Assembly (NCBI GenBank): GCA_015227615.1
Contig: JAALGZ010000007.1
Span: 1,736,001 to 1,800,000, forward strand
Reading direction: 5' to 3'
Origin: Labyrinthula sp. Ha
Lineage: Eukaryota; Sar; Bigyra; Labyrinthulida; Labyrinthulaceae
DNA length: 64,000 bases
The notes below the pieces were generated by a model. The model was not told where the DNA came from and searched no databases. It saw only the letters and a program-made list of their open reading frames with translations. A program made the position numbers and the translations under genes. Shown piece by piece: positions 1-64,000 of this stretch. Every line of letters begins with the position of its first letter. Positions within the stretch are counted from its first letter, which is position 1.

Positions 1-2434
1 GTTCGCTAACCAAGTGTTGGAAAAATTGAGCAAAGCTCTTGGTTTCACCCACAACTTCGCGGTGAGTTACGCGAGTTGGACGAACGGTGAAATTGAGGTG
101 GTACACAAAAAAGTACTTGACTTTTTGAAGGCCCTTGTATCGGAGAGAAGATATCAATGGGATGAATGGCCTTTAGTACTGGGCACTATACAGGCGGCAA
201 TGAACGATCTACCCATCATGTCTAGAAAGCTTCCAGGGGAAAGTAAGGCGCCTTGTGCAAACCAACTTTTCCTGTTCATAAATCCTGAGAAGGATTATAT
301 TGAAGCTGCTGCTTTTCCGAGGTTGATCTCGAGAAAGGTAGGTGGGGAAGTGAAGGTAATAGATACTGAAGGGGACACCTTCTTTAAGTTATCGAAGAAA
401 TTTCGAGATCAACTCGATGAGTATCAGGGTCGGGTTGCTGACTATGTGTCTCTGATGAAATCTAAAAGAAATGCCTACTGGAATAAAAGGAGGAAGCGTT
501 TTGATAAGGCTTTGCTCCAATATCAGGTAGGTGAATGGTGTCTCATTAGCACTGCTAAGACGCCGAGAGAGACTAACAAGATTAAGCTTGAGTGGTCTGG
601 CCCTGTATTGATACAGGAGGCACTTAGCAATAATGTGTACCGGGTGCGACTCTTGAACGGTATGACCTTAACGGTTCATGCTTCAAGGTTGTATTTTTAC
701 GAGCCCTCAGGGTACGTGCCGGATGACGCATTGAGAAAAATCTTTATCAATAATTGGGGTGAGCTTGAAGTGGGGAGGTTCCATGGATTGCGATACTCTA
801 ATGGAGAATGGTGGTTACATGTCCATTGGAAAGGGTTCGAATCTCGAGATGATACTTGGGAACCTCTCAGATCTATGTATAAAGATGTCAAATCACTTGT
901 CATAAAATACTTAGAGAATCAGAGGAAGCCTGTAAGGGATAAAAGAAACTCGAAGAGGGCTATGGCCTGGATCGAGAGACATATCCTAGGTGATATCAAT
1001 GTTAGCTGGGTTGGTAAAATGAGGCCTAATCTGAGATCGCATCTTCTAGTTGAAGGTAACTGGTGGGAGGAACGAGAGGCTGTTCCTTTCTACGTAAAGA
1101 ATTGGTCTGAGTTGGAAAAATTTGTTATGAGATGTCTCGTGAAATGCTTCGGTATGGGCGACTTTGAGTCGTTTACGAAGTTCATGCCACATAAATCGAA
1201 GGCAATGATGTACTCATATATTCAGAGAACTATGGGAATCATGAGCTTGGCTGGATTTAATGGTAGAAAAATTGATATAGCCTCGGAAGATCGAAAGCAA
1301 GAATATAATTTTCCAGTGGAGAATATTCTGTGTTCATGGAAGTATGATTCTTTTGAGACGGCGAAATCATTGATGAGCTTCGTGATACCAGAGGGTGCAG
1401 GGAAAGCATTCTGCAGACAAGTAGAGAGAATGCAATCAAAAGCGAGACAGGATGTGTCTAAGGTGAGAGACTGCTTGCAAGAATTGACTGAAGTAAAAGG
1501 TTTATGGCTAGAAATCTCGAAGTATGTATTCGAGGGGTTATCGTTTGTAAGTAATCCTGAAGGATATATTTTGGATGACCGTAGAACCGTGACTTTGGTT
1601 GAAACTGTAGAAAATGTTCAAATAAGTAGTGAGAGTATAGAGACTAGCTCTGACTTAAGGATATTTATGAAAGTAGACAATATAGGTAACTTCACTTTGA
1701 CCAAACTGTATGGCAATATATTTGACCTGTCGGGTGAGTCGTGGCCTTTTTCGGTAAAGGTCTGCATATTCCCTAGAGAGAGAACTTGGTATTTTGCTGA
1801 TGTTTATGAAGGAGATACCGTTGCTTCATGGCCAGGTGATGAGGTAGATCTTCTCCTTGTCGATCCACCATGGGCCACTGGAACCTTTAATCCTGTGAGA
1901 GGGATCCGAACTCGATATCCTAAATGCAAAGATTCTGAGGTCCTCGATATACCTTTTGAGAACATGAAGCCGGAATTCATTGCTATCTGGGTTATCGAAA
2001 GGAATCTAGGCAGAACCTTACAACATTTTGACAAGCAACAGTACGACTTAGTTAATATAGTTGACTGGATTAAATGTACCAAGTCAGGGGTCTTGCGTAC
2101 ATCCTTGGGTTATTACTTTCAACACTCGGTAGAAATGCTGCTGGTGTTTGCGTCTAGAACTAAGAAAGAGAGGGTTCTTGATGAGACTCATAAGCTGAGG
2201 GAAATAGAGTTACTATGGGCTGATCGGTTAGAAAATGGTGTAAAGCCTTTGAAGGCTTATGAATATTTTGAGTCAGTATTTGGAAGGAACACTCTTAAGG
2301 TTGAGCTTTTCGCAAGGTGCTGCAACCTGCGAAAAGACTGGGTTCAATTGGGATTCGAGGTCGATCCTCGATCAAGTGGGGTTGCTTTTGGTTGTGGCAT
2401 GTCGACGAATGGAAAAGAGGCACACCTCTTTTAA
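1..2434 (+). mobile_element. Ty3/Gypsy-type chromovirus, 3' part: integrase, chromodomain, SANT-like segment, MT-A70 methyltransferase
   Basis: The left window edge cuts the element, so gag, protease and reverse transcriptase are not seen. One frame is open from the edge to a TAA at 2432-2434 (about 806 codons). In order it holds the end of an integrase core and its C-terminal domain (codons 1-240), a chromodomain (about 250-305, with VHWKGFESRDDTWEP), a SANT/Myb-like stretch (about 364-415), a linker I do not recognise, and an MT-A70 domain with the catalytic DPPW at codons 617-620. The MT-A70 end, KVELFARCCNLRKDWVQLG, matches the conserved end of METTL3/IME4-type enzymes. Chromodomains in such elements are known to bind modified histones and steer integration; MT-A70 enzymes methylate N6 of adenine in RNA or DNA. 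The part in view looks whole, and an intact long frame suggests a young copy. Confidence 0.85.
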
Positions 2435-2850
2435 GATGAGAAGGGGGATGTGTATGTTTGATTAGTAACGTCTCAGATAACTTGGGTTATTTAACTAACT
2501 TCGTATAACATATATAGTATTTGAACTATTGTCAACAGTATGGTTACCTGTGTAAGTTAATTGCAGACCTATAGAATAATTGTAAGTAGAATAAATATCA
2601 CATATGCATTTTGGGAGATCTAGAGTAGAGTTAATAGATAATAACAACATTTTGAAAACTTTATAGATTCTCGTCTAAGACACAGTTTTCGGTAAGTGCA
2701 AAAACCCCTGAGTGTTAACAACGCCTTGTGAGTTTATTGCATTGATACTTAGCATAGTATCGGAGTTTGTGGCTTGAAGAGAGCCCTTACAAAGTCTGTG
2801 GATAGATCCCTTAGCAATAAGAGCGATCTAGTTGTATCCAATAGTTACTT
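2435..2850 (+). repeat. Polypurine tract and probable start of the 3' LTR
   Basis: A purine run (GATGAGAAGGGGGA, 2435-2448) directly follows the polyprotein stop and is followed by TGTGTATG, the usual TG start of an LTR. The right boundary cannot be fixed because the 5' LTR lies outside the window; the end given is a guess. Confidence 0.45.
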
Positions 2851-5198
2851 CGGATACGAAAAGACATAGAACGTAGTCGTTCTATTGTGATAGCACGTTC
2901 TCATACGTCTGAACGCTCGAGGGTTTTCCGAGTGTACAAATACTGTATTACTTAAAAGAATGCTGTCGAACTGCTGCTGTTTCATTTTCCACTTGTACAA
3001 ATATGCTTCTTTAAGAGCCAAAATGTGTTGACATACTCCTATGGTTTTCAGCATGAGTTCTTCTTTTGCTTTATTTTCAAACTACATGTTATTTATGAAG
3101 GAAAAGGACATCATGAGAACACATTTTTTTAACGAAGTCCGTATATTTCAAAGTAATAGGATCTACTTGTGTGTCAACGTTCTAGCTAAATGTACTCCAG
3201 AAACGACTGGTTGCTTCAGCTTTGAATAAAAAAAAGCTGCAGGGAAATAATATAAGATAAAATCAAGGTAAAATTAGAACCCCACTTCAGTATAGCAAAC
3301 TTAGATGCAGTGCGCTTAAAATGTTTTAGGACTTTATTTAGTCTTTGAACATGGTAGGTAACTGAAAAAAACTTTGTGAAAAGAATTTCTTTGTGAAATG
3401 CGGAGGATTGGAAAAATATATAGGAAACGTTCTTCCACAGTGCCTGTATTTTTCCTTTTCACAATCGAAGAAACTTAAGAATTTTCAACTTTACCAGGGT
3501 AATAAAAGTTTGGTGCTCAAAGTTGTAATTGGCAGGGAAAATATGGGTGTCTTACTTCAGACTAGTAAGACACAATCTCAACCTAAGTTTAATATCTGTT
3601 CCCTATTTAAGCAAATAACCGACTGTGACCTTCATAGCAACAGCAATTAGATATCTATCTCATCTTCTTACCATAGTTTATTTATTCTATACTGTGGCCA
3701 AACTATTCGAGTTTTATTTGAAGCAATATCCACTATGTTCGAATTTCTTATATCGAACAAGCAGAGTTATTATATAAGCTGCTTATTAAAATATATATAT
3801 AATATATAGGTGGTTTCTATGGAAATAAATACTGTTAGTATTTAAACTTAAGTGACTGCTAAATGTAACACTTTCCACAAAACTACAACACACACAACTA
3901 CTTTCGTTTTCAAAGTTTTTTCTTGAGTAACACGAAATATTTAATGCAATGAAATGATGTTGAAATATATCATCACATTTGAGATAGCTGGCTTTTATTT
4001 TGCAAAAGTATCTTATTCTCGGCTTTGTACAGGTTGAAGAAGAAAGACGAACACTTGTTGCAAAATTAGCTCGTTTCCAGCAAGTTTTCAAGAACATAAC
4101 AAAAACTAAGCTTGTGTAACTTGTTTGGATGAGTTCGATGCGAAGAATGAAGGTGTTTTAAGCTGTTTCATAAGATTGATATGCTCTAACTGTATAAGAA
4201 AAACATTAGCACCTGTTTCGAAGAACATGCAGGGAATACGTTTCCCTGCCCATCCCTATCACACTGCGCAGATCTTTCCCTTTCGTACAAAATTATTAAA
4301 AAAACTATAAATGCTATCAAGCGAATGAGACAGCAAAACATATTTTTAGGAGACATAAATAAAGGATTTACAAAAGCTGTTGTACGCAGAAGCCAGGATA
4401 TGTTGCCATGTCCCGAAAAGAACTGTAGCAACGTTGTAGTTTTAGAAGTCTCTTGTTTGGATGAAAGTTCTAGACCCGGAAAGAGAAATAGACAACATAA
4501 TACTTTTGTAATATTTATGGATAGAGGTCTTGTACATTATGTAAAGAAGATTGGTTTACACAATATATCTCCTATTTTTTCGGCTTTTATAGTCTTGTTT
4601 TTAGTGCACGACTTCGGCGTATTACTGAAATTGTGATTTAAGGCTGAAAAAAACTTCAGATGAATTTTCTCGTTTAAACTAAAATTAGAGTAATGGTCAT
4701 ATCATATAAAAAGTTGTTTTTAATGACCAAAATAGACAGCTGCTATAACACAGCAGAACACATGTTGATCAATCCTGCTAGAGGTTTGCAAGAAGAATTA
4801 TTTCAAAGATTAAAGGAGCGAAGCAAAAAGCACAAGAAAATGTTAGTACTCAGATATGAAACATTTTATTTAAAATCTGCCGTTTGCGCAGGTGTGTAGT
4901 TGAAAATGTTGGGGATTCGAGTTTGCTGACTCTGTGAGATGTGGAAAGACCTTCTGTTTGGTTTGGCAAGAAGTAAAGCCTTGCATGCACTGACATCACT
5001 ACAGTTATTAAAAAGTAATTATTGAAATGTATTTACCTTTGAATAAAAATATTACAAGTATAAAATCCTATGTGTCCATAGTTCAACAGGACCCGTAGAA
5101 CACTCTAACAGATAGTCTGGTTACTTTATAAGAATTTTCCCAAAAGGGAATCATCTTGCAAGACACACAATTCATTCGACGAAAGGAACAGTTGCAGA
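2851..5198. other. Gene-poor stretch
   Basis: No gene is recognised. There are weak open frames on the plus strand at 4325-4636 (103 codons, hydrophobic C-terminus) and 4693-4899 (68 codons, basic and helical-looking), neither with a known motif. A short coiled-coil-like run preceded by a splice-acceptor-like TTTGTACAG lies near 4022-4120. A small AT microsatellite is at 3790-3808. These may be relics of a decayed gene. Confidence 0.4.
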
Positions 5199-5804
5199 AT
5201 GATAGACTCAATCAAATCATCCGCCAGTGCTGCCTCTGCAGTAAATTCTGCCAAGAATAGCATTAATAACGTATTTAATCAATCTGATGTACTATATCCT
5301 CATTATTTTAAGGTTTAGAACACTGAAGCTGCGGTAGATCAAGATATCATAGATAAAGCACCACTACTAGCAGAATTTGGATACAAATTTAGTCTTCTCA
5401 TTAGCTTTATCACATATGTTCTAAGTTTTGCTTTTGGAGTTGTTGCATCAAACATTGGAGGGGGTGGTGGAGGAGGATTCGGGTTTTTCGCTTGTTATAT
5501 GTTTGCTTCATTTCTTCTCTTTGGCTCGAGCTTGTTTCTTGCAGGATTCACCTATCAACGAGGACATGCTCTAGAAGGCTTGAGAAAATATTTAGTGCTT
5601 CTTTTGGTCTGTTCATTCCTTCTTGTATTGATTCTTGGCCTTAGTAGTGCTTCTCGTGGTTTTCTTGTGCTTCTGATCTTTCTGCAGTGGCTAATTGGTG
5701 GGTTTTATGCAGCTATGTACGAGTCAAAAGTCGAGTCGATTGTCAATGCTTCGATCTGTCAACAAAAAACGAATATGGATGCGAATAATGTTCAACAAGT
5801 CTAA
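5199..5804 (+). CDS. Small four-helix membrane protein, unknown function
   Basis: Two exons, 5199-5270 and 5319-5804, joined across a 48-nt GT-AG intron (GTATTT...GGTTTAG) in phase 0, give 185 residues ending in TAA. Residues 1-45 are hydrophilic and Ser/Ala/Asn-rich. Four hydrophobic segments follow at about 46-69, 79-103, 114-134 and 138-157, with a run of seven glycines (71-77) between the first two, then a polar tail. I do not recognise a family; the layout resembles small tetraspanning proteins of vesicle or ER membranes, but that is shape only. The ATG was chosen because it opens a short 5' exon, as in other genes here, and the join keeps the frame. It is convergent with the broken duplicated gene at 5988. 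Confidence 0.7.
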
Positions 5805-5940
5805 TTCTTAAGAAGAACTTGGTTTCGAAGATTTGGTTTATTCGATTTGCAAATTATTTGTTTTTGTCTAAAAATGTAAGATCATGAACTGAAGGTGCTT
5901 AAATCCATATGTATAGATAAAGGTTTTGGTCAGTCTGAAG

Positions 5941-6685
5941 ACGATATTGCTTTCTTTTTTTGTTGTGTGGGTTTAGTGCTTAAAAAACTATAGACATCTA
6001 ACGCTAGCTACATCTACGTCATTTTCGTAGGATCTAACTAATACTTCAAGAAACAGCTTGTCTTCGGCACATGCACTTCTACTGAGCTCAATAAACTCAT
6101 TGAGTTTCTTCTCTACCTTGATGTGCATTTGAGCATCTTCATCACTGCTCACCGAAACAAAAGAATTTCTTCGAACTCTCCAAGCTGTTTGCTCTACATC
6201 CTGCCCATAGTTTTCTTTCTTCACAGTGTCAACTTTTCTGAACCTGAAACGCTGTCCAAGTCCTTTAAAGAGTCTCTTGAGTTTATCAAACTTTCCTAAC
6301 TTCTCTCTCTCTTTGAAAATATAACTCCTGAGAACGACCCAGCTCTCAGTCTTTCTTCAACCTGCTTTCTAGAAGCTTCAGAAAGTTCAACATTCTCAAC
6401 ATATAACTTTGTGAAAGTTTTATCTGTCACTAACCCACCAACAAATGCTGTAGTTCCTGCATATTCAACAAACTTCTCATACTTCATATTTATACTTGAG
6501 TTTATTATTTTAGTATGACCGAAAAAGAATCGGTAGAAAAACACTTTTTGAACCGAAAATACACACTTAAAAAGCTGCAATACACACTATTTAAATAATT
6601 TTACTATACAAACTGAAAGCGTAAAAGCACAAATCTGTTATATTTTGGGTAAAATTATAGAAAGAGCAATTATTTTCCTTGTGAG
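5941..6685 (-). pseudogene. Copy A of a duplicated gene, frame broken
   Basis: This is a near-identical inverted copy of 58768-59506, including about 190 bases before the start codon and about 55 after the stop. The ATG corresponds to 6487 and the stop to 5988-5990. The encoded protein differs from copy B at only a few residues. A two-base length difference in a GA-rich run near 6300 puts the second half in another frame, so copy A is probably a pseudogene unless that is an assembly error. No family is recognised. Confidence 0.8.
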
Positions 6686-6689
6686 AAAA

Positions 6690-9600
6690 ATAATTTCTGT
6701 CACAACAACAGCTGGATTGGTAAACAGGGAGAGCAACGGCGTAGAGAGCTAACAGAAGTGTTTAGTAAATCAAGATCCAAGCAAGTAGAAAATTGTAGAA
6801 ATGAAGAAATCGATGGTTTGGTCACTACTCCTGCAGCAAAACTTATTATGATGAGGCGACAAAACTGTTGGTTTCACCTAATGGTCTTACACAATCCGCT
6901 TGTAACAAGTCACAGCACAGTTAAGAACCGCTTGGGTTCGAGTGTAACCTCTGGTACATGTCGTTACTAGAAGAAAAATAAGAAGTTTTATAGGGGAATA
7001 TCTTTGGCATTGCATGTTTGCAGGGATAGCATGAGTTTTATCCGGCAATAAGTGTTGTTTTCAGCTTACTTTGGAAGAAATAAGCAGATTGAGGAATTAA
7101 CTTACAGCATCTAAGAGGAGAGTTGTATAAGACCAAGCGAGATGCCTCAGCAAGTACAAAAATTAGTTCATAACATAATCCGATATTTGTTAGTTTTAGT
7201 AACCAAGTATTTCGAGCTGGATAGGAAGGCCGATAAAGCACTTGTTGCCTACTTAAAACAGCACCACTGGTTTTCTGTTCGTTTTAAGCGAGTTTTCTCC
7301 ATGGCTTTCCATTAAAGAGAATGATTTAAGATTATATTTCAACATTACCGAAACACCGTATTAAGGTCAAACAAAGGAATTAAGGGAAGTTAGATTGGAA
7401 ATATGTTTCTTGTTTATGATATTCAGTTTATAGTATAAACAACCTTTGCACTATGCTGTGTTAGATGGATCAAAGACTATTGCAATTCAATAAAAGCTTA
7501 GTATTCGCATTCAAATTGTATCTTTTCCTATTACTTAAATTCCATATGACTGCATAAAGACTTCCAATTGTTTCCAGGTGACCATCTGGCTGGAGACCTC
7601 TAAATGGATTAGACCTTTTAGTTAGTACTGAACATAAAGGAATAAGCTAGCGTCCAATCGAAAGATCACACCCACAGAGAAAGAAGCTATACTTTCTATT
7701 GTCTGTAAAGATAATATATATTTAGCTTCAAATTTCCATCTAAAGAATAATTCTGAATTAATGGTTTTCCAAAAATGGTACCATCCTATTCTGTATATAG
7801 ACATGTGATAATCAGCAGAGCTAAATAACATAGGGAGTCAAGCTCAAATGAATGCAATGAAAATTTTTAGCTTAATGAAAACAAAAATAATAATTAAGGG
7901 TTTCGCTTTTCTGTTGCCATAATTTTGGCTCAGTTTATATGAACAGAGCTTAGGATTAAGATTTCTAGTGTCTTCTTCCAGATACAACTTAAAACTTACC
8001 CCATAAACTAGAGCTCACGGAAATATTGATTCACTCTATAGCCCAATTATTTTCTGTTAAACTAGAAAGAAAGTGTTCAATTCTGAAGGATTTTCTTATA
8101 GGTAAATTAGAACTAGGCTACTATACGTACTTGAGACACTGTATTGGTTTTTTTAACTTCCTAAGATTAATAGAATCATTATAGTCTGCTAAGTATCTAA
8201 CCAAATGTTTCTTAACTTCAATATATATTTTGCGCTGGCTTCACGATGTATCTGAAACCCCAAATTCTTATAAATTTTAATAATTGATTCCTTATTTCAC
8301 TCAATGAGGTTATTCTTCATTAGGAATACTTTTTTAATCTGCTTTACTTAATCCGATCCCAACCGGCTTTTTCTGTGGCCATTGAGAACTCATATCCTAA
8401 GACTTGATGATCACAAATTGATTTACAGTTTCAGTGTTAGATCCTACATTTACTAAAGAAGAGAACCACCCAAAATAATTATTTGTGTTTTAACCTTAAA
8501 TATTCCATATTGCTGTATATTCCACTAGATATTATTCATGAAGATACCTTCAATAGCACATAATGCTTCCAATTTGGCTAGAACATGAACTATGGTCACA
8601 ATCTCAGAATATAAAAACTTAATTGTATCAAGAAAAATAACTAGAGGGAGAGTGAGCTTTTCAATAATTTTAGGTAATGGATAAAAAACCTAACCTGACG
8701 TTAAGGAATTGCAATTATGAGTTTTGCTCTATTAGACTAGAAACAATGACTAAAAGGATTGAAGAAAAGGTGTTGGAGGGGAAAGCAGGAAACTTCATCA
8801 TCTTTGTATCTTCTCAACAGGGGAATTGTAATCATGACAGCATGTATCACCCCTAATCCATTGCTGAGCATTAGATATTTTTTATTAAATTTCTAAGAGG
8901 ATGGATGTGCCATTAAAATTTTCCAAGAAACACCATTTCTTTGACCGCATTCGTTTTAACCTTGACACCGTGTTCAAGAGTGCTGAATGAGGTTACCACA
9001 CATGATACCTGATTGTCTTTTATCTACTTAAATAAAACATAACCACAAACCATGATCATTGCTTCTCTAACTGCATATAGTATGGCCAGGTAATTTTACA
9101 TTTGTTCTTCTTTTACTTACCCTTCTCATGAGACGCAAGAAATATCTATATGTAATTTCTACAGTCATGAAACTGCATATCCTAACCTAGGTGCCATGGC
9201 TTATATATTTAGTTTTGCAAAATATGCTATTAAGCCCGAATGCAACATTAGGTTTAATTTCAAATTCGTATGTATCCTGCAACCTACACATTAACATATA
9301 CTAAAATTTTGCTATTAGCAAAAACTTTACTAGTATTATGTTCTCTGTTTTTTTCTTCCCTATCTATGCCACTATAAAGTTAAACACAACCTATAACTAG
9401 ATTCTTTTCTATATTCAATAACTAAAAGCAAGAGAAGAAGTTCATATTATAAGAAAAATTCTTAGCAATCCTGGTTAACAATGTAGCGTGTTAAGAGTTC
9501 AGACTTCTGCTCAAAAACAGCAAATTCGGTTAGCTGCAATGCACCTTTTCTATAGATTAAATTAAGGTGAATTTAAAGGAAGAAGGATTAATTATTAGGC

Positions 9601-10468
9601 TAAAGACTTCTCAGATAAGAATTGCATTAGTAACCAAGCAAATGTGTTAGAATCAAACTATTGTTTAAATACTTCTCTACGTGCAAAAAAAGGTTACCTA
9701 AAACTTCCATAGATATGCTGCTATTGGCATTGAAAAGTGCTTCATGACTGAAAAGCTGTTACAACATTTATTAAGTAAGTAAGTTCTTGACTTTATGTGT
9801 CAGTTTATATCATACAGCATTTGCTTTGTACTTTTCACTTAAATCAGCAGGTGGCTGCATGTTTTATCTCTGTGGTCACTAGCTAAGCAGAACAAGTCAT
9901 CTCCAAGTAATTACCTTAGCAAGAATCGAATACTGTGCAAAACAGAACTTAATAAGTTTTATATTCACACATTACATCTTTTAACAATGGTTTGTCGATT
10001 CCACTCTTCAAGTGAACCAAGAAACCTCCTTTCTTGGCATATGAAATCTTAATGAAAGCTAGCTATGATCTACATACGCTATGAAAAAGCATATTTTTTC
10101 TTGGATATTATTTATAAGTTTATTTTTATTTTCCGGATATGTTTGCTCGATACTATAAATTACCGTACTGCGCAAATAAACTACTCTATGGAGTTTTTCT
10201 GTGCTAAATCTGATGTATTCTTTTGGAGCTAAGAAGTCAGATGTTTCAGATAAATCTTCTAGGCAGGTAATTTAGCTATTGATTTTTACTGGCTGTGGTT
10301 TTCCATCTACCTTATATTAGTTTGAATGTTTGATTTTACTTGACGTGCGACATTTTCCTTTTATAAAATTAAGCCTACTTTTACCATGTATTCTAATTCC
10401 TAAACTATATAATTGCCCAAAATTACATTTCTATAATTTTATACCAAAAAAGACATAAAATACAAGAA
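6690..10468. other. Gene-poor stretch upstream of NAD synthetase
   Basis: AT-rich sequence with stops in all frames; open frames do not exceed about 70 codons and none carries a known motif. I see no RNA gene or clear repeat. The promoter of the NAD synthetase gene should lie at its right end; no distinctive element was recognised there. Confidence 0.4.
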
Positions 10469-12823
10469 ATGTTTCAAAGAAACTGCTATGCGACTTTATC
10501 AACGTGTTCTCTAAACCAGTTAGCAATGGATTTTAAAGCAAACGCTGATCGGATTAGAAAATCTATTGTAAAGTCCAAATCCAAAGGTGCACGATATAGA
10601 CTTGGCCCTGAACTTGAGATTTCCGGATACGGATGCGAAGATCACTTCTTGGAGTTGGATACTTTCAACCATAGCCTAGAAATCCTTGCTGATTTCCTCC
10701 AAGACTCGGAACTCACATACGATATAGTATGCGATATTGGACTTCCACTTCTTCATAAGGGATTAAGTTACAACTGTCGAGTGTTTTGCCTGGATGGGAA
10801 GATCTTAGGGATTCGACCGAAGAAATTTTTAGCTGGAGATGGAAACTATAGAGAGCAGCGATGGTTTCAAGATTGGGGAAGTGGTAAAGATGCATCACAT
10901 ATGTTTTTATTCTTATTTTTCTTATAGTATAGTTTTATTGATACGTACTTCTTGCCTGAGATTCTTCGAGAAGCAACGAATCAAAAATCTGTTCCTTTTG
11001 GAGACATAAGATTCAAATTTAGTGATGGAATAACACTTTCCCCTGAAAGCTGTGAAGAACTTTTTACGCCTGCAAGTCCGCATATAGAGTTGTCTTTAAA
11101 AGGTGTGGATATTTTTGCAAATGGATCAGGGAGTCATCACAACTTACGAAAGTTGCATCAGAGGGTGGACTTGATGTGCAATGGTATGAGAAAATGTGGA
11201 GGTGTTTATATGTATGCAAATCAACTTGGTTGCGATGGAGGAAGAATGAACTATGATGGATGTGCGCTGATAGTTCAAAATGGAGACATTTTGTCTCAGG
11301 GAGAACAATTTACCTTGAAAGAAGTTGATGTTAATGTAGCTACTGTGGATCTATCTGAGGTTCATAGGTATAGATTAGGGATTAAGGCGAGAAATGTTCT
11401 GAGCAATGCGAAAGTGTGTGAAGATGAAAACTCGGCAATTGTTCAAGTTGAGTTTTCTCTTAGTGGAAATAAAGTGGTTTCCAGTGGAATTCAACCCGCA
11501 AAATATTACAAGTTTGAAGAGGAAATAGCTTATGGGGCTTCTGTTTGGTGCTGGGATTATCTTCGCAGAAGTGGTGCTAATGGATTCTTTCTCCCCCTGT
11601 CTGGCGGAGCTGACAGTTCATCCACAGCTGCAATAATTGGCTGTATGTGTCAAATGGTTGTCAAGTTTATTTCTGACGCAAATGTGGATGAAGATGAAAA
11701 GTTAAGGGTTAGAAAAGCTATTTCTACTATTACCAAAGGAGAAATTAAGAATTTTGACAAGTGATTTGCTTCTTTTTCTTTATTGTTTTAGTTTGACAGC
11801 TCAGGAACTAGCCAATTGGGTGATGCACACAGGGTACTTGGGAACTTCAAATTCTTCTGAGACCACTAAGAACTTAGCTCACTCCCTTGCTGAGCAAATT
11901 GGAGCTTATCACTTAACATTGGATATAAACCCAATGATTGATGCTTTAATGGTTGTGTTCGCTTCCATTTCAGGAGGTTTAATCCCAAAATACGCTGTCC
12001 ACGGAGGTACGAGAGAAGAAAACCTTGCTTTACAAAATATCCAAGTATTCAACTTGTTTGTGTTTATTTCCAGGCAAGATTGAGGATGGTCTTATCATAT
12101 TTACTTGCACAACTCTTACTCTGGGTGAGAAAGAAGAAATCAGGTGCTGGTTGGCTCTTAGTTCTTGTACTAGTTTAATTGATGTAATTTTAGGGTTCAG
12201 CCAATGTAGATGAAGGTTTGCGAGGTTACCTTACGAAATATGACTGCTCAAGTGCTGATCTAAACCCCATTGGCGGAATTTGTAAAACTGATCTGAGACA
12301 GTTCTTGATGTGGGGTTCCTTGGCAGATACCCTTAGTTTTCCTGCCCTGTATGCAGTTACGACGGCTACTCCATCAGCTGAGCTCATCCCTATGGTGGGC
12401 AATGAAATCCAAAGTGATGAAGTTGAGATGGGTATGAGCTATGCTGAGCTCACATATTATGGAAAATTGAGAAAAATATATAAATGTGGTCCTGTGTCAA
12501 TGTTTCAAGCTCTTTACCATGAGTCAAAAATGCAATGTCCAAACACTAAACATCCAAACCAGAATCCTTGGATTGGTCTATCTGCTAGGACAATAGCAGA
12601 AAAAGTCAAAAGATTTTTTCGATTTTATTCAATCAATAGACACAAGATGACGGTGATAACTCCTAGTGTCCATATGGAGAACTATTCGCCAGATGATAAT
12701 AGGCATGACCTTAGACAATTTATTTACAATACTTCCTGGCCACACCAGTTTGAGAAGATGGACCAACTAGTAAATTTAATAGAGTCGAGAGAAAAAATAA
12801 TGAATGGTACGAACAATTTGTAA
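10469..12823 (+). CDS. NADSYN1: Glutamine-dependent NAD+ synthetase
   Basis: This enzyme makes NAD+ from nicotinate adenine dinucleotide, ATP and glutamine in the cytosol. Five exons (10469-10902, 10933-11760, 11792-12044, 12074-12166, 12194-12823) join across introns of 30, 31, 29 and 27 nt to 745 residues; human and yeast enzymes are slightly above 700. The N-terminal carbon-nitrogen hydrolase domain (about 7-300) has [10 protein letters not shown] with the catalytic Glu, the [11 protein letters not shown] region, and the nucleophile Cys in SCEELFTP (about residue 185). The C-terminal synthetase has the ATP PP-loop SGGADS (368-373) and the conserved [18 protein letters not shown] and NRHKMT blocks. 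The first intron is the least certain: its donor (GTTTTT) was chosen to keep the frame and the family alignment. The other three joins restore conserved sequence exactly. Confidence 0.95.
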
Positions 12824-15240
12824 GAAATGAAAGCTGACACAGCATCTATACAACAAAAGACTTCAATAGGCAAGCTTTATAATTTTTCAATCTCTAGGCT
12901 GTCTGAATTAGCACCCCTAAGTTTACCTGTGCTAGATTACGGAAACGTATTAAGCTATGCCTTTGGCCTCTGCAGGAATACGTGTGTTTGGTTGACGTGT
13001 ATTCTGATAATATGTATCTAAATCAAATTATTCATATTTTCTCTCTGGTTTACATCTGATTATCAGCAACCAACAAGAAATGGTGGGGAACCATGAGAAT
13101 CAATCGATAAGAAAAATATAGGCAATAAAGTTGTGAACGAAGCAAAATGCATCCCTAGTGTCGGTTAAAGTTTCAAGTAGAAGGAGTGGATCAAAGTTCG
13201 GTTACACACTGGATTCTATTCGTTCTATTTGCTTAGGAACAATTAGAAACGTTTTTCCGAATGGAAAGTACTCCCCTAGTTACTTTATTTTACTGCCAAC
13301 ATATTGCTCTGTAAGTGGTAAGTAACCTAGTCTAAGAACTTCCAGTTCTTACATCCCGGATAAGCACTCAAGGGACTGTACTTAGCGCTGCTTACTATCT
13401 CTAAATTCTAATTGTGTATCCAAGAAGTAATTTTTCAAAGATGTTGAGTCAAGTTGAGTTTTGATAAGGTCACACCAATTTACCTCTGAGAGCCTGTACA
13501 GGGTGATTTTGAAAACAAATTTATTTGGGATAAATGTCTGACCTACAGCGACTATGAGCAGTATGACTTGGAATTCATGGACTAGAAAAACATTGAAAGC
13601 TTTTGTCTAGTTTTTATTCAACTATAACAACGTGTTTCCTCTAACTTACTGTCCATTTGTTTGCTCTCTTGCAAAATTCTCCTATGTCGCAGCCGCACGG
13701 TAATGTGACACCCTTCATTGGGGCTCCATCACAACCATGGCATAATTTTTCATTCCTTGACTTTGTGGCCTTAAACAAATCATTTCGATCTCAATTCTCA
13801 TGTAACAAGAGCTGGTTTATTACTACTAAGGAGAACTTGGCATTCCACCCCCTTCAACTTTTTCGGGATTTTCCAGTAATCCCTATCGATACAGTAATTG
13901 CTCCATTGAATTGGTTCTTACAGGAGAGCCGCATTGAGGTATTTGTCGTCGTTAGGCGGTACATGCTTGTTTCAAGTCATTGATTTGACCTGATAACGCA
14001 ATTATGGTAACAGTTAATCCGTTCAACTTGAAAAAAATCAAACTTGGTTGAGAAAAATCCAGCATTCCTGGGGGTGACTTACCCAAGGTAAAATTGCCTA
14101 AGTAAAGAAGTGGTCATGAATTATAACGCAATTCTCTCCTCGAAAACAATAAGCCCCTAGCTGTACTGTTTAGTGCATCCCCAAAATTAATAGAGGCTTG
14201 AGCTGTTAAGATTGCATGGTGGTTGTCCCCTCCTTACTGATAGTTTGAATTAATACAGACCTCTTGCTGTAAATAGGAGGCCCTCGGGGTTTCTTAATAA
14301 AATAAGTACAAAAGTTTCCGCCACACTTGTACACTTGTTAATATCTGAACTATCCCGATTCGAATCATACAGGTCATTCAGTAGCTCTAGAGTGTACTAA
14401 ACAAGAGAATGCGAATCTTTAAAGTTAGGAAAAATACAATTCAGATCAATTTAAGGTAATATTGAGGTTGAAATATTTGTCGAGCTGATGTTTTTAGGAT
14501 AACATATTCTAAACTTGCATTTCTCCTTAGTGTTCGCTATGAAACAAGAATGTCTTATCTATGACAATCTACCTTTCCTCTAAATATCACAAGAATTTGG
14601 GCTCTTTAAAGGTTTTATTTAGATGAACTTAAATTTTCCCTTGTGCACGTAATAATGAACTCATTTAGTGTAATTTCACTAGTGTATGTTCCATCATCTA
14701 GACTAGCTTATGAATTTCAATCATTTACGGTAGGGTCTTTATTCTAATATGCAATGCTCAGTAGTTGACTTTCAACAACAGCAATGGCGCTGAAAGAAAA
14801 CTTGGTAGTAAGGACTAAACTCTTTGTTTATCTGGAAAAGGTTCTATTGTTCCAGTATACATGGGAATTTCTCCACTCAATAAATGAGATTTCAATCATA
14901 ACTTGCTGCGGTACTCGGTTAATTTCATATCCTGAAAATGGTAGCACATGCTCCGCCGCGTATTAGACTGCAATTAATAAGGAGGTGAGATAATATCATC
15001 ACTGTTTTGTCCATTTTTAACTAAGGCATTTTCTCACAATGGAAGAATTCCATGTTTGTATTTGTCCAATCATTGAACATTAAAGAGTTAAATAAGTGCT
15101 CAAATTTATACAAAACCTTCAACAGTGATAATACTTAATTGAAAATAACTTCACTTCCTTCTTTGGTTGATCTTAACAGATAGTCATTTTTCTCAAACTG
15201 ATATCTTCTACTATCATCTAAAATAAGGAAAAACTGATCA
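12824..15240. other. Intergenic stretch with a repeat fragment
   Basis: No gene recognised. A 108-codon open frame at 13657-13983 has no known motif. Bases 13030-13150 resemble part of the dispersed repeat at 28490-28950. The right end merges into the terminal repeat of the Copia fossil. Confidence 0.4.
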
Positions 15241-15249
15241 TAAAATAAG

Positions 15250-18200
15250 ATACAACGAAGAAATGAAACTAAAGTGAGCATAGAGCTGAATTTCTTGATC
15301 TCCATATTCTATATTCAGGATCTTTGTTAATAGAACTTGTTTCAATGGTTTATTGTTTTCCTCTAAGGAGTAGATACTATGTATAGGCGGTATTCTTCTT
15401 TTTTATACCAAGGAATACTTCAAAGGCTAAGAAATAATAAAAGAGACTTTCAACCTGGTTCTGAAAATAGGTGAAGAGCCAAATTAAAATAGAATGGATG
15501 CAGAGAAGTCTACTAGATACCTCTTCAGGAGCCCCATGGAGATTTTTATCTGTAGGAACGACGAGTGGAATCCCAGTTTACAGAACTTGGACTCTGAAAC
15601 TGGTTCACCAAAGGCAGTCGACTAAAAGTCACTGATAGTGAGTTAGTGGCCGCCCGAAAGGCTAGGTACCTGGCAAGGCTGCAAAATTCGATAGATAACA
15701 ACCTCGTTATCCACTTAGTTCATCTAAATGTAGCACATCAAATCAACAAGGATGTCAAACTTATATTCCCAGGGAAAGTAAAATCTGAAATCTTAAAAGT
15801 CAATAAGCAGTTTTCAGAACTAAAATTTAAAGAAAATTATTATTGACTGGTCATCACCTTCATTCACTTGACGTCAATACTTAAGAACCTTGGCAAGAAA
15901 CTCGACTATAGAGATTTTCTAATGCTGATTTTTGACAAGATCTTACGAGGGATCCTTAATTTTTCATATAAAAAAATGCCATCAAAAATACTGTTGTGGA
16001 CTACCTGATTTGCTTAGCAATAGTATTGATCCATTGATACGATATTCGCTTGAAAGGAATTATATCACCGCACTGAGATTTCAATTATGCTCTCCTCTTT
16101 AAGACAAAGCAAAAAGTACCCGAGATGTACTTTTACTCATAAAAGTAGGAGATTTTTTGAGGTGTTATGAGTGTGAACAAATAGGGTATCTTCGTCGAAA
16201 CGATCTTCACAGGAAACAGATGAGTTGCCTACACACCAACAACTCAGTGATATAGCACAGAGCCTTAAACAATGCAGAGGATTCGAGTAAATTGAGAGCT
16301 ATTTTTGTTGCTTTTACCTCGAAAAATTAGAAGGAAATATATTCGACTATCTTCATAGTGGATTTAGAAGTTTTATACCAGTTCTCTGAAAATAAAGATT
16401 TATTCAAAGCTCTTGATCAATGCCAGCCACAACTTGCTTCTGTATTACTTGTAGAAGTATTTTTAACTACAAAGAATGTGTCAATTTTCATTGTAAAGAA
16501 AACAGAAAATTGAAGTAAGAGAGACTTTCTTGAACGAAGCAATCCCAAGCCTCATATAAGTTTCTTAGTTAAGTTCTAAAGCTCTTGCAGTCTTGTTTGA
16601 AATCGATTATTGTGTTGTAGAAAATCACCTTTCCAGCTTCTTCCTGTAAGTACTAATTGAAGATGTGATTGTAGTAATAAATTGCAAACCGAACATACCA
16701 CTATTACCGATATAAAAAAGTTGACACAGTAAATTCGATCATACTACATCTGGAAACATACATATATATATATTTGTCAGCTAACGAAGTTATCGGTCTT
16801 TTAATGGAAGAATATAAGGAATTATGTAAGAGTTGTACTAAATGAAAATTCGACACAATAATGCAATCGTATCGGAGCTCTAACACCATAAGAAACCCAC
16901 GTGAACCCATCTCTGTAGACTCAGTTGGACTTTTTACATAGAGTTTGGAGAAGTCTATAGAGGCTTTAGTTTTAACTTGCATCCATTCAATTTTCTATGG
17001 GTGTTAAGTTTCAAGAACTGGTCGGATATTGCACAGATTATAGTAAAACATGTAACTATATTAGAGAGACAATCGTCTGGAGAACTGGTGTACTTCCAAG
17101 ATGAGAACGCGTTGAAGCTTAAATGAGAGGATTTACCTTCATTCAAGAGCTTAGGATTGATCGTAGATATTTGATTCCGTACGTTCACAAAAAATGGGAT
17201 AGTTGGGGGCTAATTTACTAATAGTGCCTCTGTGGGCAACGTTAGAGTATCTAAACTTTTTAGTGAAATATTGGTCGCTACAGTTACAAGCTTCGAGCCT
17301 TATTCAGAATAGAGTTGATGATATTCAAACTGAGCAGAGACCGTTTCAAAAACTAAGAAGCTGTACACTAAATACCCCTAACATAAGAGTATTTGAGAGC
17401 ATATGACATGTCCAACTAACTAGGGAATTTAGAGGTAAACTTCATGACCCTGGGGTAAAAGTTTGTCTTGTTATTTTATCCAAAACCCCATCAATGTTCG
17501 ACATTCATGGTTTTATCTAGGGTTTCTTATCGTAACCGTATCTACGATAATTAACGGAATTTTCCGTTAAGTTTTATTTTCGTAATAGTAAGTAAAATTT
17601 GGACGTCTTATTTTCCGATAGTTAACGGTAAGCATGATAAGAAACCCTGGTTTTATCCACAAGTAAGATATTCCCAAATATATTTTTAATTCTTAACAAG
17701 AACAAACTTTCTAACGCTAATGGCTCGGATGAACTCATTGAAGGTATTGAAATAGAAAATCCTAAATAATTTATAGAGAGAAGCATCCTAATTGAAAATA
17801 TCTAATCATCCAGCGACCAACGCTCATCTGCAGAGATTGATTCAAACATAGAAAATATCGAATTTGAATAACAAAATGAGTTATTTGTTGAAAAAGAAAC
17901 TGAAACAGTATCGTTACTAGATAGAAAATTTGAAATATCGACGGATAATATAATCGAAAGCAACCGCAAAAGGGTCCAATAAGCAAAGGTGGCTATTGGT
18001 TTAGGATTGAAGCAACTGAACGAATTGTTCAGCTCAGAGATTAGAGAAAGATGGATTGATGTGCACGTAAAAAATTTAAATTCGCAAAAGAGTGTAAGAA
18101 AGCTGAACATCGTAGACAAGTCGGATGGCGTTCAAATTATTCGTTTCCGTGAATTTTTTGAATTGAAGAATGAGCAAAACACCCAACTCACCAGAATGAA

Positions 18201-19715
18201 AGTCCAATTGACTTCACGGAGAGAATTAGTAAACGACAAAGAACGGTAATACTTCCGGTTGTATCTCCTTAGTTTATTAAGTTATTGTTGAGGATAAGTT
18301 GGAGTAGTAACTGTATCATCAGACAAGCTGTTGTTACCAGCGCCTACCTTTACGGCAGCTTAGACTCATCAGTCTACATTCAACTACACCAAGATCAAAT
18401 AATGAGAACCAAAAAATATTTGAAGGTCTATAGATGCCAGGCTAGCATTCATGGACTGAAACAAAGTGAGAAAATATGGTTCAGGACCATAAAAAAATTC
18501 ATTAAAGGCTTAGGCCTCAAGACATCAGCTAATGGAGGAGCAGTTTACAATCGAACACTAGACGAAAACGCCCTTCTAATAGTTGTTTGCCTTGAAGACC
18601 TTGCATACACCAGCAACAAACAGGAGCTGATTAAATGCTTAGAAAAAGTGCTGTCAGCAAAGTTCCAGGTATAGTAAGCTGAACCTAACAATAAATTCAT
18701 TGGGTTGAAAATAGAAAGACAGGGTGAAGTATTATGGCTACATACAAAAAGTAAGCTAATTGATCTTGTTGCAGAAAGTAATATGAAGGAAGATGAAGCG
18801 GCAGATATTAGCATCCCCAAGATCATAAACCCTGGAGTACCAACTGATGATAACATTAGTTTACGCAAACTGCAGAAAATAGTCAACAAATTAACGTGTC
18901 TTGCAAATGATTTGAGTTTAGATGTGTGTTTTGCAGTTAACTTTGTATCAAGAAACCGAGGCAGAAAAAAGCTCTGACTTTTTAGAATGTCAAGAAGGGT
19001 TTTAAGATAGTTACCGAATACCAAAAACTTTGCAAACAGGGTATAGCCAGAGAAAAATTTTATCTTAGAAGAATTTAGCGCAGCTTCTTTCGCAGATTTT
19101 ATCCAAGATGTAATTAAATCGATTGGAGTATATATTATTTATATTGGAAACGCCCCTGTTTCGTGGAAATGTAGGAAAGTGAAATGGGTTTCTACATCTT
19201 CAAGAGTTCCTGAGTATTAAGCATTCCATGAGGTGGAGAAAAAAGTTTTACATTTATTCTATGTTCTGAGAGACTTTCTTTGTGTTCCAACTGGCAACTG
19301 CAAATATTTTGTTATTCTAAGACAGTTAGAGATCATTTAAAAGCAAAAACCCCTGGTAATGCAACAAGGTATTTTGGTATTAAGTCTTCCTTAATTCAAC
19401 AAGTAAATGAATAACATTTTTGCTCAAGCCCAGGCAGTAGGAACGAATGAGAATACTGCACTTTTTTTTGGAAAAGTTAAGAGAAGCTAGAATTTAAGAA
19501 ATAATATGCTCCACAGCTCATTATAACTACGGAGGAGCATACTGTATTCACGATAGTTATAGATAGAACCTACTTTCGAGGTTTTCTTCTTTTCCTTTAA
19601 TGAGGAGGATAGATATATGTATTGTCAATGTAATTGATTGTCTCACCAAAGGAGACTTTAACACCTAAGATATAATAAGAGCGGATTTCAACCTTATTCT
19701 GAAAAACACTTCAGA
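15250..19715 (+). mobile_element. Ty1/Copia-type retrotransposon fossil
   Basis: Pieces lie in Copia order on the plus strand: a gag-like start near 15494, a zinc-knuckle-like segment near 16160, a protease-like region about 16330-16500, integrase-like remains about 16850-17450, reverse transcriptase at about 18285-18980 (family-typical IHGLKQ and, further on, AVNFVSR), and an RNase H-like region at about 19030-19420. The ends are similar: about 15250-15475 and 19510-19715 align over most of their length (both finish near TTCAACC...TTCTGAAAA), as expected of diverged LTRs. The element is broken many times, and its LTRs differ widely, so it is old. A 131-bp MITE has inserted into it. Confidence 0.75.
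17518..17648. mobile_element. 131-bp MITE with 9-bp target duplication (Mutator-like type)
   Basis: The ends are inverted copies: AGGGTTTCTTATC at 17519 and GATAAGAAACCCT at the right end (13 perfect bases, with ACCGT repeated shortly inside). The element is flanked by an exact 9-bp direct repeat, GGTTTTATC, at 17509-17517 and 17649-17657. Internally TAACGGAA TT TTCCGTTA forms a further hairpin. A 9-bp duplication is characteristic of Mutator-like transposons; this copy has no coding capacity and would depend on a transposase elsewhere. It sits within the Copia fossil, so it inserted later. Confidence 0.85.
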
Positions 19716-19809
19716 AACACTAAAGCCTTCAATTAAGCGATATAGAAGTCTAGCTTAAACTTCAGAGAAAAAAAAAGGGTAAGAGTATATGTTGGGTTTC
19801 AACATTCCT

Positions 19810-22059
19810 TTACTCAACTTTATCAAGGTGTCCATATATATTCACCCTGTAATTTAACTCATTTAGTATAATTTTTTCATTCTCCTTTCCAAGGTACCTT
19901 TGGAAAATTATCTTTCTTTCCTCTTTAGACTTTTTTTTTCGATTCTTAAATATTTCCTCCCACTGTTCACTTGTCTTTCTAAGGCTTAAAAACTTCTCTA
20001 GAGCTTCAATTTCTATACCTAGCTTGCTAGCCAGCTTATTAATCTTGATCTTGTTGTTGTATTCAATATACTGAAAAAAGGTTAGTTTAGCTCCGGTCAA
20101 ATCAATTTCTTTTTCCTTGTTAAATATATACATTCTTTGGGGTTCCGTAAGGGCAAGTTCCCAAAATTTTTTTGAGGTAAGTCCATGTTCTGGATCTAAG
20201 ACAGGTTCCTCTAATGAAGACACAGAAAACTCTTCAGAGGGAACAAAAGCGATTTCGTCATCAGTAAGATTTTCTTCTATTTGTTGTTCTATTGATTCAG
20301 GTGACAGATGACTTGCCGATACATGAACCTCTTCATCTACTTCTGAAAGAGTGTCGACAGGTGTAGCTTCGCTAACCTCTTCTTTTTGTTGATGAGATTT
20401 AGAAAGCATACATGTTGGTGGTTTGTAAATCTCATCTTCCAACTCTAAGGTAGCGATGTCGGATGTATCAAGCTTCTTATCTTCATTATTATCTTGTTCC
20501 TTAGTAATGTGTAATCTGGGTTCAAGAATTTGTGTTAGAGTTCTTTTTCGCTTCTTCATTGGGATATATTTATTATTCTTCAGCAGTGACAAACCCTTCT
20601 TTTGGTTCATTGCTAAATGCTCACGGGGGGTAACTACACTCTGCTGAAGAACGAGAGCAGGCTTACGAGTAATTTTTGGTATAGTTCGAGGAAAGTTTTT
20701 TAACTCTTTCTTTCCAGTTTTTTTTTTTCCAATAGGCTTATTTTCTTTTAAATTTTTATCAAGAGGTTGAGATATTGAGGTTATAGTCATATTTTTTTTG
20801 TTTGTCTTGATTCTCATAAATTTATCCAATTTAAGAGAGCTTCTTTCTTTTGACTCGACATCAACAGCTGGAGTTGATTCAGATTGAGTCTTAGAACTTC
20901 TAATGTTTGAAACATTTCGCTTCATAACAGTACTATCTTCTTTCTCAGTCGATTCAATCTCTCTCATTAGAAGCCTTGTTTCTTCATTTTCTATCTCTGG
21001 CGCAGGTTTTATATTTCTCTCCTTAAAGAGAAACTTAAAAGATTTGTTATCAGTTTTCTTCGGTTCCATTGACCTATATTTCGAGAACCCAGTTGGCTTA
21101 GAAAACTTAAGAAACAAGTTCTTTTTTTCTAGAAGTACTTGGATAGCTTGCCTAAAAGTTGTTCTAATGTTCTTTCCCAAGAAGTCACTATCATCCAGCC
21201 TTGGAAAACAAAATAAATTTGGATTCTTTCTTGCAACATATTGAAATTCATGAAGCAAAATTAGTGCACTCTTCCTGTTCAGCTTTCTAGTTAAGAGATC
21301 ATAATACTTATCAACCGAATTCTTGCAACTAAAATCCAGGTTTCCTAAGAATGGTTTACGTATAAGAAAGAGAGAAAACGCCGTTTCTTTCGTTAAATTA
21401 AGAATAAAGAATTCACAAAAACTAAACATGAGTTCAGAGAAAATTGTCGTGTCTTCGATATTTCTTTCTCGCTTTAGTTTGAAATAGAAAAAACGATCAA
21501 AAACTACTGATAGATAAAGAGAGGATATCAATTTTTCACTGTATAGCAGAACAAGATGGAAGTCAAGACTGCTGTCATCATAAAAAGAAGCTGGAAGGTC
21601 GCCACTGTGCAAAACTCGGAGAAGTTCGTCCTCTATTGTAAATTTTAAAGTTTTGAAATCATTGTCTTCAAAGAAAAATAAAAAGTGAGAATACGGTTCG
21701 TGCCTTTGAAAATGTCTGTTCGACTTCTTCTGAAATTCCTTGGCCATTTCTTGTTTCAATATAACTCCAAGAATAAATCCTCTAGGTAAACGTTTTCCAC
21801 AAATGAGTAATTTGGACAAGTGCATAGTAAGAATACTACATAGAATATTAGGGCCTGTGGAAACATCCGGAAGAAGCCTCCGTTTTATTTCTCTTCGCCT
21901 CTCCTTTACAACTTTCTTCTGCTGCTTCTCTTGGGTGTATCTTTGAGTCTCTTTCACTTCCCGTTTTCCTGTGTTTAGCATTTCTTTTGATATGGCTTTA
22001 GGACCTTGTTGCAAGTGGGATGCAAGTTGTTTCAGCATCTTGGAATTTCTACTGGTCAT
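19810..22059 (-). CDS. Large hypothetical protein, Lys/Glu-rich
   Basis: A single open frame runs far longer than chance allows in this base composition. The first in-frame ATG is at 22059, giving 749 residues to a TGA at 19810. The frame stays open further upstream to about 22190 without an ATG; translated, that stretch looks like a hydrophobic leader (LLLLALFS), so an unseen 5' exon is possible. Residues about 60-330 are aromatic- and Leu-rich and look folded; about 350-640 are Ser/Lys/Glu-rich and probably disordered, with basic clusters such as KKKTGKK and KKRKRT; the last 120 are helical and charged. I recognise no family or catalytic motif. The 3' end lies beside the Copia fossil but nothing in it looks retroelement-derived. 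Confidence 0.7.
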   Translation of the reverse strand: MTSRNSKMLKQLASHLQQGPKAISKEMLNTGKREVKETQRYTQEKQQKKVVKERRREIKRRLLPDVSTGPNILCSILTMHLSKLLICGKRLPRGFILGVILKQEMAKEFQKKSNRHFQRHEPYSHFLFFFEDNDFKTLKFTIEDELLRVLHSGDLPASFYDDSSLDFHLVLLYSEKLISSLYLSVVFDRFFYFKLKRERNIEDTTIFSELMFSFCEFFILNLTKETAFSLFLIRKPFLGNLDFSCKNSVDKYYDLLTRKLNRKSALILLHEFQYVARKNPNLFCFPRLDDSDFLGKNIRTTFRQAIQVLLEKKNLFLKFSKPTGFSKYRSMEPKKTDNKSFKFLFKERNIKPAPEIENEETRLLMREIESTEKEDSTVMKRNVSNIRSSKTQSESTPAVDVESKERSSLKLDKFMRIKTNKKNMTITSISQPLDKNLKENKPIGKKKTGKKELKNFPRTIPKITRKPALVLQQSVVTPREHLAMNQKKGLSLLKNNKYIPMKKRKRTLTQILEPRLHITKEQDNNEDKKLDTSDIATLELEDEIYKPPTCMLSKSHQQKEEVSEATPVDTLSEVDEEVHVSASHLSPESIEQQIEENLTDDEIAFVPSEEFSVSSLEEPVLDPEHGLTSKKFWELALTEPQRMYIFNKEKEIDLTGAKLTFFQYIEYNNKIKINKLASKLGIEIEALEKFLSLRKTSEQWEEIFKNRKKKSKEERKIIFQRYLGKENEKIILNELNYRVNIYGHLDKVE

Positions 22060-22199
22060 TGTTGATTTCCCTGTGAGATCTGAATCAGAATAACTGTTCA
22101 ACAGAACCCCTCTTGAATTTGCAGTAATGCATCCTTGTGAAAACAGAGCAAGAAGCAGTAGAGGGAACGATTTTTACCAGGCTGGTCAGGATTAAACCA

Positions 22200-25100
22200 C
22201 TAGATATGATTGGATTATATAAATTTCTAAAAGATAAAACAACCGAGATATACAAATTGTTTTGATCAAAATCAAATAGTATGAAAGAACGGTTGAAGAA
22301 AGAGAAGCACGATCCAGTGAAGTAAGTACAGGATAAATAGGAAACTGAATATGATATTACATAAACATAGCAGAGGTATAATAAGGGAGAATAAAGTAAA
22401 GCGTTTTATTCAACATGAAGAATCCGATAAATAATGATGAACGACCGGCGAAGGTTTACTCTGTGAAGGTTCCTGTTGCTACTATAGGGCCTGCTCTTGT
22501 CCAAAATGCATATTCCAGAAAATAGCGGCAACCTAAAACTAACAGAAGAAAAAAGCTGAAAAAAAATAAAGAATTTTAAGGCTCATTGGCTGGAGGGAAT
22601 AGGAATCATATTTTCCTGTTTTCATAGGCTAGAGAAAGGAAGTTAATGTAGAGTCAAAACAGTCAGTGGTTGGGAAATCAGGAGCCAAAGCCAATTAACC
22701 TTACAAAAATTTATTAAACTTTCCGATTCTAATTCATGGTGGGAATAAGAACTTTTATATATATACCTTGAAGAAACACATTCAATAAAAAAAACTCATT
22801 TATATGAAAGCAGGTTGCAAATTTAAGACAAAAACTCAGGTATGTAAGAGGAGAAAGCATATTTAAAGATTCATTGTGAAGGGGAAGAGGTTTTGTTTTT
22901 AGAAGTATAACTAGACTTTCACTTAAATTTAACAGAAGAGCTATCAATGTGTCGTGTATAAGGTTAGTTTTCATTATATAGGGAAAGTAACAAAAAGCAA
23001 GAATACAACAATATTTGAAATAGGTTTTCACTGGAATTTCTTAACTCTTTCTAGATTCTTAGAGTTCTAAAGATGCATGAAGTTTTTTCCAAGATTAAAA
23101 CAGTTTAGCTTAGGTTATGGTTTACTTTTACTTCTTTTCTTTTTCTTCCGTGGTGGCAATATGTTTTATCAAGAGAGTTGTGATAATGAGATCTGCACGC
23201 CAGGAAAGTTTCCATAAGTATTGTCCCCTGGTGCATGTGCTATAAACAGAAACGTTGCATATGCTCTTAGCAATCAATCATCAGTGGCTGCTTTGGATTC
23301 ACTCCTGTAACGGTACAGATGTACACCTCAAATGACCTCACTCCTCTTCTTACATAGATTTGTACAATTAATCTACAATCTTAAGTTTAGTGCCTTAAGT
23401 GTTTCTCTCTTCATCTCAACGCATTCATCATTATATTTTAGTTAAAGATTTCCTGAAGATAACAGTAGGAAACTCATGATCTAAAGCTACTTCATCAGCA
23501 AATATTACACTTTCTACCACACTTAAATACTTAAACATCTTAAGTTTCTCTTCATCTACGTAAAAAGAAATATTCTTTCAGTTGCGCTTGACTAAACTTT
23601 TTATGAAACATGTTCAAGTGACTTCGTCCAAAAACATAGTTACAAACTTTTAGATCAAATATTATATGTAGTCCAAGAGGAAAGAAACTTTAGAAGGAGA
23701 ATAAAATAGGTTAAATCTTTCTAACATTCTCTTCTTCAAAAAAACTTTTGTGTTTTTTTGAAATGTTATTTATCAATGGTTTACTCCACATAAAATAATA
23801 TTCAAAAATGTATTAAGTAACTCCAAGAAGCACTTCTGGTGAAGATCCTCGATATATGGTTTGCTTCTGGTGTTTCGCAGTTTTTTCTTTCTCTTAAGCT
23901 ACTTCTGCCTATGGTTAAGAGCTCGGGTTTTTCATTTATTAACACTCGTATTTGTTTTGGATTCTGGTCTTTGTGGTTGATAGTCTAATAATACCAAGGA
24001 AAACAAGTGATCTGAACCAGGTTAACCGAAAAGCTATCATATCAAGCCCATATGTTATGCGTGGATAAATTACATGCCCAGCGCTACATTGATATACCGT
24101 TATACCATGCTGCTGTCGAGGCAGTGTCTAGAAAAGGAACTCTGGTTTTATTATTGTGATATTAAGCCTATGGAGTATAGTAATTTTTCCCTGAATTAAA
24201 CCTTGACCGGATGCACCTCTCTAAACTAAATATTTTCTTCCATTCTAATTTCTGTTTATCTTTCAAGTATCCGATGTCTTTAACTGATTCCGATAGTAAA
24301 CCTTACTTTCATTTGTTGGTACTTTTGGCATCTCTGTGGAAACATCAAATTATGTCCTCTCGCTTTCGATGTACTTAAACAGTAATAAGAATTTTTACAT
24401 ATCATCTATGAAGTACCTTCTTTTTTTTTATTAATTTCCTGATCAAGATAGTCTTTTTATTGTTTAGTAAGACCTTATCCTCATTAATTGCTTCTTTCTT
24501 AAGAACCAAAATACCATAATCGCTGTCAAATCAAACATATGTCCTCTCCAAAAAGACTAGTGAGCAGAGTTTTCTCTAGCGAATCCATAGGTTCTCTTCT
24601 TCTTTAAACCTTTTCGTCATTTTTCGTGATATGCTGCATAGGTTTTATAGTATATATAGCTTCTCGTATAGCTTCTCTGCTGGAGCTGACTGTTGTCTCT
24701 CAAAAATAATCCATTAGTATATCTTGTTACAATTGTGTTAGACATTGTCCTTCGACTAAACTCACCGTAACAAACAATTTCTTTCTGCTTAACCTTTGGC
24801 ACAGTTTCTTTTAAAGATGTTGAATGTCTCTCTACCGGATGATGTTGTAGGTGATGAGGAAATCATCTCTTGGAAGACCACAATAACCGGCTCCAGAGTT
24901 GAAAGCTCTGTATTATTCACTTTGAATGGGGTATTTCCTTCAGAGAAACTCTGTGTTGCAAATAATATCTGATTATTTTCCCATCTGCATCAAAATTTTA
25001 CTGACTCATTGGTGTAATTAGCTAAGAATTTGACAGAGTTCTGTACTGTCATTTTATGCCTGAGTTGTCATTATACCCCCGCAAATATACCAGTTTTACG

Positions 25101-26639
25101 CTTGAAATTACTAAAATGCCATCACCTTGTTAATAAATGTACTAATTCCATAACATAAAAATATGAACACACTTCTTAAGACACCCTGTATCTTTCTCCA
25201 GAAAATATAAGCCCATCTATAAGGTTTTTTACGAACTACTTAAAAATACGTTACTGCGATGTTAAGTTGTAGCATGTCCCCTCCTTAAAAATCAAGTATC
25301 TGTGTTCAAACTTAGTATGGGTTCTTAAATTTCTTGAGATCATACATACCCACTAATAGCAAAATATTACTACAGTGAAGTGCCCCTGGAAAATGATCTA
25401 AGTAATATCCAATGGCTATAAACTGAGCTGAAGGCTTGAAGAATACTAACCAATTTATGAAACTACAACTAAATACCGAATAATATATAATTCAAAATGA
25501 AGCATCAGTATCCCAAATGTCCAAAGCTGTTGTTTGAATTATAATCTATTGAGATTGTGCTTTAAGTCCGAGAATTTTCTTATGCCACAATTCTTCACTC
25601 AATATAATATCGTGTTGTTTTCTATTTTAAGGTTACACATTTTCCTACTCTTCATCACAGTTCAATTTATTCCATCTATAACATTATTGGCATGGACTGA
25701 TACATCTACCACCATTCTTTTAACGGGGTAGAAACTTCATCTAGTTTATTTATTTAAATTTAAACCTTTGAACACTAGCATCTTTATAATACGTTGAAAT
25801 CTTTTTTTGCCTTTATAATATTACTATATTTCGTTGATGAACATATCTTAGACTCTATTATCGAAGAAAATTATAAGATATGGACATCATTACTACCCTA
25901 TACTGGTGCTAGCAAAGATTATAATTGTCTTCCTGTCCGAAAAAACTCCAAAATATATTCATATTGGTTCCTAATAAGTGTATTCCTAGCTCATCAATAT
26001 TAGATGTGGTTTTCACTAGGGTAGTGTTCAAGTCTTTAACTTATTAACAACTCTAGTGGTTAAATTGTGGGATAACTACAAAAAATTAAAGAAGTTAATG
26101 TGCTCAATCTGTCTACCAGCAAATATTCTATGATGGAGAGGTCAATTGTGCTGGGTGATGTTGTTTGAGCCTAAGAACGCGCGATACTGTTGTTAAGAAC
26201 TCTATAATTTTCTAGGCTTTAGAAGGTGCTGTCTTTAAAAAGGTTGATTCTGGTTTGTTTGTATTCTTCTCAGAGAGTTATTGACTTTGCTATACCATAA
26301 AACCCAGGGATCTATTGTAAAATTTCTTCTAAAGTGAGAGCCGAAATTATCTGTGATAACTGGATAATTCGGCCATTTGGCCCAATATTGCATCAAGCGG
26401 TGGTTTTTAACGAAAATTGAAGTGACTATTTTCTGTTTTCTTAATAAATCCGACAGGTAACGTATATATAAGTTACAGTAATTTCTTATTGTTAATGTCC
26501 CATAAACTACCTACTAGATGAAGTAACGATTCTAAAATATAAATTTCCAGTCAAATATGTTGACACCGAATTCAACCGAATTTCCTCGATTTTCGAAAAA
26601 CAACAAATCAATTCCAAATCCAATTCATAAAAGAAAACA
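22200..26639. other. Gene-poor stretch upstream of ALA synthase
   Basis: No gene recognised. Open frames are short. Parts of 23.3-24.9 kb read on the minus strand look faintly like decayed retroelement coding sequence, but I could not assign a family. At the right end, 26341-26382 holds inverted repeats (see the regulatory entry). Confidence 0.35.
26341..26382. promoter_or_regulatory. Inverted-repeat cluster about 260 bp upstream of ALA synthase
   Basis: CCGAAATTATC at 26341 pairs with GATAATTCGG ending at 26372 (one extra A on the left); inside it TTATC-TGT-GATAA is a perfect inverted repeat. GGCC-ATTT-GGCC follows at 26371-26382. Such symmetry suits binding of a dimeric regulator, but no factor can be named. 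Confidence 0.3.
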
Positions 26640-28289
26640 ATGTTAACATTATCTGATAAACTACGTATTTCCAAGTCCACCTTGATGAACTGCCCTTTCC
26701 TAAAGCGTTCCTCAATAACGGATATTGAGTCTTTCGTACAAAAAGCACAAAAGAATGGACTAGCTAGTAAGTTGTGCCCATACTTACTGGCTCACAGAGA
26801 TCTGGTAACTGATTCGAATATCCAGAGAGTCGCAACGAAGGAAGACGTCACTCCTGCACCAACCGAAAAACCTCAATTTTCCAACGAAAACTTTAGTGGA
26901 AAAGTCAATTACAATTCGTTTTTTGCAAACGAAGTGAAAAAAATTAAAGATGAAGGGAGATATAGAATATTTGCGGATCTCGAAAGAAACGCAGGAAGTT
27001 TTCCAGTTGCCTCCTTCCACGATGCGAAAGAAGATAAACCGAAACCTGTCATTGGATGGTGTTCAAATGACTACTTAAGTATGGGACAGCACCCTAAGGT
27101 GATGAAAGCTATGCACAAAGCTATCGACCAATCAGGAACAGGTGCTGGAGGAACTAGGAACATTTCAGGAACTAACCATAACCACGTACTTTTGGAAAAG
27201 GAGCTTGCGGATCTTCATAAGAAAGAGGCAGCCTTGGTTTTTACCTCCTGTTATGTGGCTAATGAAACAGTTCTTTCTACCATGTCTAAGTTAATGCCAG
27301 AGTGTGCAATCTTCTCTGATCAGTATAATCATGCTTCTATGATTCACGGAATTTTGAATGGAAAATGGGGAAGTGGAAAACACATTTATAGACATAATGA
27401 CTTGAACCACTTGGAGTCCTTGCTTAAGCAGTTTAATGCAAATGGAGGAAGAAACAAACCCAAGCTGATCGCGTTTGAGAGTGTGAACAGTATGGAAGGA
27501 AGTATTGCTGACATGAACGCCCTTGGATATTTGGCTAAGAAGTATAATGCAATGACTTTTGTTGATGAAGTTCACGCGGTTGGAATGTATGGAAAAACTG
27601 GCGCAGGTGTTGGCGAAAGAGATAATGCTAGTGGTGCAATGGACGTTATTACCGGAACTTTGGGCAAGGCATTTGGATCTATGGGAGGTTATATTGCTGG
27701 CAGTGCGGACTTCGTTGATGCAATGAGATCTTCTTGCCCTGGTTTTATCTTTACTACCGCAATTCCTCCTGCTGTTGCTGCCGGTGCTAGACAAGCAATT
27801 AAGCTGCTGAAAGAAGATTCTGCTATTCGAGTAAAAATGCACTCGAATGCACACAAGGTTCAGCACATGCTTCGAACCCGTGGTTTTCCTTTGTTCCCTA
27901 CTGTTTCTCATGTTACCCCTGTTTTAGTTGGTGATGCTACCAAATGTCGATTAGTTTCTCAAATGTTGATGGATAGATTTAGTATTTACGTTCAGTCTAT
28001 TAATTTTCCAACCGTACCCAAAGGAACGGAGCGTCTTAGAATTACTCCTAATCCAGTGCATACTGATGAGATGATTGATGAACTTATGTTTGCGTTAGAA
28101 GAGATTTGGGCAGAATTAGACTTGCCAAAGGTTTATGCTGATGGTGGAAATGAGCTTGTTGTCCCTCAGCCTGAAGATTTGGAAGTTGGTGGAGAAAGAG
28201 TGTACAACTACTTCGAGGGAAAGAGCGTAGAAAGCTTCTTGAATAATGTGGAAGTTGCAAAGGGTAGAATGGTTGCTGCTGCAGCTTAA
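26640..28289 (+). CDS. ALAS: 5-aminolevulinate synthase, mitochondrial
   Basis: This PLP enzyme condenses glycine with succinyl-CoA to 5-aminolevulinate, the first step of heme synthesis, in the mitochondrial matrix. The gene has one exon of 549 codons. Residues 1-90 form a leader with two Cys-Pro heme-regulatory motifs, NCPF (Cys18) and LCPY (Cys46); in animals such motifs let heme block import or trigger turnover, so heme feedback is likely here too. The catalytic domain begins at about residue 91 and contains the glycine-rich [12 protein letters not shown], the FVDEVHAVG block with the PLP-binding Asp, and the PLP lysine in TGTLGKAFG (Lys343). The C-terminal RITPNPVHT block is typical. Length and order match eukaryotic ALAS. 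The ATG opens the leader and follows an AT-rich 5' region. Confidence 0.97.
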
Positions 28290-28489
28290 ATTCCACCTGC
28301 AACTGGAACGTTAGTATTTATATAAGCAACAGAGTTTTGCGCATTTATTCGCCTTTTTGTCCCTTGGTGATATCCAAAATTTTCGAGCATGGAACTAAAT
28401 TGCACAATAAGGAAAGCTACCTCTTTTAGCGAGCTCGGCCTGGCCTCTTCCTTTACTGCTAGGCATCGGATTTGAAAAAAAATACCAAC

Positions 28490-28950
28490 CATTGATGATT
28501 ATTTTGGTTCTAATTATCAATACGAGAGTTGGAACTTTGATATTTATCAAAATATTCTTATTTTGTTTTAATTATCAAAATAAAGATGGGCCATGCGACT
28601 ATATTTAAATCCCATAAAAGTTCTTACTTAGTTTCTGCACAGTATGAAAACCTTTATAGATTGCCCACATGAAATTGGAATGATCCAGCTATAGGATCTT
28701 GTTAGGACTTGTGGCTAATTTTTTGAAGCGTTGCGTATGGCGCAAAAACGAAAAGTCTTTTTTTTTGCTATTTGGCCCAGGATCTTATGACACAGCCTTA
28801 TATTGATTATCAGTTGATTGTCAATCATCAGTAAAATGGTTGGGGAATTATCAAAATCAATCAACAAGAAAGTTATGGGCATATTTTTTTCATAAATTTT
28901 AAATAAATCATAACAGACCCCAATTTACTACGTTAATGAGAGACTACAAT
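28490..28950. repeat. Dispersed repeat, copy 1
   Basis: It shares several blocks in the same order with 54340-54720, among them TTTCTGCA..GTATGAAA, GCCCA.ATG, a TTTTTT.AAGC block and GAT..TCAGTTGAT. Its right part (ATGGTTGGGGAATTATCAAA, then AATCAATCAACAAGAAAG) also resembles 13030-13150. No coding capacity or terminal repeats were found; copies are well diverged. Confidence 0.4.
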
Positions 28951-31900
28951 ACTAGCTACTCATATGCATAAAGGCACTTCTAGTAGGGTTCATTGCTAAG
29001 TGTCGCTCCTCAGTCGAGGTTTTAAATGTGTTTATAATGAGTGAAGCCTGGTGTTTTATGCTGAAAATGAATTAACCAGCTTTAGCTACCTCGGCTAGTC
29101 CACCAGCTAACACAATTTAAAGGTTTCTTTCTTTGTGTTGGATTGTTCCTTGAGCATTTCACTCGTTTTAGATTTGTCAATGTCTTGGTCCAAAAATAAT
29201 AAAAAGACTTGAACACTTTTATCCATTCAGTCAAAGGAACTAAGATGTATAGTTTGCTGAAAAGACAGAAATGGTGCTCTTTCCGCACTTTGTGAACATA
29301 AAAAATTTAATGTAAGCGCCGTAGGTGAGCCCTAATATACTCCCAAGGCAGAAACGAGTTTGTTAATGATTTTGCACTCACTAAAATATATATATATGAA
29401 TAGTTTAAGAAAAGTTGTAGGAACAAGGGCTAAGCTTTCTAGAGAAACGGATCAAAGAGAACACACTAGATCATTTCTTCATATATTCTTCGGTGTATGT
29501 ATGTTTGAAGGACAAATACACCTGTTGTAATTTTCACCTTTACAGTTCGTGATCATTAGAACGAATTGGCGTTGTAGTTATAGCTACTTGCTCGAAGTAA
29601 CTCCTCAACATAATATCGCAAACATAAAGTATTTTGACCAATTATATTTTGTGAATAACTCTAGGCTTACCTCTAACATGAGATCCTAGTCAATATATCA
29701 TTATATTTTCCTATTTTAACGTTTTGTGTATGGATAATGCTAGGAATCTAGGTTGGTCTTCAAATACTTTCCTAGAAGCAGCAAATTTATTTAAACATGT
29801 CCTTGTAATGGCTCACGGTGAAAAATGACATGAAATAGTTAGTAAGACAAAATAATTCTTTTACAACGTGAAGTTAGTACTCTTGCAACATAATACATAT
29901 TTCAAAATTTCTGTAATATAGTTGTAGTGTACGTTTGCCGTTGAAAGGCATTTTTGGTCCCATTACAAATGCTCTTGTGTCTTCCTTCAACTCTATCCCG
30001 TAATTGCAAACCTATTTACAAGGATCCTTAATAACTAGAACATACTTCTCACTGCTATCATCCACATCTATAACTGTAAATGCCTTCAGACATCTGCTCA
30101 ATTCAGTTTAGTTTAGACAAAATACCAAAGAACTATATTTTCCTTCAAATTAAGGGCTAGTATTCCTAGTTTTTTCTTAGGGAAGTACACTATTTTTTTT
30201 GAAGTTTATTAATTGCTGCCACTTAAAAAGTATTAATACCAAAATGAAGTACTTCAGATGGGACTAAATGCTCTCTTTTCAAAATATTATTTGTCGACAG
30301 TCTGAATAGGAGTACTAACTGTTAATAGGAACTGGAAACCACAATAACCTATGACTAATGGGTATCAAAAATGGAAATGAGCATTAATTGATTCTTTTCA
30401 TAAACATTGACACATATTTTAAATATGCAAAGTAGCGGTTGGCAAATTGTTCTTGTGGTTAATCGAGGTGTCTTAACAATTTTTGCCATATTGTGTCTCT
30501 ACTTGGAAATTATGCACGTTTGCTTTAGAAACAATTTAATGATGCAGAAATGAACAGAATAGTAAGCATTATGAAGCCCTGGCGTCAGCATTTAAAAATA
30601 ATATATTGACTTCAGCTTGCATTGATGAATAAGTATTTGCTCATTGCAAAGAACAGGAGTACTTATAAAGGTATATGAAGAGTCATGGATGAACCAGGGC
30701 TCTTTTAATAAGCATAATGCAGTGTAGTAGGTAATACGAGAGAAGATACTTAATAAAGTGTATGAAGAAATCTTTTACTCACATGACAAACCAGCAATAA
30801 AAGTATTTTTAAAATATTCTCCAACTTAAGAAGTAACTACTATTTATCTGAGTTTTATCTCCCCCATCTAATTCACAGTGCAAGCCACAAAATGCATGAA
30901 GCTCTCCCCACTGAGATATTGTAATCCAAACTGGTTATTGATATGAATCCCCTGACAGTTAACCAATTTTGAGATTTATAGAACTGAAATCATGCGAAAC
31001 AACCCTGTACACACTTTATCCTTTCAAAATGCTCCCAAAAATTACGTTCTAACTTTGGACCATCATAATAACTGGTATTTTTGTTGCATTCAACGAAGGT
31101 AATGTTTCCAATATCGTTTAACTGACAATTTCTACGGAGAGGTATATTTTGTAGCAAGCAGTATTATTTGGGAATGTCATTGTATGTCAAATTATTACCA
31201 TGTCTTCTGATTCCCTCTAAACGCGGTAATTAATCACTTTTTTGTAGTTATAACCTTAGTCAAGTACTAGTAAAACAGCTATTGAATAACGACAAGCTCA
31301 ACAGCCAATCCAAATACACGGGTAGGGGTCGAATAAATACAAAATGGTAGTCTAGAAAGCGATAGATCAATGATGTTATAGAGTTTAATTGTGTCAGCTT
31401 TTTCAAAAGAAATATTTGAGATAATATCTTGAATTAATCAAAGCAAAAAAAAGTAAAAATGAGATCTAAGTCTAGTTCAAAGTCTCAGTTAGTATATGGA
31501 TCTTCTTCCCCTAAATTTTCAAGGAATTTAATAGTATCGCACTTTTAATAGGTACTCTTAATGTGCTATATTATTGTAGGGATTGCAGCCTGTGATTTTG
31601 AAGGGTTTTAACAGGAAACATTTCTGGAATTTGAACCACACTTCTGTCGCTCTTTATCACCCTTTTTCACGTTGAGTTGTAAATAATTTCAATATTCCTA
31701 CAATTAAATTAGGTCTTAATTATTCTACAAGAAGATAACAATGTCCGAGTAATACGATTCCGTTGCCTTATAATATATGCCTTTCTAGGAGGCGTCTTTT
31801 CACTGTTTTTGGTAGATCATGGGAGCTGGGGTCACTACGGGACCAAAGCTTCCAATATATTTCTTAGAAGACAATAACATTAGTCAAGTTCAATAGCATT

Positions 31901-34900
31901 TGAACTAAGATGACTTGTCAAATTTCAGACGGAATCTCCTTTGTTCATCAAATGAGGCTTAAAATCACATTTGTAGTATCAAAGTTCCGAAAAAAACAAC
32001 CAAACTGAGCTCTGTTGATATTATTAATTTACCGTATTTCTTGTCGAAGGATGCTTTTACCTGTTACCATCGGTGTTCTTATTGATAATAAGTACATCTC
32101 AATAAATTCTAAGAAACCTATACAAGAAACTAATTTAAAAATCTAACAGTAACTTTCAATGAAAACCAAGGAATTATGAGGGCCACCACATGAAATGAGG
32201 AACAAAGAGCAATCGATTTTCTGCCTAATCATATGCGTTTACATGTAATCAATTTTTGAATAAGTACAACAACTAAACCAAATTCTTAATTAGTCATTAT
32301 AATCCAAAGCTAACTAGATTCCAAAGTATTAAATATCTAATCAAAACACAAATGGTGGATTGATTAATATTTTATAAGACTTATAGACCAATTAATACAA
32401 TATTTGAGTTATACTGGAGAGTTCATTACGAATCTTTCAAAACAAAGTTAGGATACACCAAAAATATTTAGAGATACTTTGAGTGGTGGTTAAACTTTTC
32501 TATTAATAAACGGCAATTTTTGTCCAACGTTGTCTCTTGTACTCACCCGTTAAGCCTTTAAAAGTATGGTATCAAAGTTGGCGTCATATTTATAGTATGA
32601 ACACAACTGATGAAAATATTGGTATTACTGTTGGTGGTGTATGCTAATTAATTAAGCATAGAATACTTGGAACAAGGCAAAGTTAATCGTAAATTTTCTA
32701 CTGCAATTAGCACGTCGATTATTATGGTTAAAACTATTTTCTAAATATTGAATATTACCCGCTGATCTCGTAAACCGTATGGTAAAAACGTACACACCAA
32801 TAAGCATAAGTGACACTTTAAACTATTGAATTCTATGAACTGTGCTTACATTTAACTATTTTTATATAGCAGTATCCCATCATTCTAGTCTTTTAAAATT
32901 ACGTAAATATATACATAAATCATGCTCTTGAGGTTACATAATTTTGGAAAACGAATTTTGCTTTCATACTATATTTTAGACAACCAACATCATGGCATTA
33001 CGGCGAGGTGCAGCTAGAAATCATATTTGAATAAAAACAGTTAACATATAACTTTTGTTATAATAAAAAAGATAAGATATGCGAGTTTAAGCATTTACCC
33101 TAAATAAGTTAAACTTAAAAAAGTGGTTATTTTTGGTTTGGTAAGTATACTCAAATATTCTGCATAGAAACATTCAACAGAGCTCCTATGTCCATACTAA
33201 ATTTTTTTCAATTGTAATGAAGAACACACTCTTGCTATCTAGATAGGTATAAACATAATAGAAATGTACCACTTGTACCTTGCCATATCCGGAGGGTTAG
33301 TAAAACAGATACTCCCATGTCAATAGGGAAAAGAGGATCCAAGTAATGGCTTTGTCACTTAACGAATTTGTCTCATAAGTGGAAGATATTCTAGCAATAA
33401 ATGTAAGAAACATGAACCCGTCTATTCTTGTTATTTTTTGGTTAAAGCATGGCTAGCTCGAGTATATTTGCGATATTTGTCTACTACTGTATAGTTAATG
33501 AAGATTATGCTACATAGTTAAACTCACTTCTCTGAGAGATAAATGGAATGTACTATTGAATTAATCTTTATCAACTCTTCTAGGTTACTGTTATTGTTTG
33601 ATCAGCTAAAATTAATTTATAAAAGCTTTCTATCTTACAATGTAACTTAATTTGTATCTTTTAGTTCACTAACTAATTAAGCCTTACTATTCAGGTGAAA
33701 TGCATTATACTTTTTAAGCTCTTAAGACTCTGTTAAAGGATTTAATTCCCTTAAAAACGCTTATTATGCTTTTGATTGACTTAGATCTCATGAGGATTAG
33801 TTTTTCATAGAGAGAGGTGTAAAAACTTACTATATCTAAAGAAAAATGCACTTGAACAACGTAGTTAATACGCAGACAACTTCCCGCCATATTCTCAAGT
33901 AAGAAAATGATCTAACTATCTATTTCTACTATGTATATAATGTATCAAATATTATACAGGTGTTCAAAGAGTGTCTAATGCAGATCAAGTGATGTAGCAC
34001 TTGAGGTAAACATAGTTCCCCATACGAAGTAAAAGTAATATACTATGTGCTCTGATCTTCTAGACTTTTGGTGGTAAGGAAAGTAAACAACTATTCCAGA
34101 TATTGCGATATTTTAGCTTGGAACATGTTAAAAACTGGTTCAAGATAATGTTCTCGTTAGGCACAAGATGAATTAATGAAGTGCATATATGTTAAAGGTA
34201 AATAGGATGCGGAAGCCTCTCAGTAATTCTCCAAGAATTAAAACCTCAAATTGATTTGGTAAACAGTTTAAAATAAAGCTTCAAATTAGTCTAGTGGATA
34301 AAGTCTTAGAATGATAATAGACACCTGTTGTAAGGTATCTTTTAGCAATGAACTCTTGAGCACAATTCTATCTGCTAATACAAAATTTCGACTGAATGAT
34401 GATACAAAATATGAGTAACCTCACCATAGTGTAACAGCCAATGCTACTGCTTGCAACCCATTTGCGAGAGTCAGTTCGATCTACAATAAATGTTCAACTA
34501 GCAAAATCAAGCTAGGATCATTGGCGAATTTGTTATCAGGTCCTTGAAAAAATGAGATAGTGTCAACGGAAAGCGCAGAATTATTTCTCTCCCTCTCTCT
34601 TGAAAACATCACTAGATTGAAATTGCCACAAAATTAAAAATCAAAGTCTCTATTCGTTGTTCAGAATTGTTTTATTGTCGTTTCTGACCAAGTAAAATAT
34701 AAAGATATTGCTCTAGTTACATGAGCTCCTTATTAGTATTATCGCAGGTTGCATATTCCACCAGGGCGGGGCTCTTTGTTACTCGAAGATAACAACATTA
34801 TTTCTATATCTCTCATTTAACTGTCTTAGAAACAGAAACTTAAAGGTACTTAGAGAAAAGATATAGTGTATCTGGAAAAGTTTAGCTGATATCTGATCAA

Positions 34901-36081
34901 GTCTAAAAAACTATTTTTATTAGCAGAGACTTTAGGGGTAGAAGCGTATTTCAAATTCTGCACTTCACCTTTTTCTGATATTAAACCAAGCAGCAAATGA
35001 GATGATAAAGCAAAGTCAGAATGAGTGATGAATGTAACTACAAGTGTTTTTTCAACTCCTACTCCTGGAGTTGTATTTTGGCTACGCAAATGTAAAGTTT
35101 TAATTCGTTGTAGACTACAGTTTTGTATTTGTGGTTGAGATCATTTGTGGTAATATATATTTTCCATTTGGAGAAGAAACATTGTGGAACATGTTACATA
35201 ATAAACTTTCCTGCCTAAGCTAAGTCATCTAAACCTAGCGTTGACTGATTCAAATTAATCATTTGAAAGACGATGTAAATTTAGGCTAACCGCAAATTTT
35301 TGCTTCATATTATATTAACAGTGTTAATATACTTAAGTGTTACCATATATATTTCATTTCTTAATACTTTCTAATAGCTTGTGCCCACATTATTTTTATT
35401 AGTACTATCAGGTTACCCCATCTAGTACCTTAAACTTAGAAAATCATGTTTCACTACATGTACTAGTCGATGGATTTTAAGTTTCACCCCTTCGAAGTAA
35501 ACAACCAAATTTAATAATATGTGTATCGTCTTGTTGGACATCTTACGTGTCTAAACCAAGAATATTTAATTAGAGTTATTGAATCATATTTAGTCATATA
35601 AAGCTACGGCCCAGATGATATTGTAGCCATGATTTGTTTCCCGGCTTAAACATTTCCAACAGCCACGTGGTGAGACGGAATCTATTGACCCTGATAACTT
35701 AAGTTGAGAAAATTTGGTTACTTAGCTTTCTCTTATTTTTTCAAGATTGATTGCTGTAAGCTTCTTCGAAATATGAACTCTTGGATACTCTTTGAACATA
35801 ATATAGTTTGAACTAGCCCTTCTTCTGGAACTGCACCTAGCTATATAACTAATGACCTTGCAGCTAGTAGACTCTTCAATATGCGTAACCTGACATGACA
35901 ATAAGGGGTACCAGATTTTTCTTGTTCTGCTTAACTCTAGACGCGCTTCTAAAGTTCTGTGCAGATTAGTGAAAACTTGAAAATTCATTTAATGCTGCTA
36001 GAGACTATTGAAAACAGTTTCAAGTTCGTATGGCACTCCAATCCTTCTCTTCGAGTTTTGAAAGAGTTTTGATGAAATGAA

Positions 36082-36237
36082 CTAAACTTCGTCAATTAAC
36101 CTTTCAACAGTATCCGCGCTATCCTGCAACTGCATTTCAGAAAGTTTCAAATAGCTATTGTAAGCTGCGCCAATTAGCTCAAGAGGCAAATAGGCAGCAC
36201 AGACAAACCTTTGCAACCACTTTTTTCTGACTGGGGT
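36082..36237 (-). other. Exon-like open stretch, unknown origin
   Basis: About 51 codons without stop, ending in TAG, translate to protein-like sequence (for example CAAYLPLELIGAAYNSYLKL) with good composition, and an acceptor-like CCCCAG lies at its upstream end. There is no ATG. It may be the last exon of a decayed gene. No family recognised. Confidence 0.3.
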
Positions 36238-36567
36238 TTAAATTTGTGGATCTTTTGTGATACTCTAATTATTAGATTATAACTTTTGCTTACTTGTGCC
36301 ATCTACATAATGTAGGAACATATATTAAGTTTTTTTCTTAAGTAGGGTTCGGATTAGATATATGGATAATTTGTTGATATTAATAATAAAAGCAGAATTA
36401 AATGAAAAGAATCAAAAGCCCAAATTTGTTACTGATAGCTAGAATTGAAAAAATTAACTATTAATTGATAAATAACCTCAAATGTGAGGTCCAGTCATAA
36501 CTCGTACTTACTAGTGTGATTTCTTAAAAACGTGAATAAGTTTTAAGGTTATCTTTTTTATCAACAG

Positions 36568-36687
36568 TACTTCGGATTTGCTAGACATGAGTACGGACAT
36601 CAGAAGAGGGAATTGCTTCACGAGGAACTAGAAGTGCCGAATTGTGAGTTCATCAATCTCAGATATCAACCAAGATTTACACTTTAA
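36568..36687 (+). other. Exon-like open stretch, unknown origin
   Basis: About 39 codons after TTTTTTATCAACAG (acceptor-like) translate to plausible protein (for example HEYGHQKRELLHEELEVPN) and end in TAA. It has no ATG and no matching upstream exon was found. Probably a gene relic. Confidence 0.25.
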
Positions 36688-37307
36688 AGCTCCTGAAGTC
36701 TTAAAGGCACTTAATTCTTATCTTATCAAATATTACAGGCAGGAGCAACCTTGTTTTTAATTTCTTGTGGGTTTTCTACTCAAGATAACTCTTCTTCATG
36801 GGAAATATAACGAGGTTGTTTCTTCCTCTGAAATGGAGCTTTTGTAGCAAAAGAAACAGTGGAGAACTGCTGAATATTGTTGCTTCTATTTTCAAATCAT
36901 GTACAAAGGTAGAAATACCATATAGAAAAAAAGAAAATTTTCGTTACTTTTTATTATTAAAGCTCTTAAACTAGAAGTTTAACCCTCCTTAACAAATTCA
37001 TAACAACAACTTATGTCCAACTTCAGAAGTCCAGATAAACTTCGTTAACCTTTTATATTGACAAAAAGATGTTTTTATTTTCTATTATTTGTCTTTATTA
37101 TAATACTTACTTTTCTTATTTCATATCCGTTATATATTTTAAATATCAATTTTAACTCTCGTCTGTATTCAGTTTTCAATGCATCTCTGTAATTTCTTGC
37201 GTTTAACAATAACGACCCAAATTGTAATATAAATTGTTCCGTTTAAACTCCAGTTTAACGAACATTCAGTGCCCCAAAACTTTGAAAGGTTGACCAGATT
37301 CTATACA

Positions 37308-40004
37308 ATGAGCACAATGCCACACACAGAATTCGAAGCTGCCAAGGAATATGTTAGAAATTTTAAGGGCTTGCTCCCGTTGAAGAAACAAAGGGCACTA
37401 TTTGGTTTGGAACAACAGGTGTCACTTTTCTCTTATCTCACCTATTAGGCAACAGTGGGTGATTACACTGGTCAAGAATTGAACAATCCTTCAACAGAAG
37501 AACAGAAGTTATTAGCTGCCTGGGCGCAATTTGAAGGGCTGCCTAAAGAGGAAGCAATGGCAGGATATGTGAAGATTGTAAGGCAGACGGACAACAACTT
37601 TAATCCGAACATTCGTGCTGAAACCCATCCTAATCTACGAAAATCTTATATTGTAAAATCAGCAAGTGCTGATGCCCAAGGGTCATTTCCCCCCCCTCCT
37701 CCAATTCGACGAGAGAAGAAAAAGCGACACGGAGGAAAGGAGCTGCACACAAAGTTTGGAGGCCCAAAAATTAAAAGAGCGCCCAAGAACGATGCAGAAA
37801 TGAACGCAGAGCTCGAAAAGAAATTTGGACAGCAGAAAGGAAAACATAATAAAGGTGGGGAGATAGATGAAAGGATGCGGAAACGAAGACAAGAAATTCG
37901 ACAAAAAGAAATGGATAGAAAAAATGAAAAAGCAAGTCAACTGTATGGGAACCTGAAAAATCAGAACACAAATAAAATTAACATTACTGTTCCACAGCAT
38001 GAAAATCAGTCATCTAAAATGAATGTCAATGTTGTTTCTGTGACGAAACCTAAGCTTCCAAAACCTGTTCACCGGAAGAGCTCCCTTTCTGAGCAAGCTA
38101 TGGAAAAAAATGAGCGTATGAGGAAAAGATTAGGGTACGCGGAAAGTGGTTCATTGTCTCATTCGGCAATTTTTGACGAGCAAGATTTTGCTGATCTACA
38201 ACATAATAATAATACAGTAATTGACACAGCACTAGTATCTGAATCTGACGCCGATTATTATGACCGTGGCCATACTGATTTTGATGAAGATTATGAAGGC
38301 GGGGAAGTCATGGGAATAGATGTACCAAATTCACCATATGGAGACTTAGAAAAAAACTTAGACTCAGATTTGAGGCGAAAGCACAAAAAAATAGAGGTAA
38401 AAAAACGATCAAGTTTGTATTCTGACAATGTCCTGCTGCGAAAGCTTAATCGAATCAACGATGCTCCGGAAACTCCGAAGAAATCTAGATACAAGTCAGG
38501 TACTTATGGATCTGTCGAATCTGTTGATCAGGAAGACTTAAAAGAGCTATTAAAGAGAACAAAGTCTGGAAAAAAATTAACTACAGAGGATCTTGCAGAA
38601 AAAGAGAAAAACTTGCACAAAAAACTAGAGGAGGCACTTGTGACCAATGAGTCGCAGGAGGGAACACCGCTAACCTCTTTCGACGAACCCCCGGTTGAAG
38701 ATGATGAGGGAGCAACACCTTACGTTCCACCTCCACCGATGAGAAACTCAAGTATTTTGGATGATGTTGAGAAACAGTTGAAAGCTTTCTATTTTACGCA
38801 TAACGAAGATATGTTCAAGGATTCAAAGAAAATAAGGAAAGTAGCTGCTTGGGCTGTAAAGAATGGCGTTGACAAGTTGAACGTGAAGTTAAGGAAAGTT
38901 TATGGGGAGGATTTGCATATGATGATGAAGCGAAAGAGTGTTGAATCGATGGACACGCAAATGCTACAAGAGGACAGGCTGGATGCTGATGTTGATAAGT
39001 TCTTTCAAGAAACTGAAAGGAATGCCAAACCCAAAACTGTTAGAAACAAGTATAATCAGAAGAAACAAGGAAAGTCTCAGCAGCGGTTTAGAAGATTAAG
39101 CTCTGAAGAGATTCAGAGCATTCAAAATGAAACGAGGCTTTCAAGGGTTCCACCTAAAAAATTCACACCCGACAACATTAGAAAAGTAGCGGCTAATAAA
39201 ATGAAGAAAATAGCACACTTGAAGAGAACTGCTAGACAAAGGAGCAGGTTAAAGTCTGACCATTCTCTGGCCTCTCGTAGCGAGTTGTTTTCCTCTGTTT
39301 CCCACAATAATGAATATGTTATGGACAATAGAAGGTTCAAAAAGTCTTTAGTTACTTTTCTTGTGGAGCATGAACCCGATCGAATAGACTACTGCTTGTC
39401 TAAGATGGTTAAGTTCAAACAAAAAAAAGGGTTGAGAAAGCTTAATCAAAACCTAAAACAAAAATATGGGACTGGGTTGCAAAACATTGGCACTCTTTTG
39501 AGAAATGAAGATGGTGATGAATACTCTTCACACTATGATCGTAGACGACAAGGAAGTTTTCTCTCTGTTGCAAGTGGAATTGTTCGGGTTTCCAGATCTA
39601 TCTCGCCTGAAAGTAGGGACTTGACAGAAGGCGATACAAAAATGCTGCATCTGTTTTTCGCCAAGCACGACTTAAGATATGTTAACGAAGAATCCATCGA
39701 CAACTTAATTGACTGGGTTTCCCAAAATGGTGTTGCCTCCTTAAATAGAAAGTTAAAAAAAAAGTATAAAGAAGACCTTGATGAGTTCAGTTTTTATGCT
39801 GAAAAACTTAAGATGGAGATTATCGAATTTTACCAGATTGTAGATCGAACAAAGTTGGCCAAAGATTTTGAAGGACTCGTTACCTGGGGAATAATTAATG
39901 GAAGAGACCAACTTAACACCAAACTATATGAAAAGTATGGGGTTAACCTTGACTCAGACACAAAAAATATTCAAGCTCATACCTTCCACGCTGATTTATT
40001 ATAA
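37308..40004 (+). CDS. Acyl-CoA-binding-domain protein with four C-terminal repeats
   Basis: Exons 37308-37418 and 37449-40004 join across a 30-nt intron (GTGTCAC...CTATTAG) to 888 residues. The join restores the ACBP signature LEQQATVGD; the ACBP domain covers about residues 5-87 and should bind long-chain acyl-CoA. A proline cluster (PPPPPI) and basic and acidic low-complexity regions follow. Four related segments of about 55 residues lie at about 474-530, 664-715, 761-815 and 824-875, each with a pattern like V.WA..NGV..LN.KL.KKYG.DL. They recall the short helical KYG repeats I know from oomycete and trypanosomatid proteins, but the match is by memory only. No signal peptide or membrane segment is seen. 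The gene is convergent with PheRS, with 96 bases between stops. Confidence 0.85.
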
Positions 40005-40100
40005 CTTAGGTACATTATATCTAGCTAAATATTGTGTTGAAGGGCAGGAATCTGGCCTTAACCTGTTGACTATTTAATCCAAAGAATAGGTGTTTTCGTG

Positions 40101-41276
40101 TTAGCGAAGTGTACAATTACTCAGATTTTGTTCTATTTTCTCTCTCACAATAAATTGTAGCGTATCTATTTCTTCATTTGTTAAGTTTCTTTCCATCGAC
40201 CTATACGTGATTCTATAACACTTACTTTTCTGGTTAACTTTCGTATTAAAGAATTCATCAACAAGTGAAACAGATTCTATTAAATCACCCCCAACTCCTC
40301 GTATAACATCAAAGAAGTCGTTCTCAACAAACTCTTCTCCAGTGTACATACTCACATCTTTGAAGATAGGAGGATACTTTGAAAATGGTTTAAAGGTTGC
40401 GCTCCGAACTTCATCTGCCGCTTTTCCTTCTAAATTGCGAAATTGGGAGAGAAACCTTTCATCCTGCGACCAGAATAAACGCACGTCAGGAATATTGAAA
40501 AGAATCATAGCAAGTCTCTCCAAACCTATTCCAAAGGCCCATCCAATACTATTGGACTTTCCACTATTTTTAAGTATCTCAGTCTTGATCAAACCACAAC
40601 CCAGTATTTCCAACCACTGTTTATTAAACTCAACTTCAACTTCAAAACTAGGGTCAGTAAAAGGAAACGAATCTTCATTCCACCTAATATTTGTTTCACT
40701 GCCGAAAAGGTGTTTACACAAGCCAGTCAACTCATCCCGCATATCATTCTCAACTTCTTCCTTTTGCGTATTTGAAGGAAACAATTTTCCAGCATCAATT
40801 TGATGAAAAACAGGGTAGTGAGTTGAATCTATCTCGTCTTTTCTATAAACATCAGCACAGAGAATGTAATTATCAAAACCTTGAGAGAAGATAGTGGTTT
40901 GATGAGCAGTTGCCTGACTTCTTAGTATAGTATTCTCATCATAATAAAAAGTATCAGACATACTCTTGCAAATATGATTTTCGGGAATAAGCAGATCGTC
41001 AAACGCTTCCTTTGTTGAGACCAATGGTTCAAACTCTTCAAACTTGTTATATCCATTGAAATAGTCAAAAACAAGGTCTTTTGTTATTTTCAATGGATGG
41101 TCTTTTTGTTTAAACAAATTCCTACCAATGTAATTTGTTAAGTGCGGCGAGATATTGTTTGTTGGTGTTTGTCTAGATAAATCTTTGACGGTTTTCAGAA
41201 ACACATTATTACCAAAATGTAAAAGGTTTGAAGCCATGATTTCTATTGGATAAGAACAGGATTTGGGACATGTCAT
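40101..41276 (-). CDS. FARS2: Phenylalanyl-tRNA synthetase, mitochondrial
   Basis: This monomeric class II enzyme charges tRNA-Phe for mitochondrial translation. The 391-residue frame has no intron. A short leader is followed by the catalytic domain with TAHQTTIFSQG, the motif 2 region ending ADVYRKDEIDSTHYPVFHQ (about 141-159), and motif 3, GWAFGIGLERLAMILF (245-260). Residues about 295-391 are the FDX-ACB anticodon-binding domain (FKPFSKYPPIFKDVS) that marks the organellar form. Human FARS2 is somewhat longer. The first ATG at 41276 is used; a second at residue 14 is possible. Confidence 0.95.
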   Translation of the reverse strand: MTCPKSCSYPIEIMASNLLHFGNNVFLKTVKDLSRQTPTNNISPHLTNYIGRNLFKQKDHPLKITKDLVFDYFNGYNKFEEFEPLVSTKEAFDDLLIPENHICKSMSDTFYYDENTILRSQATAHQTTIFSQGFDNYILCADVYRKDEIDSTHYPVFHQIDAGKLFPSNTQKEEVENDMRDELTGLCKHLFGSETNIRWNEDSFPFTDPSFEVEVEFNKQWLEILGCGLIKTEILKNSGKSNSIGWAFGIGLERLAMILFNIPDVRLFWSQDERFLSQFRNLEGKAADEVRSATFKPFSKYPPIFKDVSMYTGEEFVENDFFDVIRGVGGDLIESVSLVDEFFNTKVNQKSKCYRITYRSMERNLTNEEIDTLQFIVREKIEQNLSNCTLR

Positions 41277-44200
41277 TGGTCCCAGAAACTGAGAAAGAGG
41301 AATACTGAAAGCACCGTTTTAAGTCTATCAGTTAAAGTTTAAAGGTGAAGGAAAATTTATATTTGAGCTTGACTTAATCTAAAAGCCAGGTGTCGTGGTC
41401 ATGTTCCTCTTCTTCCTAAGAAAGATTAGTTCTTGTATTAGAAAGTTACCCTTTCCCCACAAGCGCAATAAAAGAATAAAGTTGTTGCTATAATTATAGA
41501 TAGCGATGTGGTAAATGTCATATCCATCTTGGTTTATCTTTTTTCTCCTGCTTTATTATACGATTTTTCAGTCACGCTTTGTCTCACTTCGGTGATTTTT
41601 TTTCACTGTTCAGCCTGTACGATCTAGTATAAATTAGAATTTCAAGGCATCGGTAATGCACCATTTGAAAATATTTTTGTTTGTGAGAATATATTATGCT
41701 CTTCGATAAATCAGTGTAACGCATTGCGTGCTTAGAGCGTCGAAAAGAACACCGATGTTTCTAAAGATTCGAGAAGAAGTTAATAGTTTAAATTATGCTA
41801 AATAATACTGTTTATCAAAAATAGATACGGAACTTAATGCTATTTTTCTAACAATCGCGCCTAGCTAAATCTTGGCAACAAATAATAGTAACATCTCTAC
41901 AAGAAAAATTGTATAGGTGATTTCAAATGAGAAGTTTAGATAGTATATTAAAATTTCAAATCATTTAATAAATTATTAAAAATTTTTCTTCCGTTTTAAG
42001 TTTTAGGCATAACTGGTTCTAACACCACAAGAAATTGTTCAACCTAAGGAAACTGCCATGATTTTACTCAAGCCCAATAAGAAAACATATGAGATCTTAA
42101 ACTCACTATCAAAATTATACCATATTAATTTAAAAAATATTAAGCCCAGAACAAAATTATAAAAGGGAACAAGCAAAGGAAGGATCTACCCTTATTCTCA
42201 TGTTTTTCCGTGGTAGGAAACACATCTTAGTTATTGACCTTATACTTCTGATCCCTATTTGGCTGAATTAGGTATATTTGGGAAATACTATAAGGAACCC
42301 ATATCTATTAATCATACATATTTATATTGACGTATAGCTGTATCGCTTCTAGTTTACCTACGTTGTGTCTGTAGCTAGAAACTTATTTTGTTCTAAGGAA
42401 GACAAGTGAAGGATAACATATTGGCGTGTACCAAAAAAATATATTCCAACTAGGTGAAAGGCCTACTTTCTGTTAGCTATGCAATATGCATAATTTATTC
42501 TCTGTTACCAATATGAATAGGTAATTGTTCAAAGCTGATTTTTAATTAGTAAGACTTAAGCTGTCCTCAAATTCTAATTTGACGTCAGTCTCCACTCATT
42601 AACAGTCAAACAGAGTGTTGCATTGCCTGACATGAGCTTAATACGAAACTGAAAATTACTATATTAACCTAGAAGCAATAAATGTTATGGGTATCTCTAA
42701 TGAAACATCACCTTATTGAATTTTGCATTTAGATTAGGGTTGCATAATGAGTTCTGATTGAGAAGTCATTACGACATTGAGGATATGGTTGAGGATTTCC
42801 GAGGAAATGAATGGGAATTTCGTAAGAATTGACTAAGGATTTATTAGGTGTCTTGAGGGGATTTTTGATAACTCTCGTTAAGAAATTTTAGTTTCCTGAC
42901 CAAAACTAGAGGATCTTTCAAGCTTTCTTCGAGTGAGTTTGAGTTAAAGCTTAAAAATCCTCTTTTGGTTTTTGTCAATCTTCTCGATTCAGGTCACCAA
43001 CTTCCGATATACATTACACTACAGGGGCGTTAGTTTATTTTACTTCAAAATCATTTTCTGGCTTCTGTAAAGTTTCCTTATTTTAAATTATTTGCAGAGG
43101 TTGTTTCCCATCCAGTGGATATGTTGCCAGTATTACACCCGATCCAATGTAATTATTTTCCTTTTTCGTGGTGGAAGACCATGTCCTATGAATTCTTGCT
43201 TAAAGAATGAGAGCAGAAAAATATAGACCTCACAAATTGCACTAGCTTTTTCTAATTTTGCTGTGTTTTCTAAGATTGTTCTACTACTGCTGTGCCTATG
43301 CTTGCCTATCATGTTTCATTCAACAAGAATTAGTACAATGATAGATTCTAGAGATCAAGAACCTTTATTCAAACAGTATGGTAGGAGGCATCTCAAACTT
43401 TTGTTTCACCAAGGCAAGTTTAGTCAAAAATAGTGACAATAGCTTTTAATTTTGCTCTGTGTATTGTTACTGATATTAAAGTTGTCTAGGCGTTACACCG
43501 TTTGCGGTAACCTATCTACGGCCACAATACTATATTTCAAGTTCCTGGCATTTCAATAACTTTTGCTTTGTTTCTTGCGCGGATCTTTTGATACTGACAG
43601 AGCCTTAACCGACAGGAAATAATTAAATGAGTATTGGTGCTTGCTGCAAACGGATCTTTAGGTTCATGAGGAATCATTAATTCAGCAAACCAACAAAAAT
43701 ACAGCCCATTGCAACTTGTTGACAGGTTCAGTGCCATCTAAAATTGTCTTACCAGTTGAATCCTTATACAATGCTCTAACGCATAGTTTCTTTAGCTTCA
43801 CAGTTTAAATGAAGCAGCCATGAGTCTGGTCTATTGATTAACGATTATTAGATGGCCATTATCGTTTAATTATTGCACTAGGACCTTTAACTTTTAAGAC
43901 TAGGAAATCGATACTACAATTTAGAAGTTAAACCCATTTTAACTCAAGTAAAGTAGAAGTAAAGCTACTTCAAAGCATATTTAGGATAATATTCTCAGGG
44001 CAAAATTTCCCCGTAGTACACAACTTCACATTTTGCTATATTTTGTTGCTGACACGCCTCTGTAGAAAAAAAAAGAGACAACTTCCAAGCAATATCATAA
44101 AATCTCTTTCGACGCGATGACCATTAATTTCCTTGTATACGAGCATATGAAAAAATACTGCATCTGGATATAAAAATAAAGGACACACAAGAAACTATGG

Positions 44201-45216
44201 TACATTTCACATTTAGGGATGGTTGAACTAATGAGTTCCAGTGGCCGAAGCAGTCACTTGCTTCGTTACTCTTGATGGGAATACGGCGCAGGGCTTATGT
44301 ACAAGTAACCAAACATAGAGGCTCTAAAACTGTAGCATGACCTAGCTTCCCAGTATGAAGAAAGCGTTAGACAGTAACTGAAACTTTCGACTCTACCTTC
44401 GCTTATGTTTACGGCTTAATGGTAGCCCAATTTTCCTGAGAGTAGCTGACATTAGTCGTAAGATAAGAATTTCCGTACAACATTTTTTTTCAAGTAGCCT
44501 TCAAAAAAAAAAAAATAAAAATTTTGAATCCAAAGTACAGTGATTGAAGTAGTCATTCTGAGAATTTCACTTTTTGTATTTCTTTTCTAGAGTCGCATCT
44601 ATTAGGCGTTTTGTAGAAGATATGCGAGTTAGTATTGCAATATTTCCCTTTGCTTGCGTAGTTTATGTGCATACTATTAACTAAATTAAATTAAGGGAGA
44701 TTTCTTCTCCATACTGCCTGACTGTGTGTTTCTTTTTATGGTTTATATAAACCACAGATGGCAGTCATTTAACAGGGTACTGAATGTCTTCACGTATGAA
44801 GAGATTATTAATTGATAGTAGTTGCTCTGCTATCAATATAGATGCCCCTAAACACGCAGCCTTTCAATGTTACTTTCTTTGTGCTAAGCGAGCGCTACTG
44901 TCAGGTTGGTAGAAACGGTTATGGTTGCGTTAGACATTGAGAGTAAGAGAAAATAGGGGTGAGGAGAATGTACAACCCTTAATATTCTTTTTTTTTTGTT
45001 CTTTAAAAGTTTTCTGGAAGTAGTTTAAGTTTTGAATTTAGTTTAGTTATCTCGGAATTATCCTAGTGCTTGCAGTTCTAGCGTCACTTTTGTGAATTCC
45101 GTTGTTCTCTGATATGAAAGCATTTTAAGTTAATTAAATGTTTCTTCCCGACTTCATAGCACCAGTTCTGTTTCGGTATTTCGGGAAGTCACCAACTTTT
45201 CAATCCCTTTATTACC
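41277..45216. other. Gene-poor stretch
   Basis: No gene, RNA or clear repeat is recognised; open frames stay below about 70 codons. The divergent space between PheRS and the myosin must hold both promoters, but only the palindrome at 45217 stands out. Confidence 0.4.
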
Positions 45217-45232
45217 GGCCAAAATTTTGGCC
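45217..45232. promoter_or_regulatory. Perfect 16-bp palindrome upstream of the myosin gene
   Basis: GGCCAAAATTTTGGCC is a perfect palindrome ending 60 bp before the myosin ATG. It resembles GGCCATTTGGCC upstream of ALA synthase. A binding site for a dimeric factor is possible. Confidence 0.35.
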
Positions 45233-45292
45233 CGATAAAAATAAAGCTTCGTGCAAAAAAAGTTGATATACAAACTGTATAATCCAACTACT

Positions 45293-48200
45293 ATGAACCC
45301 AGCAGATGAGCATCAATTTGTGAAAGGGCAAACCGTCTGGGTAAATACGATTCTAATAAACAATTACATGTATTTAGGTCCCTCATGAATCAGTTGGATA
45401 CACTAAAGGCATAGTCCTTACGAATCAGAACCGTGTCGGTTTGGTTGACGTGCAATTAAACGAATTTGAGACTACTAAAGAAGTTAAAGCTGATGTGCTG
45501 TTCGCAGTTGATGTAGAAGACTCAGTTATGCTTGCTACGGAAGATTTGACCAAGTTTCCAGATTTACATCGACCTGCACTGTTAGAAGCACTGAGACAAA
45601 GATTCCTTAAGAACAAAATTTACACGTACACGGGACACATCTTAATCGCAATAAATCCCTTCAAGGAACTTCAATTATATACAGAAAAAATTAAGCAGAG
45701 GTACATGCAAGCTCTAGTGAACACTGACTCACTATCTCCGCATATATATAACATTGCAAATCGTAGTTTTCATAGTATGCTGGAGAATGAAAACTTGAAT
45801 CAATCTATTCTCGTTTCGGGGGAAAGCGGCGCGGGAAAAACCGTAAGTACAAAAATTGTTTTGGATTTTTTAACAAGTGCATCAAATGCTGAACAATCTT
45901 TTTCGGAAAAGGTTTTACAGAGTAATCCTGTATTGGAAGCGTTTGGAAATGCAGTTACTTTGCGGAACGATAACTCAAGTCGATTTGGAAAGTTGATTGA
46001 ATTAAAGTTTAAGGACCAGAGACTTAGCGGATGTAGAATAGACACTTATCTTCTTGAAAAAGCTCGGGTTATGCAGCATAGTGCAGGGGAAAGGACATTT
46101 CACATTTTCTACGAGCTTCAAGCTGGATTAACTAATAAGGAAAAGGATGACTTGGATTTTTTACATGTTGAGGATGCAACCATAACAAATGTGCATGACC
46201 AAAGAGTTGCAAATCTACGTTCTGACATATCAGATTTAGGGCAATGGGAAAAAACTTTGGCTGCAATGCGAGCTGTTGGGATTAGTGACAAAGAAATAAC
46301 AGAGCTTAAGAAGTTGGTTTCTGCGACTATGCATTTTGGAGAAGTTAATTTTGAGGAGATTCCTGGAAGCATGGAAGGTGCTTGTAAAATTTCTGAGGAG
46401 ACAGAGGAAAATGTTAGGTCGATTTGTAAGTTGCTTCAAGTGGATTATCACAAGTTAGAGCTTGCATTTTGCTCAAGAACAATTACCTTGAATAGCAAGC
46501 ATATGGGGAATAAAATTTTAGTAAAACCACATAATGTCAATCAAGCTTTAGAAGCACGAAATGCATTGACAATGGCACTTTACGAAAGAGCTTTCCTATG
46601 GCTTGTGTGGAAGATTAACAAGAGCATGGAAACGGGTAAGTCTTCTACCAAAAAATCTCTTACTAAGAAGAAAGGGAATTACTATCATGATGGCTGTATA
46701 AATTGTTTGGATATATTTGGGTTTGAGGTGTTTAAGCAAAACTCTTTTGAGCAACTGTTTATTAACTATGCGAATGAGGTTTTACAGCAGCTATTTAATG
46801 ACTTCGTGTTTAAGGTAGAGCAAGCAGTATACAAGACAGAAGGTATAGACTGGAGTCAAATAACTTACCCTGATAATTTTGGTTGCATCCAATTAATTGA
46901 AGATAGGAAGCAAGGGTTGCTGAAGCTAATGGATGATGAATGCTTGTATCCTAAGGGAAGTGATTCTTCTCTACATGATAAAATAAACAGGTTATTAACC
47001 AAGAAATTTAAAGCTATAACAGTTGATGCTAAAACAGAAAAGGGACATAACTTATTTACAATTGCACATTTTGCTAAAGGGGTTCAATACACGACGAAAT
47101 CATTTTGCGTGAAGAACAAGAATGAACTACGTCAGGAGCAAATAACCTGCATTAGAGAATCGAATAGTGAGTTTGTTAAATACCTGCTCCCGGCTGATGT
47201 TTCCAAGGCTTCAGGTGCAGTTAATGCTCATTACTTCGATGATGTCGAGACTGAAAAAGAAAAGAAAAAGCGAAGAAAGCAATCCATGGCGCCAAAAGCT
47301 ACTATGAAGTCAAATAATAAGTTGCAACAGAATACCGTTGGACATAACTTTAAAGATGAACTTGCTCTTGCAATAGAAAAAATAAAAGCTTCGCAGCTGC
47401 ACTTTATTCGTTGTATCAAAGGTAATGATCAATCTGAACCTGGAGAGTTGGATAGAAAAAGAACACTTGAGCAGTTGAATTATTCTGGAGTTTTGGAGGC
47501 TGTGCGTATCAGTCGGTTAGGTTATAGCTCAAGGTTCTTGTTCAAAGATTTTGTTGGCAGATTTTTTTCTTTAGCAGGCCCGACATTTAAGAGAATAAAG
47601 AGTTCCCAAAATAACGCATTCTTGAACGCAACGAAGGATATCGTAGACTTAAACAACTTAGTACGAATTGATGACTACCAGATTGGAAAAACAAAGATTT
47701 TTCTGAAGGCAGATGCATTTATAAACCTTGAAAACCTCAAAAGAAAAAAGCTGCTTAAGTATGCAGTTTTATTGCAAAGGAATATAAGGTCATTTTTGTT
47801 TCGTAAAATGATAAACAAGAGAGTTGAAGAAACACGAAAGAAAAAAGCAAGAGAAGAAGAAATCAAGAGAAAAAAGCTAGAGGCTAAGAGAAACACAGCC
47901 CAGAAAAAGGTTGATTCTCCCCCTGTAGAATTTCAAAGGAGATTACCAAGCAGTCAACCAGGCCCTCCCCCACCTACTCAACCTTTACAGCGGGAGCGTC
48001 CTGCAACAATGCCAAAAGAATACATCGCTCAAGTTCCTTCAGAAGTAGAAGAAGAACAAGATGACCCTACCGTATTCTCGGGGCATAATGATGCCATTGA
48101 CACATCGGCAACTCCCCTAGGGGCCCTTCTGCAAGCCCTTTTTGCCCAGATTAACATGAATTTAGATGAGGAAACAGAGACATATATTATTTCGGTAGGT

Positions 48201-48977
48201 ACTGTTGCGCTGGCTATTGGTTTGTTATCCATAGTCAACTTTAAAATTGTTATTAATCTGCTTCTTACATGCTTGGGTATTGCTTTGGTGCTTCTAGTTG
48301 TGGTGGAGCTCAAGATCAGAAGCGATAAGAGAAGGATGGATATCTACCAGGTTCACCGTGGAAGTAGATCTAGATCCAGATCAAGAGCGAGTAGATCCTT
48401 TGCTGAGGACAACTATAACCATCTTCCAGAAGTAACTAGAACTGTTGTAATGGATGATCGGAGCAGAAGAGGCTCTAAGCGTTCCATTCGAAGCCAGAAA
48501 AGCAGGGCTGCCGCAAGGAAGAGGTCAAAAAGTAGAAGCAGCAAGAAGAATTATCAGACGATGCGAAGCCGCAATAGCGTAAAATCTAAAACCGCAAAGC
48601 AACCTGCAAAGGAGACAAGCCAACGTCAACTTAAGAAGTACAAGTCTGTTCGTTCACTTGGGACTGGATCTGGATTCAACTTTGGCAAGGCCGAAACTAG
48701 GGAGACTTTCATCACAGAAGATAGGTCGGCTTATGATGAACTCTCTACTGCAGAGAGAATTAACATTGAGGGCAATGTCCGTAGATCAAGACGTAGTTTG
48801 AAAAAGATGCAAGGCACTCAAAAGAAAAAATTTGGCGGCCTTACGTTGAATAGGAAGAATACGAAGAAGGTGAAAGATGTAAGCGGAACCTCAAAGAACT
48901 CCTCAACAAAAGTATTGACAAGAAAAGACTCAAAATACGCGGGGTTGAGCTACACCTTTCCGGATAAAAAAAGCTAG
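45293..48977 (+). CDS. Myosin heavy chain with C-terminal membrane hairpin
   Basis: Exon 1 (45293-45340) joins exon 2 (45378-48977) across a 37-nt intron; the join gives the typical SH3-like start (VKGQTVWVPHESVG) and 1215 residues. The motor is complete: P-loop GESGAGKT (about 163-170), switch I NDNSSRFGK (213-221), switch II DIFGFE (461-466), and the LNYSGVLEAVRISRLGY and IGKTKIFLKA blocks before the converter end (about 795). One IQ motif (LQRNIRSFLFRK) would bind one light chain. A basic charged segment and a proline-rich stretch (SSQPGPPPPTQP) follow. Residues about 951-995 hold two hydrophobic helices with a short gap, a likely membrane hairpin, then an Arg/Ser-rich basic tail. It likely carries membrane cargo along actin. 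I cannot assign a class. Confidence 0.9.
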
Positions 48978-49103
48978 TTAAGATGAGATTGTGCTGTATT
49001 TATTGTCAGGGGTCGAGGGTGTATAACTACATTAGCTTTTTGAGTTAGAAGGTATGAGTCTCTATTTATTGACACTTGACAAAGGTACAAAACGTGTTAA
49101 TAT

Positions 49104-50515
49104 CTAGATGTTACTTTCTGTTGCTTCTAATAGTTGTCGCACAGCAAATCTATGCGGTGCTCCCGTACCGGAATAATTTCCATGGCCATAAATATTGTGA
49201 ACTGAAAACTCTGTGGCTTCAACAACATCCCCAATCGCCTGAACCCCTAGAACCTTTTGCACTTCTAGAGATATGTCAACGGTATATTGTCCATCATGGT
49301 ACGCATTGTTCAACAAGGCGAACTTAGCTGAGTTTCTATGGTTTGATGTCGTCGAATGGTGCTTTGAAACTTCATAATGTTTAACAATTTTCTTTGAAGA
49401 CTGTTTCAGGGCTAAATTAGGCCAAGTACTTCGTGGCATAAAAGCCACACTCTGAACCTCCTTAACTTGTAAACCAATGGTGGTAATAAACTCAACCTCT
49501 CCAATCTCAGGTTCTACGTCGATTTCTGCGTAAAAAACAACAATCAAATACTGAACTTTCTTGGCAACATTAAACTCTTGCCAGCAGCATAGCGGAATTA
49601 GTTGCTCCTCAGTGAGATCCAAACCTGTTTCTTCTCTTACTTCTCTCGCTGCACCAGTCTCCAAGGACTCACCACTCTCTACATGACCGCCTGGAAACAC
49701 CCACAGGTCATTGTACGCACCATTTTTTCTGTGTTGTCTTTGAGTGATCATCAAATATTCTTCGCAGTCACCTTCTTTGTAATCATCCGACTCTTTCTTA
49801 TGAAAACGCAGAACTGGGAGTACCACGCAAGCAACCCGGACGGGCTTTGCAGTCTTTTCTTGGATAACAACTGGAATAACTGTGTTCATAAAAGTTCTGA
49901 AGAAAACTCCAATTGTGTCATCTCTCATCGTATAAGCACCAGCGGGTAAGATGTAAAGCTTTTTTTTTTCTAAAGTAAAATTGTTCAGTTCTTCTTGTTC
50001 CCAGTTCTCAAACATTGCCTCATCTTTGCTCTTCTTTCTGAGAGTAAGTTTCTTCTTTGCTCTTTGTTTTAATTTTTTATTAAGAAGATTCATTTCACCC
50101 TCTTTCTCCTCCTTTGAAAGTTGCTTTGTACCATTTTCATGATTAGAAACGATTAAAGATTTGTTAGGAAGAGCTTCAAGAACAACAAGAGATGGATTCT
50201 CTGTTTTTTCTGGCTTCAAGCCAGCTTTAAGAAAGATATCTGTGCCAAAACGAACCGGATCAAATGAACATCTACCAGATTTATCTCTCAAATATACCAG
50301 CGGAAAACTTTGTTTATGCTAAAAGTTACAGTAAGAAAACAGAACACTTTAAAAGTAAAGCTTCCACGTAAAGGGAATGGACTCTTATTCCCTTTTGGGT
50401 TGTTCTTGCTTGAAATAGGTCTCCTTTCCTTAGAAACTCTACTCTTCGCTTTATACTTTCTAGTAGGTTTCTTATAAGTTAACTCATTCAACCCTTTTTC
50501 AACATCACCTATCAT
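49104..50515 (-). CDS. Nudix hydrolase, NUDT17-like
   Basis: Exon 1 (50515-50348) and exon 2 (50318-49104) join across a 29-nt intron (GTGTTC...CTTTTAG) in phase 0 to 460 residues. The Nudix box lies at about 264-287 (GHVESGESLETGAAREV, then REETGL) and has every signature residue, so it should cleave a nucleoside diphosphate linked to another moiety with Mg2+. The long N-terminus, with a Lys-rich coiled segment (KKLKQRAKKKLTLRKKSK), sets it apart from minimal Nudix enzymes. The resemblance to NUDT17, an mRNA-cap hydrolase, is tentative. It converges on the myosin gene, with 126 bases between stops. The unspliced frame of exon 2 begins with no ATG, which supports the intron. Confidence 0.85.
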
Positions 50516-53500
50516 CACAGCTAGAAAGTAAAGCAGACAAAATCATGCACCATTTGCATGAAAAGACTTGCTTCTCAAAGTTCCATATCTTCTTGGATCT
50601 GCTTTTAATTTAACCAACGGAGTTTCATAGATACTCTGTAAGTTATTTATATATCAAAGACTACCTCCTTTGAAATCCGACTATTCTTCGACATTGTATT
50701 GCTTTCGACCACAGTCTTTGGTGTATTTACCGAGCTCTGAAAGGTGTCGTTTACAGGGGTAAGTTTGAACCGAATGTATTATTTTTCGAACACATGACTT
50801 GTCATCATTATGATTAAATACTGATGAAATCTGATACTTTGCTTTCCATATTTCGAAAGGAAGATTTCTAACGGATTTGGAACAAGGTTCTTTTTATTGG
50901 TACATAATAGCATATTTTCGTTCTTCAATAGTTATTGCAATCTTGAAGACTTTAAGATGAAGTTTCTCAAATAAATATTAAAGGTCCAGACGAAGACGAC
51001 ATAAGCTGGTTAAGCTTTTAATTGTAGATGATAAAACTCATACTTTGGAAAACAACTACTTGTTTTACTTTTAAACTTACTACCTCCATCAGAAGATCCA
51101 AGATGAAGATTGAACATAGAATAATAAAGTACCCCAATGGGATAATGTCGCTAAATCAAGTATAAGTATTAGACGATATTATACAAAAATGCAGGTAAAA
51201 AAGAAGCTTTTAATATGAATCAAACAATATTTTTGTATAATAAAAATGAATTTGTATAAACTCATTCGACTGTAAAAGGACTCCTCCAAGTAAATAAACA
51301 ACTGAAGAACCTTCTAGCATCGTTGGCCAATACAATTTCAAAATTGGCTCTAAAAAATAGAATAACAATAGAAAATATATTTTATAGGTACAATTTGAAT
51401 ACCTTATTGTGTTTAAAAGCTAGGTGCCTGAAAATCTTACCAGGATATTCTCTGGCACGTTTTTTTTTTGTAAATAGGGCAATCACCAACCTTTTCAGAA
51501 GAATCTACCAACTGGAAAACTGTTGATGGAGGTAGTCATTTTGATTTTGAAAACTAGATTTACGAAATGAGAATTTCTTTTTGCGAATTTTGTGCACAAT
51601 TATATTGCTGTTGATTGTTCTTGCTCTGCTGATTTGGAGATTTTGATACTCCGTTCTTTTCCCAGTCTAAGCAGTTGAACATCTTTTACACTGTGATGAG
51701 CCCGTATCCCACTCCTGCAAGTATTTTTTCGTTTTATATTACATTTAGGCTAAGGAAATTAGCTGCTGTTGCAAGAAATGGCAATAAGCACTAGGGTCTA
51801 ATTCAGAGACACTGTCCCACTCTGAGTATATTTTGCTGCTCTAAGAATTGAGGCTTCTATACGTGTTTGTGACAGCATATACAAATTCTATTAATAGCAA
51901 ATACCTAGGAGTTTAAATTCAAATTTCAGTCTAGAACTCGCCAATTTATTGAACTTTGAATTGCTGCAGATGATACTTGCAATAGATTCAGGGATAATAC
52001 TATTGTATAGTCATTCTCCATCAGTTTGCTATTTGCTCATGAATGTAGTTAAAATTTTTGGATATTCTATACCATCATTAAAAATAAGCCGTATCCTCAA
52101 ATATAAGAACTGGACAAACAGACAGAAATACTTCTTGGTAGGACTTCTACTTGAGAAGAATATTAACGAAGTAGAGCATTAAGAATATTATTTAATCCCG
52201 AAGTAAAGGCTACTAACAGTGACCATTGTTTATTTTGTAAATAATAATCATAACGCACAGATATTAAGATTGAATTATGATTAAGATCACTATATATTAC
52301 AAACATTTCTGCAGGTGTAGTCTTTTACATATTAACGCACTCCTGACTTTGTACCTAAACTAAGAACTTTTTCATATAGGAACGTTTCGTAAACTATAGT
52401 GGATCTATTGAGGCTCTAAGATTTTCTTGCTACGGAATGACCTTTGGTGAAACGATAGATATTCTTCTTCATTTCTAGCTAGATAGTGTAAATCTTATTA
52501 ATGCAAAATTCTGCATTTTTAAATATTTGGACTAGGACACTAGCTCAGTTTCGCATAGGTTCACAAAAAAAATTCTGCGAAATATGCCGATCGCCGAGTG
52601 AGCTTCAAAAAAAATAATGCAACTTCGGGCAATGCCAAAGAAACTTTGAATATCTAACTGAGTTGTTAAGGTTATGACATGCCCATAAGTTCTTTTCGAG
52701 CTGGTATCTAGCCGATGAAGATTGCGTTCCACATTTTGATAAAACCACAGATCATACAGGTGGACAAATAGATTTGTTTACCTGAGAAGAAGTGGTAATA
52801 TGAGCCTTTAAAGCTTGATCAGCTGATTACAGTGCATTATAGTGGGTATATATATTAAACAAGTATTTTTAACTTTTGTAGAGGTATTTTGATTGGCGAA
52901 TTATGTTGCTTGTTTACGTAGTCCTTGTTAGCCGTACTTACATCAATTTAGCTTCTATATTTAATATTCTAGCTCTCTACGGATAGTTTAGATATAATTA
53001 GTTGATTTACTTAGGGCTCTAGTGCTTTATTTCTTACATGCTGAGAGCTCTCACATATTAAATCACAAAGTTTAGGGTCGTTGATACAGTTACTAGTAAT
53101 CATAACTAGTACTTCGTTTTATTATTCTAAATATTCGTGGAAACTATAGCTACTGAACTACTTATTTCTGCTATATATATTAAATATGACGTACCAACGG
53201 GATTCTCCTGTAATCTCTCATACAGTTCCGTTAGTCACTGAGGCTTACTTGTATACCAAGTTGGTGTCACTGCTAAGATAAATCTAAACTCGCGATCCGT
53301 CGTTAGTTTGCAAGCTATTTCATTTACAAAAGTTTAACGCTTAAAAAATATTAAAAGCTTAGAAGATTACATAGAAATCGGCCATACGGTCCCTTAACCT
53401 ATATTTACGGATTCCTTGGGATTTTTTTTTAATTTTTCACAATATTCAAAATGCACATATCAGTCAAATCAAGAAAGCACATAATATGGATTGCATGAGA

Positions 53501-56500
53501 GTTGAGATTTTCATTTTCTAAATACTGGTTTTTCTAAAACACAATCTTTAATACTTACTTCCTAATTTCATGCCTTAATGATTCCCAAAAAATACATGCG
53601 GTATGAAATAATTTTGTCCTTTTCTTATCTTCTTTACACGTTATTCAATAAAAACCTAGATACTTAGTTTTATTTAGTCAAACTCTAGTCTCATTTTCAA
53701 GCCTTTCATACATGTGAATTTTATGACACGCTAAGAATATAATGTAAATATCGAAAGGGAAACCATTTTCTTACGTTCCAAAGAGTGTAGCAACTAGGTC
53801 CTTAAGAATCTTTTTTACTTAATCATAATAGCCATGTCAATTTATTGCACACTGGATCACCCAAGAATAATGTGATAACGTTATTCTATGATTGTTTTCT
53901 TCAAGAAAAGAGCAACTGTAACTCTGGATGCAAATGTTAAATATCTTCTCAAGATTTTATCTGATAGAACTAACATGTTTATATTCTGTGAAAATCTAGC
54001 AAATCTGTAGAAAATGTTCTGTGTAACCTTAAAATATTAAAAAAAAACGAAGATTTAAAGCCGTTAAGCCCAGATAACACCAAGAAAGTTTATACCTACA
54101 GATTTTTCTCATATTAAATCTCCTGGTTTGGCCTTTTAAAATCATAGTGTAAATATGTAAACCTAAAAATGCCTTTAGAATATCTGTGGCTTGATTCATG
54201 GGAGTGGTTCCACTTTATTTCTTTTTACTAAATCCTATGTGTGTGTTAGGTTTTGTTTTTGATTTATTCCAATTTAGTCAAAAAAATTTGCCACTATCTT
54301 TTTATTAAAAATCAATGATATGGACAAAACTGGTTTGGTTGGTTAATATTAATCAATTAATTATTGTTGCAAGGTGTGGTCATGTGCCTTTGGGCCACAT
54401 AACCTAGAAAATTTATTCGTAATTTCTGCATCGTATGAAACTTCCAGAACATGCCCATATGTTCACGAAGTAGTCTAGAATTAGGTTACTGCTTGGACAT
54501 ATGGTCTATTTTTTTAAGCTCTAAGTATAAAGCAAGAATGAGAGCAAAAATTATTTTTGGTATTTCGCCTACAGGAATCTGATCTAGTCCTGTACTGATA
54601 GTCAGTTGATGATCAGAGTAAATTATGAATCATTTGGATAGAATGAAAATTTCAACTCTCTAATTAGTATTCAGAGTCGAAGCAAGTATCAACTAACTTT
54701 TAATAAATTTGTTTAACCCTAATGCCTAAGCACGGTAAGCAAAATATTGAACTCACAAATGTCACCTTTTGAAAAAAGAAGAACCCATTAATGAATTGTA
54801 AATTTTAGATTTGTCTAGAGATTATGCCAACGCGTTACTATGTTTCACTATTACGAGTATGAACTTAGTATATCGCCTTATCAACCCATATCGAGATTAT
54901 CATATTCTGAGCCTTTGATCAATTCTAACAAATATCTTATGTTTCTTGAGTTTTAGAGAATGTAAATGACTTTACCAAAGTAATACCAAACTATGGAAAC
55001 TTGTACAACGAAATACCGATGAAGACATTTTTCGTATTCGACCCAAAGTTCTTCATCAGACTAGAATGCTGCTGGGAGTGTGAAGTTTTTTGAGAGTATT
55101 GTTCCTTTCCTCCAACACCTAGGCGTTAATATGTCTTAGCTTCTCTAACCATATAAAACCTAGAAGCCGAATAATATCGTATTCTTATTTTTTATTTCTA
55201 CACCAAAATTCTGTACATATTGCGGAGCCTTCACTTTTTTCTTATTTCTTTCTAAAATTTTGAAATATGGGTGTGTATGATCCATTAGATTTTATATATT
55301 CACATATGATGCCCTCATGGTAGCCTTTCAGAACTATATTCTAGGTAAGTGGCGGTTTTTCTGGAGTTTTGTATTACATTGTTTCGAGGTTGTTGTTCTC
55401 TAGTTTCCTGACGGAGACTAGCACACTGTGAAGCTCAGATGGTCCTAACAAAGTCTCAAAAGTGATATGGCGAAGGCTTTGCTCTCGATTATATATCCTG
55501 TGTTGATCTAAGACCGTTTTCTTAGTGTAATAAATATTATACATATCCCATTATTTCTTGAGGTATTGTATTAAAATGTATTCAAAATGCCCTTGAAGAG
55601 GGGCCCGAACTTATCCTTAGAGAGTGTCATATCCGGTTTTCATAATCATACATCGTTGACCAAATGTCTTAGATTGGAAAACAAATAGAGACCAGCCTAA
55701 TACGACTCCATGTACTTCTCAGGAATCTCGCCCAGTACATTAACAATTTCCTACAACGGGGGATGATACTAAGGTGAAAAAATGGAGCTGCTTTTGGAAG
55801 ATATGAGACATTACAAAGAAAAAACGACCCGGCAGTACTTGGTTAATTGCTTAGGTATCTGGTTCGTTCTACCCTCCTCAAAAAACCCCTTTATCTCGCT
55901 AAGCTAACGATATGCTATAAATGACTTTATGTAGACTAGGTAGGGTTTATGGTCGCTAAGACGGCAATAAATATAAGTAAAACCATCTACTCATTGTCAC
56001 GAACCAAGTTCGGAAACGTTATGGTTAATTCTTTTCTTTTCAATAACGTTTAAAAATTTAGAACTTTCTTCCTTTTTGGTCTTCAACAAGGCCTAGCTCA
56101 CAGAATATCTGATACAAGAAACATAATCGAAGCTCAGATTTAAGATAAGGCGAGCAAACATATATAGATGCTTCCAAAGCCCTTACTATAGCCTCGTATC
56201 AATTGTTACTTTGATTTCTCATTGCTGAAGACTTTTCTTAAATTCATCATGTTCTATCACTGAAACACACATTAAGAATTCACTTCATTGATTTTTTAAA
56301 ATAGAATTTATTTCAACTGCATAAGATTACAATGATCTAAATACCATGTTGGTTCAATTGATGAGTCTTCTCTGCTTTGTTAACTAGTTAGTGGTTTTCT
56401 AAAAAATTAAAAGTATTAACTACTGAGCTGATCTAAGTAAATGTTCCTAAAAGCAACAAATAATCAGTTTTGAAGTTAGTGCAGTGGAAAATTATCTGGT

Positions 56501-57478
56501 AGGTTATATCATAACCCATTTTATTTCCCGTGGTTTGTTTTTTATTCACTCAAGGATCTTTTCCTCGTATTTTTGGGGTGACAGCTGCTGTGTTTTGAGT
56601 TTTAGCACAAAGAAAAGGAAACTATAGTGAATAGTACAAAGAGACAGAGCTTGAATCTAGATCAGATTTCTTATCAGAATAGTATTTCTTTCTTTTTACC
56701 GAAATCTCTTGTTGAAAAGTATCGTTAAAATGTTAATGTAACTAAACGGAAAATTTTGTTAGCTTTCTTCGGACAGGAGACCATGTAATGAATCCACTAT
56801 GTGGAATACAATATTTCTATGCCTGGTTACCGGTTAGATAATTGTTGGCTGTTAAACGTATCAAAGAAAGGAAAAAAAGCAAAGTAAGTATTAATTACTT
56901 GAAGCATAATGCCCGAGATCATGATAGAGCAGATTATGCAAAGAATAAGACCTGAAGTAGAATGATCTAGATATTTTCAATATATAGAACAACAGCAAAA
57001 ACTGGTTTTCTTGTTGTCCAGCCGTGGAGATCTAGAGAACCATCCTCTATACTTTCTTCTGAAAAAAGAAATCGAATGGGATATCCAAAGAAAGTTTTAA
57101 TTATCAAAGTATATTCAGAATAGTATTAAAGGACACTATTTACATTGTGGAAGACTAACTGGAGGTAATCTAAACTGTTGTCTCCAAATTATTGATGAGC
57201 ACCCTGCTCAGACACCAGATTTCCCCTTTCCTTCTGCTCAAGTAAAAACGTAAGGAAATATTTAATGGTTTACTTAACTTAAGACAATCAGTTTCACTCC
57301 CTGAACTAGATCATTATATGAACAGTAAATATTATAAATTCCTTCAAAAAGTCAAGAATCCTGAATATAAGGTTTATAAAAGAGAGTAAAAAATACACTG
57401 GTGGTATTGTGCAAACTGTAGTTATCATAGTTGCTGTACAAGGTTGTACCCTTAGTTCAAGAAAGGTAATAAGTTCTT
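50516..57478. other. Seven-kilobase gene-poor stretch
   Basis: No gene is recognised. A 77-codon frame at 51949-52182 has no known motif. Near 54990-55080 a short plus-strand run reads like protein (LVQRNTDEDIFRIRPKVLHQ) but is isolated. A dispersed repeat copy lies at 54340-54720. The rest is AT-rich with stops in all frames. Confidence 0.4.
54340..54720. repeat. Dispersed repeat, copy 2
   Basis: Colinear but diverged relative of 28490-28950; shared blocks include GGGCCA, TTTCTGCA..GTATGAAA and TGAT..TCAGTTGAT. No ends or coding capacity found. Confidence 0.4.
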
Positions 57479-58382
57479 ATGTCTCAAGAATTGGAAGATA
57501 AACAATGCAACGCTTCTTTGGGGAAGCTTGATGGAACCGATTGGTGTAATCGCTGCAATAAACAATTTAAGACAGGAAGCAGAATACAAATTCACAGTTA
57601 ATGAAGATGGGTTGTATCCTTCAGAGTATTTATTGGAAAATTTTATTCAAATGGAGAGAACTATTCAGAAGTTCAAAGGGATCAAGTTAAGATTCTCGAA
57701 GAATTGCACAGATTGGGCTGTAGACTTGAAGCTTCACTCGATGGACTGATTGTTGTACCTCAGTGGCTGTTATAGTTGTTTTAGGATAGGTACTTAGGTT
57801 GGATTTGACCGTTAGCCTATTACACACTGTTCGTTTTAATACTTGTTTTGTTGATATAAAAGAAAACAAAGGAACACACACAGAAAGTTCGAGGCTTTAT
57901 TTTGACCCTTTAATCTTTAATATAAGATATGATACTTGCCTCTAAGTTCAGATACAACACTGATTGAGTATGAAAACGGGGATTTTTAACTCTTGGAAAT
58001 AAATAATCCTTGTCCATTTTATTTGAAGATAGGAAAAATTTTGGAGAGGCATGTTGATGATACGTTTACCGGGGAGTTTCCTGGCTGGAATATGCCACAA
58101 GTGCAAATGGAAAAGTTCTATGTTGGGAAGAATAGTACTTTCTTCATTAACCTGACCGATGAACATGGCGCGAAGGTATATCGCATAAAAAGGGATGATG
58201 TGTTCATTCTAAGAATACTGCAAATTTTGTTAGAACCCTACTCTAAATATATTTCTATGGGTGCCATATCAGGTAAGAATTGGTACTAAAGTTCTGTGAC
58301 AGGACAAAAGGTACTTCTAAAACTACAACGTATGAAGGAATTAGAAAAGGGGAGACTGTATTTGAAACTATTGATAGTTTGA
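57479..58382 (+). pseudogene. Split or decayed gene of unknown function
   Basis: Several protein-like open stretches follow one another. The first starts at ATG 57479 and another at ATG 57531; they overlap in different frames. A longer stretch, open from about 57960 to 58270 (98 codons from 57993), includes YVGKNSTFFINLTDEHGAK and ends at a good donor, GTAAGA; a GT-AG intron of 30 nt (58273-58302) with an internal TACTAA would join it to 58303-58382. That intron has the size usual here. The upstream pieces do not join cleanly, so this is either a multi-exon gene I cannot fully resolve or a pseudogene. No family is recognised. Confidence 0.4.
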
Positions 58383-58953
58383 AAGAAAATGATGTATGTA
58401 TATATATATATATGAGTTCAACGAAGAAGGAATATTTTTTGTAGATCAAAAAACGAAAACCAGTACATATTATAATTTATTTTTCGTTTTCCCTGACTTT
58501 TGATAGGTATTTGGATCAACTTCTCTTTTATCACAATTAACTTTTCCTCAATGTTAGTTCAATGGAATATGAAAGAAAGTGAACATGTTTTGTATATTTC
58601 TATTTCTGTTTACAGTTCCCTTATCCCAGGAAATGCATTTGTATTAACTTATATCCAGGCACAAATATATATTCCCTATGTTTAGGTAAGAAGGAAGAAA
58701 CGTACTAAAGTATGCGCTAAACCCTACCTGTATATTCTTTCTACAGAACTCAAGAATTTTTTTTACAATGATTGCTCTTTCTATAATTTTACCCAAAATA
58801 TAACAGATTTGTGCTTTTACTCGTTCAGTTTGTATAATAATATTATTTAAATAGTGTGTATTGCAGTTTTTTAAGTGTGTATTTTCGGTTCAAAAAGTGT
58901 TTTTCTACCGATTCTTTTTCGGTCATACTATAATAACAAACTCAAGTATAAAT

Positions 58954-59451
58954 ATGAAGTATGAGAAGTTTGTTGAATATGCAGGAACTACAGCATTTGT
59001 TGGTGGGTTAGTGACAGATAAAACTTTCACAAAGTTATATGTTGAGAATATTGAACTTTCTGAAGCTTCTAGAAAGCAGGTTGAAGAAAGACTGAGAGCT
59101 GGGTCGTTCTCAGGAGTTATATTTTCAAAGAGAGAGAGGTTAGGAAAGTTTGATAAACTCAAGAGACTCTTTAAAGGACTTGGACAGCGTTTCAGGTTCA
59201 GAAAAGTTGACACTGTGAAGGAAGAAAACTATGGGCAGGATGTAGAGCAAACAGCTTGGAGAGTTCGAAGAAATTCTTTTGTTTCGGTGAGCAGTGATGA
59301 AGATGCTCAAATGCACATCAAGGTAGAGAAGAAACTCAATGAGTTTATTGAGCTCAGTAGAAGTGCATGTGCCGAAGACAAGCTGTTTCTTGAAGTATTA
59401 GTTAGATCCTACGAAGATGACGTAGATGTAGCTAGCGTTAGATGTCTATAG
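58954..59451 (+). CDS. Hypothetical protein, intact copy B of the inverted duplication
   Basis: The ATG at 58954 opens 165 residues without an intron. The frame is open further upstream but without ATG. The N-terminal third (KYEKFVEYAGTTAFVGGLVT) may form a small domain; a basic stretch (KLKRLFKGLGQRFRFRK) follows, then a helical acidic C-terminus. No membrane segment or known family. The gene with its flanks (58768-59506) is duplicated in inverted orientation at 5941-6685; protein and flanking sequence are nearly identical, so the duplication is recent. The duplicated unit begins near ATTGCTCTTTCT and ends near AGAAAGCAATATTG, which are roughly inverted copies of each other, a weak hint that the unit moved as a mobile element. 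Confidence 0.65.
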   Translation: MKYEKFVEYAGTTAFVGGLVTDKTFTKLYVENIELSEASRKQVEERLRAGSFSGVIFSKRERLGKFDKLKRLFKGLGQRFRFRKVDTVKEENYGQDVEQTAWRVRRNSFVSVSSDEDAQMHIKVEKKLNEFIELSRSACAEDKLFLEVLVRSYEDDVDVASVRCL

Positions 59452-59892
59452 TTTTCTAAGCACTAAACCCAAACAACAAAAAAAGAAAGCAATATTGTCT
59501 TCTAGCTCTTCAACAATCCCATGAAAACATCTAACAATCATCTTGCTTAAGAGAAAGTCAATTTGTATACACATGGTACGAACACTAGATATATAGTGTG
59601 CATGGAATATGCCGAGCTTTGAGCAGATTTCATTCAAAATAAGAACCTTATGAGTACATCCCAAGTTCCCGAAAAAGGCAAACCAAAACTCGTAGTGCAC
59701 TTCCCCTAAGAACTTATGCGTAAGAATTGATTTATCCATCTTGACTTGAAACTTTGCTTTCAAAATTATTTCTGTAGAACGAAACCTATCACAAAATCCG
59801 AGCCAGTTCACAAAGGAACCTGACAATAGGCTTAGCAACATTGTGGTAATAGCAAACCCTAAAAAGCAAGCACTGCATCCTGCATTTCCCAC
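59446..59892 (-). CDS. Possible membrane-protein reading frame, uncertain
   Basis: An open frame of 148 codons starts at GTG (first ATG at codon 18) and ends inside the 3' flank of copy B. It has hydrophobic stretches at both ends (FAITTMLLSLLSG and IAFFFCCLGLVL). The last codons are conserved in frame in the flank of copy A, but that may simply reflect the duplication. It could be a real small gene, a 3' exon, or chance. Confidence 0.25.
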   Translation of the reverse strand: MGNAGCSACFLGFAITTMLLSLLSGSFVNWLGFCDRFRSTEIILKAKFQVKMDKSILTHKFLGEVHYEFWFAFFGNLGCTHKVLILNEICSKLGIFHAHYISSVRTMCIQIDFLLSKMIVRCFHGIVEELEDNIAFFFCCLGLVLRKL

Positions 59893-59941
59893 TTTCAGAT
59901 CCCTTGTACCTCAGTGGGGCCCTGTAGAAACTGAAAGTTTT

Positions 59942-60832
59942 TCACCGCATCCACACTCTACTGTTGGTCTGTTCATCAATTGGATGGTACCAATCAGGCA
60001 AACTACTAGCCGACGGGTCATATCTATAGTTCACTAATATTTCTTCTCCACTTTTAATGGGCTGCGTAGCAACTAATGCAATGGTAGGGACTATATTTTT
60101 ACTCAAATCCGAATAGGTTTCCAAACCGATAGAGTTGAAAAAAGTTGGAGCCTCTAGATAATAGTTTAACACATCTTTGGTTTCAAGAACACTGGGAGAG
60201 CTTTCCAAAAGAGAGGTCAGCGACTTAATCTTTTCAACAAATGGATCTTCTGCATCTTCCTGCCGCACTTGTTGATTAACTTTTACATCATAAGGGAGAA
60301 TCATGCAATTAGGTGTTCCACCTTTCGCCGGATGATTTGCAAAATGTGCTGTGTAAAACTTGTTATATCTTTCCACATATTCATCAGCTAAAATGACACA
60401 CTTGTCATACCGCTGAACTTTATGCAAACTCGTTGAAATTTCATTTTCTTCTGTGTCTCCAGAGAACAGTTTGAACACCCTAAACGGGAGGTAAATCTTC
60501 CCAGGATACAGGCTAATCACATCCCCAACATCAAACCCACATTTTCCAGAAAACAACCCATTCCCAGCAGCTGGATGTGGAATCAAACTAGTTTTAACCT
60601 CAGTTGGTTTTGAAACGTTTTTCATTCTTTCAATCTGACCACTGATCAGCTCTTGCACTTGCTTGTAGCTCGTACTATATTCTGTTTCTGATATATAAGA
60701 AAGCAATGATTCATTATGTTTTGCGGTGTTAGCCTGAGGTTTATTGAGAAAGAATAAGCCTTGCACTAAATCAACATGAAATTGTGTCAATCGTTTCTTG
60801 TTGTTCAACAGACTAGATATTAACTGTTTCAT
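59942..60832 (-). CDS. SET-domain protein, SETD9-like
   Basis: One exon of 296 residues from ATG 60832. The N-terminal 100 residues are helical. The SET domain follows, with GNGLFSGKCGFDVGDVISLY, then FANHPAKGGTPNC, which corresponds to the NH..PNC motif that binds S-adenosylmethionine, and GEEILVNYRYD, which corresponds to the C-terminal GEEL..DY motif. The SLYPG element recalls human SETD9. It should be a protein-lysine methyltransferase or a degenerate relative; the substrate is unknown. No pre-SET or post-SET cysteine cluster is present within the frame. It is divergent from Sec63 with a short shared 5' region. An alternative start is the Met near residue 70, but that would remove conserved-looking helix. 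Confidence 0.8.
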   Translation of the reverse strand: MKQLISSLLNNKKRLTQFHVDLVQGLFFLNKPQANTAKHNESLLSYISETEYSTSYKQVQELISGQIERMKNVSKPTEVKTSLIPHPAAGNGLFSGKCGFDVGDVISLYPGKIYLPFRVFKLFSGDTEENEISTSLHKVQRYDKCVILADEYVERYNKFYTAHFANHPAKGGTPNCMILPYDVKVNQQVRQEDAEDPFVEKIKSLTSLLESSPSVLETKDVLNYYLEAPTFFNSIGLETYSDLSKNIVPTIALVATQPIKSGEEILVNYRYDPSASSLPDWYHPIDEQTNSRVWMR

Positions 60833-60969
60833 TGAGAAAGATGAACAACAAACCGATATTTTGCCCAAAATCATTATTAAAAGAAACAGGAAAACTTCCA
60901 ATTAAAGCAAAGTTTATTCCAGTTGTCGCAAAGGACTCCAATAGATCTGCTCTAATATATAACACTGAG
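60833..60969. promoter_or_regulatory. Short shared 5' region of the SET and Sec63 genes
   Basis: The two genes diverge with 137 bp between the favoured start codons, so both promoters must lie here or overlap coding sequence. An in-frame ATG at 60841 would extend Sec63 to within 8 bp of the SET start; family alignment favours ATG 60970. No TATA-like or other motif is certain. Confidence 0.4.
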
Positions 60970-62956
60970 ATGGGGTTGGAATACGATGATTCTGCATTTA
61001 ATTTCTTCCTTCTTGCTCTTTTGAGCTTGGTTACCATTGTAGTGAGCCTTAACGTTTTTTGCTCAAGCTCGGCCTCTTCGGACGCACTTATCGATGCTTT
61101 CCCAGTAGAAACGAATATACAAGCGACGCGTGAAAAACCAAAAGCTTTCACTTTCTATGATAAACCTAGTGAGAAAAAGGGTTCGTTTATCTCTTTCAAG
61201 AAAGGCGTTTTGTTCGTTTTGTATCTCCTTTTGGCAATTCTGTTGCAGAAAGTCTTAACCCAAGAAAGTGATTTATCTGGGTTCGACCCTTTTGAAATCC
61301 TAGATATTCCCACTACAGCAACAGATAAAGAAATTAAAAAGAAATATCGTAAGTTATCAATAAAATGGCATCCAGATCAATGGGTGAAGCACTCTCCAGC
61401 TGAACAATCGATAGCTGAGGCAATGTTTATGAAAATTGCAAGGGCAAATGCTGCTCTTACAGATCCTGTCTCACGTGAGAACTACAGAAAATATGGGAAT
61501 CCAGATGGTCCTCAAAATTTAGAAGTATCTTTGGGACTCCCATCATTCCTCTTGGAAAAGAGAAACCAGAACGTAGTGCTGTTAGTATATATTCTGGTTA
61601 TCGTTATCCTAATGCCAACTGGTGTTTACCTGTATTATTCACGAAGTAAACAATACAGTGACAAGAATATTCTAAATGATACTTACCAAGTGTATGCATA
61701 CTTGCTTAATCCACAGGTGCCGCCTCGGGCTATGCTGCAAATTTTGGCGCTTAGCGCTGAATTTCGAAAAGATCCTTTAATTGCTGAAATTGCACTAAAA
61801 GATGACTTAGTGAAGAAGTTGAAAAATTTGGCAAAGCTTAAGTCTCCAGCACAAATGTCCGCGTTATTCAAGAAATTTCCGAAGTGCGAAATTGTTGCTT
61901 ATATTTTGGCAATTTATTGTAGCAAAACCGTTTTAAAGGATGAGTTTCAGGGTTTAGGACCTTTGGTTCAGAAAGCTTTGAAAATGATTTTGAACAAGAG
62001 TTTGCACTTAATAACTGCCATGGAAGAGTTAGCCAAAATGAGACGATCCTGGTTTCTCCTGACTAAAGTTATTTTCTTTCGATCTCGCCTTATTCAAGGC
62101 GTTGACCCCGTTGATTCAAGTTTCTTACCAATGTTAACTAATAATGGAGAACTACTAAAGAAGCTTTCTAATTTTCAAAGAGTAGCCAAGTTTCAAAGTT
62201 TGACTGATTTCAGATACCTCCTCGAGAAGCATGATGTTTCGAAATCCAAGATTGGTAGATTTCTGCTTTTTTATTACTTTAGGATTGCTACAAGATGAAA
62301 AACAGGGACTGCTCCAGTTAACGGACCCCAAAAACGGGATAAGAGAGCCTGAGATTTTTGCAGAAATTGGATGTATGGATGACATAGATGAATCTGGAAA
62401 GGTTATCTTTGACAAAAAGTGTGGTATTCAAGATGTAGTAACTGTTTATGTTGTTATCTCTTATCTTGGTCTTAATACCTTGAAAGAAGTTGAAGAGGCT
62501 GATAACAAAAAAACTGCTCTTCAAAGGAAGGAGAAATCTCCTGTTCTTGTAACTGCTCCGTTTTTTCCGTCATGGTTGAAGGAAAGTTTTTCACTTTCAC
62601 TTGGCATAACAAATAATCCAAATGCCCTACTGGCTGTAAGTGACATTATTGTTGAGTCTAATATTGTTAAAACAAAGCTACAGTTTAAACCTGACTTAAG
62701 AAAGCCTGGGAAGTACAAGTTTGATCTCTTGGTCACCAGTAAAGTTTACGTTGGCATGCTCAAAAAAATAACCCTTACTTTGGATGCGGTTAAACAAGAA
62801 GACGTCGAGAAGCTGCAATTTCATGCTGAGGATCTTGAGACAAAAAAAGAGCCCGGAATCTTTGATGTGCTTTATGATCAAGGAATTGAATCTGATTCAG
62901 ATTTTGAAACAGACGAGGATGAAGCTAAACCAAAAGCGGGTGTGAAAAAGAGCTAG
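60970..62956 (+). CDS. SEC63: Sec63, ER translocon J-domain protein
   Basis: Sec63 recruits the lumenal Hsp70 BiP to the Sec61 channel for protein import. Exons 60970-62254 and 62283-62956 join across a 28-nt intron (GTAGAT...ACTTTAG); the split codon gives Gly and restores the frame, for 652 residues. ATG 60970 is chosen because GLEYDDSAFNFF aligns with the usual N-terminus just before the first helix (about 9-29). A second helix (about 79-95) precedes the lumenal J domain (about 106-175) with HPD at 134-136 and FGNPDG-like KYGNPDGPQ after it; a third helix is at about 201-222. The cytosolic Sec63/Brl domain follows, and the acidic tail (ESDSDFETDEDEAK) is as in homologues, where it contacts Sec62. 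Confidence 0.95.
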
Positions 62957-64000
62957 TAACTAGCAGTTTGCATCTTAAAGGTTTATTTCGGTAAGTGTTC
63001 AGTTTTGGCGCAAACTCTTCTGGTTTCACCTAATTGATACTCTATACAAATGGGTTAGGTTTTTCGTACGCGATAGCATGATTCCCTGCAAATGAAGTAA
63101 TCTGCAGTATACTAATGGCATACTTCTAAACTTAAGAACTCGAGCGATGAGCTACCTACTATTCAAACCAAATGTGTTATCGTAGTTTTAAATTAAGGCT
63201 AGGTCTATTAAGTGAGCTGTCCAATGTAGCTGAAGTAAGATGCACAGTGTCATGTGAGCAATCATTCTGTTTCATTGGCAGCTATTAGTTCTACAGAGAA
63301 CCATAAGCCAACTCCACCAAAACTAGTTTATAACATAATATAGGACGGTAAGAAATTATGATACTGATAAGCGTGAACTACTGCTGTAAATCAATTCCAT
63401 AAATTAAGGTTTCTTAATGGTTGTATTTCGACTGATGGACACATGCGTAGAGCCTTTGGGAGAAAAAAATAAGAAGTTCTTTAGTTTAAACTTTTTAAAC
63501 TTTAGAACACGAGCAAAATGCACTCTCTTCTTATATAGAGAAAAGTCTAGCTTTTTTTGGACACAGGATTGGGGATACTAATTTGGACGAACGTAGTTGG
63601 TAGCTTTCTTAGGCACTACTTCTGTATAACTGCCAAAGTTACAATAATCTACTTCGTTTCTACCAGGAAATATTGGTTTTGCCAAGTTTTTTATCTTCGT
63701 CAGACAGTTTGAGAAATAATCGCCCTCTCACTCTTTAAACCTCGATTGGAAAAGTACTGATTAATACAGAGGAAAAAGGTAGTCCATATGGAATTGGAAG
63801 AAGAAACTGACTAATTAGCTTCTACAAAGGTTTTTGACCCCTCAAAAGAATATAACTTCTTCTCTTATGACTGTAAAATCTTGGAGACTACATCATCTCA
63901 TTGATATGTCGCCGTATTGTAATAGTGATTTCACTTGTCTAAGTCTCTAGTAAACAAATGAAAAGAAAAGCAAATACTTAGTATTTTCTCCTGTAATGAT
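62957..64000. other. Sequence downstream of Sec63
   Basis: No gene, RNA or repeat is recognised. The Sec63 3' untranslated region should lie at its start. Confidence 0.4.

What the first reader, a model, noticed from the sequence alone, without database searches (positions are those of the whole stretch)
14..2434. Ty3/Gypsy element whose polyprotein carries an MT-A70 (m6A-type) methyltransferase
Integrase, chromodomain and an MT-A70 domain with catalytic DPPW sit in one unbroken frame followed by a polypurine tract, so the methyltransferase is part of the element and not a neighbour. Retrotransposons with cytosine methyltransferases are known in some protists and algae; I do not recall an adenine-type MT-A70 in a Ty3 element. 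It could mark the element's own DNA or RNA to escape silencing or to alter its fate.
Basis: partly seen in the sequence, partly recalled or inferred. Interest (0 to 1): 0.92.

Follow-up and report, generated by a model that had tools for sequence, protein, structure and literature searches.

The report
Retrotransposons carrying an adenine DNA-methylation kit
A large group of virus-like jumping genes in a eukaryote, probably single-celled, carries, fused to its own replication proteins, relatives of two parts of the cell's adenine DNA-methylation machinery (the enzyme and a DNA-binding partner), which may let the element mark its own DNA.

Summary
Confirmed, and larger than reported. The window begins inside a 9.8-kb LTR element (LTRs 99% identical, 5-bp target duplication). 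Its pol frame runs integrase, chromodomain, p1-like Myb domain, MT-A70, stop, polypurine tract, 3' LTR. MT-A70 is significant (Pfam 1.9e-16) and nearest to ciliate MTA1/AMT1, the DNA 6mA writer, rather than METTL3/14/4. It is no chance fusion: 100 non-overlapping places on 53 contigs run from integrase (in a few only its C-terminal end) to MT-A70, in deeply diverged families; 14 of 19 copies of the window's family have both LTRs. MT-A70 is under purifying selection (dN/dS 0.07-0.11; integrase 0.04-0.09), and integrase, p1 and MT-A70 trees share 5 of 8 splits. The host has a stand-alone AMT1 and p1-like genes. Best reading: an element-borne 6mA writer acting on the element's DNA to imitate active chromatin; activity and target are inferred, and some families have altered catalytic motifs. 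Closest known: Ty3 elements with Dnmt3, DIRS elements with Dam. Eight literature searches showed no MT-A70 in a retroelement. New variant of a known kind.

The parts
2..2434 (+). 3' part of the pol frame (810 codons in the window; the frame is open for 1512 codons counting upstream)
2..721 (+). Integrase: end of the catalytic core and C-terminal part (core PF00665 match at C121:1735792-1736070, i.e. up to window 70; Integrase_p58_C-like stretch 599-691, below cut-off); outer limit judged by eye
764..931 (+). Chromodomain (Pfam stretch 818-910, below cut-off; limits judged by eye)
   Evidence: relatives L032 and L035 pass the cut-off
1100..1282 (+). p1-like Myb domain (residues 367-427)
   Evidence: E 2.2e-12 with a profile built without this clade, best shuffled sequence 0.068; direct hit to MTA1c p1 E 0.0038
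1847..2356 (+). MT-A70 methyltransferase domain, MTA1/AMT1-like
   Evidence: Pfam 1.9e-16; MTA1 9.1e-21 against METTL3 4.3e-5
1862..1873 (+). Catalytic DPPW codons
   Evidence: sequence
2438..2448 (+). Polypurine tract GAGAAGGGGGA
2449..2939 (+). 3' LTR (491 bp; 5' LTR at C121:1729142-1729632)
2940..2944 (.). Target-site duplication ATACT (also directly before the 5' LTR, L031:137-141)

Best explanation
These are chromodomain-bearing Ty3-type LTR retrotransposons whose pol polyprotein has acquired relatives of two subunits of the eukaryotic DNA 6mA-writing complex MTA1c: a p1-like Myb DNA-binding domain and the MTA1/AMT1 catalytic subunit, placed behind integrase and chromodomain. Shown: the architecture, its many copies, selection on the domains, and largely joint descent with the integrase. 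Inferred: the p1-MTase part, cut free or still tied to integrase, methylates adenines of the element's newly made or newly inserted DNA. 6mA goes with transcriptionally permissive chromatin in AMT1-bearing eukaryotes, so the new copy would be dressed as an active gene and resist silencing. It may borrow remaining host subunits (MTA9/AMT7 or p2 kind), which were not searched for.
For: In the window's family the frame ends exactly 17 bp before the 3' LTR in 14 of 19 copies, and 14 of 19 have both LTRs. 100 non-overlapping places run from integrase to MT-A70 in three searches that score only part of their candidates (42 of 58, 27 of 41, 31 of 40 rows). Profile of six families against the PDB: MTA1 1.1e-59, METTL3 9.4e-40, METTL14 2.8e-19, METTL4 (listed as Methyltransferase-like protein 2) 3.3e-16, p1 1.5e-16, p2 7e-4, c-Myb 3e-4. 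A Tetrahymena p1 fragment hits 150 places (the cap); 100 of 150 have a listed MT-A70 place 0.5-1.1 kb downstream on the same strand, against 1 of 150 upstream or on the other strand. dN/dS of MT-A70: 0.107 (13 copies) and 0.090 (5 stop-free copies), integrase 0.071 and 0.089; second subfamily MT-A70 0.094 and 0.071, integrase 0.044 and 0.040. Integrase, p1 and MT-A70 trees of 11 loci share 5 of 8 splits in each pairing; 0 of 2000 random trees share 5 or more with the integrase tree. Host: stand-alone AMT1, 57% identical to Tetrahymena MTA1, and p1-like genes. Cytosine methylase family: 2 places; Dam: 0. MTA1 is the catalytic subunit, p1 and p2 help form the DNA channel (PMC9174199 passages); 6mA goes with permissive chromatin (PMC12695648 passages and Discussion).
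Against: No activity, 6mA map or expression datum was available. DPPW is present in 9 of 14 element loci whose family sequence was read; L034 and L038 have DPAW, L035 and L043 DPPY, L037 (a broken copy) NPPW, and L040 keeps DPPW but lacks the NPxRG block. In subfamily 2 MT-A70 and p1 evolve faster than integrase (0.094 and 0.144 against 0.044). Ciliate MTA1 binds SAM stably only with p2 and works with MTA9; no such partner was recognised in the element. The window's own copy has two in-frame stops upstream, one inside RT, and many copies carry stops. The window's own p1-like domain alone is a weak PDB hit (0.0038). Structure prediction was too poor to use (mean pLDDT 37.9).
Confidence: 0.5

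Rival explanations
1. The p1-MT-A70 module is an integration-targeting tether: placed after integrase and chromodomain, it docks on the host's 6mA complex or its chromatin and steers insertion; catalysis is secondary or lost in some families.
For: Position directly behind integrase and chromodomain, where targeting domains of Ty3-type integrases sit (recalled). Families with altered motifs (DPAW, DPPY; L040 without NPxRG) keep the module.
Against: DPPW in 9 of 14 loci read, in 12 of 13 copies of subfamily 1 (L006 reads DLPW) and 7 of 8 of subfamily 2 (L027 has a stop there); dN/dS about 0.1 over the MTase domain.
Confidence: 0.2
2. It is an RNA m6A writer acting on the element's genomic RNA (packaging, translation or escape from RNA sensing).
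For: The MT-A70 family also holds METTL3 (9.4e-40).
Against: MTA1 scores well above METTL3 (77.8 against 26.3 bits for the window), and the attached domain is p1-like; p1 and p2 co-occur exclusively with AMT1 in the survey of PMC12695648 (passage).
Confidence: 0.1
3. The module changes host chromatin around the insertion or protects cDNA, rather than serving the element's own transcription.
For: Same anatomy; the chromodomain could bring the complex to silent chromatin (inference).
Against: No datum here separates this from the main reading.
Confidence: 0.15
4. Chance fusion or a decayed hitch-hiker without function.
For: Many copies carry stops; some families have altered motifs.
Against: Purifying selection, largely congruent trees, fixed 17-bp spacing to the LTR in 14 of 19 copies, open frames of 2000 or more codons at 19 of 150 MT-A70 places.
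Confidence: 0.05

Closest known systems
KnitGypsy-Dnmt3 (Gypsy element of Klebsormidium nitens)
   Same: Gypsy-type element with a DNA methyltransferase inside the Pol polyprotein, under purifying selection (Ka/Ks < 0.2; PMC5890265 passages)
   Different: There a cytosine Dnmt3; here an adenine-type MT-A70 (AMT1-like) plus a p1-like DNA-binding domain and a chromodomain, in many diverged families
DIRS retrotransposons with a Dam-like N6-adenine methyltransferase
   Same: Retrotransposon polyprotein with an adenine methyltransferase (PMC3783388 and PMC6338049 passages)
   Different: DIRS elements use a tyrosine recombinase and a Dam domain (PF05869); this genome has no Dam match and these elements have integrase, LTRs and MT-A70
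MTA1c (MTA1, MTA9, p1, p2) of ciliates; MTA1c of Rhizopus (Mta1, Mta9, P1)
   Same: MT-A70 of the MTA1 kind and a p1-like Myb domain; the host has stand-alone relatives of both
   Different: Here both parts are fused within a retroelement polyprotein; no MTA9 or p2 counterpart was recognised in the element
Chromodomain Ty3/Gypsy elements (chromoviruses)
   Same: LTRs, gag zinc knuckle, RT-RNase H-integrase order, chromodomain
   Different: Extra p1-like and MT-A70 domains; in L032-L034 a protease-like DSGA stretch lies between them

Membership tests
Ty3/Gypsy LTR retrotransposon | Two LTRs, polypurine tract, 5-bp target duplication | tested here: met
Ty3/Gypsy LTR retrotransposon | Gag zinc knuckle and pol order RT, RNase H, integrase | tested here: met
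   zf-CCHC 23.9 bits in L031; RT, RNase H, rve, chromo in that order in L032-L035, where rve lies below its cut-off; rve over cut-off in the window's copy (47.3 bits) and L020
Ty3/Gypsy LTR retrotransposon | RT phylogeny inside the Ty3 clade | not tested
   no RT reference tree was built
Chromodomain Ty3 element | Chromodomain after integrase | tested here: met
   over cut-off in L032 and L035; below cut-off in the window (18.6 of 25.1), L020, L033 and L034
MT-A70 family | PF05063 over its curated cut-off, with DPPW | tested here: met
   60.9 bits against 23.9; DPPW at 1862-1873
AMT1/MTA1 subfamily | Nearest to MTA1 among solved MT-A70 proteins | tested here: met
AMT1/MTA1 subfamily | Place inside the AMT1 clade in a tree with METTL3, METTL14, METTL4, AMT2/5, AMT6/7 | not tested
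   trees held only element rows, host AMT1, a Tetrahymena MTA1 fragment and one protein of bacterial look
AMT1/MTA1 subfamily | Writes 6mA at ApT in DNA | not testable with these tools
   needs an assay or 6mA maps
p1 of MTA1c | Sequence relation to p1 beyond general Myb proteins | tested here: met
   family profile: p1 1.5e-16, p2 7e-4, c-Myb 3e-4; window held out of the profile: 2.2e-12
DIRS with Dam | Dam domain PF05869 | tested here: not met
   0 places in the genome; the E. coli control rings
Retrotransposon with C5 cytosine methyltransferase | PF00145 in the element | tested here: not met
   no PF00145 in the element proteins scanned; 2 places in the whole genome, in frames of 340 and 428 codons

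The most novel reading that the evidence does not exclude
A whole clade of Ty3-type elements captured, once and long ago, a fused p1-MTA1 'portable 6mA writer' and uses it to stamp its own DNA with the host's mark of active genes: a self-applied active mark instead of mere evasion of a silencing mark. A single capture is neither shown nor rejected by the trees.
Probability: 0.4. Interest if true: 0.92.

Novelty: new variant of a known kind. Interest (0 to 1): 0.83.

Why it matters
Retroelements were known to carry cytosine methyltransferases or Dam-like enzymes. The eukaryotic 6mA-AMT1 pathway has been described as relatively static and as targeting endogenous genes (PMC12695648 Discussion). 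Here relatives of two of its parts travel together inside about a hundred or more retroelement copies, under selection. That makes an open question testable: does 6mA help cause permissive chromatin, or only follow it? An element that gains by writing it would argue for cause. The elements also offer natural fusions of p1 and MTA1 to study as single-chain enzymes.

Tried and rejected
NCBIfam gave no match. Three searches of the large protein database found EukProt proteins that look like the same species and one ENA protein of bacterial look (2, 2 and 9 proteins); they need shared 5-letter words, so absence elsewhere is not shown. Scans of prokaryote contigs and viral contigs found no relative. 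tRNA and tandem-repeat scans of the window were empty. The structure prediction had mean pLDDT 37.9, and no fold search was made on it. The integrase tree was wrong for L035, where the cut fell in gag; it was redone with a stricter motif. A dN/dS script failed and was rerun. Considered and rejected: chance fusion; neighbouring host gene; contamination (100 places on 53 contigs); Dam-type or C5-type enzyme.

Rows dropped. dN/dS used 13 of 19 matches of subfamily 1 (L011, L015-L019 left out as shorter) and 8 of 10 of subfamily 2 (L026, L029 left out). Trees left out near-copies and short pieces (L002, L007, L021, P0003, P0004; for p1 also L036, L037); only rows reaching MT-A70 were counted (27 of 41, 31 of 40); a few of these begin behind the integrase core (from query residue 530 in one row, 578 in two rows). 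53 of 150 MT-A70 places had no element evidence by the coordinate test; four of the 53 were read: three are broken elements (L036-L038), one is the host's AMT1 (L039). In one search only 27 hand-picked RT rows of the 150 were used.

Papers: passages only of PMC5890265, PMC6338049, PMC3783388, PMC9174199, PMC11673190, PMC11441545, PMC13297926, PMC8885841, PMC11258239, PMC5913717; passages and the Discussion of PMC12695648; other papers only as search listings.

Full report
What is there. The window is C121:1736001-1800000 of a 50.8-Mb assembly with 153 contigs. Its first 2434 bases are the 3' part of a pol frame open for 1512 codons. Upstream, outside the window, lie the 5' LTR, a gag frame with a zinc knuckle (zf-CCHC, 23.9 bits), an aspartic-protease-like DSGA motif (read by eye), reverse transcriptase and RNase H. 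The LTRs match over 493 bp at 98.99%; they are 491 bp each. ATACT flanks both ends. The whole element is C121:1729142-1738939, 9,798 bp. This copy has two in-frame stops upstream of the window, one inside RT.

The methyltransferase. Residues 616-785 match Pfam MT-A70 with E 1.9e-16. In the PDB the best matches are MT-A70 chains of the MTA1 structures (9.1e-21), METTL3 only 4.3e-5. With a profile of six families: MTA1 1.1e-59, METTL3 9.4e-40, METTL14 2.8e-19, METTL4 (listed as Methyltransferase-like protein 2) 3.3e-16. DPPW is present; F, R, N and W positions near the end are invariant over six families.

The missed domain. Between chromodomain and MT-A70 lies a Myb-like domain related to p1, a DNA-binding partner of MTA1. 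The window alone gives E 0.0038 to p1. The family profile gives p1 1.5e-16, p2 7e-4 and c-Myb 3e-4. With a profile that leaves out the window's clade, the window scores 2.2e-12, the best of 200 shuffles 0.068; the same held-out test for MT-A70 gives 3.6e-38. A 64-residue Tetrahymena p1 fragment hits 150 places in this genome (the cap). Of these, 100 of 150 have a listed MT-A70 place 0.5-1.1 kb downstream on the same strand, against 1 of 150 in the control; 50 of 150 have none, and both lists are capped.

Not a chance fusion. The window's protein finds 58 matches in the genome; 42 begin in its first 110 residues (integrase) and reach MT-A70. Queries from two other families add 27 of 41 and 31 of 40 rows, 100 non-overlapping places on 53 contigs in all; a few begin behind the integrase core. 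In the window's family 17 of 19 copies have a 3' LTR within 600 bp behind the frame, 14 of 19 exactly 17 bp behind, and 14 of 19 have both LTRs. Three copies whose match stopped early were read: two keep MT-A70 in another frame, one looks truncated. Controls: cytosine methylase 2 places, Dam 0.

Selection and descent. dN/dS within subfamily 1 (13 copies, 78 pairs) is 0.107 for MT-A70, 0.091 for p1, 0.071 for integrase; for five stop-free copies 0.090, 0.094, 0.089. In subfamily 2 (8 copies, 28 pairs) MT-A70 is 0.094, p1 0.144, integrase 0.044; for four stop-free copies 0.071, 0.134, 0.040. Subfamily 2 dS is near 1.1 in most regions, close to saturation, but only 0.24 in the linker between p1 and MT-A70 (ratio 0.32), which I cannot explain. 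Pairs are not independent, and decay after insertion raises the ratio. Trees of integrase, p1 and MT-A70 over 11 loci share 5 of 8 splits in each pairing; of 2000 random trees none shares 5 with the integrase tree. Two conflicts have support of 80 or more: L035+L043 in MT-A70 against L043+L044 in integrase, and L032+L033 in p1 against L032+L034 in integrase and MT-A70. The deep order, and so one or several captures, is open: with host AMT1 and Tetrahymena MTA1 as the others, the element group has support 28/0.

The host. One MT-A70 place (L039, frame of 327 codons) is a stand-alone AMT1: 57% identical to Tetrahymena MTA1, PDB 3.6e-73, no RT or integrase frame seen in the 4.5 kb fetched. Two of the best p1 places (L045, L046) look like host p1 genes; L045 matches p1 with 2.7e-30. 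Element MT-A70 domains are 24-41% identical to host AMT1. So the 6mA pathway seems native here, and the elements carry diverged versions of two of its parts.

Variation. Of 14 element loci read (L001, L020, L032-L038, L040-L044), 9 have DPPW, L034 and L038 DPAW, L035 and L043 DPPY, L037 NPPW; L040 has DPPW but lacks the NPxRG block. Within the window's subfamily 12 of 13 copies keep DPPW, in subfamily 2 seven of 8. In L032-L034 a DSGA protease-like stretch lies between p1 and MT-A70 (RVP 19.0 bits in L033, cut-off 20.7).

Mechanism. Shown: anatomy, copy number, selection, largely joint descent. From the literature: MTA1 is the catalytic subunit, p1 and p2 help form the DNA channel, p2 enables SAM binding, MTA9 has a structural role (PMC9174199 passages); 6mA at ApT goes with permissive chromatin (PMC12695648 passages and Discussion); Rhizopus MTA1c holds Mta1, Mta9 and P1 (PMC13297926 passages). 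Inferred: the element writes 6mA on its own DNA and thereby looks like an active gene. Rivals are a targeting tether, RNA methylation, and an effect on flanking chromatin or cDNA.

Prior art. Eight literature searches showed no report of MT-A70 in a retroelement, judged from titles, starts of abstracts and passages of eleven papers; the library lacks most subscription papers. Known are Dnmt3 in a Klebsormidium Gypsy element and in Symbiodinium DIRS-like elements and Dam-like enzymes in DIRS. PMC11673190 names an N6-adenine methyltransferase only in a legend on classical architectures.

Limits. Spread outside it is unknown. Counts from capped searches are lower bounds. The predicted structure was too poor to use.

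Noticed in passing
L033 residues 2204-2316; L032 and L034 at the same place: A protease-like DSGA stretch lies between the p1-like domain and MT-A70 instead of after gag (RVP 19.0 bits in L033, cut-off 20.7).
   Followed up: partly
L031:630-650, just after the 5' LTR: The expected primer-binding place shows no TGG start but a near-palindrome (ATTGTTATAACAATT); self-priming as in Tf1 (recalled) could be looked at.
   Followed up: no
L031:3495-3497: An in-frame stop separates the gag-protease part from pol in this copy; whether other copies share it was not checked.
   Followed up: no
L020-L028, residues 466-606 of the aligned part: In subfamily 2 the linker between p1 and MT-A70 has dS 0.24 while its neighbours have about 1.1; exchange between copies could do this, untested.
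   Followed up: no
L046:1327-2478: One of two host p1-like genes has a C-terminal extension of Tudor-like look (judged by eye).
   Followed up: no
C77:362853-363845 and C121:1129060-1130208: Two cytosine methylase places in frames of 340 and 428 codons, so a 5mC-type pathway may coexist with 6mA.
   Followed up: no
window 26631-28289: A 552-codon frame that looks like 5-aminolevulinate synthase (judged by eye).
   Followed up: no
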